DNA of 64,000 nucleotides from an uncultured Chthonomonas sp. (GTDB taxonomy: Bacteria > Armatimonadota > Chthonomonadetes > Chthonomonadales > Chthonomonadaceae): positions 62,001 to 126,000 of the forward strand of contig CAIONQ010000076.1 in the NCBI GenBank assembly GCA_903859705.1, read 5' to 3'. Below, piece after piece: positions 1 to 64,000 of the stretch. The translations under genes and the position numbers were made by a program. Position 1 is the first letter of the stretch; each line of letters starts with the position of its first letter. The notes beneath the pieces were generated by a model. It ran no database searches. It was not told the DNA's origin and worked only from the letters and a program-made list of their open reading frames with translations.

Positions 1-1
1 G

Positions 2-1561
2 AAACTGTCGGTCTGCGCGGCCATTCTGGCTGCCGCAACGCCGTCTACGGCTCAAACACCGCCATTTAGCGGTGTGTATGCCGTTGTGGGCGCGCGGATT
101 GAGGTTGGAGACGGGCGCGTAATAGAAAAAGGCACCGTGGTGGTTCGCAACGGAGTTATCGTTGCAGTAGGTGCCGATGTAAAAGCTCCGGCAGATGCCG
201 AAGTAATTAAGGGCGACGGGCTCACGGTTTACCCGGGCTTTATAGATGGTTACTCCAGCAAGGGAGTTACTGTGCCGGATGGCCAGCCTGCACAGGATAC
301 TCCACCAGATACCGGCACCGAGGCTCCGCCCTTTATGCGCGAAGCAAACCGAAAGGGGATTCGGCCAGAGGTTAAGGCGGCAGACCTTCTTACGATTACG
401 GATGATTTTGCAAAACCCGCGCGTTCGGCCGGTTTTGTAACAGAAATGATCTCTCCTTCTGGTGGAACCATTAATGGCCTCGGTGCCCTTGTTAATCTGA
501 ATGGCCTGCCCCGTCGAGATAGCGTTGTGCTTCCCACAACTACCATGGATTTTTCGTTCGGTACAAGCGGCTCTGGTTACCCGGGCAGCCCGATGGGCAT
601 TATTGCTCTTACCCGCCAAACGCTGTACGATGCACGTCGATTTCGCACTCTCAAATCTCAGTTCGCTTCTGGAGGCGCTGTCCGCCCGCCCGATGATCCC
701 GTTCTGCTTGCGCTTCAGTCCGTTATAACAGGGGAAGTTCCCGCTCTTTACGCCGCCAACAGTGAGCGTGAAATTCGGCGAGCATCCGCAATGGCAGATG
801 AATTCCGCTTAAACCTCTGGATCAACGGCGGTCTTGAGGCCTATAAGGCAGCAGACCTGCTTAAGAAGAAGCAGATACCTGTAATCGTTAGCCTCAACTT
901 TGGTCAGGATCCGGGCGCACCACCTGCACCGGCCCCCGCTCCGCCTGCTGCGGGCGGCCCTCCTACTATTGCTCCACCGGCAGGCGCGCCAGCGGGTGCT
1001 CCTACTCCGGGTGCTCCCGCAGGGCAGCGACCCGCCGGCGGCCGAAGAAACCGTGGCGCTGGCGGCGCACCACCTGCAGCCCCCGGCGTACCGGCTGTGC
1101 CTGCGGCCCCAGGTGCCGCGCCCGCTGCAGCTGCAGAGCCAGATCCCACACCAAAAGAGGTGCTGGATGAGCGCCACAAAAAGTGGGAAGAGAAGACAGC
1201 CAACGCGGCAAAACTCTATGCTGCCGGGGTTCCCATGGTCTTCTCTACACAGGGCGTTCGAAACCCCGCAGAGTTTCTTACAAACCTGCGCAAAGCCATT
1301 GCCGCTGGCCTGCCTCGTGCCGCAGCACTCAAGGCACTTACCATTGATGCCGCCCGCCTGTTTAAGGTGGATAAGCACCTTGGCACCATAGAAAAGGGCA
1401 AAACCGCATCGCTGGTTGTTATGACCGGTGATTTTGTGGATGCCAAAACTACGGTACAGGCAGTGATAATCGACCGCGTTAAGTTTGAACCTGCCAAAGA
1501 CTCCGGTCCACTGATCCAGATGCCGGCCAGACGCCGACCGGGAGGCGACGATGAGAACTAA
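2..1561 (+). CDS. Secreted amidohydrolase-like protein, degenerate, 5' truncated
   Basis: The frame is open to base 2 and the first readable residues (KLSVCAAILAAATPSTAQT) look like the end of a signal peptide, so the true start lies just outside the window and the GTG at 74 is internal. The fold is amidohydrolase-like: a small beta-sandwich start (YAVVGARIEVGDG), then VYPGFIDG, and a C-terminal KGKTASLVVMTGDF return to the sandwich. The metal-binding HxH expected after FIDG is replaced by YSS, so catalysis by the usual metal mechanism is doubtful. A long Ala/Pro/Gly-rich low-complexity insert occupies about bases 905-1150. The protein resembles the C-terminal half of the next gene, whose ATG lies inside this gene's 3' end (11-nt overlap), so the two are probably co-translated. 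Substrate is unknown. Confidence 0.8.
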   Translation, partial: KLSVCAAILAAATPSTAQTPPFSGVYAVVGARIEVGDGRVIEKGTVVVRNGVIVAVGADVKAPADAEVIKGDGLTVYPGFIDGYSSKGVTVPDGQPAQDTPPDTGTEAPPFMREANRKGIRPEVKAADLLTITDDFAKPARSAGFVTEMISPSGGTINGLGALVNLNGLPRRDSVVLPTTTMDFSFGTSGSGYPGSPMGIIALTRQTLYDARRFRTLKSQFASGGAVRPPDDPVLLALQSVITGEVPALYAANSEREIRRASAMADEFRLNLWINGGLEAYKAADLLKKKQIPVIVSLNFGQDPGAPPAPAPAPPAAGGPPTIAPPAGAPAGAPTPGAPAGQRPAGGRRNRGAGGAPPAAPGVPAVPAAPGAAPAAAAEPDPTPKEVLDERHKKWEEKTANAAKLYAAGVPMVFSTQGVRNPAEFLTNLRKAIAAGLPRAAALKALTIDAARLFKVDKHLGTIEKGKTASLVVMTGDFVDAKTTVQAVIIDRVKFEPAKDSGPLIQMPARRRPGGDDEN

Positions 1562-4316
1562 GAAAAACGTCAAGGGCCAAAGCAAATCTGGAACAAACAC
1601 CGTCCGAAATTTGATAGCTAACAGGAATTCGAGCAGAAACTTGAATCGAAACAGTTCCCTATGGTTGCTTCCGGCAGCCCTCTTAACGCTAGCTACTCCG
1701 TTTGCAACAGTGCTCGCACAGGCACCCACAAAACCGGCTGCTAAACTGCCATTTGAGCTGGAAGCAGACCGCATCCCGGCAATAAAAACAACCGGTAGCT
1801 GCCTTTTAAAGGGTGGAACCGTAATTACGGCAGGGCAGGCAGATCAGGTCTCCACAGATGTTTTGATTGTTGGCGGCAAAATCAAGCAGATTGGCAAAGG
1901 CATCAGCGTGCCGGCAGACGTGCCGGTGATTGATTGTACTGGCAGGTTTGTTACGCCCGGTATCATCGATGCGCACTCGCATATCGGTGTGGACGGAATT
2001 AATGAGGGATCGGATAGCATCACTGCCGAAGTACGAATGAAGGATGTTATCGATCCAGATCAAATCTCCTGGTATCGCCAGCTGTCTTCTGGCGTAACCT
2101 CTGCGCTTGTGCTGCATGGCAGCGCCAACGCCATTGGTGGCCAGAGCGTGGTGGTTAAGCTCAAGTACAAGCATCCCGTGGAAGACATTGTCGTGGCAGA
2201 TGCTCCAAGAATGATCAAGTTCGCGCTTGGGGAAAACGTAAAACAATCTAATCGGGGTGGGTTTAACGGCCCAACACGCTTCCCATCTACTCGCATGGGT
2301 GTTGAGGCCGTGTATCGGCGTGGATTTGAGGCGGCCAAAACGTACGTTGCTGAATGGGATGCGTACAGTAAAGAGCGGCTAACCAACCCTTTTGCTACGC
2401 CGCCCCGCAAAGATATACGGCTGGAGACACTTGCGGATATTCTGCGTGGTGCAATTCGGGTTCAGTGCCACGGTTATCGCGCAGATGAGCTTGCAATGAT
2501 GGTGCGCCTGAGCCAGGAGTACCACTTCAGCCTGGTGCTGCAGCATGCGCTTGAGGCGTACAAGATTACGCCAGAAATCAAGGCTGCTGGGGTGGGGGTT
2601 TCCACGTTTGCCGATGCATGGGCATATAAGGTGGAAGCAAACGACGCTATTCCGTTCAACGCAGCCCTGTGCTTAAATGCGGGCATCATCACTTCGGTAA
2701 ACAGTGATAATCCGGCTGGCACTGACAGGCTGAATATCGAAGCCGCCAACTGCATGAAGTTTGGTGGCGTTACGGCAGATGAGGCGCTGCGCCTCATCAC
2801 CATAAACCCTGCAATCCAGCTGGGTATTGCGCACCGAACGGGCTCTCTGGAAGCAGGCAAAGATGGCGACGTTGTTGTTTGGAGTGGCCATCCACTAAGC
2901 GTCTACTCCAAGTGTGATCTCACTATTATCGAAGGCGAAACGCTGTATCAGCGCCGTGATGCATTCAAATTGGATAGCCTTTCGGTGCTTGCGAAGGCAT
3001 TACCCGGTGCAGCGCTGTCACCAGCTCTCCCGATGTACAAAACGGGTGGTGCGGATACCGTAACTCCGCCGGTTTTGGCAGATGCCGCTGCCTATGCAAT
3101 TGTGGGCGCCACCATCCACCCCGTTGCGGGCGCAGACATTCCTGAGGGAACTGTTGTTATTGCTGACGGCAAGATTGTGGCCGCTGGCAAGAGCGTTAAG
3201 ATCCCTGCTGGCGCGCTGAAGGTTGCTGGCAAGGGGCTGCACGTTTACCCGGGCCTAATTGATGCAGGTTCTGGCATAGGATTGATGGAGATTGAGTCGG
3301 TAGCGGCCACCATCGATGCATCAGAATCTGGCGAATTTCAGCCCGATCTGCTGGCGAGCAGCGCCGTAAATCCTGGCAGCGAACACTGGGCTATCGCCCG
3401 AAACAACGGTATCACCACAGCCGCAGTAACGCCATCTGGCGGCACCGTATCTGGCCAGATAGGTATTCTCAACCTGGCGGGCTGGACCCCGAAACTGATG
3501 CAGATTAAGCAGGCTTATGCCCTGCGGGTGAACTTCCCGGAGGCACGCGTTTCCGCCCGGTTTGCTGCCTTCTTACCGCCGGATCAGCTTCAGCAGATCA
3601 AAGACCGCGATACCCAGAGGGTGAAGCTCCTCAAAGATTACTTTGAGAAGGCAAAACGCTATGCTGCAGCACGTGCTGCAAGAGCTACTGCGTTTGATCC
3701 GCAGTTGGAGGCAATGGTCCCGTATGCGTCCGGCAAGAGCCCCATTGTTTTCAATGTAAGTTCAAGGGCCGGCGTAAAACAGGCCATTCAGTTTGCTGAA
3801 GATAACGGCCTCAAGGCTATACTGTCCGGTGGCTCCGATGCGTGGAAAGAGGCAGAACTGCTTGCAACCAAACACATCCCGTATCTTCTTTCTATCCCGG
3901 TAAATAACAGCATCGCAGAGGTTAGCCCCACAGAAGACTACGATCCCGTTGATACCGTGTGGTCTGCAGCGGCAATCCTGAAACGAGCGGGAGTAAAGCT
4001 GGCTTTCCAAACAGGCAGCGCCTCCGAAGTTAAGAACCTTCCACGCCAGGTCGGGATTATGTGTGCCTATGGCCTCAGCCAGGCTGATGCCCTGAAGGCG
4101 CTTACGCTGGATGCAGCCGAGGTTCTGGGCGTGCAGGATCAGGTGGGAAGCATCTCCGCCGGCAAAATCGCCAACATACTGGTAACAGATGGGGACCCAC
4201 TGGAAGCGTGTACCCACATCAAGCACCTGTTCATCAGCGGCAAACCCATTCGCCTCGAAAGCCGCCACACGCAGCTGTACGATCTATATCGCCAGCGCCT
4301 GAAAGATATCAGGTAA
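1551..4316 (+). CDS. Exported tandem amidohydrolase, active N-half and degenerate C-half
   Basis: 921 aa. The ATG at 1551 has a GGGAGG site 5 nt upstream, which fixes the start despite an unusually long Asn/Arg/Ser-rich N-region (about 35 residues) before the hydrophobic signal segment ending ATVLAQA. Two amidohydrolase-superfamily units follow. The first keeps the metal ligands: HSH in GIIDAHSHIG, His in VQCHGYR, His in LVLQHALE, and Asp in SVNSDNP. The second starts near residue 510 (YAIVGATIHP) and has GLIDAGSGIG in place of the HxH motif, so it appears inactive. Related enzymes cleave C-N bonds in cyclic amides, imidazolones or dipeptides, but the substrate cannot be assigned. The preceding gene is a paralogue of the second unit. 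Periplasmic or extracellular location is inferred from the signal. Confidence 0.85.
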   Translation: MRTKKNVKGQSKSGTNTVRNLIANRNSSRNLNRNSSLWLLPAALLTLATPFATVLAQAPTKPAAKLPFELEADRIPAIKTTGSCLLKGGTVITAGQADQVSTDVLIVGGKIKQIGKGISVPADVPVIDCTGRFVTPGIIDAHSHIGVDGINEGSDSITAEVRMKDVIDPDQISWYRQLSSGVTSALVLHGSANAIGGQSVVVKLKYKHPVEDIVVADAPRMIKFALGENVKQSNRGGFNGPTRFPSTRMGVEAVYRRGFEAAKTYVAEWDAYSKERLTNPFATPPRKDIRLETLADILRGAIRVQCHGYRADELAMMVRLSQEYHFSLVLQHALEAYKITPEIKAAGVGVSTFADAWAYKVEANDAIPFNAALCLNAGIITSVNSDNPAGTDRLNIEAANCMKFGGVTADEALRLITINPAIQLGIAHRTGSLEAGKDGDVVVWSGHPLSVYSKCDLTIIEGETLYQRRDAFKLDSLSVLAKALPGAALSPALPMYKTGGADTVTPPVLADAAAYAIVGATIHPVAGADIPEGTVVIADGKIVAAGKSVKIPAGALKVAGKGLHVYPGLIDAGSGIGLMEIESVAATIDASESGEFQPDLLASSAVNPGSEHWAIARNNGITTAAVTPSGGTVSGQIGILNLAGWTPKLMQIKQAYALRVNFPEARVSARFAAFLPPDQLQQIKDRDTQRVKLLKDYFEKAKRYAAARAARATAFDPQLEAMVPYASGKSPIVFNVSSRAGVKQAIQFAEDNGLKAILSGGSDAWKEAELLATKHIPYLLSIPVNNSIAEVSPTEDYDPVDTVWSAAAILKRAGVKLAFQTGSASEVKNLPRQVGIMCAYGLSQADALKALTLDAAEVLGVQDQVGSISAGKIANILVTDGDPLEACTHIKHLFISGKPIRLESRHTQLYDLYRQRLKDIR

Positions 4317-4384
4317 GGGAAAAGGGAACGAGGTAAGAGGGAACGAGGAAAGACTCGGGAACTGGGGGAACGAGGGGAACCTGG
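4317..4384 (+). repeat. Intergenic polypurine GGGAACGAGG-type repeat
   Basis: Immediately after the stop codon lies a G/A-only tract built of GGGAACGAGG-like units (GGGAACGAGG at two places, GGGGAACGAGGGGAAC near the end). Closely similar sequence occurs on the minus strand at 51717-51777, again just after a stop codon, and at 56698-56732. Function is unknown; it looks like a dispersed simple repeat. Confidence 0.6.
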
Positions 4385-4404
4385 TTTAACATAACATTCA
4401 AAAG

Positions 4405-4438
4405 GCGCGCACTATGCATCCAGATGCAGAGTGCGCGC
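4405..4438 (+). terminator. Strong hairpin after the amidohydrolase operon
   Basis: A 16-bp inverted repeat, GCGCGCACTATGCATC with GATGCAGAGTGCGCGC and one mismatch, has a 2-nt centre. A T-rich stretch (TTTGCGTTTTTG) follows about 5 nt later. It sits about 90 nt past the amidohydrolase stop codon and is likely its transcription terminator, although the T tract is interrupted. Confidence 0.55.
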
Positions 4439-4601
4439 TAATTTGCGTTTTTGTATCGCATTCAGAACTACCTATTACCATACGGCGCGCGCGTCCTGCG
4501 TGCAAAAACAGTGCCCTCCCAATACGATTTATAGATTTATCTCAAAAGCGCAGTTAGGGTTAATGGAAAACAACTACACCTGCCTAATCAAAATCACAAT
4601 G

Positions 4602-4630
4602 TTGACAATCACGTGTCGCGTAATTATAAT
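4602..4630 (+). promoter_or_regulatory. Perfect consensus sigma-70 type promoter
   Basis: TTGACA at 4602-4607 and TATAAT at 4625-4630 are separated by exactly 17 nt. Both hexamers match the consensus completely. Transcription is expected to begin near 4637, into DNA with no convincing open reading frame. Confidence 0.75.
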
Positions 4631-4636
4631 CACATA

Positions 4637-4825
4637 GACTGGTGTCGGTAGAACGACATAGATTCCAGATTCCAAAGTATCGGATTGCACTAATACCGGC
4701 TGCCTCCGCGACTGCGGTGTTTTGTGCCAACCGGAAGGCGTTTAACGCACCGATTGCGTTGGCAGGTGGCATGTACAACTGGGGATTGTCCTAAAGTTAC
4801 GCTGACATTCATCAATGTCTTTTTT
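4637..4825 (+). ncRNA. Candidate small RNA or structured leader with intrinsic terminator
   Basis: The region between the perfect promoter (4602-4630) and a textbook terminator (GACATT-CATC-AATGTC at 4804-4819 followed by TTTTTT) is about 190 nt and has no good ORF. It can form several helices: TGTCG/CGACA near 4650, CCGC/GCGG near 4710, and TGCCAAC pairing with GTTGGCA around 4725-4765, extended inside by CGG/CCG and GCG/CGC. It also holds a tandem AGATTCC repeat near 4661. It matches no riboswitch or housekeeping RNA I know by its motifs. It is either a stand-alone small RNA or an attenuator leader for the membrane-protein gene starting at 4897. Confidence 0.5.
4804..4825 (+). terminator. 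Rho-independent terminator of the 4637 transcript
   Basis: A 6-bp stem GACATT/AATGTC with a CATC loop is followed directly by six T residues. A second perfect 10-bp hairpin (GCAGCCGCCG with CGGCGGCTGC, 4826-4856, 11-nt loop) begins at the end of the T run, so the two structures sit back to back. Confidence 0.7.
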
Positions 4826-4896
4826 GCAGCCGCCGTGCGAACTTCTCGGCGGCTGCACAGTGATTGTCTTCTTTGGGAAATAGGAGTTAGACACCA

Positions 4897-5226
4897 GTGA
4901 CTGCAGGTTTTAAGGCGATCCGGTTAGTGGCAGCAGTAATGCTCATGTTTAGTAGTTTGAGCTTTGTGAATGCAATTGTGCATCGCAGTCAAGCAATACA
5001 CTTTGGAATTGCACTTGCAATCTTGGCAACACCAAACGCCGTATTCCTCAGGCCCAACAACAGTTTATTGCAGCCCGAGATTCTGCCTGAGATAGCCATG
5101 GCATTTGTCTTTGCGATGTTAGAGATCACATTCGGGATGTGTCGAGCAAGCGTACAATTGAGTATGTTATCGATGTCGGTATCATTTGTTGTGCGCTCAG
5201 TTCTTCGGTTACGCAGGCTGAAATAG
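4897..5226 (+). CDS. Small hypothetical membrane protein
   Basis: 109 aa with a GTG start about 10 nt after TAGGAG. The sequence is rich in hydrophobic stretches: a signal-like or TM segment at about residues 8-26, another at about 36-50, and a third at about 67-100. The end is basic (RSVLRLRRLK). No family is recognised. It lies 72 nt downstream of an intrinsic terminator and 40 nt after a second hairpin, so read-through control is possible. Coding status is moderate because there is no known homologue and the codon pattern is only fairly typical of neighbours. Confidence 0.4.
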   Translation: MTAGFKAIRLVAAVMLMFSSLSFVNAIVHRSQAIHFGIALAILATPNAVFLRPNNSLLQPEILPEIAMAFVFAMLEITFGMCRASVQLSMLSMSVSFVVRSVLRLRRLK

Positions 5227-5822
5227 CACATCTTTCGTGAGGCGCTACGCATCTATTGATTAGTTATCACTCCATGTTCTTTAGTGCCTGAGTGTGTATA
5301 AAAAGCGGTATGCCTCCATTCATTGAGATCTTAGAGCATTGCAGGTTGGAATTCCCAACTGATGCTGCCTGGAGAAAAAGCCTCTGACTAGAAGCGGGTC
5401 CGAAAAGGCTGTATTTTTGCTACACCGCCTTGCTGAACGCCTGCGAACTGTTACTGATTTTCGAAGCTGTGGTTTCACCTGTTTTATTGGCGCGTCGCCG
5501 ATCCCGTCAATTTTTTGCTTGCTGGTCGCTTCGCGACCTCATGAATTCAGCGCTGAAGGCGCGCCATACGATAGCGAAGGGCGATAGCCCTGGTAATCCT
5601 CGGGCAAAACCTCTCCCCTCCCTGTTGCAGCGCCTGTTGCCGCGCCTGTGGCGCGGCAACAGGAAGGGGATTGAATTATTTGACCATCTAATTTCCAGCC
5701 CTGCCGGGCTTCGCTATCGTATACAGCCCCGTTGGGGCTGCCGGCCAGGCCATACTGTCTTTCTTCACTCAGAAGCGCACATTGGATGTTCTTTCGTTAG
5801 GTATACATTGAAAGGTGGACGA
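5227..5822. other. Long intergenic region with palindromic repeats
   Basis: About 600 nt without a supported gene. An open frame runs in from 5430, but its first 131 codons lie in the palindromic repeat cluster and have no coding character; the supported start is the ATG at 5823. The central part (about 5480-5760) is a cluster of hairpins described separately. Confidence 0.55.
5480..5760. repeat. Cluster of palindromic repeats, REP/MITE-like
   Basis: Several inverted repeats are packed together: GGTCGC/GCGACC at 5524-5538; a perfect 14-bp stem CCTGTTGCCGCGCC/GGCGCGGCAACAGG at 5633-5663 with a 3-nt loop; and CAGCCCC/GGGGCTG at 5724-5740. The motif ATACGATAGCGAAG near 5566-5579 recurs inverted as CTTCGCTATCGTAT near 5709-5722, so the whole block has dyad symmetry. 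This resembles non-autonomous palindromic elements found between genes in many genomes. No transposase is present nearby. Confidence 0.6.
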
Positions 5823-6314
5823 ATGAAGCGGCAAGCGATTTATGTTTCAATTGCAATTGCAGTAGTTATATTGGCGATTGCAAGAGTGGCAAACAATGAA
5901 CCAGTTAGTCAAACGTTCAGCGCTGAAACACCGGAGTTCAGTTACGGTTTGCGTATCTCCAGAGATACTGGCAAGGCGCAGGTATTTATAACTTCTAAGC
6001 TTAGACGCCCTGTTGTACTGGATGGTTATAAAAACGCATTCGAGATCAACATTATACAGCCTGGCGGAAAAACGGTGACCGTTCCAGATCTGCAGGTAAT
6101 TGATGATGTTGGGCCCGGCGATATCGATTGGGTAATTCTCGGCAGTTATACCGAGTTCACCTGCAACTTTGCATTACTGGGTGCCGAACACATAACCCAC
6201 GGGACCATACGGCTGGTATCCAGGCAGCGAGACTTTACCGGGAAGTCAGCGTACTTTGCGGACAAAGGGTGCATACGCGTGAAAATACCAGCATCGACAG
6301 AATGGAAGCTGTAG
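5823..6314 (+). CDS. Hypothetical protein with N-terminal membrane anchor or signal
   Basis: 163 aa. The ATG at 5823 is preceded by AAAGGTGG at a suitable distance, which is why I prefer it to the far upstream frame start. Residues 5-22 form one hydrophobic segment (signal anchor or uncleaved signal). The remainder looks like a small beta-rich exported domain (GLRISRDTGKAQVFITSKLRR ... VTVPDLQVIDDVGPGDIDW) with two cysteines. No family is recognised. It is followed 140 nt later by another membrane protein gene on the same strand. Confidence 0.6.
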   Translation: MKRQAIYVSIAIAVVILAIARVANNEPVSQTFSAETPEFSYGLRISRDTGKAQVFITSKLRRPVVLDGYKNAFEINIIQPGGKTVTVPDLQVIDDVGPGDIDWVILGSYTEFTCNFALLGAEHITHGTIRLVSRQRDFTGKSAYFADKGCIRVKIPASTEWKL

Positions 6315-6455
6315 CAGCCCGACCTAGTAAGCAGTCCTCATTCAGGCATTGCCCAGCCCCTGTGTCGGTTCCTTCATGCAATATCACTGTATCCAGGAAT
6401 TTCACAGTTTTTAGGTGTGGAGAGAAAATGTCCCGGGTATATAGAAACCACACTT

Positions 6456-6902
6456 ATGTCTGTACAATTCAAACGTATCCTTGTTGCATTGGCATTGATG
6501 GCTTCGCCCTGTATTCTGTTGGGTAGAATCGGCTTTACACTGGAGGGAGGGCTGGCAGTCTATGTCTCCGTCCCGGTGATGATCTGGTATATAGTGAAGA
6601 TGTTCCGGTGCTTCAAATTACAACAGCTCAGCGTTGTAGCCAGTTTTCTGAGTGTCTGCATGGCAGTAAGCTACCTTGGTGCCGCTGCGATGGTTGTGGG
6701 CGCGAGCGTTGCAGGTCACTATACCAAGATTGAGTGGGCGGTTCCATTTATTGGTTTCTATATACTATTACTGATTTGTCAGGTGAAATCTGTCGGATTT
6801 CCAGACGCACTGCAGCGGACCGTGTGGGTTATGACCGTGCTTGCTATTATCGTTTCAGCCAACATTTGGTTAGATGTTGCATTTCCTGAGGCCATGAAGT
6901 AA
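6456..6902 (+). CDS. Hypothetical four-TM membrane protein
   Basis: 148 aa from ATG 6456 (MSVQFKRILV). The frame is open to a GTG at 6417, but those codons have no membrane or coding character. Neither start has a strong ribosome-binding site. Four hydrophobic segments are visible at about residues 6-26, 33-50, 58-85 and 90-112, plus a possible fifth at about 118-140. No family is recognised. The preceding gene is also a membrane-anchored protein of unknown role. Confidence 0.5.
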   Translation: MSVQFKRILVALALMASPCILLGRIGFTLEGGLAVYVSVPVMIWYIVKMFRCFKLQQLSVVASFLSVCMAVSYLGAAAMVVGASVAGHYTKIEWAVPFIGFYILLLICQVKSVGFPDALQRTVWVMTVLAIIVSANIWLDVAFPEAMK

Positions 6903-7324
6903 TTCAGGCTCCCAGGGAACCGTCATTCACTGGTACACCTTGATTTGACCCAACCCCTCCAAATTTAGATTGCACGTTGATCGCTCGGATTCATTTCGGC
7001 CAATCCTGGGCCTATCGACCCAGGCTGCAGTACACCGGCCTATCGGGCCTTAATGCACAGTAGCGGCACTTCCCTTTGCCTCATTCCATCGCTCCTATAT
7101 TAACCATTTTGTTCGAGGTACGGCGTCTTAGCTTGCTCAAAAAGAGCCCTCATGCCCGTACCCCGCTCATCCGTCATGCGGCATTTTCCTTGACACCAAC
7201 ACCCAATACCGTGCATGCCGCCGCCCCCTCCTTGACATCCCCACTCCGCATCTTTATAATCCACTCAGAGTTCGGCTCGTAGTTTGCGCCGGGTATTAAT
7301 CGCATAGTGGCGGGGTACACAGGT
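6903..7324. other. Intergenic region with promoter and small hairpins
   Basis: About 420 nt. Two short stem-loops share the loop sequence CCTATCG: CCTGGG/CCCAGG at 7005-7024 and GGCC/GGCC near 7037-7050. They may mark the 3' end of the membrane-protein transcript but lack a T run. The promoter for the sugar module lies at 7232-7260. The short frame at 7076-7282 overlaps the promoter and is not supported. Confidence 0.5.
7232..7260 (+). promoter_or_regulatory. Perfect consensus promoter for the sugar oxidoreductase operon
   Basis: TTGACA (7232-7237), a 17-nt spacer and TATAAT (7255-7260). Transcription would start near 7267, giving a leader of about 58 nt before the ATG at 7325. No operator is evident. 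Confidence 0.75.
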
Positions 7325-8434
7325 ATGGGTTCCGTTGTTCAGGCTGGTCAGCAGGCATTTCGCAAGTGGCGCGTTGCAGGCATCAATTTCGATCACATGC
7401 ATATGGGCGATCTGCTACGGCAGGTGCATGAACATCCCGCCGCAGAGATTGTTGGTATTGCTGATCTCCAGCCGGAGCGCATGGTGGCTGCGGCTGCCAA
7501 CTTTGGCATCCCTGCCGATCGGCAGTTTACAGATCTTAGAGAGTGCATTCAAGTTACACAGCCGGATATTGTGCTGTTGTGCCCAAAAACCGGTGAACAT
7601 GCCGATTATGTGGAGTGGGTTTCCGAATTCGCCGTAAATGTGCTGGTAGAGAAGCCAATGGCGGCTACCCTTGCCGATGCCGACCGCATGCTGCGCGCCA
7701 TGGAACAATCTGGCAAAACCATGGTTATCAACTGGCCGCTGGCGTGGTATCCGCCACATGTAACCGCGCACCGGCTGGTTACGGAGGGCGCCATTGGTAA
7801 GGTTATTGAAGTGCACTATTACGATGGCAACCAGGGCCCTCTGCGCCACATTGCCGATAAAGTTGAGGTAGATGGTGCTGAGGCGGCACGCCTGAAGTCT
7901 TCTGCGTGGTGGTATCAAAAGGCGGCCGGTGGAGGATCACTACAGGATTATCTTGGATATGGTGTAACGCTAGGCACCTGGTATCACGGGGGTGAGGCCC
8001 CTATAGAAGTGACCTGCATTGTGGATGAAACCCCTGGCCTTGAGGTGGATGAGCACAGCATTACGGTTGCGCGCTATGCACAAGGCCTCTCTAAGTATGA
8101 AACCCGCTGGGGCACTTTCACAAATCCGTGGACATTACAGCCACAGCCAAAGTGCGGATTTGTAATTGTTGGGGATAGGGGCACCATTGCAAGCTACGAT
8201 TATGAACAGACTATCAGAGTTCAGACACAGGATTCGCCTGAGGGATACGAGCTGCCTGTAGATACCCTGCAAGCCCCTCATCAAAACCCAATTCAATATC
8301 TAATTCATCTATTGGAAACCGGGAGCAAACCCGTGGGTCCGCTGGATCCGCATCTGTGCCGAACGGCACAGCGCATCGTAGAAACAGCCGTGCGCAGTGC
8401 AGCCGAGAAACGTACACTTCCGCTCGTGCCCTGA
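7325..8434 (+). CDS. Gfo/Idh/MocA family oxidoreductase
   Basis: 369 aa from ATG 7325, which has GGCGGGG about 9 nt upstream; an alternative GTG at 7307 lacks such a site. The family comprises NAD(P)-dependent dehydrogenases of sugars, inositols and amino sugars. The N-terminal Rossmann part contains AEIVGIADLQPERM and the family's EKP motif (VLVEKPMAATLADA). The C-terminal alpha/beta domain includes GGGSLQDYLGYG and a likely active-site His region (TWYHGGEAP). It is first in a three-gene operon with a second Gfo/Idh/MocA gene (33 nt downstream) and a ROK kinase, which suggests oxidation and phosphorylation of one sugar. The substrate cannot be deduced. Confidence 0.85.
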   Translation: MGSVVQAGQQAFRKWRVAGINFDHMHMGDLLRQVHEHPAAEIVGIADLQPERMVAAAANFGIPADRQFTDLRECIQVTQPDIVLLCPKTGEHADYVEWVSEFAVNVLVEKPMAATLADADRMLRAMEQSGKTMVINWPLAWYPPHVTAHRLVTEGAIGKVIEVHYYDGNQGPLRHIADKVEVDGAEAARLKSSAWWYQKAAGGGSLQDYLGYGVTLGTWYHGGEAPIEVTCIVDETPGLEVDEHSITVARYAQGLSKYETRWGTFTNPWTLQPQPKCGFVIVGDRGTIASYDYEQTIRVQTQDSPEGYELPVDTLQAPHQNPIQYLIHLLETGSKPVGPLDPHLCRTAQRIVETAVRSAAEKRTLPLVP

Positions 8435-8467
8435 CGGATCGCCAACATTTAGCAAAGGACAACCCCG

Positions 8468-9598
8468 ATGGCAGATAAACAGGCCTCTTCCGATGATTAC
8501 AGCCTCGGTGGCACTCAGGCACAGCCGCTTGTTGCCGCACCGGAGTTGCCGTACAAACCGCGTGATCCGGTGGCATACAACCCTCAGATCGGCCTCATTG
8601 GCTGCGGCGGCATCTCTGAGTCTCACCTCAAAGCCTACAGCAAAGCGGGCTACAGGGTAACGGCACTATGCGATCTCATTCTGGAGCGCGCAAACAAACG
8701 GCAGGAACAGTTCTACGCACAGGCAACGACTGGCACCAACTACCGTGAGCTGCTGGAACGCCCTGAGATAGAGGTGGTGGATATTGCAACACACCCAGCA
8801 GACAGGCTGCCGATTATTGAAGATGCTATCAAAGCGGGCAAGCATGTGCTCAGCCAGAAGCCTTTTGTGCTGGATCTTCAAGAAGGAGAGCGGCTGGTGC
8901 GCCTTGCAGATGAGCATGGCGTAAAGCTGGCAGTAAATCAGAACGGCCGCTGGGCACCGCACTTTAGCTACATTCGGCACGCAATACATGTCGGGCTTAT
9001 TGGAGATCTCATCAGCGTGCATCAGGCGGTTCACTGGGATCATACCTGGACCATTGGCACAAAGTTTGAGGAGATCCGGGATCTTGTGCTCTACGATTTT
9101 GCCATTCACTGGTTCGATTTTGTGAACCACTTGCTTGGCAACCGGCCGTGGCAAAAGGTTATGGCGGTTCGCACGCGCTCGCTCGGCCAAAACGCCAAAC
9201 CGGCATTGCTTGCGCAGGCAATTATTCAGTTTGAAGGCGGCCAGGCTTCGCTGGTTTTTGATGCTAGCCTGAAGTTTGATTCTAGAGATACTACCTATAT
9301 AGGCGGCAGCATAGGCTCTATTCGCTCCGAAGGCTCCAATCTTGGCGAACAGTTAGTTACCATAACAACTGAAGCCGGTGCCTCCTCGCCAGTGCTCGAA
9401 GGCAGTTGGTTTCCGGATGGGTTTCACGGAACAATGGGTGAGCTTCTCTGCGCTATAGAAGAGAACCGCGAGCCACTGAATAGCGCCAGAGAGAATTTGC
9501 GTGGGCTCGGGCTTTGCTTTGCAGCCATTGCCTCCGCAGATAGTGGGGAAGCAGTGGCCCCCGGGCAGGTGATGCGCCTGCAGGATGGCAAAGCCTGA
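8468..9598 (+). CDS. Gfo/Idh/MocA family oxidoreductase
   Basis: 376 aa. The start has AAAGGAC about 9 nt upstream. A polar N-terminal extension of about 40 residues precedes the dinucleotide-binding motif GLIGCGGISESH. The family EKP motif appears as SQKPF, with the Lys kept and Glu changed to Gln. The C-terminal domain includes DFAIHWFDFVNHLLG, with a His in the position usually used in catalysis. It is the second gene of the operon and is only distantly similar to the first, so the two likely act on different intermediates or as different steps in one route. The stop codon overlaps the ROK kinase start (TGATG), indicating translational coupling. Confidence 0.85.
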   Translation: MADKQASSDDYSLGGTQAQPLVAAPELPYKPRDPVAYNPQIGLIGCGGISESHLKAYSKAGYRVTALCDLILERANKRQEQFYAQATTGTNYRELLERPEIEVVDIATHPADRLPIIEDAIKAGKHVLSQKPFVLDLQEGERLVRLADEHGVKLAVNQNGRWAPHFSYIRHAIHVGLIGDLISVHQAVHWDHTWTIGTKFEEIRDLVLYDFAIHWFDFVNHLLGNRPWQKVMAVRTRSLGQNAKPALLAQAIIQFEGGQASLVFDASLKFDSRDTTYIGGSIGSIRSEGSNLGEQLVTITTEAGASSPVLEGSWFPDGFHGTMGELLCAIEENREPLNSARENLRGLGLCFAAIASADSGEAVAPGQVMRLQDGKA

Positions 9599-10524
9599 TG
9601 ATTGCGGAGAACGTTGCCGGAGTAGGCATAGACATTGGCGGAACCAACATTAAGTATGTTGCTGCGCTTCCTGATGGCACCACGCTGGTTTCTGGAGTGC
9701 TGCCCACTTCGGATGCGCCTGAGGCCGCAGCATACTGGGTAAAGTGTGTTCGCACGCTACTTGCCGACCTGAGGCAAGAGCTGGGAATAACGCTCTATCC
9801 GGGCGTAGCCTCGCCTGGGCTACCAGCCGCAGATGGGAGTTCCATCCACTGGATGCGAGGGCGAATGGAGAGCGTACAGGGCTTGAATTGGACGCAAGCG
9901 CTTGAGGCCATGCATTCCGTGCCTGTGCTTAACGATGCCCATGCCGCCCTTATGGGAGAGGTTTGGTGCGGTGCAGCACTTGGCAGCAAAAACGCGATAA
10001 TGTACACGCTGGGTACCGGCGTGGGCGGAGCATGCCTGGTAGATGGCAGGCTGTTGCGTGGGCACCTAAGCCGAGCAGGGCATTTGGGGCACGTTAGCCT
10101 GAATGCGGATGCTGATCTGGATATTGTAAACACACCGGGCAGCCTGGAGGATGCAATAGGGGAGTGCACGCTTGCAAGTAGAACCAGCGGCAGGTTCAGC
10201 AGCACGCGCGCAATGCTGGAAGCTGTGGCAGAAGGTGATGCTGATGCAGAAGCTGTTTGGCAGATTTCTGTAAAGGCGCTTGCTGCAGCCGTGATATCGG
10301 CCGTTAATGTGCTGGACCCCGAAACAGTAATTATTGGTGGTGGAATCGCTGCAGCAGGGGATGCCCTGTATGTGCCGTTAAAGAGGTGGATGGAGGCGTT
10401 TGAGTGGAGGCCAACTGGCACCACTGTCAAGGTTACGGCTGCCAGATTGGGTGAGTTTTCCGGTGCCTCCGGGGCGGCCTGCGCCGCCCTGGAGGCCGTG
10501 GGTATTATTCGCCCGGGTACTTAA
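9598..10524 (+). CDS. ROK family sugar kinase or regulator-like protein
   Basis: 308 aa. The ATG overlaps the previous stop by one base. The ATP-binding motif GIDIGGTNIK is near the N-terminus, the sugar-site LNDAHAALMGE is central, and GTGVGGA and the zinc-site GHLGH follow. The usual CxCGxxGCxE zinc cluster of bacterial ROK kinases is absent; the equivalent stretch reads NTPGSLED. There is no N-terminal helix-turn-helix, so it is a kinase rather than a NagC-type repressor. A paralogue lies at 39377-40405. Its 3' end overlaps that of the convergent oxidoreductase gene by 20 nt. Confidence 0.85.
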   Translation: MIAENVAGVGIDIGGTNIKYVAALPDGTTLVSGVLPTSDAPEAAAYWVKCVRTLLADLRQELGITLYPGVASPGLPAADGSSIHWMRGRMESVQGLNWTQALEAMHSVPVLNDAHAALMGEVWCGAALGSKNAIMYTLGTGVGGACLVDGRLLRGHLSRAGHLGHVSLNADADLDIVNTPGSLEDAIGECTLASRTSGRFSSTRAMLEAVAEGDADAEAVWQISVKALAAAVISAVNVLDPETVIIGGGIAAAGDALYVPLKRWMEAFEWRPTGTTVKVTAARLGEFSGASGAACAALEAVGIIRPGT

Positions 10525-11485
10525 CGCCCCACTGGTTTCGCAGAGTATCCATAATGCGCATAATCTCAATGGTTTGAGCATGCGGCATGATATCGCTCTC
10601 CAGCTTGCCTTCTTCCAGGCACTTCATCACTTCAATCGCCTCGTAATTGAAGCCATTGCCTTCCATGGGTATGGTGATGGTTTCTGTATCTTTGCCAGAT
10701 CGGCTGAGGGTAAAGGTTGAAGGCTTCCACCATGGGTTGTGGATGCGTATGGTGCCTTCAGAGCCAGCGATAACCGCCTCCTGCGGAGTATTGGTGCGAA
10801 CAGCAGTAGAGAGGAGCGCCAGGCGGCCATCCGAGTAACCCAGGTTTATGGTTGCCTGCTCATCCACGCCCGTTACGCCAATGTCCGCAAGGCCAATCAC
10901 CACATTGGGTGTGCCAAGTAGCATTACTGTAAGAGATAGCGGGTAGCAGCCAACATCCAGCAGAGCACCGCCTCCCAGGGCCGGGTCGAACAGCCGGCTA
11001 TCCGGGTTAAAGTCTGCACGGAATCCGAAATCTGCCTGCACCATGCGAATATCGCCAATTGCGCCTTCAAGTATCAGCCTGTGAACCTCGCGCATCGCCG
11101 GAATGAATCGGCTCCAGTGAGCCTCCATCAGGAAGAGATTGCGCTCGCGAGCCGTTGCAATGACATTGGCGGCCTGAATGCGGTTTATGGTAAACGGCTT
11201 TTCAGTAAGGACTGCCTTACCGCCCTTCAAGCACAGAATAGAATCGGCCTCGTGCATGGGGTGGGGAGTGGCAACATAGATGGCATCCACCTCTGGATCG
11301 TTTGCCAGTGACTCGTAGGATCCATGGTGCCGTTCGGCTCCGTGCTCTTTAGCAAACGCCTCTGCCTTATCTGCAGAGCGCGAACCAACTGCCGCAAGTA
11401 CGGCACCCGGAGCGCTTTTGAGCCCGGTAGCAAAAGAGGCGGCGATGCGTCCGCATCCCAGAATTCCCCATCGAGTGGTTTTCAT
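10505..11485 (-). CDS. Gfo/Idh/MocA family oxidoreductase, dihydrodiol dehydrogenase-like
   Basis: 326 aa. Rossmann motif GILGCGRIAASF at the N-terminus, EKP motif as LTEKPFTINR, and a C-terminal domain with GGGALLDVGCYPL, typical of the subgroup containing dimeric dihydrodiol dehydrogenase and glucose-fructose oxidoreductase-like enzymes. GAGGA lies about 11 nt before the ATG. It is the last gene of a minus-strand operon after trpG and a serine hydrolase (54-nt gap), and it converges on the ROK gene with overlapping 3' ends and no terminator between them. The substrate is probably a sugar or a cyclic polyol. Confidence 0.85.
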   Translation of the reverse strand: MKTTRWGILGCGRIAASFATGLKSAPGAVLAAVGSRSADKAEAFAKEHGAERHHGSYESLANDPEVDAIYVATPHPMHEADSILCLKGGKAVLTEKPFTINRIQAANVIATARERNLFLMEAHWSRFIPAMREVHRLILEGAIGDIRMVQADFGFRADFNPDSRLFDPALGGGALLDVGCYPLSLTVMLLGTPNVVIGLADIGVTGVDEQATINLGYSDGRLALLSTAVRTNTPQEAVIAGSEGTIRIHNPWWKPSTFTLSRSGKDTETITIPMEGNGFNYEAIEVMKCLEEGKLESDIMPHAQTIEIMRIMDTLRNQWGVKYPGE

Positions 11486-11539
11486 AGGTTAAATCGTCCT
11501 CGGTATCGTTGATTACTGCGTTGCTGCCCTGGCAGCAAT

Positions 11540-12700
11540 TCATACAAACAGGTCTCGCTCAGGCAGCTTTGCTGCATGCTCAGAGATTTTCCACATTAGC
11601 TGATCTAGTGCCAGGTCCATCCCACTTCCCGGTTTACGCGTGTTTGTTAATCCCGCCCAGCACCAGTGGCCAGAGGTTCGCACCGCAATCGTGGTTGTGC
11701 CCGGCAGGCTGCCAGTGTGCCACCAGTTGTTTGCCGAGTTCACGCTCCAGCCATGGGCATAATTGGGGCTAACGGCCGGTGGAGTGGTCATTTCACGGAT
11801 CGATGCTCGGTTCAAGATATCTTTGCTTACGGCAAATCCATCCACCTTTGTCAGAAAGCGCACAAGATCCGTTGCTGTGGCCAGCCATCCTCCATGTGAA
11901 TCCATTCTGGCGGCGGGCAAGCTATATGGGTCTCCCTTGCCTGCATCGCTAAAGTACATTGTTTCGTGTGGTGCGCGTTCTGCCAGTGTGTTGCCGCATA
12001 TGCGCATATCCTGAATGCCGCACGGTTTAAGTACCAGGTCCATCATAGCTTTATCATACTGCTTGCTGGTTAGCTTCTCTATAACACGCCCTAACACACA
12101 ATATCCGAAGTTGGAGTATGCAAACTTCTCACCGGGTTTATTCTCAAGTGGATGCGTTTTAAGGGTCGTTGTAATTAGCTCCTGATGGTTCATCTGTGGG
12201 TGTTGAAACATCGGGTCGGAGCCATTATTTGCCCATCCGCCGCATGTGTGAGTTAGCAAGTGGTTAATTGTAATGTTGGGTACTTCGCCGGAAGCGACGC
12301 CATACTGATCTCCGAACAGAGACGGGGCGGGGCCAAAAACCGTATCCGATAGGCTGAGCTTGCCGGCCTCGATCAGCTTGAAAATAGCGACTGAGGTAAT
12401 TGGCTTGCTGATACTTGCTATACGGAAAAGTGTATCGGTATTTACCGGGGTGGGCGTTGCTGCATCATCGGCCACGCCATAACCTGCTGCAAATACAAGC
12501 TTTTCGGCGCGTGCCAGCGCAATTGAGATGCCTGGAACCTGAAACCTATCTGAGAACTGTGTAATCAGCGCCCGGATTTCAGATCCTGGTGAGTTGCGAT
12601 CTGCAGTGGTCGGTTCCAACATTGCTCCTTTCGCACGCGAAAGCGCTGAACCGGCTGCCACTGCGCCGGCAATAAATGTGCGTCTGCTGAGGTTCGTCAT
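11540..12700 (-). CDS. Tat-exported serine hydrolase, class C beta-lactamase family
   Basis: 386 aa. The N-terminus has a twin-arginine signal (SRRTFIAGAVAAGSAL), so folded export is expected. The serine beta-lactamase/DD-peptidase fold is shown by SxxK (S96-I-S-K99), the YxN motif as AYSNFGY, and HTG in WWHTGSLPG, where KTG is usual in true beta-lactamases. This pattern fits family VIII esterases or D-aminopeptidase-like enzymes as well as beta-lactamases, so drug resistance should not be assumed. GGAGG precedes the ATG by 6 nt. It is the second gene of the trpG operon (29-nt gap). Confidence 0.85.
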   Translation of the reverse strand: MTNLSRRTFIAGAVAAGSALSRAKGAMLEPTTADRNSPGSEIRALITQFSDRFQVPGISIALARAEKLVFAAGYGVADDAATPTPVNTDTLFRIASISKPITSVAIFKLIEAGKLSLSDTVFGPAPSLFGDQYGVASGEVPNITINHLLTHTCGGWANNGSDPMFQHPQMNHQELITTTLKTHPLENKPGEKFAYSNFGYCVLGRVIEKLTSKQYDKAMMDLVLKPCGIQDMRICGNTLAERAPHETMYFSDAGKGDPYSLPAARMDSHGGWLATATDLVRFLTKVDGFAVSKDILNRASIREMTTPPAVSPNYAHGWSVNSANNWWHTGSLPGTTTIAVRTSGHWCWAGLTNTRKPGSGMDLALDQLMWKISEHAAKLPERDLFV

Positions 12701-12729
12701 TGGCGGCCTCCAGTGCGATCCGTGGTTAC

Positions 12730-13293
12730 TTACAGGCTCAGGAAGTTTCTTAGCAGCTGTTTGCCATCTACTGTGAGTGCAGATTCCGGGTGAAACTGAA
12801 CACCTTCCACAGCAAACTCACGATGACGAACACCCATAATTTCGCCCTCTGCAGTTTCGGCAGTAATCTCGAGGCAGGCCGGAAGCGTCTCTTTTTTGAT
12901 TACCAGAGAATGGTATCTTGTGGCGGTCATCGGATTCGGCAGGCCCCTAAACACACCGATATCAAAATGCTTGATTTCGGAAGTTTTGCCATGCATAACG
13001 CGGTAGTTTCGGATTACATCGCCACCGAAGGCCGCGCCAATGCTCTGATGCCCCAGGCACACACCGAAAATTGGGATTTGGCCTGCAAAGCGTTTGATGA
13101 GCGGTACGCACACTCCTGCCTCTTCGGGAGTGCAGGGGCCGGGAGAGATGAGGATGCGTTCGGGAGCAAGAGCTTCGATCTCATCCAGCGTGATCTGATC
13201 GTTGCGGTGTACCTGAACATCGCAACCGAATTCACCCAGGTATTGCACCAGGTTATAGGTAAAGCTGTCGTAATTATCGATGACCAGAATCAT
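12730..13293 (-). CDS. trpG: Anthranilate/aminodeoxychorismate synthase glutamine amidotransferase subunit
   Basis: 187 aa, the normal length. Class I glutamine amidotransferase: oxyanion and nucleophile motif FGVCLGHQ (Cys79), and the catalytic His-Glu in QFHPESAL near the end. N-terminal [15 protein letters not shown] is the family signature. It supplies ammonia from glutamine for anthranilate (tryptophan) or 4-amino-4-deoxychorismate (folate). The partner chorismate-binding subunit (TrpE/PabB) is not in this window, so trpG and pabA cannot be told apart, and the protein may serve both. It leads an operon with genes that have no clear tie to tryptophan synthesis. Confidence 0.9.
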
Positions 13294-13454
13294 ACGTTGC
13301 GGCCGCTCCAGAGTGCATATTTGTGTTCTCTATAATACCATGCGGCGGTTGCGGATATTGACGGCGCGAAGATTACCGGTGCTATGTGAAACACCAGGTA
13401 TTCCCCCGAACCTCAGTGACAAATGTACTGTGTGCAATTGCAATAAAGTAAGTA

Positions 13455-13483
13455 TTGACGTAGTCTTGAAATTGGTCTAAAAT
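13455..13483 (+). promoter_or_regulatory. Promoter for the PEP-CTERM gene
   Basis: TTGACG at 13455-13460 and TAAAAT at 13478-13483 with 17-nt spacing. The leader would be about 85 nt, ending in a strong GAGGAGG site before the TTG start at 13576. Confidence 0.6.
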
Positions 13484-13575
13484 GTGCCATTGCAATACAT
13501 TCGCAGCGTCGACTGCTGCCCAAGCCTATAATGTATGCAGTATTGTAGCTCAGAGCCGAGCAAGAGGAGGCCACG

Positions 13576-14454
13576 TTGCATTCTGTGAGCACCAGCACTT
13601 CATCCACTGTAATTGGGAGATTACTTCGCAGGGTTGCTATCAACTCTCTACTATCTATTGGGCTTGTATCCGCTTTGGCTGCGGCTTCAAGTGCGCAGTT
13701 TCCCGTGGCCAATTGGAAAGGCGATGCCAACTTCCTGGATTCGTCTGGCAATGGACACACCCTTACCGGGACTAATGTGCAGTTTGCCGATGGTTTGAAC
13801 CAGAGAGCGTTTCTCCTGGACGCAACCTCATCGCTGTATACAAGTGCGCCGACACTCTCGGTTATAAACCCCGGGTTCGCAGTCACCGCGTGGGTATATT
13901 TCAATCAGTTGGATTACTCTTCCAATTCAGCACTGCCGAACACGATTCTTGCTCAAGACAACGGCGGCGGCACTCAGGAAAAGTTTGTTTTCTACTACAA
14001 CGCAACAGATCATGCTCTGGGTGTTCACATGAATGGTGGGAACGGGGCATCCTGGAACGAAGTAGTATTGCCAACTGCAGTTACTATCGACACCTGGAAT
14101 AACTTTACCGTTAGTGGCGATGTATTCGGCAAAACGCTCACCTTTTACGAGAATGGCGACTTAATTGGTGCTGTAGACAACGTTGTTTTCAGCAACCCAA
14201 CTGCGGAAGTATCGATCGGCTCTGCCGAAGGAATTGGGCATCTGGTAGGGGGCATGCAGGACGTGGCCATATACGGTGCAGACATTACCGGCTATTACGC
14301 CGTTCACGACTCCATGCCTATCCCACCCATATTCCCAATCCCACCGCGTTTTGGTCCACTTGAGCCGATAACACCAGAACCGGGGACCGTAGCTATGTTC
14401 GCATCCCTTGCGGCTGGCGCTGCCATTAGCCTGCGACGCAAGCGCAAGAAGTAG
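13576..14454 (+). CDS. Secreted LamG-domain protein with PEP-CTERM sorting signal
   Basis: 292 aa. The TTG start is chosen because GAGGAGG sits 5 nt upstream (13564-13570). A signal peptide follows (about residues 13-40, ending ASSAQ). The main domain is a concanavalin A-like LamG fold (WKGDANFLDSSGNGHTLTG, VTAWVYFNQ, GGMQDVAIYGADITG). A proline-rich linker leads to the C-terminal motif PEPGTVAMFASLAAGAAIS and a basic tail RRKRKK, the hallmark of exosortase substrates. It is probably cell-envelope attached or released into the extracellular matrix. No exosortase gene lies in the window. It is a single-gene transcript with its own promoter and terminator. Confidence 0.9.
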   Translation: MHSVSTSTSSTVIGRLLRRVAINSLLSIGLVSALAAASSAQFPVANWKGDANFLDSSGNGHTLTGTNVQFADGLNQRAFLLDATSSLYTSAPTLSVINPGFAVTAWVYFNQLDYSSNSALPNTILAQDNGGGTQEKFVFYYNATDHALGVHMNGGNGASWNEVVLPTAVTIDTWNNFTVSGDVFGKTLTFYENGDLIGAVDNVVFSNPTAEVSIGSAEGIGHLVGGMQDVAIYGADITGYYAVHDSMPIPPIFPIPPRFGPLEPITPEPGTVAMFASLAAGAAISLRRKRKK

Positions 14455-14478
14455 TACCAACTGACGCGCACCTGCGAG

Positions 14479-14517
14479 AGCCCCGCCGCTGGAAAACCCA
14501 GACGGTGGGGCTTTTTT
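14479..14517 (+). terminator. Intrinsic terminator of the PEP-CTERM gene
   Basis: AGCCCCGCCG pairs with CGGTGGGGCT (one mismatch), extended inside by CTGG/CCCAG, followed by TTTTTT. It lies 25 nt after the stop codon. Confidence 0.8.
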
Positions 14518-14676
14518 GATTTGCTTACCTGGCATGGTTCTGTACTGCTTACTGCGCACCCTGTGCCTAAGTATAGTCAAACGAAGTGGAATTTGTGGTG
14601 CCTGTGGCAGCGAAGGATAACGGTTGCAGTGTGAAGTACTTGATGCTAACAATTTCAGGGGAGTAATCCACTACCA

Positions 14677-16266
14677 ATGTCTTCCAGACGTGCGTTCCTA
14701 TCAGGCTGTGCCGGTGTAGCTGCCGCCGGGTTTACCACATTATCATCTGCTAATCCGCGTAACGGCAATTCCCGCGAGCGCACTTTTCATTTCAGCACGA
14801 ACCGGTTTGCCCTTGAGGAAGATCCTGAGCTGCTGCCTGCGGTTATTGATGCAGGTGTTACGGATCTTTGGCTTGCCTCTTATTTCTTTGGATATTGGTA
14901 CGATAAACCAGCAGACCTGATGCGGATGGCCCGGAAAATCGAGGCCAGGGGTTTGCGTGTGCATGTGATCAATGTACCACTGGGGCATCCTGGAGATTCT
15001 CTCGGTGCAAAATCTGGTGGGGTACCGCTTACACCTCCCGCCCACTGGAAGATGGGTGTGAAGCCGAACGGAGCAACCTTTAGCGGAACCTCGTTGCATG
15101 CCCCGGCCACCGCAGAGAATTGTGCCGCGCTGAAGGAACTGCAGGCAGCGGGTGTGCGCGAACTTTTTGTGGATGATGATTTTAGGTTGGCTCAGGGGCC
15201 CGGTACGATTGGTGGCTGCTTCTGCTCCGAACATCGTAAACGCTTTCTCACACTCCATGGGTATCCAGAGTCAAGTTGGGATGAACTGCTGGATGACGTG
15301 AGCCGCCGTGATCTCACACGTTATCTTCGTCAGTGGGTGGAGTTTAGCTGCGACGAGCTCACTGCCAGTTTCAGGGCTCAACAGCGCGCCGCACCCCAGA
15401 TACACCTCGGCAATATGATCATGTTCATGGGTGCAGAGAAGGCTGGGATTCGGCTGAAGGATTACCACAACTCTCTTTTCCGTGTGGGCGAACTGATGTT
15501 TGAAGACCGGAGCTTTGCATCCGTACGTGCTAAAACGCAAGAGCTGTTTTCCGTGTTATTCCACAGGCGATACGCTCGCCCAGAGCTGGCCTATAGTGAA
15601 ACTACAGCGTTCCCCGCAAATCGACTTTCTGCGAGCAACATGGCGGCCAAGCTGGCAATATCCACCATTGCTGATGTTCGAAATACCATGTACATGAGTG
15701 GGCTAACGGCATTCCCAACAGCCCACTGGCCCGTGCTTAAACCTGCGATGCGGAAGCAGCAACAGCTGCATGCACGGTTGGCGGGCCATAAACTGAAGGG
15801 GCCATTCAAACATTATTGGGGAGATGGCGGGCGCTATGTTAGCGATGACAACGCTTACAGTTTGTTTCTGGCGGCTGGGGTGCCGTTTGAGGTAGTGGAT
15901 GAGCCTGGCAAAGACGGCGTAGTTTTCCTTGGGGACCATGATGCCGGGCTCGCGCGTAATGGCCTGGTGCAAAGCTCCGGTGCGCTGCTGGTTCACCGGC
16001 CGGGGAGCGACAACCCGCGTGAGACCTCGAGAGCGGTCGCCGAGACACTCCCGGATCTATTTGCCCTGAAACGTACCCTGGACCTCACCAATGTGCCGCA
16101 TGTTCTGGAGGATATCCCCGTTGTGTGTGCCTGGTACCCAACGGTGAATGCAGTGTTTCTATGGAACCTGCAGGAAGAGCCGGTGAAGCTTACGCTTGCG
16201 TACAAGAATATGAACAGGCAAGTGAATATTGGGGCGCTGGATTCGGAGTTGGTTGAGTTGGGTTGA
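14677..16266 (+). CDS. Tat-exported glycosidase-like protein of unknown substrate
   Basis: 529 aa. A twin-arginine signal (SSRRAFLSGCAGVAAAGF) starts the protein. The body looks like a TIM-barrel glycoside hydrolase: repeated beta-alpha units (VTDLWLASYFFGYW, GLRVHVINVPLG, GVRELFVDDDFRL), with acidic residues at strand ends such as the DDDF cluster near residue 170. A Cys-rich bit (GGCFCSEHRKRF) may bind a metal. A C-terminal beta domain (YKNMNRQVNIG) ends it. The organisation recalls barrel proteins with a glutamine amidotransferase-like beta-galactosidase trimerisation domain (KDGVVFLGD), but I cannot name a family with certainty. GGGGAG lies about 14 nt upstream of the ATG, a rather long spacing. 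Confidence 0.55.
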   Translation: MSSRRAFLSGCAGVAAAGFTTLSSANPRNGNSRERTFHFSTNRFALEEDPELLPAVIDAGVTDLWLASYFFGYWYDKPADLMRMARKIEARGLRVHVINVPLGHPGDSLGAKSGGVPLTPPAHWKMGVKPNGATFSGTSLHAPATAENCAALKELQAAGVRELFVDDDFRLAQGPGTIGGCFCSEHRKRFLTLHGYPESSWDELLDDVSRRDLTRYLRQWVEFSCDELTASFRAQQRAAPQIHLGNMIMFMGAEKAGIRLKDYHNSLFRVGELMFEDRSFASVRAKTQELFSVLFHRRYARPELAYSETTAFPANRLSASNMAAKLAISTIADVRNTMYMSGLTAFPTAHWPVLKPAMRKQQQLHARLAGHKLKGPFKHYWGDGGRYVSDDNAYSLFLAAGVPFEVVDEPGKDGVVFLGDHDAGLARNGLVQSSGALLVHRPGSDNPRETSRAVAETLPDLFALKRTLDLTNVPHVLEDIPVVCAWYPTVNAVFLWNLQEEPVKLTLAYKNMNRQVNIGALDSELVELG

Positions 16267-16307
16267 GCATGCGAGGCGAGCGCAGCGCCCTAACTTCGTC
16301 GCCAACA

Positions 16308-18302
16308 TCATTGCCCAAAGAAGTTATAGGTTCTCGTATTAAGCAGCAGGCTGAGCAGTGCCCAGATGCTGCCAAGCACACAATCACCAAGTACCATCCC
16401 AAGGAAGAACGGCACAGCGCGCCGGTAGGCTGTTAACCCGCCGAAACGCATGGTAAGCGCTTTGAGTACCCATGCAATGAGAAGGGGCATCCAACAGATG
16501 CCAATAGCCCAGGAGGAGGAAAGCGCAAACCCCAGCGGATGCAGCGGAAACGCATTAAACTGCAGCCTACAAGCTGCCAACAGCAGTGTTACTGCAAGGC
16601 CAAACCCCATGGCACCTGCCGCCTGTTTATTGGGTGTGGCGTGCAGGCTTCCACCCATCCAGCTTGCCATACGCACCATGGCCTGCTGGGCATGCCCTGT
16701 GCCCTGGTTAAACTTTGCAGCCGCGCCAAGTGAGTATGCCTGATGCTCAAACGCCCAGAAGGTGGCAATTGCCGAGAGTGCCGTTGCCGCAGTTATCGCG
16801 GCAAACATGCGGCGCGGCTCCATGCCCTTCTGCTTCGCCATCTGCAGCCCCTCCAGCCCTACGGGCATGGCGTCGGATCGATGGGCCCGCGTAAGGGCGA
16901 AGCTAAAGGTATAGAAGGCCATATCAGCTGGCTTTAGCACCGCGCTGGAGAATACTCTGGGGATCATGGCATCCGGGCCCATAAAGTGGAAATCGTGTAC
17001 AGGTGCGCCAAGTTCCGCACGAATGCGGGTTACTACAGAGATGCTGGCCAAATATATCAGGAAAAAGGACACACTTACCCACAGCGCAACATGTGCTGCG
17101 CTGCAAAAGCCTATTAACAACAGGAAGCCAATTAGCACTCCGGTTGCAGCCTGGCGCTCTGTAAGCGCTTCTCCGGTATCTTCTGTGCCTACCTCGCGAT
17201 TCTTAAGTGCAGAGAATAAGTTTCTTGCTATGCGTGCATATGTCTTGCGGCCCGTGTATAGATAAAACAAGAACAACCCCATGAGGCTTCCAAAGCCCTG
17301 TTCTGGCTGAAAAGGGAAGTCTGGGGTGGTATCCCAACCCATAGCAGAGGTTAGCACAATTTGCCCGCGCCAGTAGAAGTAGAATATCCAGCAAGAAAAC
17401 AGCAGTTCCAAAGGCAACAAAAACCCCAGCCCGATAACGATGGGATAGAAGGTAATGGGTGCCCAATCCAGTGCCGACCATGGCTTGGTATTAAGCATTG
17501 GTCGGAAGTCTGTAACCCCAACCTGAATTGCCGGCAGTGACGGATACATAAAGCCGATGCCATTCCAAAGGCTTATAGCCGCCGCAATCGCAAAACCTGC
17601 CCACATCACCCGATTGCGATAGAACGAAGTGCGCTCTCGCGATGGATCCGTCATCTCCATGGGCAGCCAGATGATCGGGAAGCTCAGCTTCTCACGGTCC
17701 GCCCATTGCGGCCGTACAAGCACGTTGATGCAGTTGGCAACAAACAGCAGTACAGTAATAAACAAAGTCCAGCAGAAACAGGGTATCAGCCATGGCCGAA
17801 TATACTGCCAGTGGTAAAACGATGTGCTCCCCAGATAGTGCGCCCTAACCGCCTCCGGATCTCTCACTACCAGCCAGGAAGGAAAAGCATCCAGCCAACT
17901 ACCCCAGTGGTTTGCGGCACCAAACCAGGTGCCATGGGGCATTATCTGGCTAAGGATTGCTGCGCCATCCAGGCCAGATATGGCTGTGGATACCGCAAGC
18001 ATGGTGTAAATGGTGAGCTGTTCTGCCTGTGTAAAGCATGATTTGGGCGATACACGGCGCCAAAGAGCATTTATGCCGTTAAGGATAAACAGCAGGAACA
18101 CCACATTGGCGAATAGCGAAATGGTGGAAGGGTAGGGGCCAAACATCACACGTTCCAGGCGAATTACCCAGAACACATTCAATGGGATAAGGGCCAGGCC
18201 AATGCCGATGGCACGTGCAGAAACGGCATGTCTCTGGGAGGAAGAGACAGTGGCTTCGGCAGCCATATCGCCAGGTGATGGTGCTGCCCGGGGTTTCATC
18301 AT
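16308..18302 (-). CDS. Large polytopic membrane protein, DUF6785/DUF6784-like
   Basis: 664 aa from an ATG that overlaps the preceding stop (TGATG); a second ATG follows directly. About 13-14 hydrophobic segments are visible, starting with AIGIGLALIPLNVFWVIRLER and ending GMVLGDCVLGSIWALLSLLL. Between them are conserved-looking polar loops (GLDGAAILSQIMPHGTWF, ADREKLSFPIIWLPMEM, HDFHFMGPDAM). Proteins of this design are common in Armatimonadota and Planctomycetota and are annotated DUF6785/6784; their role is unknown, with transport suspected. Here the gene is translationally coupled to a c-di-AMP receptor, which hints at osmolyte or ion control. Confidence 0.7.
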   Translation of the reverse strand: MMKPRAAPSPGDMAAEATVSSSQRHAVSARAIGIGLALIPLNVFWVIRLERVMFGPYPSTISLFANVVFLLFILNGINALWRRVSPKSCFTQAEQLTIYTMLAVSTAISGLDGAAILSQIMPHGTWFGAANHWGSWLDAFPSWLVVRDPEAVRAHYLGSTSFYHWQYIRPWLIPCFCWTLFITVLLFVANCINVLVRPQWADREKLSFPIIWLPMEMTDPSRERTSFYRNRVMWAGFAIAAAISLWNGIGFMYPSLPAIQVGVTDFRPMLNTKPWSALDWAPITFYPIVIGLGFLLPLELLFSCWIFYFYWRGQIVLTSAMGWDTTPDFPFQPEQGFGSLMGLFLFYLYTGRKTYARIARNLFSALKNREVGTEDTGEALTERQAATGVLIGFLLLIGFCSAAHVALWVSVSFFLIYLASISVVTRIRAELGAPVHDFHFMGPDAMIPRVFSSAVLKPADMAFYTFSFALTRAHRSDAMPVGLEGLQMAKQKGMEPRRMFAAITAATALSAIATFWAFEHQAYSLGAAAKFNQGTGHAQQAMVRMASWMGGSLHATPNKQAAGAMGFGLAVTLLLAACRLQFNAFPLHPLGFALSSSWAIGICWMPLLIAWVLKALTMRFGGLTAYRRAVPFFLGMVLGDCVLGSIWALLSLLLNTRTYNFFGQ

Positions 18303-18631
18303 CAGAAGCGTTCGAAGCGTTCTACATCCATCACAAAGCAAACGGCCCCGCCAACCAGCACTCTCACCGGGCTGGCCATAAAGGTGCCAATAGGAGCGGC
18401 ATCCGGCGGCATTACATTGATAAACTGCTCGCGCGTCTTGCAGCTATCGCTGATTACTTCCATCAGGCGCTCAACTTCTTTTTCTTCAACGCCAATAAGC
18501 AGCGTGATATTGCCTTCTCGCAGAAAACCGCCTGTACTGCCAATTTTTGTGAATTGAAAACCGTTGCGCAACAGCGCCTCTGTTATGCGGTTCTTATCCC
18601 TATCATGAGCAACCGTAACTACCAGTTTCAT
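18302..18631 (-). CDS. Cyclic-di-AMP receptor, DarA/PstA (DUF970) family
   Basis: 109 aa. The start MKLVVTVAHD at 18631 has GGAGGTG about 6 nt upstream, so the longer TTG-initiated frame is rejected. The PII-like fold carries the family signature KIGSTGGFLREGN and LLIGVEEKEVERL. In Firmicutes the homologue PstA/DarA binds c-di-AMP as a trimer, and its gene sits between tmk and holB. Here it follows tmk by 90 nt and is coupled to a large membrane protein, while holB is about 40 kb away. The bound nucleotide is inferred from the family only. Confidence 0.85.
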   Translation of the reverse strand: MKLVVTVAHDRDKNRITEALLRNGFQFTKIGSTGGFLREGNITLLIGVEEKEVERLMEVISDSCKTREQFINVMPPDAAPIGTFMASPVRVLVGGAVCFVMDVERFERF

Positions 18632-18720
18632 GTGCCGCACCTCCAATGATACGCCAACAGACGACTACCTCCAGTGACCGTTTAAAACCAGCAGAGTATT
18701 GCTTAGCCTGCCGGAGCTTC

Positions 18721-19338
18721 CTAAACCCGACTTTCTAGGATTTTGAGAACGCGATTGGCGATGCTAAAGTGGATATCTGCGAAGCTGCCCGAAGCATTCA
18801 GAACGCAGATCCGTCCGCTACTGTTCTCGGCCTCAGTAAGAAATCCCTTCCGCACCGTTTGATGGAATGTAAGAGACTCTGCTTCCATTCGGTTTCGGTC
18901 TGCCTGGCGTGCAAGCCCAATTGCTGGGTCAATGTCCAGCAAAAAGGTTATATCTGGATAGAGTGCCCCCGTGGCAAATTCATTCAAGGCAGCAACGGTA
19001 TCTCTGCCAATACCACGAGCAAAGCCCTGATAGGCAACACTGGAATCTATAAAACGGTCACATATAACTATCTTGCCAGCTGTAAGTGCCGGCAGAATCA
19101 CCGTCTCAACATTTTGAGCTCGTGATGCCAGGAACAGTAGCAGTTCGGTACGCGGTGCAACATCGTTTTCCAGCACAATGTTGCGAATAGCCTCTGCGGC
19201 AGGGTCTCCGCCCGGTTCTCTCGTAACCAGAACACTATGGCCGGCAGCCAGAAGCCACTTACGTAGCATCTCGATCTGTGTGGTTTTGCCGGATCCCTCC
19301 ACACCTTCAAACGTGATAAACAGGCCGGTGGCCACCAT
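18721..19338 (-). CDS. tmk: Thymidylate kinase
   Basis: 205 aa from the ATG at 19338, preceded by GGGATGGAG; an upstream start at 19374 would add 12 unlikely residues. The P-loop is FEGVEGSGKTTQ (residues 10-21), the substrate motif DRFIDSS follows, and a lid-type segment RQADRNRMEAESLTFH is present. It phosphorylates dTMP to dTDP. It lies 48 nt downstream of the R3H ATPase gene and upstream of the c-di-AMP receptor gene, an order partly matching the Bacillus tmk-pstA cluster. It works downstream of ThyX, which is encoded at 49265. Confidence 0.93.
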   Translation of the reverse strand: MVATGLFITFEGVEGSGKTTQIEMLRKWLLAAGHSVLVTREPGGDPAAEAIRNIVLENDVAPRTELLLFLASRAQNVETVILPALTAGKIVICDRFIDSSVAYQGFARGIGRDTVAALNEFATGALYPDITFLLDIDPAIGLARQADRNRMEAESLTFHQTVRKGFLTEAENSSGRICVLNASGSFADIHFSIANRVLKILESRV

Positions 19339-19386
19339 GCAAACTCCATCCCGGGGACAGCTACATGCTGCCATCGGTTATCCAAT

Positions 19387-21300
19387 TCAGGCGGTAATTG
19401 GCAGGATACGTACCCTGCGCTGCGGTTCAACCCCAACACTTTCCGAAACAAGTTGGTAGCGTTCTATTAGCTGGTGCTGCAAGCGGCGGGTGTAAGAGTT
19501 AGCAGGAGCGAGGTCTATCGCATGGTTTGTTGCCTTCACCATCTCTATAGCCTCCTGCGTTTCTACCAGTGCAGTTTCCATCGATGTTTCTTCTGCACCT
19601 TCCGTTGCTGGCAGGCCAAACATCTCTCGTATACAGCCTGCAATCTGTGCGTAGGTGTTGCTCTTAACTGTGTAGATTGGCAGTCTGCGCTGGGTTGCTT
19701 CCCTCATTTTACCGGGCTCACGCTGTGCGGTAGACTTAAGCGCAACCACTACGTCTGCATCGGTTACATCTCGTGCAATGTACGCTGGTAGTTTGCTTTC
19801 AGCAATAGCGCGTTCCATTCGGCTGCGACTAACTCCGTATGGGAAAATCCGAACCGTTTGTTTCTGAGACTTTACCGGTTTCTCCGGCCTCTCCAGCTTT
19901 TCTGCCCGATCGATGGGCTTTTCTGTGGGCTCAGAGCGGGTTGGGGCAGGTTGCACAACGCGCGGTACCAGGCGAGGTGCTGATTCGCGCTCTTCCCGTT
20001 GAAGGCTGCGGCTGAACTCAGCTTTTGGAGCGGGGGCTCTATCCCTGCGCTGGCCGTTAACATGCACAAACGCATCCGGCACTTCCCGAATCCCATGGCT
20101 GGCGTCGGCCTTCTGAAGAACTTCTATTGTGCCTTCTTCGGTACGAACCCGAATTTCCGGGCGGGGTGGAGTGCCGCGCAGCAAACGATCAACTGTGGCG
20201 GGAACGTCCAGGTGAATTGCGAGCTTATCCACTTCGATAATCTCGATAACAACATCAAACGTTGGCGGCGCTTTGCGCTCTAATACGGTTTTCTGAGTGC
20301 CCCTGCGTTTTGCCTCGTCATCCGAGAGTGTTACTGCCTGTATTCCTCCTACCAGATCTGATAGGGTTGGGTTCATCATCAGGTTTTCAAGAGTGTTACC
20401 ATGTGCAGTGCCAACCAGCTGTACGCCACGCTCGGCAATGGTTCTTGCGGCAAACGCCTCTTGCTCGGTGCCGATTTCATCGATAACGATGACTTCTGGC
20501 ATGTGGTTTTCCACCGCTTCAATCATCACGTTATGCTGCAGTATTGGCTCGGTAACCTGCATTCTCCGTGCTCTGCCGATTGCAGGATGTGGGATGTCGC
20601 CATCGCCAGCAATCTCATTACTGGTGTCTACAATTACAACCCGCTTCTTCAGCTGATCCGAAAGAATGCGCGCAACTTCACGCAGTTTGGTTGTTTTGCC
20701 CCTGCCGGGGCGGCCAAGCATCAATATGGATTTGCCGGCCTCAACGATATCCTGAATAATATCGATGGTGCCATACACCGCGCGCCCAATGCGGCAAGTT
20801 AGGCCCACAATCTTACCCTGTCGGTTTCTGATTGCGGAAATGCGGTGCAGAGTGCGCTCTATTCCTGCGCGATTATCTTTTCCAAAAGCACCAACATGGG
20901 CAACCACATAATCTATCTCGTCGGCGGTGATAGGTGTTTCGCTAAGCTCTACCACTCCAGACGTAAACCGTGCTTCCGGGTTGCGGCCGAGGTCCAGCAC
21001 AATTTCGAGAAGTTCTTCCATATCTCCGGAATCCGGCAGTGCAGCCTGAATGCGTTCTGGCAGGGCGCATACCAGCAGTTCCAGGTTGTCGGTTACTTGC
21101 TGTTGAGATACAGCAAGGGGAATTTCGGCAGCGGGCTGGCCAATGGAGTTATCCGTTGGAACAGTGCTGATTGATTCTGTATTGAGGGCAAGCCTTGGTG
21201 TCATAGGTTGGAGTTCGATGTTCTGGCTTTCGGCTGCTACAGCAGCACGGGCTTTTAGGTTTTGTTGCTGATGAAGCGGTGATCCGCCTGTAACTATCAT
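19387..21300 (-). CDS. SpoIIIAA-like/Ycf45 AAA ATPase with C-terminal R3H domain
   Basis: 637 aa. After a loosely conserved N-terminal part, the AAA core has Walker A GRPGRGKT (196-203), [12 protein letters not shown], and Walker [13 protein letters not shown]. It resembles sporulation protein SpoIIIAA and plastid Ycf45. A charged linker rich in Arg/Pro/Glu (about 425-490) leads to a second alpha/beta region ([11 protein letters not shown]). The extreme C-terminus has the R3H signature [11 protein letters not shown] ... [12 protein letters not shown], which binds single-stranded nucleic acid in other proteins. No sporulation genes are nearby, so a general nucleic-acid role is more likely. The operon continues into tmk. 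M33 is an alternative start. Confidence 0.8.
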
Positions 21301-21444
21301 AGATGATTATGCATGCGCAATGCAAGCACATATAGTGTAGCTTGGTTGGGCCGTCCGGCACATGTAGGGTTATCGGTGAGGAATGGCACAGCAAACCACT
21401 CCTGTTTCGGCCCAGCGCGCTTTATGCTAAATACTGGTTAATAC

Positions 21445-23811
21445 CTATTTTCCCTTAAGTTGCACATGTACCTTGCCCTGGAAGGCACCGGGTAGTGGGA
21501 TGGTAAGGTCGTGCGTGGTAGCATTCCACTGTGCTGCGGCAGATTGCTTACCATTTACTGTTACGGTAGCAGGTTGCGAATTAACACCCTGAAGCTTCAG
21601 CACATAGGAAGCCCACCGAGGCGATGCGTTGCCATGGCTGGGATCAAAGGTTAACTCAACTGAGGAGGCTTTTTGCATGTAATGTACACGGGTTTCGGTG
21701 TATTCACCGCTGCGGTAGCGCAGGGAATCCCCATCGTCATCATAAATGCCCGTATTTGTATGGATGGCCGTAGCGCCACTTCCAACAGAGGCGCGTAGTT
21801 CCAGAGCGAAGCCACGTTGCGCATCCGAGTATTGCATGGCGGGTTGCATGGATATGATGCCACCGGAACGCACAAATAGCGGAAGTCTATCCAGCGGGGC
21901 GGTTACACTTATCTGCTTACCACCGATGTAATGTGCTCCTGTCCACCAGTCTGCCCATTCCCCAGCGGGCAGATACACCTGCCTGGTGTTGCCAGAAAAT
22001 ACGGGCGCAACCAGTATATTCTGTCCGTACATAAACTCATCGTCGATGGAATGCGTATTGCGGTCTTCTGGCCAGTCCATCGCCAATGGCCGTACAATCG
22101 GCAATCCTGAGGTGCTCATCTCGCGAAATGAGGAGTAAAGCTCCGGGATAAGCTGCATCCTGAGATCATCGTATAGCCGGAATATGCGTTCTACTTCCGG
22201 GCCCTTTTCCCAGGGAGTAACGCCATCGGCCCATGCATTGATCATTGCCAGAGGGCTAAAAAACATGGTTTGGAGACGGCGTACAAACTCCTCGGTAGAG
22301 TCTGTTTGCCGCACTTCCGGGCACCATAGCTGGCCGCTAAAACCGGAGTTGCAAGCTGCGCGCACGTAGTCTTTGAAATCGTACCAGTCGCTGTAGATTG
22401 CCGTTGGGTAGGCCTGTCCGCCAGCATAACTACCCCTGCACAGGAAGTAGGCCCGTTTGCCCAGCGATTCAAACATATCGTGAAAGGATCGCTGGTAGAG
22501 GTAACCAAACACGTTGTGCATCTGAGCGCCGCTGAGGCCAGATGGAAATTTCGTATCGTCTGGAAAGAACCAACCGCCAGTGTAATCGGAGCCATCACAC
22601 TCATCCAGCTTGTAGCCATCAACCCCAATATCGATGTGCTCTTTCTTATGCAGACTCTTAAATACGTTGGTGGTTTCTGCCTTTGTAAAATCGGGAACAA
22701 GGCCGCCCCAAACCTCTTTATCGGCAGCCAATCCCTTTTGCTTCAGCTCTGCATAAATTGGCGACGTGGGGTGCACATATGCATGCTCCCACAGGTTGAG
22801 ATGGAAATTTTTGCCACGCATATCACCAACAAAACCTGCAGGATCCGGGAACTGCGCATGGTTCCATACATAGGAGCATGAGTATGCCTGCGTTTGCCAT
22901 GCGGGCTCCAGGCCAATCACATCACAGGCAATATTATTCGCCCGAAACTTTGTTGCTACTTCTGTAGCTTTTTCCGCTTTCCAATCCGATTTCATTCGGT
23001 ACCAGAAGCCAAGCCCCCAGCGCGGCGGCATCTGCATACTGCCAGTTAGCTGAGAATACCTTGCCACTACTTCTCGTAGAGAGGGGCCATACAGAAAGTA
23101 ATAATCCAGATCAGAATCTGGGGTGGAGAAGGATAGCTCGCCAGCAACCGTTTTACCAAAATCGAAATGTGAGTACTCTGTGGTGTTAACAAAAAGCCCG
23201 TAACCGTGGGTGCTCATAAAGAATGGCGTTACGGCGTGGCTGTTGCCAATATCATCTTTTGGATCCGCATTTACCTTAAGATCCTTTGTTTTGCCGCGCT
23301 GAGCAAGGCTGTGAAACTGTAGGCCACCACCAAAAAACTCTTCGCCATCCGCCAGTGTTGCGTGCTGCACCCATCTGGAATTAATGCTCTCAGCTGTAAC
23401 ACCTGCAGAGGCATCATACAGCACCTTGCCATGCCTATCTTTGATAATTAGCGGCGCAGCATTGGCTGAATTGCCAGCGGGCGCAACAATCTGCAGCAGC
23501 GAGCTAGTTAACAGCACTTGAGACGGATTGCCAGTAACTGGTGTTGCGTGGAAACTATCGGAACAGGCCGGTTGCGGGCGCACTATTTGAACGGGCGACA
23601 TCGGTACATTTGCGCCGATCCGACTGATGTGGATGCGCACTATTTCTGGCGATACCAGAGTAAGTGTCAGGCTGGCCTTAGCATTCGGAAGGGGAGTTGA
23701 GTAACTATTTTGTGCCACGGCAGCTGTGCCTCCATGGATGAAAAAAGTTGCTCCGGCGAATAAGGCCGGGGCCATCCTCAAGCACAGCCATCTGTTAACT
23801 ATCCGCTTCAT
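21445..23811 (-). CDS. Secreted glycoside hydrolase family 31 enzyme (alpha-glucosidase/xylosidase-like)
   Basis: 788 aa. AGGAGG lies 5 nt before the ATG. A signal peptide ends near GGTAAVAQN. The N-terminal beta domain is followed by the GH31 barrel: WGLGFWYRMKSDW, DVIGLEPAWQ, the nucleophile region DGYKLDECDGSD, and PTAIYSDWYDF with SGFSGQLWCPEV. A DUF5110-like C-terminal sandwich (VRSGGIISMQPAMQ, YDDDGDSLRYRSGEY) closes it. It cleaves alpha-linked glucosides or xylosides by a retaining mechanism. Exact specificity is not readable. It follows the ABC-F gene by 32 nt, probably on one transcript. Confidence 0.88.
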   Translation of the reverse strand: MKRIVNRWLCLRMAPALFAGATFFIHGGTAAVAQNSYSTPLPNAKASLTLTLVSPEIVRIHISRIGANVPMSPVQIVRPQPACSDSFHATPVTGNPSQVLLTSSLLQIVAPAGNSANAAPLIIKDRHGKVLYDASAGVTAESINSRWVQHATLADGEEFFGGGLQFHSLAQRGKTKDLKVNADPKDDIGNSHAVTPFFMSTHGYGLFVNTTEYSHFDFGKTVAGELSFSTPDSDLDYYFLYGPSLREVVARYSQLTGSMQMPPRWGLGFWYRMKSDWKAEKATEVATKFRANNIACDVIGLEPAWQTQAYSCSYVWNHAQFPDPAGFVGDMRGKNFHLNLWEHAYVHPTSPIYAELKQKGLAADKEVWGGLVPDFTKAETTNVFKSLHKKEHIDIGVDGYKLDECDGSDYTGGWFFPDDTKFPSGLSGAQMHNVFGYLYQRSFHDMFESLGKRAYFLCRGSYAGGQAYPTAIYSDWYDFKDYVRAACNSGFSGQLWCPEVRQTDSTEEFVRRLQTMFFSPLAMINAWADGVTPWEKGPEVERIFRLYDDLRMQLIPELYSSFREMSTSGLPIVRPLAMDWPEDRNTHSIDDEFMYGQNILVAPVFSGNTRQVYLPAGEWADWWTGAHYIGGKQISVTAPLDRLPLFVRSGGIISMQPAMQYSDAQRGFALELRASVGSGATAIHTNTGIYDDDGDSLRYRSGEYTETRVHYMQKASSVELTFDPSHGNASPRWASYVLKLQGVNSQPATVTVNGKQSAAAQWNATTHDLTIPLPGAFQGKVHVQLKGK

Positions 23812-23843
23812 CACAACCTCCTGGCAGGCAGCTAAACCCTTAC

Positions 23844-25646
23844 TTATCTTCTGCTCTCAAGCTCTTCCCAGCGCGCATACAGATCAGTAACTTTCTGCTG
23901 TGCATCGTGAAGATCGCGCCATGTTTTATCCATCAGAACATGATCTGATACAACATCAGAATCGGCCATTCTCGCCTGTATAGCAAGCACTTTCTCTTCT
24001 GCAGTAGTAATCACACCTTCAAGGCCCGCAAGCTCACGCTGTTCTGCTGTGGAGAGTTTGCGTGTGGCGGAAGGGCGAGGGGCAGTTGCGGCCTGTTTCG
24101 CAGCCTCTTTAGTTGGCTCGATATTCGCCCGATGCGTGCGTTCCCATTGAGAGTAATCGGCATAAATGGCTGTAATCCCTGTGCCGGTACCATCCAATGC
24201 CAGCAACTCGGTGGAAACATTATCCAGCATGTAGCGGTCGTGTGTTACGAGGATAATCGCCCCGGGGAAGTCCGTTAAAGTATCCTCTAACACCTCAAGC
24301 GTTGGGATATCCAGATCGTTAGTAGGTTCATCGAGTATGAGTATATCGGCTTCCTGAAGCATCAGGTTTGCCATCATTACTCTGGCTTGCTCTCCACCAG
24401 ATAGCGCTCCAACAGGCATCTCCAGCTGTTCTGGCCGGAACAGAAAACGCCGCGCCCAGGCAGAAACGTGCATCGTTGACCCGCGGAAAGTTACATTGTC
24501 ACTCTCTGGTGCCAGAGACTTTCGCAGTGAGAGATCACTACTGAGAGGAGCCCTGTGCTGATCGAAGTACACAACTCGCAGGCCATCCGCCATAAATACG
24601 GTGCCGCTCTCTGGTTCCAGTTTGCCGGTAAGTACCCTGATAAGCGTTGACTTGCCGCTGCCATTTGGCCCCAGAAGCCCCAGTCGAGTGCCGGGCATAA
24701 GCGTTACATTCAGTCCAGAGAAGAGGGTTCTGCCACCAATAGAGTAGCTTACGCCCTTTGCTTTCAGCAACTCCTTCGTTTTTCGGTTGGATGCGGTAAA
24801 GTCCAGATCTGCAGATCTATCCTGGTTGTTACGATACTTAACTTCGGAGAGCTCATCTATAAGTTTGTGTGCAGCGTCAATACGATACTGTGCCTTTGTT
24901 GTGCGCGCCTGTGGTCCGCGGCGTAGCCACTCTACCTCGCGTTTAACCTGGCCTTCCAGGGCATGCTGCAGATGGGCCTGCGCCTGCATAAACTCATCTT
25001 TCCTAACTAAGAAGTTTGAGTAAGTACCCTCAAAGCTAAGGTAACCTTCGGGATAAGCGCGGTTCATCTCCACAACACGGTTGGTTACATTCTCCAGAAA
25101 GTACCTGTCGTGGCTGATAACCACAAATGCAAAGGGAGCAGCAACCAGGTAGGCTTCAAGCCAGAGTATGCCTTCCAGATCCAGGTGGTTGGTAGGTTCA
25201 TCCAGCAGCACCACGTCGGGCTCTTGCATAATGGCGCGAGCAATCGATAGCCGCTTTCGCCATCCACCAGAGAGTGTATCTACGCGCACAGAGAGATCCG
25301 TAAACCCAACCTGTGCTGCAACACGCATTACGCGTGCAGAAACTTCATAATCTTCCAGTGGGCGGTTTGCAATGGGCTCAACCAGCGCCTCTTGCACCGT
25401 AAGTGTCCAGGGCAGGTCATCACTCTGAGCCACATTGGCCACTATCAGATCACGCCTGCGGGAAACTTCGCCAGTATCGGCCCGTTCGCCGCCCGCCATA
25501 ATGCGCAGCAATGTGGTTTTGCCGCTACCGTTTGGCCCGATTAGGCCAAGGCGCTCGCCGGTTGAAACCCCGAGTGTGATGTTGGTAAACAGTGGTCGCG
25601 CGCCAAAACTCTTTGAAACGCCGCGACAGGTGAGCAATATTGCCAT
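23844..25646 (-). CDS. ABC-F family ATPase, Uup-like
   Basis: 600 aa. Two ABC cassettes without membrane segments: Walker A GPNGSGKT (37-44) with LSGGWRKR and DEPTNHLDL in the first, and a second GPNGSGKS with LSGGEQARV and DEPTNDLDI. They are joined by the ABC-F linker (about residues 220-300, RGPQARTTKAQYR). The C-terminus carries a coiled-coil extension (ELAGLEGVITTAEEKVLAIQ ... WEELESRR), as in Uup, which binds DNA or ribosomes. These proteins act on the ribosome E site or in DNA transactions and are not transporters. Confidence 0.9.
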   Translation of the reverse strand: MAILLTCRGVSKSFGARPLFTNITLGVSTGERLGLIGPNGSGKTTLLRIMAGGERADTGEVSRRRDLIVANVAQSDDLPWTLTVQEALVEPIANRPLEDYEVSARVMRVAAQVGFTDLSVRVDTLSGGWRKRLSIARAIMQEPDVVLLDEPTNHLDLEGILWLEAYLVAAPFAFVVISHDRYFLENVTNRVVEMNRAYPEGYLSFEGTYSNFLVRKDEFMQAQAHLQHALEGQVKREVEWLRRGPQARTTKAQYRIDAAHKLIDELSEVKYRNNQDRSADLDFTASNRKTKELLKAKGVSYSIGGRTLFSGLNVTLMPGTRLGLLGPNGSGKSTLIRVLTGKLEPESGTVFMADGLRVVYFDQHRAPLSSDLSLRKSLAPESDNVTFRGSTMHVSAWARRFLFRPEQLEMPVGALSGGEQARVMMANLMLQEADILILDEPTNDLDIPTLEVLEDTLTDFPGAIILVTHDRYMLDNVSTELLALDGTGTGITAIYADYSQWERTHRANIEPTKEAAKQAATAPRPSATRKLSTAEQRELAGLEGVITTAEEKVLAIQARMADSDVVSDHVLMDKTWRDLHDAQQKVTDLYARWEELESRR

Positions 25647-25756
25647 GCGAAAGTTGATCCGTTAAAAAAGAAAGTTACTCTGTTGAGATAGCCACAACAG
25701 TGTACCCGCATCCACGAATCTGGCAGAGGGCTACATTATTAAGCCCGGCCGGCGTT

Positions 25757-27349
25757 CTATGCCTGTTGGGGCAGCAGTGGCAGGCTAACAGTTACTTTTG
25801 TGCCGATGCCAGGCTGACTTTCAAACTGAATGTTGCCCCTGTGCGCCTCCACAATACTCTTGCAGATGGCAAGTCCCAGGCCCGAGCCTCCGCGTGTACG
25901 AACCCTTGATGAATCCACGCGGTAGAAACGCTCGCCGAGGTGCATCAGATGCTCTGCGGATATGCCTTCGCCGGTATCAACCACACTAACCTGCACTGTT
26001 CCTTCGGAACATTCAGCATGAATGCAGACTTTGCCGCCTGGTTCTGTATGCCTTACTGCATTTTCCAGCAAGTTCTTAAACACACGCATTAGCTCGTATC
26101 GTGTTCCAATAACGAACGTGTCTGCTAGTTCAATTGCCTCATCAGCTTCCGGCAGGAATATAGGTGCTGTACCGGGCTGCTTTACAAGCTCCGTAGCCTC
26201 TATTAGCAGCTCAGCAACAGATATATGTTCTGTTTCGGCAGCGAGCTTTGCTTCGTCGGAGCGTGCAAGTATTAGCAGGTCATCCACCAGAATGCGCATA
26301 TGGTTGGCTGCTTTATCAATTGCCTGCAGGCGCTTTACATACTCCTCTGGCTCTCTATCTGTACGCAGTGCCAGGCCAGTGTTTGCCTTTATAACGGTAA
26401 GTGGCGACTTTAGTTCATGCGATGCATCCGACGTAAAGCGCCGTTGCTGCTGAAACGAGCCTTCCAGGCGAGATAGCATGGCGTTAAATGTTCTGGAAAG
26501 GTCTGCAAACTCATCGTCTGCAGCCACTGGCAGTCGCATAGACAGGTCCTGTGCACTGATGTTTTCTGCAGCACGCGTAATCTGCCGTACCGGGCTCAGA
26601 GCCTTCGCAGTCAGGAATGCACCACCACCACCGGCGAGCACCAGCACCAGTGGGATGATGGCAAGCAGAGTAAGATCCAGACTATGGGTTGCACGCTCCA
26701 TCTCAGCCAGTGGAAATGAGCACTGTACTACCGATTGCGATCCACCGGGAAGCCTAACCAAGCGTGTGAGTATTCGGAAGTTCTTTCCCGTAGGGTTGTT
26801 TATAACGGAGTTTACATCAGCTCCATCGGTTACGGTTTTATCGTATGCCGCAATATCCCATGGGGGCTCATTCAAGATAGTTCTTGGGCCATTAACAAAC
26901 ACTCTTGTTGCCGGCACATTTGGCAATTCCCAGTTACGGCCACTATTGCGCAAACTGCCATTGCCTGGTAAAGAATTTGGCTGGGTAACGCCCTGCCGTT
27001 GTGAACTATTGAGTGCCTGTGAGTCTGGCAGTGTGCTAGACTGAACGCCGATGCTTGTATCTAGTTCCCGAACGCTATTGTTGAAGCCATTGCGGCTGCC
27101 TCCGGGAGTGCGTTGAAAAGCACCACCAGGATAGCCACCGGGCGCAAAACCCCAGCCGCGCCGCATTGTTCTGCTGGCAAAACGAGCCATCCCTGTGAGT
27201 TCGCCATCAATGGAATGCATCAAGTTGGCCCGCACGCTCATCCTAATTTGGAAGCTCAGACCAACCAGTGTGATGGTAAGCACGCACACGTTCCATAACG
27301 TGAGCCTGGCTCGTACAGATTTTAGTCTTCCACTAAATGGGTTCTTCAA
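25757..27349 (-). CDS. Membrane sensor histidine kinase
   Basis: 530 aa. TM1 at about residues 16-35; a periplasmic domain of about 185 residues rich in Gly, Arg, Asn and Pro at its start (WGFAPGGYPGGAF); TM2 at about 225-246. A HAMP domain follows, then the HisKA box FTSDASHELKSP with phospho-acceptor His311, N-box NLLENAVRHTEPG, G1 VVDTGEGIS and G2 RGGSGLGLAICK. The start overlaps the response-regulator stop by 17 nt, giving co-translation. The signal is unknown. The closest architectures are heavy-metal and antimicrobial sensors such as CusS or TctE types. Confidence 0.92.
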   Translation of the reverse strand: MKNPFSGRLKSVRARLTLWNVCVLTITLVGLSFQIRMSVRANLMHSIDGELTGMARFASRTMRRGWGFAPGGYPGGAFQRTPGGSRNGFNNSVRELDTSIGVQSSTLPDSQALNSSQRQGVTQPNSLPGNGSLRNSGRNWELPNVPATRVFVNGPRTILNEPPWDIAAYDKTVTDGADVNSVINNPTGKNFRILTRLVRLPGGSQSVVQCSFPLAEMERATHSLDLTLLAIIPLVLVLAGGGGAFLTAKALSPVRQITRAAENISAQDLSMRLPVAADDEFADLSRTFNAMLSRLEGSFQQQRRFTSDASHELKSPLTVIKANTGLALRTDREPEEYVKRLQAIDKAANHMRILVDDLLILARSDEAKLAAETEHISVAELLIEATELVKQPGTAPIFLPEADEAIELADTFVIGTRYELMRVFKNLLENAVRHTEPGGKVCIHAECSEGTVQVSVVDTGEGISAEHLMHLGERFYRVDSSRVRTRGGSGLGLAICKSIVEAHRGNIQFESQPGIGTKVTVSLPLLPQQA

Positions 27350-28079
27350 CTTTAGCTCTCTTTGCCGAACTTACGGGCACGGCAGATGTGGGCTCATGTT
27401 CTTCCGGGCTAAGCGGCGAGCGCAGTACATAGCCCTGGCCATGTACCGTATGAATTAATCGAACTTCCTGGCCCGCATCCACCTTTTTACGAAGGGCCCC
27501 AATGTACACGTCTACTGTGTTGGAGTAACTGTCTTCATCCATCCACACACGTTCCAAAATGATCTCACGAGTTAGCGTTTGCCCTTCCCGTGCCGCAAGA
27601 GCCTCCAATAGCGTGTACTCGCGAGGGCTAAGGAATATCTCTTTAGACCCTCGAAATACCCGTTTGGTGCCAGTATCTATCTCCATATCGGCAATTCGAA
27701 TTACGCGCCGTTTATGAACTTTATCGCGGCGGAGCAACGCGCGTACACGGGCAACCAGTTCGTCAAATTCAAAGGGTTTTGGCAGGTAGTCGTCTGCTCC
27801 ATCCTCCAGGCCCCGAACCCTATCCTGTACAGAATCGCGCGCAGTAACCATCAAAATCGGAGTAGTGTCGCGCCGGTCTCTAAGTGCCTCACAAATTGCT
27901 AATCCATTTGTGCCGGGTAGCATAAGATCAAGTACAATGAGATCATAACTGTCTACCGTTGCTGCCTCCAGGCCCTCGGTTCCATCCGCAAAGTGCAGCA
28001 CGCTGTATCCGGCCTCTGTTAGGCCGCTAATCATAACATCCGCAATACCAGGGTCGTCTTCTATTAGGAGCAACTTCAT
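27333..28079 (-). CDS. OmpR/PhoB family response regulator
   Basis: 248 aa starting MKLLLIEDDPG at 28079; the upstream 33 codons of open frame have no receiver-domain character. The receiver phosphorylation site is Asp51 in IVLDLMLPGTNG, with KPFEFDELVARV as the conserved Lys region. The C-terminal winged helix has SPREYTLLEALAAREGQ and VDVYIGALRKKVD. It pairs with the overlapping histidine kinase. The upstream region shared with a divergent pseudokinase gene holds an 11-bp-phased direct repeat that suits an OmpR-type dimer. Confidence 0.92.
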   Translation of the reverse strand: MKLLLIEDDPGIADVMISGLTEAGYSVLHFADGTEGLEAATVDSYDLIVLDLMLPGTNGLAICEALRDRRDTTPILMVTARDSVQDRVRGLEDGADDYLPKPFEFDELVARVRALLRRDKVHKRRVIRIADMEIDTGTKRVFRGSKEIFLSPREYTLLEALAAREGQTLTREIILERVWMDEDSYSNTVDVYIGALRKKVDAGQEVRLIHTVHGQGYVLRSPLSPEEHEPTSAVPVSSAKRAKVEEPI

Positions 28080-28194
28080 GTGAGCACCGGCTTTCCACGG
28101 GAGCGCTGTTAGCAGGATGAACACTAGAGGTATGCAATTGCGCATACCATCGCGCAGATCCTGGTCAGAATAGACCATAAAATAGTGTCATGCG

Positions 28195-28213
28195 CTTATG
28201 AATTACTTATGAA
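28195..28213. promoter_or_regulatory. Direct repeat CTTATGAA, candidate response-regulator operator
   Basis: CTTATGAA occurs at 28195-28202 and again at 28206-28213, exactly 11 bp apart; with the next three bases the units are CTTATGAATTA and CTTATGAAATA. OmpR/PhoB-type regulators bind tandem repeats with this phasing. The site lies 116 nt upstream of the regulator gene and 121 nt upstream of the divergent pseudokinase gene, so it could control both. Confidence 0.5.
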
Positions 28214-28333
28214 ATAATCCTGCTTCATCGTGCATATGTCAACTCATACGAACAAGAATCGCTAAATAAACGTCTGGTGTATTGAAGTCAACTTTAAAAG
28301 CTGTAAGCCAGACTATGAGTATCAACGGAGATA

Positions 28334-30580
28334 GTGACCACTGTGTTTGCCAACAAACAGGGCGGTATTAACCCAGAACCTGATGCGGATGTGCTGCCTC
28401 CTGCCGGGTACGACGTAATTTCAGTACTTCTGACAGAATCTCGAATGTCGATGTATCGCGTAATGGATACACCTTCGGGGCAAATTCACCACGCTTACAG
28501 GATTAGTTCGCCGGGGCCGAAACCGCCGACCCAACCCGAGAGTGATGCTATTTGGTACGATGCCTTGTCTCTTCAAAAAGAGCTTGAGGCCAGTGATCGT
28601 ATGGAGCACATTATATCGGTTCAATGGCATGGCGGTTTTATCTGGGCTCTGAGTGGCCCAGAACGCGGTACCAGCGTCGCATCTTTTGCACGAAACGATG
28701 GGAAGCGAACGGTTGACTGGTGCGCTGCCCTGTTTGAACCCCTCGCGGGTGTTGTAGATTTCGCGGCATCGCGCAACATAGCACACGGCGGCATTGTTCC
28801 TGAACTGGTCTACTTCGAGCCCGAAACCGGGCATGTAGAACTCGCCGGGCTTTTTGCCCGCCGGTTGGCAGCACCGGATATATCTGCATACACGGCACCT
28901 GAGTGTGTTCACGGCGAAGCAGCATCACCCTCTGCAGATCTCTATGCCTGTGGGTGCATTCTTTACAAGTGCCTCACCGGGCGCCCACCGTATACCGGGG
29001 CAAACACTGAGGAACTTACCAGGGCAATACTTGGACCGGTTGGCCCGCCTCCGCTACTTACTCAAGACTGGATGAAGGCCATCATAGGCGTATTGATGGC
29101 ACGCTCCCCACGAGATAGGTACCGTGTTGCCGTGGATGCAGCAAGCGATATGCGCAACCGCAAGGCACCCGCCATCATTTTGCCAGAAGGCCAGGGTGGC
29201 CAGGCCATTCTGTTGCCAGATGTTCCTGAAACAGGTGAAGATCTGCCAGAGCATGTGCTACCTGGAGAGCCCGGCATGGCAGACCCATACGCCCGTGCAA
29301 GTTTGGATTTGCTACGCCCCCTTCGGCTGTTGCTTGTTTTGCCTGGTCGCCTGCTAAATGGGTTGTACGACGTTGTAACCATGCCCTTTAACCGGCAGCC
29401 AAAGGTTACCACTGCCGATGGCAGAACTTACCGCCCACCGCGTAAACGCTCTGCTCTAGAACTGCGGATTCAGATGCTATTTGGCAAGGCATGGAATGCA
29501 GCCATCTGGTGCGTGCTTGTGTTTGGCGTAGTATCTGCAGCGCATGGCGCCTATCTAACTTATCGAGATCGCTCCGCAGTAGTTGGTGATATTAAAGGCC
29601 TTCCTATGCTGGTTTTAGAAGGAAAGCGATCGCAATTGGTGAGGGGAGATGTGTTGGAATCTGGCCCGCAACCCGAGATAGATACCGGAAAAGGCGGATC
29701 GGTAACCCTATATGCCGGCGATGCACGCATCCATTTGGAAGAGAATACCAGCGTAGTAATTAAGCGCATAGATTACGATGAAGGCCGCATACGTGTATTT
29801 GAAGTTAAGAAAGGGCAGGTTTCTGCGTACTGTCCATTTCAACGCATGCCCTCCGCACGGTTCGAAATTGTATGTAACGGAGTACGAACGCATGTTCCTC
29901 GTTCGGCCCGTATGCGCGTAACGTGCAGCGATAACGGTGGCGCTAATGTGCAGGTTGCAATGGGTAGGGTGCCGGTAATTACAGGGGCTGCCAGAGTAAC
30001 GCTTCCAGAGGGAAAACAGGCCTGGGCTACAGAAGATGATGGCATTGATCATGTCGCCGCTGTTCCAGACAAGAGTCTCTCCGCCCTTATCGATCAAACG
30101 GGAGGGCTACCAGAGCAACGCCCGTGGGACCCGGTTATGGAGCGCTATACCGAACTACAAGAAGAGAAGATTGTGCCAGGGATTAACCGAATGCTAACAT
30201 TCTTTCACGCAAAACCGGCCAGCAAATCAACTCTTATGAATGCACGCGCTGTGTCAATGGCAAAAATGTCGCTCACAGCTTTGCATGCCGCCTTAATGGC
30301 CGAGGGCGAACCGCCATCTGAGCTGGACCTGAAATCACTTAAGCAAACCGAACTGGATAAAGATACCGTTCGGTCTTTGCTCACGCCTTTTGATGGTAAG
30401 AAACTGCTGGCCTACTACCGCATGAAAGGCGATGCCTACATTGCCTTCGCCCGTGGCCTGGATGGTGTCCACTCATTACTGAGACTGGATACCGGGAAAA
30501 TTACCGTTCTCAAAGAGCAAGATGAAGAAGAAGCACTTGCAATGGCACGTAAAAAGTATCGTGATCTTCATGGTGATTAA
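28334..30580 (+). CDS. Pseudokinase domain - transmembrane - FecR-like protein
   Basis: 748 aa. The first 280 residues keep the outline of a Ser/Thr protein kinase C-lobe (YTAPECVHGEAASPSADLYA, CLTGRPPY) but lack catalytic residues: the HRD loop is HGG (151-153), DFG is AGLF (171-174), and no VAIK Lys is clear. It is therefore probably a pseudokinase. A proline-rich linker leads to one TM segment (about 387-409), then a FecR-like beta domain (about 415-560: SQLVRGDVLESG, VTLYAGDARIHLEENT) and a helical C-terminal tail. Kinase-like part inside and FecR part outside are inferred. The gene is divergent from a two-component system. The GTG start has GGAG unusually close (3 nt). Confidence 0.7.
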   Translation: MTTVFANKQGGINPEPDADVLPPAGYDVISVLLTESRMSMYRVMDTPSGQIHHAYRISSPGPKPPTQPESDAIWYDALSLQKELEASDRMEHIISVQWHGGFIWALSGPERGTSVASFARNDGKRTVDWCAALFEPLAGVVDFAASRNIAHGGIVPELVYFEPETGHVELAGLFARRLAAPDISAYTAPECVHGEAASPSADLYACGCILYKCLTGRPPYTGANTEELTRAILGPVGPPPLLTQDWMKAIIGVLMARSPRDRYRVAVDAASDMRNRKAPAIILPEGQGGQAILLPDVPETGEDLPEHVLPGEPGMADPYARASLDLLRPLRLLLVLPGRLLNGLYDVVTMPFNRQPKVTTADGRTYRPPRKRSALELRIQMLFGKAWNAAIWCVLVFGVVSAAHGAYLTYRDRSAVVGDIKGLPMLVLEGKRSQLVRGDVLESGPQPEIDTGKGGSVTLYAGDARIHLEENTSVVIKRIDYDEGRIRVFEVKKGQVSAYCPFQRMPSARFEIVCNGVRTHVPRSARMRVTCSDNGGANVQVAMGRVPVITGAARVTLPEGKQAWATEDDGIDHVAAVPDKSLSALIDQTGGLPEQRPWDPVMERYTELQEEKIVPGINRMLTFFHAKPASKSTLMNARAVSMAKMSLTALHAALMAEGEPPSELDLKSLKQTELDKDTVRSLLTPFDGKKLLAYYRMKGDAYIAFARGLDGVHSLLRLDTGKITVLKEQDEEEALAMARKKYRDLHGD

Positions 30581-30612
30581 CAACCTGCAGGCAAAGTCTC
30601 CAAACAACAAAA

Positions 30613-30647
30613 CGGCCCTTCTCATCCAGCTTGGATGAGAAGGGCCG
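30613..30647. terminator. Bidirectional terminator between convergent genes
   Basis: A perfect 16-bp stem CGGCCCTTCTCATCCA/TGGATGAGAAGGGCCG with a 3-nt loop lies between the FecR-like gene and the E1 dehydrogenase gene. T-rich sequence follows on the plus side and TTTTGTTGTTTG on the minus side. Confidence 0.8.
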
Positions 30648-30669
30648 CTTTATTTACTTGCGCAGCTAC

Positions 30670-33156
30670 TTACACGCCTTCGGCACTGCGTCGCAGCTGG
30701 TCTGCTGCATCGCACGTGCGTGATATTGTGTAACCGCTCAGCGGCTGGATATACTGATGAACCGCATCCAGAATATCGTTCGCGAATGGGAAGAACGAGT
30801 CTTCAACCTCATCCGGTGGGGTAATCCAGTTGCGTGCTCCAACAACAACGGGGGGGGCGTCCAGGTAGTTGAAGGCAAACTGAGTAACCTTTGCCGCCAG
30901 CGTTTGCAGTACAGAACCGCGCTCGCAGGCATCGGATGCCAGCAGTATGCGGCCCGTTTTCTTAACGCTCTCAATCACCTTGTCATAATTAAATGGCACG
31001 ATGCTGCGAGCATCAATTACTTCCGCCGTTATGCCATACTTCTCGCTCAGGATTTTTGCTGCTTCCAGTGCGCGGTACAGAGTGGCACCAACGGTTAGGA
31101 TGGTAAGGTCGGAACCTTCCAGCTTAACATCTGGCTCACCAAATGCAACCTCGTAGTATCCGGCAGGTACGCCTTCGGTACCATGGAACAGCTCAGGCTG
31201 ATCGTATATTCGCTGGCTCTCGAAGAACACAACAGGGTCTGATCCAGCAAGGGCTGCGTTCATCAAGCCTTTGGCATCGTAGGGTGTTGCCGGGAATGCT
31301 ACCTTAAGGCCGGGGATGTGGGCGCACAGTGCGGTCCAGTCCTGGCTGTGCTGGGCTCCGTACTTACTGCCAACAGAAACCCGCAGAACAACTGGCATTT
31401 TTAGCAAACCGCCGGACATAGACTGCCATTTGGAGAGCTGGTTGAATACCTCATCGCCCGCTCGGCCCAGGAAGTCGCAGTACATCAGTTCAATAAGTGC
31501 GCGTCCGCCTTCCAGCGCATAACCCACCGCAGTGCCAGTAATCGCAGCCTCGGCAATTGGGCTGTTAAACAGGCGATGGTACGGCAGCAGCTCTGTCAGG
31601 CCACGATAAACGGCAAATGCTCCGCCCCAGTCGCGGTTCTCCTCGCCGTATGCCACCAGGGTAGGGTCGGTTGCAAATCGATGTGCAATCGCTTCAAACA
31701 AACCATCTCGGATGCCAATGGTTTTGCTCTTCGGCAGCAGTGCGCCATCCGGCCCAATGCCACTTCGGCTACGCGTAGCAAGTTGCTTAACACGCGCGTT
31801 CTCCTCAAGCGGGTGGTTGAGCTCTGGTGTGCGGTCGGGTGCAAAAGACTCAACATGCTCGTTGGAGAACATGGTTGATTCCAGCAGGCTGCCAACAGAG
31901 TAAACGTCTGCACGCGGGGAGAGATCAAGGCTGATTGCGCGCTTGTAGGCTTTGAGGATAGCAGCATCTATAACCGATCGCACACCTTCCAGGTCGGCTT
32001 CTTTTGTAACTCCGCCTTTTGTAAGTTCGGAAGCATACGTTAGCAGCGAGTCTACCTTCTGCCACTCTTCCACTTCAGATTTCTCACGGTAGGAAGATGC
32101 ATCGGAGGGGGAGTGGCCGCTGTATCGGTAGGTTACTGTATCGAGAAGCACAGGGCCTTCGCCCTTTTCGATAATGGCCTTCTTTCGAGCCATTGCATCA
32201 ATTACTGCAAGAGGATTGTATCCATCGATGCGCTCTGCATGCATCTGGTCTGGATTCAGGCCAGCACCCAGGCGCGCCAGCACACCAAATCCACCTGTTT
32301 CTCCTACAGGTTGGCCACCCATACCGTAGAAGTTGTTTACAAAGTTCATGATAAACGGCAAGCCGCCACGGTGTGCTTCATCCCACAGGGTCCTAAACTG
32401 ATCCATGGTGCCGAAACAAAGCGCTTCCCAAACCGGTCCGCAACTCGCCGATGCATCGCCGATGTTGCAAATTACAATGCCGCGCTGGCGATTAACGCGC
32501 TTATACAGTGCCGCACCAACTGCGATGTCTGCCGAGCCGCCTACCAGTGCGTTGTTCGGATAAATTCCGAACGGCGTGAAGAAGGCATGCATTGAGCCTC
32601 CCATGCCTTTGTTAAACCCGGGTTCGCGGCCAAAAATCTCGGCAAGAGCGCCGTAGAGCAAGAAGTCGATGGCAAGCTCTTTAACGCTTGTGGAGGATTT
32701 GGACTGGCCATCCTTCTCAATTACCTTGAGAATTGTGCCGCCCATGTAGCCTTCCATAATTCCCAGCAGGGTGGCATCGTCCAGCTTCTGAATGGCGGAA
32801 AGCCCCTTGGCAAGAATTTCGCCATGGCTGCGGTGGCTGCCAAAGATGTGATCGTCCACATCCAACAGGTAAGCCTGGCCGACCGCCGATGCTTCCTGGC
32901 CGATGGAAAGGTGAGCGGGGCCACGGTGGTTGTACTCTATGCCCGCATAGTTGCCTTTAATCTTTACCTCGTTAAGCATGGTCTCGAAGGCGCGAATTAC
33001 GGCCATATCTCGATAGATGCGTACAAGCTCCTCGGATGAGTACCGCTCTTTCTCCTCTTTGAGGGTCTTACCGTATTTGTTTACGGCAATGGGAGATAAC
33101 TTAACCTGTCCGCTTTTGCGGACTTCTGCCGGCCGGATGGCGATTGACTTGGGCAT
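30670..33156 (-). CDS. Fused alpha/beta E1 subunit of a 2-oxo acid dehydrogenase
   Basis: 828 aa, both E1 halves in one chain. The alpha part (about 1-440) has the substrate-site [21 protein letters not shown] and the thiamine diphosphate region [10 protein letters not shown] ... [11 protein letters not shown]; the third residue of the usual GDG motif is Ala. The beta part (about 470-810) has [35 protein letters not shown] and [14 protein letters not shown]. It would decarboxylate pyruvate or branched-chain 2-oxo acids and pass the acyl group to an E2 lipoyl protein. No E2 or E3 gene is in the window. Length exceeds that of common fused E1 proteins (about 660-700) because of insertions in the alpha half, including one before [12 protein letters not shown] possible -10 (TATACT) lies at 33246-33241. 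Confidence 0.88.
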
Positions 33157-33322
33157 GCTCGGACTACTCCTGCTGTGGTTTGCGGCTGCGCTGCCGATCG
33201 CGGAGCACAGTGGGAAATTCAGACGTTAAACCTGGAAATAAGTATAGCCGATATCAAAACGAAAGAAATAGTTAATAAACGAAAACAAACGATGTTCGGC
33301 CACTTTCTGTTGAACTTCGTGC

Positions 33323-33664
33323 TTAAAGGTCACTTACTCTGGGTGCCAGCACGCGAGCGCGGAATGCGCTGGAATCGGTTATTGCCAGAAACCTTGAAAT
33401 TGGCTCCTTCGCAATCACCGCAAGAAGCTTTGATCTAAACGGCTCATCTATTCCAGCCAGATCGTGCAAATCTGTCTCTCCAACCTCCAACAAACGTGCA
33501 TAGCTGTATATTGTTATTGCCCAGCCATTCTCCAGGTTTGCATCGGTGTGTAGCACAATCTCTTCGCTAAGCGCCACAGACCGAGAGAAGTTCTCATCCA
33601 CAGCATCGAAGGTTACTTCAAGCACATCCTCTGCTTCATCGTATATCATCTCAAACGAATACAT
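33323..33664 (-). CDS. Small DUF2283-like protein
   Basis: 113 aa from ATG 33664 (MYSFEMIYDEAEDVLEV), with GAGAGGAG about 9 nt upstream. The pattern YDEAEDVLEVTF ... SVALSEEIVLHTDANLENGWAITI is like the DUF2283 group of short beta proteins that often accompany toxin-antitoxin or nucleic-acid genes. The C-terminal half (FRSKLLAVIAKEPISRFLAI) is unassigned. It is a lone gene between the E1 gene and an amine oxidase. Function is unknown. Confidence 0.6.
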   Translation of the reverse strand: MYSFEMIYDEAEDVLEVTFDAVDENFSRSVALSEEIVLHTDANLENGWAITIYSYARLLEVGETDLHDLAGIDEPFRSKLLAVIAKEPISRFLAITDSSAFRARVLAPRVSDL

Positions 33665-33753
33665 GTACTTGGGCTCCTCTCGCCACCGTCTCATTAGCGC
33701 ACTCACTGTTGGCGATTATATCACAACTGCAAGAATGCAGATGGCGTGTTGCA

Positions 33754-35019
33754 CTAGAAGAAACCTGGGCAGATACGGCATACCTCTCTAACAGCATGGT
33801 GTGCAGATTCCAGCGCACCTTGAATCCACGAACGATTGGCAGAAGTGTGCTCCCCGGCAAATACTACGCAGCCGAATGATCCACGCAATGTGGCCAGTTC
33901 GGCAGCAGAGGCACCTGGCTGCGCAAACCCACCCTGAGAATAGGCGTGATTGTCCCAACTCCAACGTGCCCATCGGGTAATAGCCCCATTGGCAGCCAAC
34001 TCTGGATGCAATGCAATAAGTGACCTTTTTACTGCCGATATCGCCTGTGTTTCGGTTTGCTGAGATAGCCATGATGCCTTCTCGGCGAGCGCGTAGGAGG
34101 CCAGCAAACACCCCGGGCCACGGGATACCGATGCATTCCGCGAGGCCGCATTGTCTGAAGGGTAAAAGGTCATGGCAGAGCGTAAATCGGTATAAGATCC
34201 GCCGCCGTAAATCCCATCCAGTTGTTCCCACGGGCGCTCCCTGGTGCCGGCAATCACCTTATGGGCCGCTGTAATGTTAGTGTGCAGTATTGCTTTTGCC
34301 TGAGCTTTTGGCAAAGGCGGCTCAAAACGCACCTGTTTTAGTACTCCAACAGGCACCGTTAGCACCACGGCATCTGCCTCCAGCCAGGTACCGCCATGCG
34401 TGGTTTCTGCAAATACCTTTACCCGTTTCCCATCTGGGTTTTGAGCTACTTTTGTAACTTTTGTTCCACATTCGGGTGCCCTGTAAAGTTCTCTGCAAAT
34501 AGCAGTGGTAAGCGAATCCATGCCGGCAGTAAGCTCGTAAAAGGTGCCAGCCCAAATTCCGCCATGGCGGCCATCCATGTTACGCGTAACACTGAAATCA
34601 AACTCATTTACTGTGCGATTGCGCCGCCGATTTCCACTTGTTAAGTAGTAGGCATCCGGATTGAACTGTACAAACTTTCGATACGGCAGCTTAAAGTGAT
34701 GCACGTAATGCATGGTTAGTTTGTGTGATGCAGGCAAACGCATGGCACCAAGCTCCCCATGTTGCCCGGTTTCATTTCGGTAGGTGTAGATCCTGCCGCC
34801 AATCCGGTTCAGGTCAGCCTCTAACACCCTCACGGTATATCCTCGATTTTGCAGCTGCCAGGCGGCGGCCAGGCCAGATATACCGGCGCCCACGACTATC
34901 ACACTCCGGGGCTTATTAGCCACCATCGCGTTGGCAGCATGCGCTGCTGCACCCGGCCAAATTAGTGTGGATAGTACCTGTCTGCGGGTTAGTACGGCCG
35001 AACTCAAGTTGCCTTCCAT
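33754..35019 (-). CDS. Tat-exported FAD-dependent amine oxidase
   Basis: 421 aa starting at ATG 35019; the preceding 27 codons of open frame are unlikely. The N-terminus has a twin-arginine-like motif (TRRQVLSTLIWPGAAAHA), then the FAD-binding dinucleotide motif VIVVGAGISGLAAAW and RIGGRIYTYR, the GG doublet region of flavin amine oxidases. The C-terminal CVVFAGEHTSANRSWIQGAL is the second FAD-contact motif. It belongs with monoamine and L-amino acid oxidases, releasing H2O2 and ammonia. Export before or after FAD loading fits the Tat route. Substrate is unknown. Confidence 0.88.
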   Translation of the reverse strand: MEGNLSSAVLTRRQVLSTLIWPGAAAHAANAMVANKPRSVIVVGAGISGLAAAWQLQNRGYTVRVLEADLNRIGGRIYTYRNETGQHGELGAMRLPASHKLTMHYVHHFKLPYRKFVQFNPDAYYLTSGNRRRNRTVNEFDFSVTRNMDGRHGGIWAGTFYELTAGMDSLTTAICRELYRAPECGTKVTKVAQNPDGKRVKVFAETTHGGTWLEADAVVLTVPVGVLKQVRFEPPLPKAQAKAILHTNITAAHKVIAGTRERPWEQLDGIYGGGSYTDLRSAMTFYPSDNAASRNASVSRGPGCLLASYALAEKASWLSQQTETQAISAVKRSLIALHPELAANGAITRWARWSWDNHAYSQGGFAQPGASAAELATLRGSFGCVVFAGEHTSANRSWIQGALESAHHAVREVCRICPGFF

Positions 35020-35204
35020 GCTGTCTGCCTTCCACAAGTTAGTAATAAAACCATACGAGCTGGCTCGAAATTGGCTCCACAAGATATCCCAATGTGGCAA
35101 TTGTTGTTACTGTAAACGTTACTGGTAGTAAAAACCGGGTTAGTTGGTGAATTAACGGTGTGTTATGCTCAGCATTGTTGCCTGCATGTTAAGGAGGTGG
35201 GTCT

Positions 35205-35666
35205 GTGGATTCTATCTACATCCTCGCATTTAAAGTGGTAAGCCTTGCCGCAGTACCATTCTGGATCTTGATGATTTGTGCTCCTAACTGGCCGTTTACT
35301 CGCCGTTTCATGACTTCGCTTGTGCCAATGCTAATAATGGCGCTGCCATATGCCATTCTGGAATTGCCACTCTACCTGCCTCACTTGCCACACTTTCTCA
35401 ATCCGCAGTTCGAGTACATCCAATCGATTCTTGGTCAAACAAAAACGGTTACGCTTGCGTGGTCTCACTTCATCGCAACGGATCTATTTGCTGGCAGATG
35501 GATCTATCTGGATAGCAGGCAGCGGGGAACCAGCCCACTTGTGATGGCACCAATTATCTTTTTGTGTGCTATGTTTTGCCCCGCTGGCATTACCGTGTAT
35601 CTATTGTACAGGGGCTGGCAAACCCGCTCTGGCAAGGTCGCTCCATCTGTGGAAACAGCTGTCTGA
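35205..35666 (+). CDS. ABA4-like (DUF4281) membrane protein
   Basis: 153 aa. A GTG start is fixed by AAGGAGGTG 5 nt upstream. Four TM segments are visible (about residues 4-26, 33-55, 86-103 and 112-132), with the ABA4-family signature WSHFIATDLFAGRWIYLDSR. The plant homologue ABA4 is needed for neoxanthin synthesis; bacterial relatives have no proven role, although a link to carotenoids or lipid oxidation is suggested. There is no carotenoid gene beside it, but a prenyl synthase is encoded about 9 kb downstream. Confidence 0.8.
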   Translation: MDSIYILAFKVVSLAAVPFWILMICAPNWPFTRRFMTSLVPMLIMALPYAILELPLYLPHLPHFLNPQFEYIQSILGQTKTVTLAWSHFIATDLFAGRWIYLDSRQRGTSPLVMAPIIFLCAMFCPAGITVYLLYRGWQTRSGKVAPSVETAV

Positions 35667-35789
35667 AACATTGCTGGCCCGCCCGCCCACACATGAGATT
35701 CGCCCGCTCGGCGATAACGCCCTGCTGGTATACTGTCTATCTGCTTCCGGATAGTCCGGCGGCGAGGCAGGTTGCTGTGAGGTAATTGT

Positions 35790-37793
35790 GTGGCTGGCTG
35801 GGACGATTTAAGCGCAGGGCAAAAAGCGGCAGTTTTTCATCAGGATGGCCCTGCCGCCGTGTACGCAGGGCCGGGCAGCGGCAAAACCAGGGTGGTTACC
35901 CTGCGCACTGCGCGTATGGCGCAGGCCGGAGCACGCCTGCTGGTAACCACATTTACAAGCGATGCAACGCAGGAGATGCTGCACCGCATCCAGTCGATGC
36001 TGAGCAAAGATGCCATCCAGCATGTGCGCGTTACCACTCTTCATGCGTATTGCCTTCAGTTTCTAAAGATTCATGGCCGCCACTTTTCGCTCCTAACCGA
36101 TGACTTCCAACGTAAAAACCTGGCAGAATCCGCACAGGCTGGCGAGTTAGATGGTGGTGTGCTTGGATTCTTAAGCAACCTATCTTATCAGAAGAACCTT
36201 GGCGTAACGGCGGAAAAGTACAAGCATGATGGTTCTTCGGAAGATATGGACTTCATGCGCTGTTGGCGCACATATGAAAAAGAGAAGGCGCGCAAGGGCC
36301 TGCTTGAGTTTGACGACCTGATACTGGAAGCCGCAGACTTGCTGGAGAAGAACGAAGAAATTCGTAAGGCAGCGGCTGCGCAGCACACACACATTATTGT
36401 TGATGAGTGCCAGGACATGAACTTCCCACAGTATCGCGTGGTGTTTGCTCTTGGCCGAGATCACAAGAACGTAATGCTCGTTGGTGATCTGGATCAGTCT
36501 CTGTATGGTTTCCGAGGAGCCGATACGCAGACGTTCAAACGATTTGCAGCCCAGCCAAAGGTTGCCGTATTTGAGCTGCAGGAAAACTACCGATGCTCTA
36601 AACAGATTTTGCGTTTTGCCGATAGCCTTATCAGGCAAGATGCCGATCGCCGCGCAATAAGCTTCCTTCCAACCCGCCACGAGGGCGAAGAGGTTACGTG
36701 GGGGCGATACACTGATCCAGATATCGAAGCATGCGCCGTAGGCGAGGGCATTCTGTGGCTAAATAAGGCCGGTATGCGCTGGAGAGACATCGCGGTTCTG
36801 TACAGAACCAACGCACAGGCAGAAGCAATAGAACGCAATTTTGCAGCTTTGGAAATTCCGTTCACCATTCGGGAAGATGGCGATTTCTACGCACGCCGTG
36901 AAGTTCAAGGAATGCTTGCGTATCTCAATTTTTTTGCACCTCCTTCAGAAGCGGCAGCTAAGCTCCAGCCAGCAATTGATCCACGGATGGCAGACTATGC
37001 AACAAATTTTGCCCTGCTCCCAGATGAATGGCTGCTGGCTTTATTGAATGTGCCAAACCGCAAAATTCCGAAGCATGTAGGCTCGCAGCTGAAACATCAT
37101 GCAGAAGTGCGCGGAAGACGCATCTGGGATATTTTGCCTGAGTTTCACGCGGACGATATGAAAACACATCGTGCTTTACGAGAAGTAATGAACGATTTAC
37201 AGTCAATCAACACAAAAATTCCAGGAGCGAAGCATGCAGGCGATGCAATACAGATTGTACGGCATGTAACCGATTTTGATGGCTGGCTGAGAAGAGATGC
37301 TGGCGACGACCGGGACAATGATCGCCTTCAGAACGTTCAACGTATGCAAAGTGCTGCCTCGCATTACAAAACCATCCGCGAATACCTGGATGCTGTTCAA
37401 AAGGTGCGAGATGAAGCTGCCCGCCGCAAAACAGAGCGCCAGAAGAAGCGCCGCGAGCTGGACGAAGTGTGCCTTTCTACCGGGCACTCTGCCAAAGGCC
37501 TTGAGTGGAAGTGCGTATTCGCAATAGGGTGGTCAGAGGAGATACTACCACATCATCGTGCGGAGGACATATCAGAAGAGCGCAGAATAGCATATGTGAT
37601 AGCCACGCGCGCTAAAGATATTCTTCGCATATCCTCGTTGGAAACGTGGAACGATGCCATCACTTCACCATCCCGATTTCTTACCGGGATGCAGCTAACG
37701 CCGCCTCCCGCTGATGCAGGTGCTTCCAGCATCGCATCTGCGGCCGAACCCGAAACCCCGGGAGAGCTCGGCGGCCTGTTTATGCCTGATTAA
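35790..37793 (+). CDS. UvrD/Rep-type superfamily 1 DNA helicase
   Basis: 667 aa. Motifs in order: Walker A AGPGSGKT (26-33), TTFTSDATQEM, Walker B HIIVDECQDMN (DExQ with Cys), GDLDQSLYGFRGA, QENYRCSKQIL, STGHSAKGLEWKCVF and RIAYVIATRAKD. It is a 3'-5' helicase of the UvrD/PcrA group but lacks the C-terminal Tudor-like tail, and its 2B domain looks short and rearranged with a Lys/Arg-rich helix (RRKTERQKKRRELD). A role in repair or replication restart is expected. The GTG start has GAGG 8 nt upstream. The SEC-C protein gene follows by 54 nt. Confidence 0.9.
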   Translation: MAGWDDLSAGQKAAVFHQDGPAAVYAGPGSGKTRVVTLRTARMAQAGARLLVTTFTSDATQEMLHRIQSMLSKDAIQHVRVTTLHAYCLQFLKIHGRHFSLLTDDFQRKNLAESAQAGELDGGVLGFLSNLSYQKNLGVTAEKYKHDGSSEDMDFMRCWRTYEKEKARKGLLEFDDLILEAADLLEKNEEIRKAAAAQHTHIIVDECQDMNFPQYRVVFALGRDHKNVMLVGDLDQSLYGFRGADTQTFKRFAAQPKVAVFELQENYRCSKQILRFADSLIRQDADRRAISFLPTRHEGEEVTWGRYTDPDIEACAVGEGILWLNKAGMRWRDIAVLYRTNAQAEAIERNFAALEIPFTIREDGDFYARREVQGMLAYLNFFAPPSEAAAKLQPAIDPRMADYATNFALLPDEWLLALLNVPNRKIPKHVGSQLKHHAEVRGRRIWDILPEFHADDMKTHRALREVMNDLQSINTKIPGAKHAGDAIQIVRHVTDFDGWLRRDAGDDRDNDRLQNVQRMQSAASHYKTIREYLDAVQKVRDEAARRKTERQKKRRELDEVCLSTGHSAKGLEWKCVFAIGWSEEILPHHRAEDISEERRIAYVIATRAKDILRISSLETWNDAITSPSRFLTGMQLTPPPADAGASSIASAAEPETPGELGGLFMPD

Positions 37794-37847
37794 CGTTTTG
37801 TTAACACGGAAATCCTCGCCTTTGTTTGAGATTACAGGAGATTTTAC

Positions 37848-38747
37848 ATGGCCCGAAAACCAGTGGGTAAAGCGCGACCGCGCAAGGCAGAGACTAAGCC
37901 CAATCTGCCACATCATAACCTACCGCCGCACCTGGCACCATTGCTGCTGCTGGGGCGGGATGAGGATCCAGAGTACGGCTTGGATCTTCAGGAGAAGGTT
38001 CCAGATGAGTTCAAAGGTGAGCTGATAGAGCAACTGCTGGCAATTGCTGCAGACGAAACGTTCTATACCTACAGTGAGGATGAAGATCCCAATCCTGATC
38101 CTCGCTGCTTTGCCCAAGTAAATGCCGTGCGTGCTCTGTGTTATGTTGCAGAAGGCAATGATTCCATTGTTGAGCCTGTTCTGGCGCTATACACTTCGCG
38201 AGACTACCTGATTCTAGAGGAACTCCCGGTGCTGTTTGCCAGCATTGGCGAAGGGGCATTCCCTCGCCTCGCAGCTACCGTAGCCGATGAAGATGCAGAC
38301 CCATGCCTGCGAGACGGCGCCGCTGAGTCTATGGCTCAGATTACAGAACTGTATCCTGATCTGTATGAGAAGGCAGTTGAAGTAATAGAGGCAGCCCTGC
38401 AGAAAAGCCCGGATACGGAACTCTGCGCCTACTTTGCATCTGTTCTGCTGGAAATGGGCTCCGAGCAGTCCGTACCAATAATCCAACAGGCATTCCTGGA
38501 AGATAAGATCGATCAAGAGATCCTGAGCCATGATGAGTTCAACTCTGTGCTTGCACAAATCGCAACTCTCCCTGATGTAGATGGCGAAGAAGATATCGAC
38601 GTAACCATTGGGGATGTGCCAGGCGATCCTGAAGAGGAAGCCGTTGTTCAGGCGCCGTTTGTAGCAGAAGAGAAGGTTGGCCGTAATGATGCATGCCCAT
38701 GTGGCAGCGGCAAGAAATACAAAAAGTGCTGTGGGGTAGGTAAGTAA
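37848..38747 (+). CDS. DUF1186-like HEAT-repeat protein with C-terminal SEC-C motif
   Basis: 299 aa. AGGAG lies 7 nt before the ATG. A basic N-terminus is followed by about 180 residues of acidic alpha-helical repeats ([32 protein letters not shown]), resembling DUF1186. The last 25 residues have the zinc-binding SEC-C motif [17 protein letters not shown], as found at the end of SecA, where it contacts SecB or ribosomes. The protein is probably an adaptor. It ends in a strong bidirectional terminator. Confidence 0.8.
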
Positions 38748-38774
38748 CCCATCGCTTTCTGATCAATAAAGCAC

Positions 38775-38810
38775 AAGAGCCCTCTGCCAAAACTTCGGCA
38801 GAGGGCTCTT
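38775..38810. terminator. Bidirectional terminator between convergent genes
   Basis: A perfect 14-bp stem AAGAGCCCTCTGCC/GGCAGAGGGCTCTT with an 8-nt loop sits between the SEC-C gene and the START-domain gene. Arms end in AA/TT, as for terminators used in both directions. Confidence 0.8.
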
Positions 38811-38831
38811 AATCGTTACACTTACTATTGC

Positions 38832-39278
38832 CTACACTTCGGCGCGAGCCTTTATAGATGCCAGGGTAGACTGCAGATTGTCTGTCATCTTCTTCTTTAT
38901 CAGCGCCTTAATCATGGGGCCAATAAGCGGCACGTCGTACTCATACTCCATAAGAGAATCGAAACGCGTTCCAGCCTCTGTAGCGGTGAACTGCCAGAAC
39001 CCGCTCATACTATTCATGTCGCCCTTCAGCATTTTGAAGTCGTCGCGATGCGTAACTGGGTCCCAGATATCCTCCTGAGTCCACTTCACTTCCATCTTAA
39101 ACTCACGGATTAAACCGGTCCAGTCAGTAACTGTCCGCAGTCCATCTTCAGATCGCTCCGAAACAGTCAGGGATTTTAAATCGGCCATAAACTCTGGAAA
39201 AGACTCAACGTCTCTCGCAATGGCATACACATGTTCAACCGGCGCATCAATATCAATGCTCAGCTCAATCCTTGGCAT
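38832..39278 (-). CDS. SRPBCC/START-domain protein, COQ10/polyketide cyclase-like
   Basis: 148 aa, complete domain. It begins IELSIDIDAPVEHVYAIARDVE and continues ESFPEFMADLKSL, the classic entry of ligand-binding SRPBCC proteins of the coenzyme Q-binding/polyketide cyclase subgroup. The helix-grip fold ends in the long C-terminal helix (PMIKALIKKKMTDNLQSTL). It probably binds a hydrophobic ligand such as a quinone or lipid. It sits directly downstream of the ROK glucokinase gene on the same strand (about 100 nt), with a weak hairpin between. Confidence 0.82.
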   Translation of the reverse strand: MPRIELSIDIDAPVEHVYAIARDVESFPEFMADLKSLTVSERSEDGLRTVTDWTGLIREFKMEVKWTQEDIWDPVTHRDDFKMLKGDMNSMSGFWQFTATEAGTRFDSLMEYEYDVPLIGPMIKALIKKKMTDNLQSTLASIKARAEV

Positions 39279-39308
39279 CTCTTGTCTCCATTAACCCTGC
39301 AAAGTCAA

Positions 39309-39345
39309 TCGGCCCGGTCTCCTCTTCCGAGGTGCTCCGGGCCGA
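39309..39345 (-). terminator. Weak hairpin downstream of the ROK glucokinase gene
   Basis: TCGGCCCGG pairs with CCGGGCCGA across a 19-nt loop, about 30 nt beyond the ROK stop codon. There is no T run, so it may be a processing or partial terminator site. Confidence 0.35.
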
Positions 39346-39376
39346 TCGTCACACAGTTGCCTTATGCGGCCAGCAA

Positions 39377-40405
39377 TCAGTTGCCAACCTCACGCCATGC
39401 CAGTTCGGCTGCACCATAGATGCCAGCATTGTCGCCAAGCTCTGCGTGCACAATGCGTGCCGATGCCAGTATGGAGCCCACGGCAGACGCCTTAGCAGTG
39501 CGCAGCGCAGTACCGAAGAGGGTTTTGGAGCGGGAGATTTTACCGCCAATTACCACAACCTCCGGGTTAAACACGTTTACCATGCTTGCAATTCCCAGCC
39601 CAACATAGTGGCCGGTTTCCTGAAGAACCTCAATGGCTAGCGCATCGCCCTGCTCGGCCGCTTCATCGATAGTTGCGGGCGAAATTTGTTGCTGCAGTGC
39701 ATCGGTATTGTTGATGTAGTTCCACAGAATGGTATCACGACCGCTTTCCATCTTAAGCGCTGCACGCTCAATAATCGGGTCCCGGCCAGCAAGGCTCTCT
39801 AGCCTACCGTGGGCACCGTTTGCGCTACCGCCAACGCCATCGGCAATAATGATGTGGCCAACTTCGGCTGCACCGCCGGTTGATCCACGCAGCACTTCGC
39901 CTTCAACCACGATACCGCCGCCAATGCCAGTACCAAGGGTAAACATCACCAGGTGACGCGTGCCACGTCCAGCGCCATAGCGGAACTCGCCCAGAGCTGC
40001 AACGTTTGCATCGTTATCCATTACCATTGTAAGGCCAAGCTCGGCCTCCACCAGGTCGCGCAAGGGCACGTTCTTGTAGGGCACATAGCTGCCATCTACA
40101 AAATCTCCAAAGTTAGGAGCCCACACCACAACGCCATTCGGAACATCAATATGCCCGGGCACTGCGATGCCAACTGCGCCAATTTCATCAATCTTAACGC
40201 CGGCATCCTCAATGGCTCCGCGAACGGCGGCGCCAATCTGTTTGACAGTGCGTGCTACGCCACCCTTGGCGTCTGATGATACTTCAAATCGGCCCAGTTG
40301 CTTTTCGTCGCGATTTAGCACAGAAGCGCGGACGTTGGTGCCGCCAAGATCGACTCCAACAACATAAGGGGCATTGGCTTTCGCCGGTACACGAGGATTG
40401 CTCAC
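39377..40405 (-). CDS. ROK family glucokinase
   Basis: 342 aa from a GTG at 40405 with GGAGGAA 6 nt upstream; the frame is open to 40501, but this start agrees with the Shine-Dalgarno site. The ATP site is GVDLGGTNVRAS, the catalytic Asp lies in MVMDNDANVAALGE, GTGIGGGIV follows, and the sugar and zinc-site region is EVGHIIIADGVGG. The usual Cys zinc cluster is replaced by GSANGAHGRLESL. It likely phosphorylates glucose or a related hexose from ATP. It has its own near-consensus promoter about 87 nt upstream. Confidence 0.88.
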   Translation of the reverse strand: MSNPRVPAKANAPYVVGVDLGGTNVRASVLNRDEKQLGRFEVSSDAKGGVARTVKQIGAAVRGAIEDAGVKIDEIGAVGIAVPGHIDVPNGVVVWAPNFGDFVDGSYVPYKNVPLRDLVEAELGLTMVMDNDANVAALGEFRYGAGRGTRHLVMFTLGTGIGGGIVVEGEVLRGSTGGAAEVGHIIIADGVGGSANGAHGRLESLAGRDPIIERAALKMESGRDTILWNYINNTDALQQQISPATIDEAAEQGDALAIEVLQETGHYVGLGIASMVNVFNPEVVVIGGKISRSKTLFGTALRTAKASAVGSILASARIVHAELGDNAGIYGAAELAWREVGN

Positions 40406-40491
40406 TCGAACTTCCTCCAGACAAGGATAAAAATTGGGTGCTTCCAACCCCCTGTTTGTATGCACAAAGCAGGGAGTCTCCGCCTGCTCAG

Positions 40492-40520
40492 AGTATAGCA
40501 TCCGGTATCTGTTTCGTCAA
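40492..40520 (-). promoter_or_regulatory. Promoter of the ROK glucokinase gene
   Basis: On the minus strand TTGACG (40520-40515) and TATACT (40497-40492) are 17 nt apart. The predicted leader is about 80 nt. Confidence 0.65.
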
Positions 40521-40981
40521 TTATGCTGCCGGGCAGAAAAGTGTTCCTTGTGGCGTTAAATTTGCTGACAAACCTGCTCAGATTTGTTATTTTCCACATG
40601 CACTATTTGTTCTGTATGTATAATCTGGTTGCTTGGTTTCATACCGGATGTGGCAGCAGTTGTTCGCACGAAAAACGAGCGTCCGGCGCTAATTGGGACA
40701 TCTGGTTAAGTGGCAGTTGAGTCAGATTTGGAATGTAGATACTCAATTCTCAGTCCTTCTGGCCGATTTACAGCAATTTCTAAGAGTCAGTCAGGAAGTG
40801 CTCGAATGCGCGGATCACCTGCTTGGTGCCGTCGAGCCGGTTTCGTTGAGCACGAGCGTTATTATGATAGTCTGGGCGATGTTTCAACTACAAGTAGTTA
40901 CCTTGATGCTAAAACCAACGTTGCGCAAGTTTAGTTAGCTTCAAATAGATTCCCTATAGTGCACCGATACTCAAATACAGG
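40521..40981. other. Intergenic region without a supported gene
   Basis: About 460 nt between divergent ROK and ArsR genes. An extended -10 (TGTATAAT, 40617-40624, plus strand) is visible without a good -35. A short plus-strand frame at 40710-40934 (GTG start, 74 codons) cannot be excluded but has no family, no Shine-Dalgarno site and mixed codon use. Confidence 0.4.
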
Positions 40982-41011
40982 TTGACACAACACTTACTTA
41001 GGCATTATTAT
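40982..41011 (+). promoter_or_regulatory. Promoter for the ArsR operon, probably giving a leaderless mRNA
   Basis: TTGACA at 40982-40987 and TATTAT at 41006-41011 with an 18-nt spacer. The expected start of transcription (about 41018) coincides with the ATG at 41019, and there is no Shine-Dalgarno sequence. Confidence 0.55.
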
Positions 41012-41030
41012 TAACAATATGGTTAACAAT
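41011..41030 (+). repeat. Direct repeat TTAACAAT flanking the ArsR start codon
   Basis: TTAACAAT occurs at 41011-41018 and 41023-41030, 12 bp apart, overlapping the -10 end and the first codons. It could be the operator for autoregulation by the ArsR protein, or chance in AT-rich DNA. Confidence 0.35.
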
Positions 41031-41399
41031 AGTGGTGCGGAACTATCTGCAGTGTTCTCTGCACTCGCCGACCCAACGCGGCGAGCTATCCTGGACAATC
41101 TCAGGGTGAGCCAGGCGCGCGTTATCGATGTAGCGCGTCCATTTGGCATGTCTATACCGGCAATATCCCGCCATCTTAAACTTCTTGAGCAGGCCGGCTT
41201 AATAGAAAAAATTCCGGAAGGGCGTGAAACCCTCTGTAGAATCAAGCCAGGAACACCTGCGATGCGCCTTGCAAGCAGCTGGATTCAGACGCAAACTCAA
41301 TTTTGGAACGACAGGCTGGATAGCCTTGAAATATTTCTTGCGTCCAATGAGCTCGTTGAAACGGAGGAAGAAGCTAATGAACAGCAATCCAATGAGTAG
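41019..41399 (+). CDS. ArsR family winged-helix transcriptional repressor
   Basis: 126 aa. The winged helix covers VFSALADPTRRAILDNLR, VIDVARPFGMSIPAISRHLKLLEQAGLI and the wing KIPEGRETLCRI. No Cys-rich metal site is present, so it belongs to the group paired with AHSA1/SRPBCC genes, often sensing something other than metals. The C-terminal helix contains WIQTQTQFWNDRLDSLEIFL. The gene overlaps the next one by 23 nt, the standard ArsR-AHSA1 arrangement. Confidence 0.9.
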   Translation: MVNNSGAELSAVFSALADPTRRAILDNLRVSQARVIDVARPFGMSIPAISRHLKLLEQAGLIEKIPEGRETLCRIKPGTPAMRLASSWIQTQTQFWNDRLDSLEIFLASNELVETEEEANEQQSNE

Positions 41400-41862
41400 C
41401 ATGGATTTGACCGTTGAAGGAGAAGTGCTGGTAATAACTCGGCATCTGCATGCGCCCGTGCAGCGAGTGTACGATGCGTGGACAAAGGCAGACCAACTGG
41501 CTCGTTGGTTTGCACCCAACCGGAGATGGAAAAGCATAACTGCTGAAACAGACGTACGCCCCGGTGGAAAGTACCGTATCGATATGTACCACCAGGATGG
41601 TGATGTGTATACTCTTATCGGCAAATACATCGAAGTGTTGCCGTGCCGTAGGCTGCAGTTTAGTTTTAACTGGCTGCAGGGCATGAGTGGGCAGTACGAA
41701 AGTATTGTAACGCTCGACTTTGCGGGTTACGCAGATGAAACCGAACTGCGAATAAAGCATGTAAACCTGACTGCTGTTGAGCTTGCGGAAACTCGCAAAG
41801 GCTGGGCTGGGTGCCTGGATATGCTTGAAACCTTGATGGTTACCAACGAGTCTCCATTTTAA
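41377..41862 (+). CDS. AHSA1/SRPBCC domain protein
   Basis: 161 aa. The ATG at 41377 follows GGAGGAAG by 6 nt and lies inside the ArsR gene; the frame is open further upstream, but that part is the ArsR coding sequence. The Aha1 C-terminal-like fold appears in VLVITRHLHAPVQRVYDAWTK, LARWFAPN, VRPGGKYRIDM and the C-terminal RKGWAGCLDMLETL. It probably binds a small hydrophobic ligand, perhaps the effector of the cotranscribed repressor. A DinB gene follows. Confidence 0.88.
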   Translation: MNSNPMSSMDLTVEGEVLVITRHLHAPVQRVYDAWTKADQLARWFAPNRRWKSITAETDVRPGGKYRIDMYHQDGDVYTLIGKYIEVLPCRRLQFSFNWLQGMSGQYESIVTLDFAGYADETELRIKHVNLTAVELAETRKGWAGCLDMLETLMVTNESPF

Positions 41863-41947
41863 GTCCTGCGTGTGCCCTGTCGCATACCCATTGGGCTTAA
41901 ATCTGTGTGTGGTGTGTGTTAAATACAAAAAGCGTGGAGGTTTGCCA

Positions 41948-42424
41948 ATGTCAGAGGTGACGGAACAGATCAAGTCTGAGTACACAAGGAATGAGAAAAA
42001 ACTCATATCCCTGCTCAATGCAACGCCTGCAGATAAGCTGGAGTGGTCTCCATCACCTTCAGCGCGAACCGTAATTGAGCTTGGTGCCCACTGTGCCATG
42101 GGTACCACTGGAATAACAGGATTGCTCAAAGGTGAGCCGATGCGGTTTGAAAATACCGCTGAACTGGATGCCTCGCTTCGCCAGATGGAGAAGCAGTTCA
42201 AGAGCCTGGATGTAGTACTTGGGATGGTTAAGCAATCTGGTGAAGAGTACTTTGCTTTTCTGGATTCGCTGGATGCAGATCAGATCCATGCAATCGTCAA
42301 TACTCCAATGGGCGCGATGCCGCTTTCTGTTGCCGCAACATTCCCCTGCGAGCACATGAAGTGCCATGTGGCGCAGATCGAGTACGTTCAGACTATCTGG
42401 GGCGATCACGAGTGGAGAAGCTGA
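41948..42424 (+). CDS. DinB-like four-helix metal-binding protein
   Basis: 158 aa from ATG 41948, with GGAGG 7 nt upstream. Four-helix bundle with His in ELGAHCAMGTTG and FPCEHMKCHVAQIEYV, which match the three metal ligands of the DinB/YfiT superfamily. Members are thiol-dependent transferases or hydrolases, or damage-inducible proteins. It is third in the ArsR-AHSA1 operon (85-nt gap), a combination also seen in other bacteria. Confidence 0.82.
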   Translation: MSEVTEQIKSEYTRNEKKLISLLNATPADKLEWSPSPSARTVIELGAHCAMGTTGITGLLKGEPMRFENTAELDASLRQMEKQFKSLDVVLGMVKQSGEEYFAFLDSLDADQIHAIVNTPMGAMPLSVAATFPCEHMKCHVAQIEYVQTIWGDHEWRS

Positions 42425-42452
42425 GGCTAAGCTCTCGGCCAGGCCATGTAGC

Positions 42453-42491
42453 AAGTTGCGCCCATGCAGGTAATCTGCATGGGCGCAACTT
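42453..42491. terminator. Bidirectional terminator between DinB and MogA-LarC genes
   Basis: A perfect 17-bp stem AAGTTGCGCCCATGCAG/CTGCATGGGCGCAACTT with a 5-nt loop (GTAAT), followed by CATTTTC on the plus side. Confidence 0.78.
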
Positions 42492-42519
42492 CATTTTCAG
42501 AACATCACAATCTGAAGCA

Positions 42520-43482
42520 TCAATCTACACTCTCGAATGCCACCACAGCTGCGGCATACACCTCACGCACGGGTGCACCGGTAGCAAGTGCGGCCGCCTT
42601 TACGTCGCTATACTCCGGCGAGGCTGCAATAACCCTGCCACGGTATGTTCCTACCTTCACCTTAATTGCACCAAAGGGAGTTTCAACGGTTTGCCAGCTG
42701 CGGGTAACGGTTATTCTTTCATGTCTGGCAAATCGGACACCAAAGCTACCTGTTTCAGTAAATAAAACCTCGGCCAGCTTGCCCCGATTTTTAGGCACAG
42801 TAATCACCGTTACCTTTATAGCCGGGCGTTGCTTCTTCATGATGATTGGCGTCAGTGAAACATCCAGAGCCCCGGCAGCAAACAGGCGCTCTAATAGCAA
42901 CTCGTAAACTTCTGGTGAAACGTCGTCTAAGTTCGTTTCTATCACGTCTACTGTCCGAGGAGTCGTGTCAGTAGAAACCGGTGATCCCCCCTCAGAGTGG
43001 TCGGTTGGTTCATCTTGGATAATGCCGCAGGCATGGCTTAACAGCGGCAACAATGTCTCGAGGCCATCTCGCACTCCACCAACAGAACCTGGCAGGTTAA
43101 TTATTAACGTAGAGCCTGCAATTCCACATACCCCACGGGAAAGCACGGCGCGCTCAAACTTTTGATAGCCTTTCCATCGCAAAAGTTCGGCCAGGCCTGG
43201 TGCCTCACGCTCCAACACCATTTTTGTGGCCTCTGGCGTCACATCCCGCGGCGAAAACCCCGTTCCGCCCGTGGTAACAATCAGGGCAATACCCGCATCT
43301 ACCGCAGTCTGTAGGGCCGAAGCAATCTCGGTAGCATCGTCCGGTACTATTTCCGGGCCTCTCACCTGCCATCCAGCCTGCTCAAGCCCCGCACGCAGAG
43401 TTGGGCCAGATATATCTTCGCGTTCGCCGCTGGTACAGCTATCACTAACAGTAATCACATGCGCAGTTTGAACTGAATTCAC
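42520..43482 (-). CDS. MogA/MoaB domain fused to LarC C-terminal domain
   Basis: 320 aa. A GTG at 43482 has GAGGGGG 5 nt upstream and starts exactly at the domain (VNSVQTAHVITVSDSCTSG); the frame is open 59 codons further but without homology. Residues 1-155 are a molybdopterin adenylyltransferase-type domain: TGGTGFSPRDVTPEAT (71-86) and INLPGSVGGVRD. After a short Ser/Thr/Pro linker, residues 178-320 match the C-terminal half of LarC, the nickel-inserting enzyme of nickel-pincer cofactor synthesis (ETNLDDVSPEVYELL, AGALDVSLTPIIMKKQRP). No LarA, LarB, LarE, LarC N-half or other moa/moe genes are in the window. A metal-cofactor insertion role is inferred; the actual metal is open. Confidence 0.82.
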   Translation of the reverse strand: MNSVQTAHVITVSDSCTSGEREDISGPTLRAGLEQAGWQVRGPEIVPDDATEIASALQTAVDAGIALIVTTGGTGFSPRDVTPEATKMVLEREAPGLAELLRWKGYQKFERAVLSRGVCGIAGSTLIINLPGSVGGVRDGLETLLPLLSHACGIIQDEPTDHSEGGSPVSTDTTPRTVDVIETNLDDVSPEVYELLLERLFAAGALDVSLTPIIMKKQRPAIKVTVITVPKNRGKLAEVLFTETGSFGVRFARHERITVTRSWQTVETPFGAIKVKVGTYRGRVIAASPEYSDVKAAALATGAPVREVYAAAVVAFESVD

Positions 43483-43605
43483 AACAGCCCCCTCAATAAT
43501 ACGGTAAACTTTGGAATGGATTCGGCAGCGACCGTTGGCCTTCCTTCGAAGATCGCTGCTGCACATAGATTTGCCTTCGGTTAGATACGGAGAACTCCCA
43601 CAAAA

Positions 43606-44667
43606 ATGCGTTGGCTGCTCGCGATGCTTTTGTTTGTACCAGTCAGCCTGGGGCTGCATCTGTCACATGCTCCCGAAGTGTGGGTGTTCGTTACCTCTGC
43701 ACTCGGCATTGTGCCACTCGCCGGATATATGGGTACCGCTACTGAAGAGTTAGCGAAGCGCTTTGGCCCGGGAATTGGTGGTTTGCTGAATGCTACATTT
43801 GGTAATGCTACAGAACTTATTATTAGTATTATTGCCATACGGGCCGGGCAAATTGAGGTTGTAAAGGCCTCGCTCATAGGTTCAATTATCGGTAATGTGC
43901 TTCTGGTGCTTGGCCTTTCAGTTCTGCTGGGTGGCCTAAAACACAAAATACAAGTCTTTAACAAAGATGTTGCGCAGAGCCATTCTGCAATGCTCGGTGT
44001 TGCTGTCATCTCCCTGCTGGTGCCAGCTCTATTCGTAAGTGCAAGCCATATCAGTGGTGCGCAGGGCGAATCACGTATACAATCGCTCAGTACTGGCGTA
44101 TCTGTTGTGCTGATGGTGCTGTACTTTGGCAGCCTGGTATTTTCGCTGCGCACCCATGAATCCCTGTTCCGCAACAGTGAAGATTCGGATGCTGATCCGC
44201 CTCTGTGGAAAAAGAGCAGGGCATTTGCAGTGCTTGTTGCTTGCACACTCGCGATTTCGCTGGAGAGCGACCTCCTGGTGGGCTCCATCGACCCTGTTAT
44301 CGAACAGTGGCACATCAATAAGGTGTTCCTCGGGATCATCCTCATACCGCTTATCGGCAATGCCGCGGAACACTCAACGGCCGTGATGATGGCTCTTAAG
44401 AATAAGATGGATATATCGCTGAACATCGCTATTTCGTCCAGTACGCAAATTGCAATGTTCGCAGCTCCGCTCATCATCTTCCTGAGCCCGATGCTCGGGC
44501 ATCCGGTATCGATTCTTTTCAACACCTTCGAGCTTGCAGCCGTTAGCGCTGCTGCGGCGATCGCCGTTCTAATCTCAATGGACGGCAAAAGTCACTGGCT
44601 CGAAGGTGCCCAATTACTGGCAACATATCTCATTGTTGCCCTCGCATTCTATTACATTGCGGGCTAA
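43606..44667 (+). CDS. Calcium/proton antiporter, CaCA superfamily (CAX)
   Basis: 353 aa with about 11 TM segments. The two inverted alpha repeats are clear: GGLLNATFGNATELIISI and IPLIGNAAEHSTAVMMAL, with the acidic residues that carry Ca2+/H+. An acidic loop (FRNSEDSDADPP) separates the halves, as in other CAX proteins. The ATG has only a distant GGAG (about 12 nt). The MogA-LarC gene is divergent, about 120 nt away; prenyl synthase follows by 39 nt. Confidence 0.9.
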   Translation: MRWLLAMLLFVPVSLGLHLSHAPEVWVFVTSALGIVPLAGYMGTATEELAKRFGPGIGGLLNATFGNATELIISIIAIRAGQIEVVKASLIGSIIGNVLLVLGLSVLLGGLKHKIQVFNKDVAQSHSAMLGVAVISLLVPALFVSASHISGAQGESRIQSLSTGVSVVLMVLYFGSLVFSLRTHESLFRNSEDSDADPPLWKKSRAFAVLVACTLAISLESDLLVGSIDPVIEQWHINKVFLGIILIPLIGNAAEHSTAVMMALKNKMDISLNIAISSSTQIAMFAAPLIIFLSPMLGHPVSILFNTFELAAVSAAAAIAVLISMDGKSHWLEGAQLLATYLIVALAFYYIAG

Positions 44668-44706
44668 CCTGGCACTCGGTGCCGGCCCGTATCCTGGAGA
44701 CTTCTG

Positions 44707-45597
44707 TTGACATTCGACCTCAAAGCCTATTTGTCGCAAAAGCGGGAAGCCATAGAAACAGCCCTGGCTGAGTACCTTCCAACGGCGGATTCCCGACCTC
44801 AGACATTGCACGAATCCATTCGCTACAGCGTGCTGGCACCGGGCAAGCGCCTTCGTCCCACCCTGGTGCTTGCTGGCTCCGCCGCTGTGGGTTGTGAAGA
44901 CAAACTGGTTATGCCCACTGCCTGTGCACTCGAGTTCATTCATGTGTTTAGCCTGATCCACGATGATTTACCGTGCATGGATAACGACGATTACCGCCGG
45001 GGACGCCTTACCAATCACAAAGTGTATGGCGATGCAATGGCTCTGCTTGCTGGCGATGCCTTGCTTGCGCTTGCATTTCAGCTCATTGCCGAGAATGCAA
45101 AGCTCGTACCCGTGGAACGTGTTTTACCCACGCTGCATATGGTTGCTGTTGCCTCGGGAACCTGGGGAATGGTCGGCGGCCAGGTAGTTGATATGGAGAG
45201 CCAGGGGCAGGATGTTAACACTGATACGCTTGCGTACATACATGCTCACAAAACGGGTGCTTTGTTAACTGCCTCGGTACTCGCCGGGGCTGTGATGGCC
45301 GGTGCAACGGATGCAGAAATTGATGCTTTGCGCAAGTATGGTGGCCACATTGGCCTGGCATTCCAGATCGCAGATGATATCCTGGATGTTACCGGAGATG
45401 AGGCCAAAATCGGCAAGCCAGTTGGCAGCGATGAAGAGCGCGATAAGGCGACCTTTCCCAAGCTATACGGATTGGAAGAAAGCCGTCGGCGGGCACACCT
45501 GGAAGTGGAACTTGCCGAAGAAGCACTCTCCATTTTTGATGAACGCGCCGAACCGTTACGCGCCATCGCCCGCTACATTGTCGAACGCGATCTGTAA
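44707..45597 (+). CDS. ispA: Polyprenyl diphosphate synthase (farnesyl/geranylgeranyl type)
   Basis: 296 aa, TTG start with GGAGA 6 nt upstream. The first aspartate-rich motif is HDDLPCMDNDD (85-95) with RRGR following, and the second is FQIADDILDVTGD. APGKRLRP at residues 44-51 is the conserved pyrophosphate-binding entry. This is the bacterial short-chain type that condenses IPP with allylic diphosphates to C15 or C20. The exact chain length depends on residues before the first motif (FSLIH) and cannot be settled. The gene symbol reflects the closest well-known family. Confidence 0.88.
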   Translation: MTFDLKAYLSQKREAIETALAEYLPTADSRPQTLHESIRYSVLAPGKRLRPTLVLAGSAAVGCEDKLVMPTACALEFIHVFSLIHDDLPCMDNDDYRRGRLTNHKVYGDAMALLAGDALLALAFQLIAENAKLVPVERVLPTLHMVAVASGTWGMVGGQVVDMESQGQDVNTDTLAYIHAHKTGALLTASVLAGAVMAGATDAEIDALRKYGGHIGLAFQIADDILDVTGDEAKIGKPVGSDEERDKATFPKLYGLEESRRRAHLEVELAEEALSIFDERAEPLRAIARYIVERDL

Positions 45598-45612
45598 ACT
45601 AACCGGAGAACC

Positions 45613-46785
45613 ATGCGCGTTATTGTAGCTGGCCTTGGTGCCGCCGGATCCATGACTGCCTGGCAGCTCGCCAAACGAGGCTGTGAAGTGATTGCGCTCG
45701 AACAGTTTCATATCGGGCATGATCGCGGCAGCTCACACGGCGAGAGCAGAATTGTCCGCTCTGTCTATCCAGATGCGCTTTTCACCGGTTTAATGAACCG
45801 GGCTTTTGAGCTGTGGGAAACGTTTGAGGCGGAAGAAGCCTGCCTACCTTCGCCAATCTCTGAGGTAGTTGGCAAACTGGTAGAGCGCATCGGTGGTCTG
45901 TATGTCGGCGATGTAGCCTCGCCCAATTTGCAGCTTGCCGAGGTCGCGCTACAGAAGGCAGGTTCGAACTTCGAACTTCTCTCAGCGTCGGAGATACGGG
46001 CACGCTACCCGGCCTTTCGCGTTAGTAGCAGCGAGCGCGCTATTCTGGATACCGGCATGGGGTACGCTCGTCCCGGTGCCATTGTTAGAAGTGCGGTTGC
46101 CCTTGCGGCAGCGGCCGGCGCAAGGGTGATGGAGAACGCACCGCTCCGCCTTTGGCAAGAAACCAGCAACGGCGTATCAGTGCAGCTGATGACAGGCGAA
46201 ACCATAGAGGCCGATCAGCTGATACTTGCCTGCGGCAGTTGGATACAGAAGGCATTGGTGCACACCGGTGTGCATTTGCCGCTGAAGGTAACTCGCCAGG
46301 TATATGCTCACTTTCAGCCACGGGAGCATGGGGCGGATGCCTGCAACGCATACTTGCCCGGCGATTTCCCGGTTTGGATTGATGCCGATAACAACACATA
46401 TGGTTTTCCGCTGTTGAGCGGTGAAACGGGCGTTAAGCTTGCAAGCCATGATCTGGGTTCAACCACTGATCCTGATTCGGTGAAGCGAGAAGTTTTGCCC
46501 GTCGAACTTGAAGCCATGGTTCATGCGGTAACAGAGCGGCTACCTGGCCTGGATACGGTCCCGAGCTATGCCGGGGTATGCCTGTACACATCAACACCAA
46601 CTGAAGATTTCGTGATAGACACGCTGCCAGAGCAGTGCAATGTACATGTGCTGAGTGCCTGTTCCGGGCATGGCTTTAAGTTTGCACCGTTAATTGGCGC
46701 ATTCGGTGCATCGCTGGCCCTGCGAGACGGTATCGCAGTGCCGGATAGGTTTCGTCTTGCCGCCCATACCACCAGCCCGGCGTAG
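45613..46785 (+). CDS. FAD-dependent N-methyl amino acid oxidase (MTOX/sarcosine oxidase-like)
   Basis: 390 aa, starting 15 nt after the prenyl synthase gene. FAD motif VIVAGLGAAGSMTAWQLA, then RGSSHGESRIVRSVY, which matches the covalent-FAD monomeric sarcosine and N-methyltryptophan oxidase family. Substrate-domain region GMGYARPGAIVRSAV, and the C-terminal CVYT-like segment VCLYTSTPTEDFVIDTLP ending in SGHGFKFAPLIG, where the usual conserved Lys/His contacts appear. It oxidatively demethylates N-methyl amino acids, giving formaldehyde and H2O2. Cofactor attachment is assumed from the family. Confidence 0.87.
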   Translation: MRVIVAGLGAAGSMTAWQLAKRGCEVIALEQFHIGHDRGSSHGESRIVRSVYPDALFTGLMNRAFELWETFEAEEACLPSPISEVVGKLVERIGGLYVGDVASPNLQLAEVALQKAGSNFELLSASEIRARYPAFRVSSSERAILDTGMGYARPGAIVRSAVALAAAAGARVMENAPLRLWQETSNGVSVQLMTGETIEADQLILACGSWIQKALVHTGVHLPLKVTRQVYAHFQPREHGADACNAYLPGDFPVWIDADNNTYGFPLLSGETGVKLASHDLGSTTDPDSVKREVLPVELEAMVHAVTERLPGLDTVPSYAGVCLYTSTPTEDFVIDTLPEQCNVHVLSACSGHGFKFAPLIGAFGASLALRDGIAVPDRFRLAAHTTSPA

Positions 46786-46841
46786 AGCAGTAACGCTTTG
46801 CTGTGTTTGTATTCCGTGAGATTTCGACGTTAGCAATACCT

Positions 46842-49202
46842 ATGCATAAAACCAACCCACCTCTGTTGAAGCTTGTTTGCACTGTGGCACTCTGCCTCAG
46901 TGGTGTAATGGCATCCACCTTCGCGCATGCAGCACAGCCACCACAGCCGGCAATCCAGCCTGCGGTTCTGGCATCTGCCATGTTTCCGCCATCGTCCAGC
47001 GTGGATTTTACCGCCACTTTGCAGGCTCCTGTTGGTGGACATGGCTTTTTAGGTGTTGGCAAAGATGGGCATTTTGAGTGGGCGGATGGTACACGGGCCC
47101 GGTTCTGGGGTGTTAATATCTCAAGCACGCGGCTGAACTTGCCGGATGATCAGATTGAGGCGGTGGTAAAAACGCTTGCCTCTGCTGGCACAAATATGGT
47201 GCGCCTTGAGGCTATCGATAACCGCAACTGCCTGCTGGGTAGAACCGATGCTCTCGTATCCTATGATCTTGATGATAAGTACCTGGATAGAGTTGATAAA
47301 TGGATAGATACCCTCCGCAAACATGGCATCTACTACTATCTGGATCTGTTGGACTTTCGTACGTTTAAGGCGGGCGATAAAGTTGTGAATGCGGAGGATC
47401 TGGATCGTGCTGCACGCCCCTATGCAATTTTTGATACCTACCTCATTCAGCTTCAGCAGGAGTATGCAGCAAAGCTGCTAACGCATCGCAATCGGTATTC
47501 TGGATTGCGGGCAGTGGATGACCCAGCTCTTGCATTGGTAGAGATCTGCAATGAGCATGGGTTCTTCCTGTATCCCGAAAAGCTCGAGAAGCTCAGTGAA
47601 CCGTATGCCACCAATCTGAAATCACTGTGGAACCATTGGCTGCAGCAGCACTATGGCAACCTGGATGGGGTGGTGCGTGCCTGGGCCACAGCGGCCGTGC
47701 CGCAGCCATTGCGGCCGGACGAAACCCTGGATATGAACGGCGTGGATCTTCCAATGCTTGCCACCCCGCCAGATGCTTTTGCACGCCAGAATGCCATACC
47801 GCGCAAACTGCCCATGAGGATGCACGATGGAGTTCGGTTTCTGGCCGAGCTTCAGCGCAGCTACTTTAAGCAGATGCGAGATGCCCTACGCCAGATTGGC
47901 TTAAAGGTGCCCGTTACCGGCGTTGTGAGCGGCGGCGAACCCGCCGACGTGGCCTCGGTAGCCGCTGAATGTGATTTTACGGCCGAAAACTGGTATGGCG
48001 AAACAGATGGCCTGGACCCTGCGCACCCGGCCATGCGGTTTGTGGGAGGGCGAAACTCCCTGCGGGCCGATTCGCCGTGGGGCCTTGCACCCTCGCTTGC
48101 ATCACTGCGTTGGTACAACAAACCCGTGTGCATTCGTGAGTGGGGATCTTCCTGGCCCAACAGAGCAAGGGCGGTAAGCGTACCCCAGATGGCTGCTTAT
48201 GCGGCGCTGCAGGATGTGGATTGCCTGCTGCTTTTCGGCTACCAGACTAATATCGATTCCGATGGTTCTACGCCAGATAGCCTCAGCGATCTTGCATTTC
48301 AATGCGATCCAACCGTATGGGGGCTTTTCGCAATTGTGGGCCAGGCCTACCTCAAGGGGGCCATCCACCGGGCACCCACCATGGTAAACCTTGTCTATCC
48401 GGATGATAGGCTCAATACCTGGCCCAACCATACCGGGGATGCATATAGGTTATCGTGGAGTGTGCGCGTAAACAGCACCCCGGGAGACAAACTTTCCGGG
48501 GAGTACAGCTTCGTGCCTGCAGGCAATCGTTCAGATCTGGCATCCATGCGTGATATTTTGGATAGGCTCAGCAGAGACAATGTTACGCTCAACTCCGATT
48601 TCTCCAACGGAGCATGGAAATCGGAAACCGGCGAGATATCGCTGTTTGCGAAAGAGGGACGCATGGAGGTGGAAGCCCCAACCTTTTGCGCACTTGCCGG
48701 CGAGTTAACCCCCGGGAAAGTTTACGATCTGGGTGCGTTCCGCATAAGTACGCCATCCCCAATGGCCGCTTTTGTTGCCTACTCGTTAGATGGCAAGCCA
48801 CTCTCAGAATCCAAACATGTGATCATGAAGATGGTTACACGTGCTGGCAACACGGGAGAGGTACTTGAAAAGGCCCCTGCAGGTTCTATGGATAACTTTG
48901 TGCTGCGCAAGCATGGCACAGGGCCAGTAGTTACATTTGGCAGGCCCTCCACCACGCCTGTAAAGGTGTGGATGCTTAGAGATGGCAAGGATACTCCGGA
49001 TCAAGATCCGGTGCTTACGCTTGGGATGATAGATGGAACCTGGGAAGCAGAAATTATAGATGGCACTGCACGCTTCGTAAATGATACTCCCGGTATCGCC
49101 GCGATATTTGGGGCCGGAGTTACGGATGTTTCTCCCAGAAGTGCAGCTTCCAACGGTAACAGAGATTCAAACAGGAATTCACCTCCGCAGCGTGGCATGT
49201 AA
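46842..49202 (+). CDS. Secreted GH5-like glycoside hydrolase
   Basis: 786 aa from ATG 46842; the signal peptide (LLKLVCTVALCLSGVMASTFAHAAQ) follows. The frame is open to a GTG at 46803, and neither start has a strong ribosome site. After a beta stretch, the clan A barrel begins GTRARFWGVNISSTRLNL and SAGTNMVRLEAID. The acid/base Glu is in LVEICNEHGFFL and the nucleophile Glu in VCIREWGSSWPN, both in typical spacing. The C-terminal 250 residues form carbohydrate-binding-like beta domains with an Asn/Arg/Ser-rich tail. The substrate is probably a beta-linked glycan. Confidence 0.82.
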   Translation: MHKTNPPLLKLVCTVALCLSGVMASTFAHAAQPPQPAIQPAVLASAMFPPSSSVDFTATLQAPVGGHGFLGVGKDGHFEWADGTRARFWGVNISSTRLNLPDDQIEAVVKTLASAGTNMVRLEAIDNRNCLLGRTDALVSYDLDDKYLDRVDKWIDTLRKHGIYYYLDLLDFRTFKAGDKVVNAEDLDRAARPYAIFDTYLIQLQQEYAAKLLTHRNRYSGLRAVDDPALALVEICNEHGFFLYPEKLEKLSEPYATNLKSLWNHWLQQHYGNLDGVVRAWATAAVPQPLRPDETLDMNGVDLPMLATPPDAFARQNAIPRKLPMRMHDGVRFLAELQRSYFKQMRDALRQIGLKVPVTGVVSGGEPADVASVAAECDFTAENWYGETDGLDPAHPAMRFVGGRNSLRADSPWGLAPSLASLRWYNKPVCIREWGSSWPNRARAVSVPQMAAYAALQDVDCLLLFGYQTNIDSDGSTPDSLSDLAFQCDPTVWGLFAIVGQAYLKGAIHRAPTMVNLVYPDDRLNTWPNHTGDAYRLSWSVRVNSTPGDKLSGEYSFVPAGNRSDLASMRDILDRLSRDNVTLNSDFSNGAWKSETGEISLFAKEGRMEVEAPTFCALAGELTPGKVYDLGAFRISTPSPMAAFVAYSLDGKPLSESKHVIMKMVTRAGNTGEVLEKAPAGSMDNFVLRKHGTGPVVTFGRPSTTPVKVWMLRDGKDTPDQDPVLTLGMIDGTWEAEIIDGTARFVNDTPGIAAIFGAGVTDVSPRSAASNGNRDSNRNSPPQRGM

Positions 49203-49264
49203 GCCTATAGCATGCGGAGTATTCAGAGCGCTGGCGGCGGCCAGTTCAGATTGGAGCGGTTGCG

Positions 49265-50206
49265 TTGAGTGATGTGATTGATAGACAGATTCAGGCCACC
49301 TGGCCAGAGGCCGTGCGTGATTGGGTGCAGATGGATGCGGGTGGCTTCCCGGTTTGCCCCTCTATCCCACAGTTTACTGCCGCCGGTACACCCTACCTTA
49401 CGGTGCCGGGCGTAACCGTTGTGGCGAAGCCACAGGTGCGCGTACCCAACATACTGGGTTTTCTTGATGGGTTTAACGACGATCTGAACTTCTCCCAGTA
49501 TGTGGAAGATCCCACGGAACTGCCTCCGGGAGCCAGCGTTTGCAAGATGGCAGGCCAGCTCTGCTATGCCTCGTTTGGCCCTAAACGCACGATGAACGTG
49601 GATGCAAAACGCTACTTTGATAACATAAAAGAATCTGGCCATGGCAGTGTGCTGGAGCACGCCAACTTTACACTGCTGTTTTATGGCATCTCTCGGTCGG
49701 TTACTCACGAGCTTGTTCGGCACCGCGCCGGGGTAGGGGTAAGCCAGATCTCCCAGAGATACGTATCCGGGCGTGTGTTGAGGTTTGTGGAGCGGCCAGA
49801 GTATCAGGCAATCCCTGCGCTTCACACATCGTTCAAGAAAAGAATCGATGCGGCGGCGGCAGATTATAACTCCATTGCGGAGATACTGCTGGCAGAGCAG
49901 AAAGCTGGCTCGGAACTGCTGTCTGCAGACGCGCGCACCGATCTGCGTAAGAAGGTTCAGCAGGCGGCACGCTCTGTATTGCCAAACGAAACTGAGGCAC
50001 CTATAGTGGTTACCGCAAATGCAAGGGCGTGGCGGCACATTCTTGAAATGCGCGCAAGCTCGCATGCAGAGGTGGAGATACGTGCGATGGCTTTCCGGGC
50101 GTATCTATGCCTCTCAGCAATCGACCCGATAATCTTTGGAGACTATCGGGTCGAAGAGCTAAACGATGGAACCTACGGCCTGCAAACCGAATACCCGAAG
50201 GTATAG
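49265..50206 (+). CDS. thyX: Flavin-dependent thymidylate synthase
   Basis: 313 aa, TTG start. The signature RHRAGVGVSQISQRY (152-166) and the preceding HGSVLEHANFTLLFY are diagnostic. It makes dTMP from dUMP using methylene-THF and reduced FAD. ThyX proteins are usually 220-250 aa; here a 70-residue N-terminal extension (up to about PNILGFLDGF) precedes the core. No thyA is seen. It ends in a terminator overlapping the serS stop region. Confidence 0.92.
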   Translation: MSDVIDRQIQATWPEAVRDWVQMDAGGFPVCPSIPQFTAAGTPYLTVPGVTVVAKPQVRVPNILGFLDGFNDDLNFSQYVEDPTELPPGASVCKMAGQLCYASFGPKRTMNVDAKRYFDNIKESGHGSVLEHANFTLLFYGISRSVTHELVRHRAGVGVSQISQRYVSGRVLRFVERPEYQAIPALHTSFKKRIDAAAADYNSIAEILLAEQKAGSELLSADARTDLRKKVQQAARSVLPNETEAPIVVTANARAWRHILEMRASSHAEVEIRAMAFRAYLCLSAIDPIIFGDYRVEELNDGTYGLQTEYPKV

Positions 50207-50237
50207 CTGCAGACCAACAATTCTGTAACCTACTCTG

Positions 50238-50272
50238 GTGGCAGTGGGCTTAACCCACTGCCACTATTTTTT
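50238..50272. terminator. Terminator shared by thyX and serS
   Basis: GTGGCAGTGGG pairs with CCCACTGCCAC (loop CTTAA), followed by TATTTTTT on the plus side. The serS stop codon lies inside the loop-side arm on the other strand. Confidence 0.78.
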
Positions 50273-51554
50273 CGCGGTTGTGCATGTACGGCCGAAGTAC
50301 TTCCGGAATGGTGATGGTGCCATCTTCATTCTGGAAGTTTTCAAGAATGGCAATCATCAGGCGGGGCAACGCAAGGCCTGAGCCATTTAGAGTATGCACA
50401 AATTCAGGCTTAGAGCCGGCATCGCGGCGGAAGCGCAGATTGGCCCGGCGTGCCTGGAAATCTCGGAAGTTGGAGCAACTGGATACCTCCAGCCATTCGG
50501 CACCCTCTTCACCCTTGCTGGCAGGGGCATACAACTCCAGATCGTATGTGATGGCGGAAGAGAACGTTTTATCGCCGGTGCAAACCTGCACCACGCGATA
50601 GGGGATATTTAGCTTTCGGATAATATCTTCGGCGTTATCCAGCAGGGCATCCAGTTCAGCGTCCGAGTTTTCGGGAAGCGTCAGCTTAACCATCTCTACC
50701 TTATCAAACTGGTGGCCACGTTTAATGCCGCGCACGTCGCGCCCGGCAGACATCTTCTCTCGGCGGAAGCACGGAGTGTAGGCAACGTACCGTTTGGGAA
50801 GCTCTGCGCCGGTAAGGATTTCATCTCGATGAAGGTTGGTAACTGGCACTTCGGCGGTGGGCACCAGCCAGAAGTCTTCCTCCACATCGTGGTAAAGGTT
50901 ATCGGCAAACTTCGGCAGGTTACCGGTGCCATAAAGGCACTCCTGTTTCACCACGAAGGGCGGATAAACTTCGGTATATCCGTGCTCCTCAATGTGTACA
51001 TCCAGCATCCAGGTAATCAGGGCACGCTGCAGTGCAGCGCCCTGGCCCTTCAGCACATAGAAGCGGCTGCCGCTGATCTTAACGCCGCGCTCCAGATCGA
51101 GAATGCCAAGCGATTCGCCAAGCTCCCAGTGCGGCTTCGGCTTAAAGTCGAATGCACGGGGCTCTCCCCAGGATCTTGCCACAACGTTATCGCGATCATC
51201 TTTGCCAACTGGGACCTTCTCATGCGGTAAGTTGGGGATCTCAAGAAGGAGGTTCTGAAGCTCCGTCTCCTTTTGTGATCGCAGAGCATCCGCCTCGTTA
51301 ATGCGGTCGCCAACGCCGCGCAACTCCAGCCGCTTCGCTTCAAACTCCGACTCGGATAGCGATTTGCGCTGTGCACCAAGCGCCTTGTTGGCCGTATTCA
51401 TCTCCGCCTTCATAGATTCGGCAGATGTCTTCAGGCCGCGCACAAGATCATCCAGCGATCGGATCGTATCAACAATCGTCGGATCCACACCGGCCTTATC
51501 CAGGCCCTCTTTCACAAACTCTGGCTGCTCTCGAAACAGGCGAATATCAAGCAT
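50250..51554 (-). CDS. serS: Seryl-tRNA synthetase
   Basis: 434 aa from ATG 51554 (MLDIRLFREQPEFVKEGL), GAGGACA upstream. The N-terminal antiparallel coiled coil (about 30-105) binds the long variable arm of tRNA-Ser. Class II motifs follow: motif 2 CFRREKMSAGRDVRGIKRGHQ with the Arg for ATP, and motif 3 GLALPRLMIAILENFQNEDG. It charges tRNA-Ser and starts selenocysteine synthesis where that exists. Full length and all motifs present. Confidence 0.96.
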   Translation of the reverse strand: MLDIRLFREQPEFVKEGLDKAGVDPTIVDTIRSLDDLVRGLKTSAESMKAEMNTANKALGAQRKSLSESEFEAKRLELRGVGDRINEADALRSQKETELQNLLLEIPNLPHEKVPVGKDDRDNVVARSWGEPRAFDFKPKPHWELGESLGILDLERGVKISGSRFYVLKGQGAALQRALITWMLDVHIEEHGYTEVYPPFVVKQECLYGTGNLPKFADNLYHDVEEDFWLVPTAEVPVTNLHRDEILTGAELPKRYVAYTPCFRREKMSAGRDVRGIKRGHQFDKVEMVKLTLPENSDAELDALLDNAEDIIRKLNIPYRVVQVCTGDKTFSSAITYDLELYAPASKGEEGAEWLEVSSCSNFRDFQARRANLRFRRDAGSKPEFVHTLNGSGLALPRLMIAILENFQNEDGTITIPEVLRPYMHNREKIVAVG

Positions 51555-51716
51555 GAAACTGTCCTCACTCACAAAGACTGATTGTGGCGTATTGTCGCAT
51601 GCAACAAGAGACAGTGTCAAGCAGCGGAAAGTATGCAGCTCCACTCATCGAAGCAGTTAGGGCGATTCACTTTGTTGAGGCTCGTTGCAGCCGCTGTTGT
51701 GCGGGCTTGCAGAGCA

Positions 51717-51777
51717 AAGTCTCTGTTCCCCACTTCCATGTTTCCTTGTTCCCTCTTTCCCAACTTTTCCGTGTGGC
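51717..51777 (-). repeat. Polypurine repeat, minus-strand copy
   Basis: On the minus strand, GGGAAAGAGGGAACAAGG and GGAAACATGGAAG occur just after the stop codon of the 51778-53589 gene. It matches the repeat at 4317-4384 in composition and in position after a stop codon. Confidence 0.5.
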
Positions 51778-53589
51778 TTAACTCTTCGGGAGGATGTAGC
51801 CAAGCTCCCGAATGGCTCTCGCAAAGGCGGCTTCTTTTTGTGTTGGTACAGCTATTAGCGTATCACCCGCAGCATAACAAGAGTTCCTCGTACGCTTATC
51901 GTGCAGTATCAGGGTTCGAACATGCGGGTCTTTACACTCAAAGAGTATCGCCGTTCCGTATAGGCTCAGTTTTTGAGCCCGTTCTGCTGTCTCTTCAAAC
52001 AGCCTTTTGACTGTAGCTGGCAGTTCATCAACGGAAAGTTCTGTCAGGCGCGTACTCAACTGCTCTATGCTGTGTCCCTGATCCAGAGCTGAAATAACCT
52101 TGTCACGTCCCAGGTGCCACACTCCTTCTGAAGTTTGCAAGCCATAAGCATTCAGAAGCAATACGTCACTTGCAAACAGCGGAGGATCTATCACAACCAC
52201 ATCGCTATTTGGCAGAACTCGGAGGCACTTTCGAATGGCCACTGCCGGGGGCGTATAGGTTAACGTTTTACCAAGGCAGTATGCGCCCAGCGCGTTCAAC
52301 CTGAAGTATTCAAACCCATCGTATCTGCTAAAGTACCAAAGATCGTCTGTTCCGTACTCACACTGGTAATCGTCTGCAGAACCCTCAGGATGAACGAATG
52401 CCACATCAATTAGGCCTAGCGTGGCTGCGTACTCAAACAACATACACATGATATAGCGGCCGTCAAGCAACTGCCAGTTATCGTCCATTTGCGCTAACGA
52501 GCCATAGTTAGGATCTGATACATACAGCGTCCACAGGTTCGCAGAAACCTCAAAAGTGAACTTGGATCTGATATATCTCCAGAATTCCTCAATGCTTACC
52601 CACCTACCTACCGGACAATCCATTAGCCCGGCAGCAATAGTAGAGCGTCGCTTATGAGGTGCTGTGAGTGATTTCTTGCCCTGGCCCAGCTGACCTTTAA
52701 TCACATCGATACGGCGAAGTTCATCATAACCCGAGTACATTAGCCACTGTTTCCACATCGTTCTTAGTGTATCTGCAGGAGGCGAAGTAATAGCTGCAGA
52801 TCCCTTAGCTGTAAGCGTTAACTTGCCAGATACATTGCTTACAAGATCCGAGGCTTGCATCAACATAGGCCAGGCAAACGCCTTAATTGCATCAATTTCC
52901 GCAAGTCCCTCGATGGCCTCGCTGCCTATCGAGTCGTACCAATCCCCGGAGGGCAACATGCCTGCAACCAGTTTCTCTGTTGCCCCAGATGGAATATTCG
53001 TTATTGCACTGCAACGTAACTTGCCAGTGTGAGTCAGGTGCAGCATAGACACAACCTCGGCTTGCGCCTCCAATTCCGTATCTCGATGCCAGCCATGGGC
53101 AACGTTACCGGGCAACGGCGGCACATCAATCTTATTATCGTAAATGCTATGTATGCGAATAAAACCATCCGGAAGAGCATCTGAACATACGATTTTGTCT
53201 GATTCTGGAATCGGCACAAATTCAGTTAGTTCTTGCTTCAGGGCCGCAGGCATTGAATTATCGTATAAGAATAAGTGAATAAGGACCAGCCGATACCGTT
53301 CAAGAAGCCCGGGCTTTTTGGAATATTTAGCCAGGAACCTATCAAGATCCAAAGCAAAACTATCGGAATGAACAACCTCGGCAACTGCAAACTGATCAAT
53401 AGTAGGCAAGCTCTTGTACAGTGATTTAAGCCGTTCGCCGGTTAAGTGAGGGATAATTTCAGCTATGATCTCAGCCTTGCGTGTGTAACTTCGCGTTTCT
53501 GGCAGAATGGCGGAGAGTTGCTTTAACTCGGTTACATTAAGGTTGTTGAGTGCTTCCAAAACTGAGCGATATGTTGGCAGAACCGGCAT
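51778..53589 (-). CDS. Helicase-associated (XPB/Ssl2 N-terminal-like) protein
   Basis: 603 aa. Short repeated helical units at the start (VLEALNNLNVTELKQLSAI, RLKSLYKSLPTIDQFAVAEV), a winged-helix-like middle (KLTLTAKGSAAI), and a C-terminal region (VVVIDPPLFASDVLLLNAYGLQTS, SIEQLSTRLTELSVDELPATVKRLFE) resembling the helicase XPB/Ssl2 N-terminal domain in free-standing bacterial proteins. There are no Walker motifs, so it is not a helicase by itself. A DNA-binding partner role is inferred. Codon use and AT content are a bit higher than in neighbours. No XPB-like gene is in the window. Confidence 0.55.
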   Translation of the reverse strand: MPVLPTYRSVLEALNNLNVTELKQLSAILPETRSYTRKAEIIAEIIPHLTGERLKSLYKSLPTIDQFAVAEVVHSDSFALDLDRFLAKYSKKPGLLERYRLVLIHLFLYDNSMPAALKQELTEFVPIPESDKIVCSDALPDGFIRIHSIYDNKIDVPPLPGNVAHGWHRDTELEAQAEVVSMLHLTHTGKLRCSAITNIPSGATEKLVAGMLPSGDWYDSIGSEAIEGLAEIDAIKAFAWPMLMQASDLVSNVSGKLTLTAKGSAAITSPPADTLRTMWKQWLMYSGYDELRRIDVIKGQLGQGKKSLTAPHKRRSTIAAGLMDCPVGRWVSIEEFWRYIRSKFTFEVSANLWTLYVSDPNYGSLAQMDDNWQLLDGRYIMCMLFEYAATLGLIDVAFVHPEGSADDYQCEYGTDDLWYFSRYDGFEYFRLNALGAYCLGKTLTYTPPAVAIRKCLRVLPNSDVVVIDPPLFASDVLLLNAYGLQTSEGVWHLGRDKVISALDQGHSIEQLSTRLTELSVDELPATVKRLFEETAERAQKLSLYGTAILFECKDPHVRTLILHDKRTRNSCYAAGDTLIAVPTQKEAAFARAIRELGYILPKS

Positions 53590-53793
53590 CTGAGTAATGT
53601 CCCTGTTGTTTTAGCTACAAAAATCGTGATAGCTAAACATTGTATCCCATTATAAGTAACAACGCAGGAGGTTGTCGGTATCCCACTTGAATTCAAGCAT
53701 GTATAACCCGCTGCCTCTCATTCTGTCGCCTAAGTACGGCACAAGTAGTGCACATCCCTGTTGGAACACCCGACCCCAAACTCTTTTTCACCG

Positions 53794-53822
53794 TTGACAT
53801 GAGCCCGCTGGCTGGCTATAAT
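53794..53822 (+). promoter_or_regulatory. Perfect consensus promoter in the accessory region
   Basis: TTGACA (53794-53799), a 17-nt spacer and TATAAT (53817-53822). Transcription would start near 53829, reading into non-coding DNA. Confidence 0.7.
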
Positions 53823-53824
53823 CT

Positions 53825-53965
53825 CATAGGCTTGGATCCGTCGAAAGATAGAGATCTTGAGCCTGCATAATTGGTGTGCAGAAATACCCTTTGCCACCCA
53901 TGGTTTTCGTTTAGGGCTCCAACCCGCAGGCGGAAACCGTACAGACTGCGCGCCCGCAAGCTATG
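53825..53965 (+). ncRNA. Candidate structured RNA or leader
   Basis: The predicted transcript begins with CATAGGCTTG, which can pair with CAAGCTATG at 53957-53965 (one bulge), closing a loop of about 140 nt. Inside are AAGAT-AGAG-ATCTT, CTGCA/TGCAG, and GGTTTTCG pairing with CGGAAACC around a GGG/CCC hairpin. The closing helix would hide the ATG at 53963. No known RNA family is recognised by its motifs, and no terminator follows. Confidence 0.35.
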
Positions 53966-54106
53966 TTTGCTAACAAATTCAAATATGAGTACCTGAAACC
54001 GGACCGTAGCTACTCCGGAGCCCGATTCGGTAGTACATCTGAGGTGGCTGGGATACTCAGCCTGCTGCTTGAGGTGGCTGAAGCCATATTGCCGGAGTTG
54101 CATTGA
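53963..54106 (+). CDS. Possible small protein or gene fragment
   Basis: 47 aa beginning MFANKFKYEYLKPDRS and ending in a hydrophobic helix LSLLLEVAEAILPELH. The frame is open to 53915 upstream, and codon choice looks like that of real genes. There is no Shine-Dalgarno sequence. It may be a short regulated peptide downstream of the structured leader, or the C-terminal remnant of a decayed gene. Confidence 0.3.
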   Translation: MFANKFKYEYLKPDRSYSGARFGSTSEVAGILSLLLEVAEAILPELH

Positions 54107-54241
54107 AGAAGTTAGAGCCCAGAATCGGCCAAAATCCAGTTACCGGTTCTGCGTTGAACGGGCATGGGTGTTTGGATGCTTAGCATGGTTACCGTTATCC
54201 CGACTTATCACCAAATTCGTACTTAGAGGTTCGTAGTTGCA

Positions 54242-54631
54242 ATGAAGCGAGGTCATCAACTCAAAATCGGATCGCATCGTATCGGCAGTACTCGTGTATG
54301 GGTATGTAAGAGAACTTCCGAGAGAAAGCGCAGAGTGTGGATGGGCTTCGTTCTTGCACGCCCTATGCCTTATGCAAACCTCGATGCAATAGGAGCTTAC
54401 GTATATGTATCAGTTTTGGCCAGGAACGCAAGCGAAGCCACGCGACTGATAACATATGTGCTTAACAAATTCCACTTTTGTATCGATGAAATAGAGAGCT
54501 TATCCCCAATTGGGCACTATCCGCTAAACGACCGAAGGAGGTCGCTTTTTGTTCGAGCGAGGTGCACTCTACGGTGCAGAGGCTCTGTACTCTACAGTCC
54601 GTTCTATACATTTGCCAATGAAGATGAGTGA
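54242..54631 (+). CDS. Hypothetical protein
   Basis: 129 aa. A basic N-terminal 33 residues, then an alpha/beta pattern (GAYVYVSVLARNASEATRLI, TYVLNKFHFCIDEIESLS), which looks like a small ferredoxin-like or immunity-type fold. M34 is an alternative start. AGAGG lies about 12 nt upstream of the first ATG. No family is recognised. Its neighbours are all hypothetical genes on the same strand. Confidence 0.4.
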   Translation: MKRGHQLKIGSHRIGSTRVWVCKRTSERKRRVWMGFVLARPMPYANLDAIGAYVYVSVLARNASEATRLITYVLNKFHFCIDEIESLSPIGHYPLNDRRRSLFVRARCTLRCRGSVLYSPFYTFANEDE

Positions 54632-54745
54632 CCTCTTTACTCAGGCGATAACAGTTACTTCTGCATCAAGCACCTGAGGTTACCAACGATCTCAACGGCT
54701 ATCGACATCTGCGATCCAGGGAACATGTGCCATGACGAGATATAG

Positions 54746-55597
54746 ATGAGAACACCATTGGGAATTCGAACAAAGGGAAGACGGAAACGTATCAGGCAGA
54801 GCACCGGTGTTACCGAAGATAACTACGGGTCGCTCTCATCATTGCTGTTACTTGAAACGCGGCAGTCCGAGCGGTTTATTACGGCAGGTTTCTGGCTTTT
54901 GCAATTTGGCATGTGGGTTGCCTTCCTGTTGGTGATCCGAGGATATTGGAGTGTGAGCTGCTGGGTTGCTTTTGCACTTGTGTGGTATCTGTTTAGCAAT
55001 CTGGCCTGTAAAGCAGTTCTGAGATCGGTATGGCGCCACCAGCCAGTGGCAGCGATCCTGGAAGAAAAGCTGACTGGCGCATACGTAGATGAGCTAATCG
55101 GACTTCTGAGCCATCCGCAACAGTGTATTCGGGACGCAGCAAGCGGCAAATTGGCGGATGAGAACACTCGAATTCGTGTTGCGCCGCAGTCTATAAAAGC
55201 AAACATACAATCTCTCTATTCGCTTCCACTGCAACCCATCGTCTGGAAGCGGGCACCACGCAAGGGCGTGCAACAGGATAGGCTGAATAAAGTTCAGTTG
55301 AGAGTTGCCCGGGTTATCTCCGAGATCACTCCAGACAACGAGCTTGCTGCGATTGAAGCAACCGTAGCCGCAGCAATCAACGAGCGAATCCAGCGTAACA
55401 TAGATGCCGACATTGTAGAGGTGCTAACAATGGCGCATACCATACTGCGACAGAGACTGGCGCGTCAAACGCATACAGAAGGTCTGCTACGTGCTGCAAC
55501 AGGTCCGCAGGCAGAAGCAAGCACCCTTATGCGCGCCACTCACAGCGAAGACAAGCCCGAGGAATGTTTGCTGAGAGCAAGCTCTGAGGATTACTGA
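54746..55597 (+). CDS. Hypothetical protein with two transmembrane segments
   Basis: 283 aa. Basic N-terminus (KGRRKRIRQ), two adjacent TM helices at about residues 46-65 and 70-90, then a soluble helical part of about 190 residues (LIGLLSHPQQCIRDAASGKLA, RVARVISEITPDNELAAIE), with a HEAT-like character in its first part. No catalytic motif is visible. The cytoplasmic position of the large part is suggested by the positive-inside rule. Its role is unknown. Confidence 0.55.
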   Translation: MRTPLGIRTKGRRKRIRQSTGVTEDNYGSLSSLLLLETRQSERFITAGFWLLQFGMWVAFLLVIRGYWSVSCWVAFALVWYLFSNLACKAVLRSVWRHQPVAAILEEKLTGAYVDELIGLLSHPQQCIRDAASGKLADENTRIRVAPQSIKANIQSLYSLPLQPIVWKRAPRKGVQQDRLNKVQLRVARVISEITPDNELAAIEATVAAAINERIQRNIDADIVEVLTMAHTILRQRLARQTHTEGLLRAATGPQAEASTLMRATHSEDKPEECLLRASSEDY

Positions 55598-55638
55598 TCT
55601 GAGCCAAGCGCCCGAACTCTTTGAAAGATTGCTTTACC

Positions 55639-56019
55639 ATGAATGACAGCAGGCAAAGACTAATGAATCTCTTGCTTGGTGACAAGTTTGAGTCCTTCGT
55701 ATTCGGCGAGTTCAGTGTGTCCTTAGGACTTGCAAACAGCGTCTTTGCAGTAGGTTGTGATTGGCTGCTTACTGGCCCAGATGGCACTGTTCTGGATCAG
55801 AGGTTGGAGCTTTCGCACAGGCAAGATTGGAAGCTTTGGATCCTAATTGGAAAAGTGATTTCTCACGTATCTATATCCGATGAGCCGCCGGTGGTTCTTG
55901 CTATCTCCACTACAGACGGGTACACACTTAAGGTTCTATCCAGCCTATCTGTTCATGAAGATTGGAGTATACTCGCACTGCACGGTGGTCCCTTTTTTGT
56001 GTGTGATGGAGAGCTTTAG
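55639..56019 (+). CDS. Hypothetical immunity-like protein (paralogue of next gene)
   Basis: 126 aa from ATG 55639; a TTG at 55621 is an alternative. The sequence alternates beta strands: GDKFESFVFGEFSVSLGL, DWKLWILIGKVISHVSISD, VVLAISTTDGYTLKVLSS. The pattern 'LW-x-LIG-x-x-x-x-x-V-x-I' followed by a glycine-turn strand recurs in the next gene, so they are paralogues. Small beta proteins of this kind are common as immunity proteins of polymorphic toxins, but no toxin gene is present, and the assignment is a guess. Confidence 0.55.
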   Translation: MNDSRQRLMNLLLGDKFESFVFGEFSVSLGLANSVFAVGCDWLLTGPDGTVLDQRLELSHRQDWKLWILIGKVISHVSISDEPPVVLAISTTDGYTLKVLSSLSVHEDWSILALHGGPFFVCDGEL

Positions 56020-56056
56020 AGCAAGAAGTGCCTTTTCAGTTTTGAGGAATCTTGTA

Positions 56057-56401
56057 ATGCATCCCAATACAAATTCACCAATGGCTATTGCCGCGCTGCG
56101 TGCGACAGTGGGCGAGCAGTTTATCTCAGTGCGGTTCGATCGCTACTATACAGAGCTGGCAATAGGCTTGCTAACGCTTTCGCCACGAAGCGAGTGGCGC
56201 TACAAACACCGCAAACACCGCATTGCTGATCAAAATTGCCGCTTAGAAGAGCGCACACATTTCGAACTATGGCGACTAATCGGCTGTACGGTGACGTCTG
56301 TTGAAATTGATGAAATCTGCGATGTTACGCTCTTCCTTTCAGATGGTGCCTACTTCTGGTTTAGAGGAAAAGGCACGGGTATGCACACGAAGCTTTGGTA
56401 G
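56057..56401 (+). CDS. Hypothetical immunity-like protein (paralogue of previous gene)
   Basis: 114 aa from ATG 56057 with GAGGA 8 nt upstream; the open frame runs upstream into the previous gene, where it is only a shadow. Shared layout with the previous protein: VGEQFISVRFDRYYTELAIG against GDKFESFVFGEFSVSLGL, and HFELWRLIGCTVTSVEID against DWKLWILIGKVISHVSIS, each followed by an acidic strand-turn-strand (LFLSDGAYFWFRG). The 38-nt spacing suggests one transcript. Function is unknown. Confidence 0.5.
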   Translation: MHPNTNSPMAIAALRATVGEQFISVRFDRYYTELAIGLLTLSPRSEWRYKHRKHRIADQNCRLEERTHFELWRLIGCTVTSVEIDEICDVTLFLSDGAYFWFRGKGTGMHTKLW

Positions 56402-56909
56402 CCAGGAAGGCAGATGCGCAATTAACTCTGAAGGTGCCCTGCGCTTTTTCTCCGTGCCTTACGCAACTAGTTACATGAACCTCTTCTCCGTTGTTTAGAT
56501 GAACGTTAGTGGATACTTAGACTGTTTGTATCTCATGCTAAGCCGCCAGGTCACAAAGATATATTGAGAGGTTAGTGCATCGTAATGAGCTGTGCAGATA
56601 CGTCCGGTTTTGAGTACGTCTTTTCCTGGGGAGTTGAGCCCTGGTGTATGAATGAACAAATTTCCACCTGTTACCAGCAAAAGGCGCAGGTGCGCATCGT
56701 TCCCTTGTTTCCCTGTTCCCCGAGTGCTTACCGCATTTTCCTGGCGGCTCCCCGTCTTTGCGTCATTCTTATAGCTCTCCGGTTCGGTACCCGCGCTTAT
56801 ACCTCAGGAGCGCACTCACCAACTGCTTCACCTTACGCTGCTCCCGGGGTAAGATAGCGTAGGGCGGCTGGAAGAAGAGGGAAAATCTCAGAAAGAGATT
56901 ATAGATAGC
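56402..56909. other. Intergenic region without a supported gene
   Basis: About 510 nt. It holds the third copy of the polypurine repeat (56698-56732) and little else. The 56585-56857 frame has no protein-like pattern. Confidence 0.5.
56698..56732 (-). repeat. Polypurine repeat, third copy
   Basis: On the minus strand: CGGGGAACAGGGAAAC followed by AAGGGAACGATG. It is the same GGGAAC(A/G)AGG-type pattern as at 4317 and 51717, here not directly after a gene. Confidence 0.5.
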
Positions 56910-57950
56910 ATGATAGCTAAGTTCTTCAAACTCGTATTCATTTTCTTGGCTGCACTTCTCTGGGGCTTGCCATCCATAGGTTCGAACGCCCAGGCCAAGC
57001 TAACCGTGGCAACCTCGCCAGACGAAAAGGCGCTAATAGCCGCATTGCAATCTAAAGACCTTCGTGCAATTACCCGCGTGCTGAAAACTGGCTGCAACAC
57101 AAACATCATCAACGACCTGGTAACTTCGACATCCGCATTGGAACTCGCAGTTTTTTGTCCTGGGGACGCAGCTGTGAGGGTGTTCCTGAATAACGGTGCC
57201 GATCCCAATGCGCGTATTCCGTATCTCGGCCAAACTGCGCTGCTTACAACTGCGAGGTATGGATATCCACGTATTATGACAGAGCTCCTTATGAAAGGCG
57301 CTAACCCCAAGGTCACCGATCGCCTCGGTGATAATCTACTCATTTGTGCTGTATTGGGGGGCAATCAAGCCGCAATTAAACTTGCTATGCGATACAACAA
57401 AGTTAACTATCAGAATTCGCAGAAAGAGACTGCACTGTCCAAATCGATCGCTTGTAATAGGCCAGCAATTGTAGATTTGCTGTTGGCACATGGAGCAAAA
57501 CCTGACGTATTGGGAAGATACGGCATGTTGCCTATCCATGATGCAGTCTTAACTTGCCCGGTTGCTATTCTGAACTTACTTAGGCATGGTGCAAGGATAG
57601 ATGCCAGATCCGAGGACGGCTACACGCCACTCATGCTTGCCGCAGCAAACGTGAATGAGTCATCGGTGAAGATATTGATAAAACATGGCGCCGATCCCAG
57701 TCTTACAGCGCCAGATGGAATGAACTCTCTAATGCTGGCGTGCGCCTACCGGTACGACAACGATGTAGTGCCATCGCAAGATTGGGAGCAAACAATTGCT
57801 TCAATAGTCAAGATACTCGCCGCGAGGACGAGGTTGGGTTTGAAAGCAAGAGACGGAGGAACGGCTCTTGACATCGCACGCCGAGAGCATCACAACCTGG
57901 CTGCAAAAGTGCTTGAAGAGATGGCTGCCCAAAGAACAACCGAGCCCTAA
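56910..57950 (+). CDS. Exported ankyrin-repeat protein
   Basis: 346 aa. Signal peptide at residues 1-29 (KLVFIFLAALLWGLPSIGSNAQA). About eight ankyrin repeats follow, several near consensus: NNGADPNARIPYLGQTALL, LLAHGAKPDVLGRYGMLPIHDA, LLRHGARIDARSEDGYTPLML, LIKHGADPSLTAPDGMNSLML. Ankyrin arrays mediate protein binding; targets are probably in the periplasm. It lies at the end of the accessory-looking stretch, upstream of holB. Confidence 0.85.
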   Translation: MIAKFFKLVFIFLAALLWGLPSIGSNAQAKLTVATSPDEKALIAALQSKDLRAITRVLKTGCNTNIINDLVTSTSALELAVFCPGDAAVRVFLNNGADPNARIPYLGQTALLTTARYGYPRIMTELLMKGANPKVTDRLGDNLLICAVLGGNQAAIKLAMRYNKVNYQNSQKETALSKSIACNRPAIVDLLLAHGAKPDVLGRYGMLPIHDAVLTCPVAILNLLRHGARIDARSEDGYTPLMLAAANVNESSVKILIKHGADPSLTAPDGMNSLMLACAYRYDNDVVPSQDWEQTIASIVKILAARTRLGLKARDGGTALDIARREHHNLAAKVLEEMAAQRTTEP

Positions 57951-58120
57951 TCCTACCTGGCTTCGGCACGTTGGTTTTGATTAGCCAACACCCTCCATTC
58001 TCTGTCACAATACAACCAACAAATATTGAACAGTGGGCGAATCTCATCGGTGCTAACTGATAGTTTCAGCACTTATTTAGAGTCGCGACTGCAGTACATC
58101 ACATTCAGGCTATTCCAAAC

Positions 58121-59254
58121 ATGTCCCAGTTCTCCAGCATATACGGCCAGGCACCTGCAGTAGCCGCTCTCAGGCGGGCGTTGGCTTCCAATCAGCTTCC
58201 CGGGTGCTATCTGTTGGTAGGCACACCAGGAGTTGGCAAGGGAGCGATGGCACGTGCGCTGGCGCAGGCCGCCTGCTGCCTGTCGCCGATTGTGGAGCCG
58301 GCGACTGAGTTTGATTCCTGTGGAACCTGCTCCTCTTGTCGTATGGCAGAAGCTGGCACACATCCTGAGATCATAACCTTCTTGCCATCCGGGGAAGCAA
58401 CCCAGATTTGGCAATTTTGGGAGCGTGATAACAAGCCAGGATCCGGGGCTCTCTCAAGAACGATGGCCTATGCGCCGAGCATTGGCAAACGGCGGGTGTA
58501 CATTGTGGAACGCGCCGAAACGTTAACGGAATCGGCAGCAAACAGCCTGCTTAAGGTGTTGGAGGAGCCGCCACCCTATGCGCTCTTCATTCTTGCTGCA
58601 CCGCATCAGGCCAGGGTGCTTCCTACCATCTTTAGCCGCAGCCAAACAGTGCGTTTAAACGCTAGCCCGCGCGCCGGGTTGGAACAGTTTCTTGTATCAA
58701 CAACCGCATGCAACCCGGAAACAGCATCTCTGCTTGCCTCGATATCGGAGGGCAGAACGGGATATGCCGTACGAATGGCACTTTCGCCTGCGGTTGGCAC
58801 CGAGATTGAACGCATTCTGGAGTTTGCCGAAACACTACCAACGGCGCCGCGGGTGCGTGCCCTTAAGATAGCCGAGCAGATGCGCAAACTGGCCGTGCAG
58901 GTGAAGGCTCTGATAGGGGAGGAGCCCTCTGCTGCGGAAGATCCTGCCGACGGGGAAGGCGGATCTGCGAAAGAAAAAACCTCGCGGCGGCAGCTTGCTG
59001 CGCTATTTGATCTGCTAATGGCTTACTATCGGGACCTGGTTGCATGCTCTGCCGCCAATCCGCAACAGATGGTGGATGTACACATCATCAACAGCAACCG
59101 GATTGATCATCTGCTTCGACTGGCGGCTGGATCCTCTGCATCCCGCTGGATGCGCTGCCTTGATGCGCTAACGGTTGCGCGCCGCAGGTTGGATGCAAAT
59201 GCAAATGTTGCCCTGGTTACCGAGGTACTCGCTATGACCCTTGTTGAACCCTGA
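58121..59254 (+). CDS. holB: DNA polymerase III delta' subunit
   Basis: 377 aa. The clamp-loader AAA fold starts SSIYGQAPAVAALRRAL, with Walker A GTPGVGKG (34-41), a zinc-binding cluster with Cys67, Cys70 and Cys73, and ESAANSLLKVLEEPPPYALFIL, the family's most conserved block. The arginine-finger motif is FSRSQT, with Ser for the usual Cys. It works in the clamp loader that puts the beta clamp on DNA. Unlike in Bacillus, tmk and the c-di-AMP receptor are not adjacent. No clear Shine-Dalgarno site precedes the ATG. Confidence 0.9.
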   Translation: MSQFSSIYGQAPAVAALRRALASNQLPGCYLLVGTPGVGKGAMARALAQAACCLSPIVEPATEFDSCGTCSSCRMAEAGTHPEIITFLPSGEATQIWQFWERDNKPGSGALSRTMAYAPSIGKRRVYIVERAETLTESAANSLLKVLEEPPPYALFILAAPHQARVLPTIFSRSQTVRLNASPRAGLEQFLVSTTACNPETASLLASISEGRTGYAVRMALSPAVGTEIERILEFAETLPTAPRVRALKIAEQMRKLAVQVKALIGEEPSAAEDPADGEGGSAKEKTSRRQLAALFDLLMAYYRDLVACSAANPQQMVDVHIINSNRIDHLLRLAAGSSASRWMRCLDALTVARRRLDANANVALVTEVLAMTLVEP

Positions 59255-59275
59255 TGAGGGGAGGGTGCCCGGGGA

Positions 59276-59284
59276 TGGTATACT
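59276..59284 (+). promoter_or_regulatory. Extended -10 promoter for the 59348 gene
   Basis: TGGTATACT fits an extended -10 element; no -35 is evident at the proper distance. It lies 64 nt before the start codon. Confidence 0.35.
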
Positions 59285-59347
59285 TATTGCACTAAACGGC
59301 GCGTTCCTGGCGCCTTCATATCCTTGTTCGCACCGGGAGAAACATCC

Positions 59348-59812
59348 ATGGCAGAGCCGCTTAAAGAGGGAGATCGCGTAGTCGTCTCCAACCGTGAAGT
59401 AACAGATGACGATGTAAAATCGGGCCTGTTCTATAACCACTACCGTGGACTTACAGGGTTGGTTCAGAAGGTGTATGAAAACGTTGGCGAGATGGCGATT
59501 ACGATTGATGATGCCAGCCTGGCTGAAAGCGTGCGTACACGCCATTATGAAGTGCGCGATGCCATGAAACAGAAATGGCTGGATGGCCTTTCTGAAGAGC
59601 AGCGCAGCAGACTCTCCGATGTTGAGAAAGACTTCAATCTTCGATACAGCATTGTAATTGCCATATCGGATGTGAGCATCAGCCACGAGCCCGCCCCGGT
59701 GCTGGCCGCCGTTGCACCGGCACCAGTAGAGGCAGTCCCGCATCGCAAAACTGCCGCCGAGATAGAGGCTGAAGAGGCCGCATACATAGCCAGCAAGCTG
59801 GAGCAGGCGTAG
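59348..59812 (+). CDS. KOW-like small protein of unknown function
   Basis: 154 aa from ATG 59348 (MAEPLKEGDRVVV), GGGAG 8 nt upstream. Residues 5-55 look like an SH3/KOW barrel (EGDRVVVSNREVTDDDV, YRGLTGLVQKVYENVGE), then a charged helical part (KWLDGLSEEQRSRLSDVEK) and an Ala/Pro-rich linker to a C-terminal acidic helix (AAEIEAEEAAYIASKLEQ). RNA or ribosome association is a guess. It lies between holB and a Xer recombinase gene, each with its own spacing of 50-100 nt. Confidence 0.6.
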   Translation: MAEPLKEGDRVVVSNREVTDDDVKSGLFYNHYRGLTGLVQKVYENVGEMAITIDDASLAESVRTRHYEVRDAMKQKWLDGLSEEQRSRLSDVEKDFNLRYSIVIAISDVSISHEPAPVLAAVAPAPVEAVPHRKTAAEIEAEEAAYIASKLEQA

Positions 59813-59862
59813 CGCGCACTCTGATTCGCAGTACTAATTGATTTTCAGGAGCTCACACTCCT

Positions 59863-60888
59863 ATGAGAACTCCCCGTAAAGGCGCCGCCTCACCCCAGGC
59901 GGCGCGTGCTCTTGCAGATGTGCGTGCCGCAGAACGCATTCTGCCAGAACCCATCCAGGGCCATCTTGTAGCCTTCATGCAGTACCTCCGCCTTGTTCGC
60001 AATAGCTCCGCCTGCACTCTGCGCGCCTACCGCGCCGATCTCGAACAGTTCCTCGGTTTTATATCATGCCATCCCGATCTTGGTAGCGATGGTCTCTCCC
60101 GGCTTACCCGCCAACATGTGCGCGCTTTTCTGGCAGATTTACAGGTTTCTGAGTACCGCAGAACCAGCCTTGCCCGCAAGCTGGCCGCAATGCGTGCCTT
60201 TTGCAAATGGGCTAACAGGCAGGCGCTGATGGAGGGCGACCCCACCATTGGCATACAGACAATTAAACAAGAAAAGAAGCTGCCAAAGTTTCTGCGGGGT
60301 GGGGAAGTGGAGGCCTTGCTTGCCGCACCAGATACAGAAACACCGGATGGCCAGCGAGACAGGGCACTGTTGGAACTGCTCTATGCCAGTGGGTTGCGCG
60401 CTGCGGAAGCGCATCGGTTGGATGTGGGAGATCTGGATCTTTTTTCCGCAGAAATCCGAGTACGGCATGGCAAAGGAGATAAAGAGCGCATAGCTATGCT
60501 GGGCGAGGATGCAATTGCAGCCCTACAGCACTATCTGCAGAATGGGCGTATTGCGCTTGCAACTGCGGGAGCAGCGGCTGCAGAGCAGGCCGTATTCCTC
60601 AATAAATTCGGGCAGCGCCTCTCCGATCGTGGCATACGGCGCACTTTTGATCGGTATGTAACGCAAACTTCAGATAGGCTAAAGATTACTCCGCATGTGC
60701 TTCGCCATACGTTTGCAACGCACCTGCTGGATAACGGTGCAGATCTGCGCTCTGTTCAGGAGTTGCTTGGGCATGCTAACCTTGGCACAACTCAGATTTA
60801 TACGCATGTTACTACCGAGCGAATGAAAGACTCTTATGATAAAGCCCACCCCCGTGCGAGCAAGCGAGATGGGGATGGGCAGGGCTAA
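59863..60888 (+). CDS. XerC/XerD-type tyrosine recombinase
   Basis: 341 aa. N-terminal SAM-like core-binding domain (LVRNSSACTLRAYRADLEQFL), then the catalytic domain with all residues in place: Arg179 in SGLRAAEA, Lys204 in HGKGDKER, His278 and Arg281 in HVLRH, His304 in LLGHANL, and Tyr313 in QIYTHV. It resolves chromosome dimers at dif sites; XerC and XerD cannot be told apart from sequence alone. The ORF is flanked by genes unlike integron or phage genes, so it is a chromosomal Xer. Confidence 0.92.
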   Translation: MRTPRKGAASPQAARALADVRAAERILPEPIQGHLVAFMQYLRLVRNSSACTLRAYRADLEQFLGFISCHPDLGSDGLSRLTRQHVRAFLADLQVSEYRRTSLARKLAAMRAFCKWANRQALMEGDPTIGIQTIKQEKKLPKFLRGGEVEALLAAPDTETPDGQRDRALLELLYASGLRAAEAHRLDVGDLDLFSAEIRVRHGKGDKERIAMLGEDAIAALQHYLQNGRIALATAGAAAAEQAVFLNKFGQRLSDRGIRRTFDRYVTQTSDRLKITPHVLRHTFATHLLDNGADLRSVQELLGHANLGTTQIYTHVTTERMKDSYDKAHPRASKRDGDGQG

Positions 60889-60929
60889 TTGTTGCTCATG
60901 TGTACGACATGCGTAGATCCGTGATTTAG

Positions 60930-61664
60930 TTAAGCTTCACGCCCTATCTGTGTTAGCTCGGCGGCGCAATTGCTAATTATGCCATCCACGCCAAAGGCAA
61001 GCAGCTTCTTAGCAACCTCCATATCATCCACGGTCCATGCAAATACTGCCAGTCCACGGGCTTTCAGTGCATCCACGATGGGGAAGTTAAGCAGGGGATG
61101 CTGCCATGTAACGGCTTCGGTATCTATGGCATCCAGCAACCGTACATTGTCAAAACTAAGGTTTAGCTTATCGCCTTCGCCGGCATCCAGAGATAAGGAA
61201 AGTGGCAGCTCTGGATCAGCGGCTCGAAAACGCTGCCTGCTTTCAAAACTGGCTCCGGGAACAACCTTAAGGCCGGGTGGCAATATAGCAAGGGCAGCTG
61301 CAACCCTCAGTTCGGTATCTCCGCCGCCACATTTCATATCCGCCATAATGGCACAGCCACTTTCATTGCACCACTCCACCAATTGCTCCAGAATGGGGAC
61401 GCCTTCTCCCGCACCAAGGTCCAGGCTGGCCAGTACGCTGGCTTCGGTTTCCTGTATAACATAGACATTGCCCTGTGCGTCCTTAACATACTCATCGTGT
61501 GCCAGAACCAACTGAGCATCAATCGATAGGCGAATATCGCATTCCACCATGGTGCATCCCAGTTCTCTGGCACGCTGAAAGCTGCGCATCGTGTTGGCGG
61601 GATATTCTCGTGGTGCGCCGCGGTGCCCAACTCGGTGCCAAGGCTGAATAATTTTCTCACTCAT
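60930..61664 (-). CDS. Glycerophosphodiester phosphodiesterase
   Basis: 244 aa from ATG 61664, with AGGGA upstream; a GTG at 61688 is a possible longer start. The GDPD motifs are clear: VGHRGAPREYPANT with the catalytic His-Arg, ECDIRLSIDAQLVLAHDEYV with Glu-x-Asp and His, and the C-terminal AWTVDDMEVAKKLLAFGVDGII. It hydrolyses glycerophosphodiesters to glycerol-3-phosphate and an alcohol. There is no signal peptide, so it is cytoplasmic. Confidence 0.92.
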   Translation of the reverse strand: MSEKIIQPWHRVGHRGAPREYPANTMRSFQRARELGCTMVECDIRLSIDAQLVLAHDEYVKDAQGNVYVIQETEASVLASLDLGAGEGVPILEQLVEWCNESGCAIMADMKCGGGDTELRVAAALAILPPGLKVVPGASFESRQRFRAADPELPLSLSLDAGEGDKLNLSFDNVRLLDAIDTEAVTWQHPLLNFPIVDALKARGLAVFAWTVDDMEVAKKLLAFGVDGIISNCAAELTQIGREA

Positions 61665-62008
61665 TTCAATTTCATCCCTATTGGTCACTATAAATGCGAG
61701 GAAACGTGTGGCTCATTGTGTGGTGAGTCTACCTCAGTCTGTAACACCCACCAACAGCACCTGTCATTCATGAACGAGCCCAATTCAAAAGGAAGTGAAC
61801 TTTTTCATTCTCTGGGCCGTTACTTAGAAAGTAAAGGTTACTAAACGGCTATGCTGGTCGTCCTATAAATACATATGCTGTTAGTTATGCCTCTGCGAGG
61901 TCCTGGCGCGGCTCTGGTATCATCCGGATCCACCACGCTGCTGCGGCTCCTCACCGGTGATGATGGCGAGGCACTGGTAATTGCACGCTACGAACGGAGG
62001 ATATCCGA
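61665..62008. other. Intergenic region without a supported gene
   Basis: About 340 nt between divergent GDPD and lipoprotein genes. The only short frame, at 61623-61844 on the plus strand, is not supported. No strong promoter pair or hairpin was seen. Confidence 0.4.
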
Positions 62009-62341
62009 ATGAAACGCGCTATCGGATGGTTTGCACTTTGCACAGCGGTGATTGGATCTGTTGGTATAACAGGCTGTCAGAGCTTTTCACCACCGCCCAC
62101 TACTATGGTAACCGACCATGTTGGCGAAAACTGCACCATATTTTATCGGCACAATATGCTGGGTACCTCGGGCATTATGGCCTCTCCGCTTGCCGAAGAA
62201 GTTAACGGCACCCAACTATCTGTGCATGGCAAGTTAATTGAAGAGGGTGCAGACTGGGTACGCCTTCAGGTTGGCACCGACGAGGTAACGATTCCACGTG
62301 AAGTGATACTTACCATCAAAACCCAGACAAAATCTAAATAG
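62009..62341 (+). CDS. Small lipoprotein
   Basis: 110 aa with GGAGG 8 nt before the ATG. The signal peptide has a lipobox (GITGC, Cys23), so the mature protein starts with a lipidated Cys. The following domain of about 85 residues is a small beta unit (EVNGTQLSVHGKLIEEGADW, VRLQVGTDEVTIP), reminiscent of Hfq/Sm-like or translocation-lid folds. It is likely envelope-associated. The DUF1080 gene follows by 136 nt. Confidence 0.7.
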   Translation: MKRAIGWFALCTAVIGSVGITGCQSFSPPPTTMVTDHVGENCTIFYRHNMLGTSGIMASPLAEEVNGTQLSVHGKLIEEGADWVRLQVGTDEVTIPREVILTIKTQTKSK

Positions 62342-62477
62342 CCTGCATCTTTACGCATAATAAGATTATTTCCTCGCTTCCTGCGGCATGGCGGGTAGAC
62401 TATATGGCGTGCCACAACGGGGCAGCCAACCAACGCTGTTGCCTGAGGGCGCCACAGCATTACAGGGAGGAGCGCAG

Positions 62478-63140
62478 ATGCGTCCCATCGTTCTTCTGAT
62501 CGCTTTCGCAGCGATTGCAGCAGGTACCGCCGTTGCGGCGGATGATACCAACAAAGCACCTAAGCCAGACAGGCAGGGCTTTTACAAACTATTTAATGGC
62601 AAAGACCTTTCCGACTGGAAGCCGAGTGAGAACCCCGAAACGTTCAGCGTTGAAAAGGGCAATCTTGTAGTTCATGGCAAGAGATCTCACCTCTTCTACA
62701 CGGGGCCAATTTACAACCATAACTTCAAGAACTTCCACCTGAAGGCCGAAGTTATGACGTTTCCGCAGGCAAACAGCGGTATCTACTTCCACACCGAATT
62801 CGAAGCCGACAACTGGCCCTCCAAGGGCTTTGAGTGCCAGGTGAACGAAACCCACGGTGATGTAAAGAAGACCGGCGGCCTGTACGATATTAAAGATGTT
62901 ATCGGCGAATCTCCGGTTAAAACCGGCGAGTGGTACACGTACGATATCATCGTTCAGGGCAAGCATGTTGTTCTGAAGATCAATGGCAAAGTAACTTGCG
63001 ATTGGACCCAGCCCGATGATTTCGTGCCCCCGTCAAACCACAAGGGCCGCATGATCGATACCGGCACCATTGCTATTCAGGGCCACGATCCTAACTCCAA
63101 GATCCTGTACCGCTCCATCAAAATCAAGCCGCTGGATTAG
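62478..63140 (+). CDS. Secreted DUF1080 (3-keto-disaccharide hydrolase family) protein
   Basis: 220 aa from ATG 62478, with GGGAGGAG 5 nt upstream (the frame is open 30 codons upstream). Signal peptide residues 1-20 (IVLLIAFAAIAAGTAVAA). The single LamG-like domain has FYKLFNGKDLSDWK at its start, PQANSGIYFHTEFEADNW, GFECQVNETHGD and GEWYTYDIIVQGKHVVLKING, all typical of PF06439. Characterised members hydrolyse 3-keto glucosides. Such enzymes pair with Gfo/Idh/MocA oxidoreductases that make 3-keto sugars, several of which are in this window. Confidence 0.88.
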   Translation: MRPIVLLIAFAAIAAGTAVAADDTNKAPKPDRQGFYKLFNGKDLSDWKPSENPETFSVEKGNLVVHGKRSHLFYTGPIYNHNFKNFHLKAEVMTFPQANSGIYFHTEFEADNWPSKGFECQVNETHGDVKKTGGLYDIKDVIGESPVKTGEWYTYDIIVQGKHVVLKINGKVTCDWTQPDDFVPPSNHKGRMIDTGTIAIQGHDPNSKILYRSIKIKPLD

Positions 63141-63183
63141 TTCCGGGTTTGAGGCATGAAGGGGCCATGGCGGACTATAGATG

Positions 63184-63221
63184 AGTCGCACGTAACCTTT
63201 ATACGGTACGTGCGGCTTTTC
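63184..63221. terminator. Terminator between DUF1080 and NERD genes
   Basis: AGTCGCACGTA pairs with TACGTGCGGCT (one wobble), followed by TTTTCT on the plus side. It overlaps the end of the convergent NERD gene. Confidence 0.7.
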
Positions 63222-63951
63222 TCTGTTTTAGTGCACTGTTTGCCGACCGTGATGCTTCCAGAAATACCAGAGATAGTGTGCTTACTTGTTGTGTATTAAG
63301 AGTGGGCTGTAAACTGGCCACCAGCCTGAGTATGTCTTTAGCCAGTACTGCGTGTACTGCTTGAAGCCCCGGTGTATTTAACTGTTGCGTTTCGCAGAAA
63401 ACAACACTGCAGTAACAGGGAACGGGAAATTGTGCTGCTGACGGCGTGACGCCAAGCTGTTGCCCAACAAACCGGGCTACGGATGCCTCATTGCGTTTGG
63501 CCTGAGCAGATGGGTTGGCCCTAAGGGCAATTCGGTAGTTGTTGCTGGTGCGGCGATACCATTTGCCACTTTCAAATTCTATGCAGCCCGCATAGGTTTT
63601 TACTTCCATCACCAGCACGCCGTGCGGGCCAATGAGCACGGCATCGGTATCGCCCTGTTTAGAATTTGGTGCGGCAAATGCCGTTACCAGTGTAAAGGTA
63701 TCTGGCAGTGCAGAAAGCAGCATCTTAACCTGCTTTTCACCCTGGTAGCCGCGTACCCAGGTGCTATACCCGGCACTCAGAGCGTCGCCGCCTTCTAAGA
63801 GCGCATATAGCATCAGGAATGGCACCGCTGCTAATAAGATGTGCGCCACAAATATTGATAACAGGCATAGGATGATGCCAGCAATAATAGCTAATGCAAG
63901 AATATTCTGGGCTTTGTTCTGGGTATAGGATGGATACTCAATAAGCCTCAT
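63199..63951 (-). CDS. NERD-domain membrane protein
   Basis: 250 aa, AAGGAGA 7 nt before the ATG. Two TM helices near the N-terminus (about residues 17-55), then the NERD (nuclease-related) domain: RGYQGEKQVKMLLSALP and GDTDAVLIGPHGVLVMEVKTYAG with the D...ExK catalytic pattern. The C-terminal half is helical, without known motifs. NERD proteins are restriction-endonuclease-fold and often linked to DNA processing; a membrane-anchored form is common, and its substrate is not known. Confidence 0.85.
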   Translation of the reverse strand: MRLIEYPSYTQNKAQNILALAIIAGIILCLLSIFVAHILLAAVPFLMLYALLEGGDALSAGYSTWVRGYQGEKQVKMLLSALPDTFTLVTAFAAPNSKQGDTDAVLIGPHGVLVMEVKTYAGCIEFESGKWYRRTSNNYRIALRANPSAQAKRNEASVARFVGQQLGVTPSAAQFPVPCYCSVVFCETQQLNTPGLQAVHAVLAKDILRLVASLQPTLNTQQVSTLSLVFLEASRSANSALKQRKAARTV

Positions 63952-64000
63952 TCCTATCTCTCCTTATGAGATTACCGGGGGAATCCCATCTGCAGGTTAT
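63952..64000. other. Window end, upstream of the NERD gene
   Basis: The last 49 nt hold the Shine-Dalgarno region of the NERD gene and no other feature. Confidence 0.4.

Follow-up and report, generated by a model that had tools for sequence, protein, structure and literature searches.

The closest described relatives of the protein analyzed here belong to two metal-cofactor pathways. In the synthesis of the molybdenum cofactor (Moco), MogA, which is a trimer, attaches AMP to molybdopterin, after which MoeA inserts molybdate and the AMP is removed (PMC9458074). Asp49 and Asp82 of the E. coli enzyme are required for its function (PMC9458074). In the synthesis of the nickel-pincer cofactor (NPN), LarC cytidinylylates P2TMN using CTP, and the phosphoanhydride is broken once nickel has been inserted (PMC11796402). 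We refer to the C-terminal domain of LarC as LarC2 and to the remainder as LarC1. Work on LarC from 2018 reportedly identified LarC2 as the CTP-binding part of the enzyme. LarC of L. plantarum is presumably encoded by two neighbouring frames, which are joined by a frameshift. The protein is listed under the two locus tags lp_0106 and lp_0107 (PMC8305020).

MogA/MoaB domains occur fused to other cofactor-maturation domains, i.e. to MoeA in Cnx1 and gephyrin and to MoaC in the MoaC-MoaB proteins (NCBIfam PRK03604). All of these proteins combine two steps of one pathway. In contrast, the protein described here joins MogA to LarC2 and hence two pathways, one for molybdenum and one for nickel. These pathways have the same final logic: the cofactor phosphate is activated with a nucleotide, the metal is inserted and the nucleotide is cut off. 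A first-pass annotation of this DNA had already drawn the analogy that MogA and LarC both handle dinucleotide-activated substrates and metal insertion, and the published chemistry agrees with it (PMC9458074, PMC11796402).

The fusion is encoded on the minus strand of the window, which is the whole stretch of 64,000 nucleotides that was analyzed. In the source genome (G000), a 6.2 Mb draft in 179 contigs, the window is part of contig C76. It contains the following features.

42520..43482, minus strand: mogA-larC2 fusion gene encoding 320 aa, with a GTG start codon and its stop codon at 42522-42520; kept in 17/17 genomes of the family
43489..43495, minus strand: putative ribosome-binding site GAGGGGG, recognized from the sequence
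43015..43470, minus strand: MogA (molybdopterin adenylyltransferase) domain, residues ~5-156; Pfam MoCF_biosynth; fold of 1di6, Cnx1G and gephyrin G with Z 22-28; contains Asp48 and Asp80
42955..43014, minus strand: flexible linker, residues ~157-176; pLDDT ~49 at residues 161-170; length varies across the family
42523..42954, minus strand: LarC2 domain (C-terminal domain of the nickel-pincer cyclometallase LarC), residues ~177-320; NF052512 nickel_LarC2; similar to 6bwo, 6bwq and 12bi; 28/28 conserved columns

The longest open frame spans 42520-43659; conservation starts only with the GTG codon at 43482, which follows GAGGGGG at a distance of 6 nt.

The first-pass annotation had placed a MogA and a LarC domain in one open reading frame at this position, and this is borne out by matches to Pfam, NCBIfam and the PDB as well as by a structural model. 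The protein matched Pfam MoCF_biosynth with an E-value of 1e-32 (113 bits vs a cut-off of 26.6) and NCBIfam nickel_LarC2 (NF052512) with 3.6e-42 (143 bits vs 50). In a PDB sequence search the same chain found MogA, Cnx1G and the G domain of gephyrin with E-values down to 1e-37, together with LarC/LarC2 (12bi, 6bwo) down to 4e-28. The match to Pfam Ni_insertion (E 1e-45) is confined to positions 239-375 of the 375 in the profile; hence the LarC1 part is absent from the fusion chain, which by itself does not make up a complete LarC cyclometallase. The earlier description of the second domain as the C-terminal half of LarC was therefore right about the part and wrong about its extent, since LarC2 is the C-terminal third. 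The MogA half passed the broad domain model TIGR00177 (120 vs 85) and scored below the NCBIfam equivalog cut-offs for MogA (105.7 vs 158 bits) and for proteobacterial MoaB (93.6 vs 222 bits). Its membership in the domain stands; these models assign no equivalog name to it.

An AlphaFold model, which was built with 55 relatives (mean pLDDT 93), predicts that both domains are ordered and that residues 164-171 form a disordered linker. With this linker and a pTM of 0.60, a fixed contact between the MogA and LarC2 domains is not predicted. Foldseek and VIA-align both matched the first domain to MogA, Cnx1G and gephyrin G, with Z-scores up to 27.7. Foldseek matched the second domain to LarC2 (6bwq/6bwo) at an E-value of 1e-16, although with a high rmsd of ~7 Å. 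MogA structures took up the VIA-align list; the assignment of the LarC2 fold therefore comes from Foldseek and from the sequence. A missing LarC fold after residue 175 had been named earlier as an argument against the fusion; according to the model a LarC2 fold does follow there.

The residues that are expected to matter are retained in both halves. Asp48 and Asp80 of the window protein align with Asp49 and Asp82 of E. coli MogA, the reference sequence of which was checked against 1di6. Both catalytic aspartates are kept in 16/17 members of the family including the window protein. The LarC2 half retains all 28 of the 28 positions that are conserved across a diverse set of 32 full-length LarC proteins. 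The fusion thus resembles E. coli MogA (1di6), mycobacterial Mog (4twg), Cnx1G and gephyrin G in fold (Z 22-28) and in the two catalytic aspartates; it differs from them by the C-terminal LarC2. Compared with LarC from L. plantarum and Moorella thermoacetica (12bi, 6bwo-6bwr), LarC2 of the fusion aligns over its full length with all conserved residues kept, and a matching LarC1 is encoded in the genome. Here, however, LarC1 and LarC2 reside on two unlinked genes and MogA lies N-terminal to LarC2.

The same architecture is present in all 17 genomes of Chthonomonadaceae (Armatimonadota) that were sampled; one of these is the closed Chthonomonas calidirosea genome (G003). Ten aligned members of the family are 44-59% identical to the window protein. 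The fusion was found in none of the 134 genomes from outside the family in the sample of relatives. The remaining families of the order have a full-length LarC of ~400 aa and, where a MogA was found, it is a separate gene. In a collection of 84,980 species genomes with 590 confirmed matches, the best 80 of these matches included only two complete fusions, both from Chthonomonadaceae. A Paenibacillus locus (L124), which the length of its match had suggested as a further fusion, turned out to have separate MogA and MoeA genes; another candidate (L106) is an ordinary LarC. In the literature searched, which covered few of the subscription journals, we found no mention of a MogA-LarC2 fusion. The architecture combines known enzymes in a variant that was not found in this literature.

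The gene content of the source genome was determined by family searches. They detected three genes with a MoCF_biosynth domain, namely CinA, MoeA and the fusion; the latter is consequently the only MogA of this genome. MoaC is located on C79, MoaA on C107 and MoeA on C149, and domains of molybdenum enzymes occur on C61/C133. Only two segments match Ni_insertion. One is the LarC2 of the fusion and the other a separate LarC1 of 269 aa on contig C179 (TIGR00299, 213 bits vs a cut-off of 90), which is flanked on either side by genes that we named hisS and mutY from their sequence. LarE and LarB adjoin each other on C103, and LarA is on C163. A second, divergent LarA homologue is present on contig C77 (C77:59478-60785). 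Its relative L079:1288-2586 matches NF052515, 'nickel pincer cofactor-dependent isomerase, group 22', with 485 bits. Homologues of this type occur in 16/17 genomes of the family, also in those without a classical LarA, and they are a likely main user of NPN here.

This survey, which the first-pass annotation had proposed as a check, thus found LarA (two homologues), LarB, LarE, LarC1, MoaA, MoaC and MoeA. It found neither a separate full-length LarC nor a separate MogA; the presence of both beside a misassembled fused copy had been considered damaging to the idea of a genuine fusion. The molybdenum and the nickel-pincer pathway are both represented by marker genes, which are scattered over the genome. 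Such scattering of functionally related genes is known from C. calidirosea (PMC4959169). Since both known pathways are present, the shared or new metal-cofactor route that had been suggested is not needed. The alternative suggestion of a stand-alone LarC2 activity is not supported either; a separate LarC1 occurs in this genome, together with LarB, LarE and LarA homologues, and 15/17 genomes of the family have such a gene. In these genomes LarC1 is found in open frames of 207-355 aa without LarC2 attached; it was not found in two of the draft genomes (G004 and G005). In C. calidirosea LarC1 is ~0.86 Mb away from the fusion.

In a concatenated tree of LarC1 and LarC2, which presumes a common history of the two parts, the split forms are one clade with a support of 100/99 beside full-length LarC. 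The neighbours of this clade are the full-length LarC from a genome of a different family in the phylum (L033) and those of the order. One clade of split forms is consistent with a single split, followed by the capture of LarC2 by MogA. The trees of the single domains did not bring the fusions together in a single group, and starred branches in the LarC2 tree force at least 2 changes; the resolution of these trees is too weak for confirming a single split or for dating the fusion. LarC was probably split once, in the ancestor of the Chthonomonadaceae, and LarC2 was then captured by MogA. L033 corresponds to G087, a closed 7.6 Mb genome, and its LarC, the nearest to split LarC in the concatenated tree, is a useful unsplit reference.

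C. calidirosea separates the two halves of the protein through the natural loss of one pathway. Its closed genome contains no matches to MoaA, MoaC, MoeA or the xanthine-dehydrogenase-type MoCoBD_2 domain; LarB, LarE, LarC1 and a LarA homologue are retained. Of the 17 members, only this one has lost Asp82 and Asp22, each of which is replaced by Ala. The mean identity of its MogA half to the other members is 43%, compared with 59% for its LarC2 half. This amounts to a difference (MogA minus LarC2) of -16 points and lies outside the range of the 16 remaining members, -2.8 to +9.2. The MogA branch of C. calidirosea has a length of 2.24 changes per site vs a median of 0.39. Its LarC2 has kept 28/28 conserved positions. 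In this species with missing Moco genes, only the MogA half has decayed. The decay of one half and the conservation of the other support the assignment of the halves to separate pathways; being one evolutionary event, this case serves as an illustration and not as statistics.

Taken together, the protein is very probably bifunctional: the MogA half would serve Moco synthesis, while LarC2 and LarC1, acting in trans, would serve the nickel-pincer cofactor. The arrangement would have arisen by gene rearrangement in the ancestor of the Chthonomonadaceae, in which LarC1 stayed a separate gene and the only MogA acquired LarC2 as an in-frame C-terminal extension behind a flexible linker. For this MogA half we expect the adenylylation of molybdopterin ahead of the insertion of molybdenum by MoeA. 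We infer this from its homology, its catalytic residues, its status as the sole copy and its decay after the loss of the pathway. LarC2 together with LarC1 would be a full cyclometallase, responsible for the CTP-dependent cytidinylylation of P2TMN and for nickel insertion; homology and the conservation of LarC2 where Moco genes are absent point to this activity. If LarC1 and LarC2 do meet in trans, this naturally split LarC is a useful system for dissecting the parts that bind CTP, nickel and P2TMN.

Other readings of the fusion were weighed against this one. An artefact of assembly or annotation might be suspected in a draft of 179 contigs, and the first-pass annotation had raised misassembly as a concern; the recurrence of the architecture in 16 further genomes, of which one is closed, refutes this reading, to which we give practically no credence. 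It is highly improbable that the MogA half was recruited to nickel-pincer synthesis, e.g. for nucleotidyl transfer to P2TMN, and lost its role in Moco synthesis. The physical fusion with LarC2 and the analogous chemistry would fit such a recruitment, but the genome retains MoaA, MoaC and MoeA and has no other MogA. Furthermore, C. calidirosea has the NPN genes and no Moco genes and yet a broken MogA active site, so that NPN synthesis seems independent of MogA in this species. The converse, in which LarC2 has turned to Moco, is even harder to credit. LarC does cytidinylylate a cofactor phosphate with CTP (PMC11796402), and the genome has domains of xanthine-dehydrogenase-type molybdenum enzymes, for which a CTP-dependent synthesis of molybdopterin cytosine dinucleotide could be imagined. 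However, NPN synthesis would then lose the only LarC2 of a genome in which LarB, LarE, LarC1 and LarA remain, and C. calidirosea, which lacks the Moco genes, has a fully conserved LarC2.

A further possibility adds to the bifunctional reading and does not replace it. The two halves could be functionally coupled, either because the two metal cofactors are co-ordinated by one oligomer or because the MogA trimer scaffolds LarC2 and LarC1. All sampled members retain the fusion, MogA is trimeric (PMC9458074), and C. calidirosea maintains a full-length decayed MogA in frame on LarC2, as a scaffold role predicts; the latter is the one hint of a structural role. On the other hand, the model, with its disordered linker and its pTM, predicts no fixed domain contact, and a dead domain may persist merely because in-frame deletions are rare. 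We therefore regard coupling as rather unlikely. The scaffold version, which we hold to be about equally doubtful, would have the MogA trimer carry LarC2 and recruit LarC1, so that both cofactors would undergo nucleotide activation, perhaps in a co-regulated manner, in one particle; the decayed MogA of C. calidirosea would then be a scaffold only.

As the first-pass annotation had stated, no lar or moa gene adjoins the fusion. Among its neighbours across the genomes of the family nothing is linked to molybdenum or nickel, and an operon logic was rejected; the neighbours are either a divergent Na/Ca exchanger or a HEAT-thioredoxin gene and an aminopeptidase. In the window a gene of the Na+/Ca2+ exchanger family (43606-44667) is divergent from the fusion, and homologues adjoin the fusion in G001, G008 and G010 (4 genomes in total). 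In C. calidirosea a gene with HEAT repeats and a thioredoxin-like (AhpC/TSA) domain (L200:4885-7106) runs in the same direction as the fusion and overlaps its open frame by 4 nt. Homologues adjoin the fusion in G002, G005, G009 and G012 (5 genomes with C. calidirosea), and co-transcription of the two genes is possible in that branch. On the other side of the fusion in the window, genes for an ArsR-type regulator, an AHSA1 protein and a DinB-like protein lie in a row on the plus strand (41019-42424), convergent with the fusion gene.
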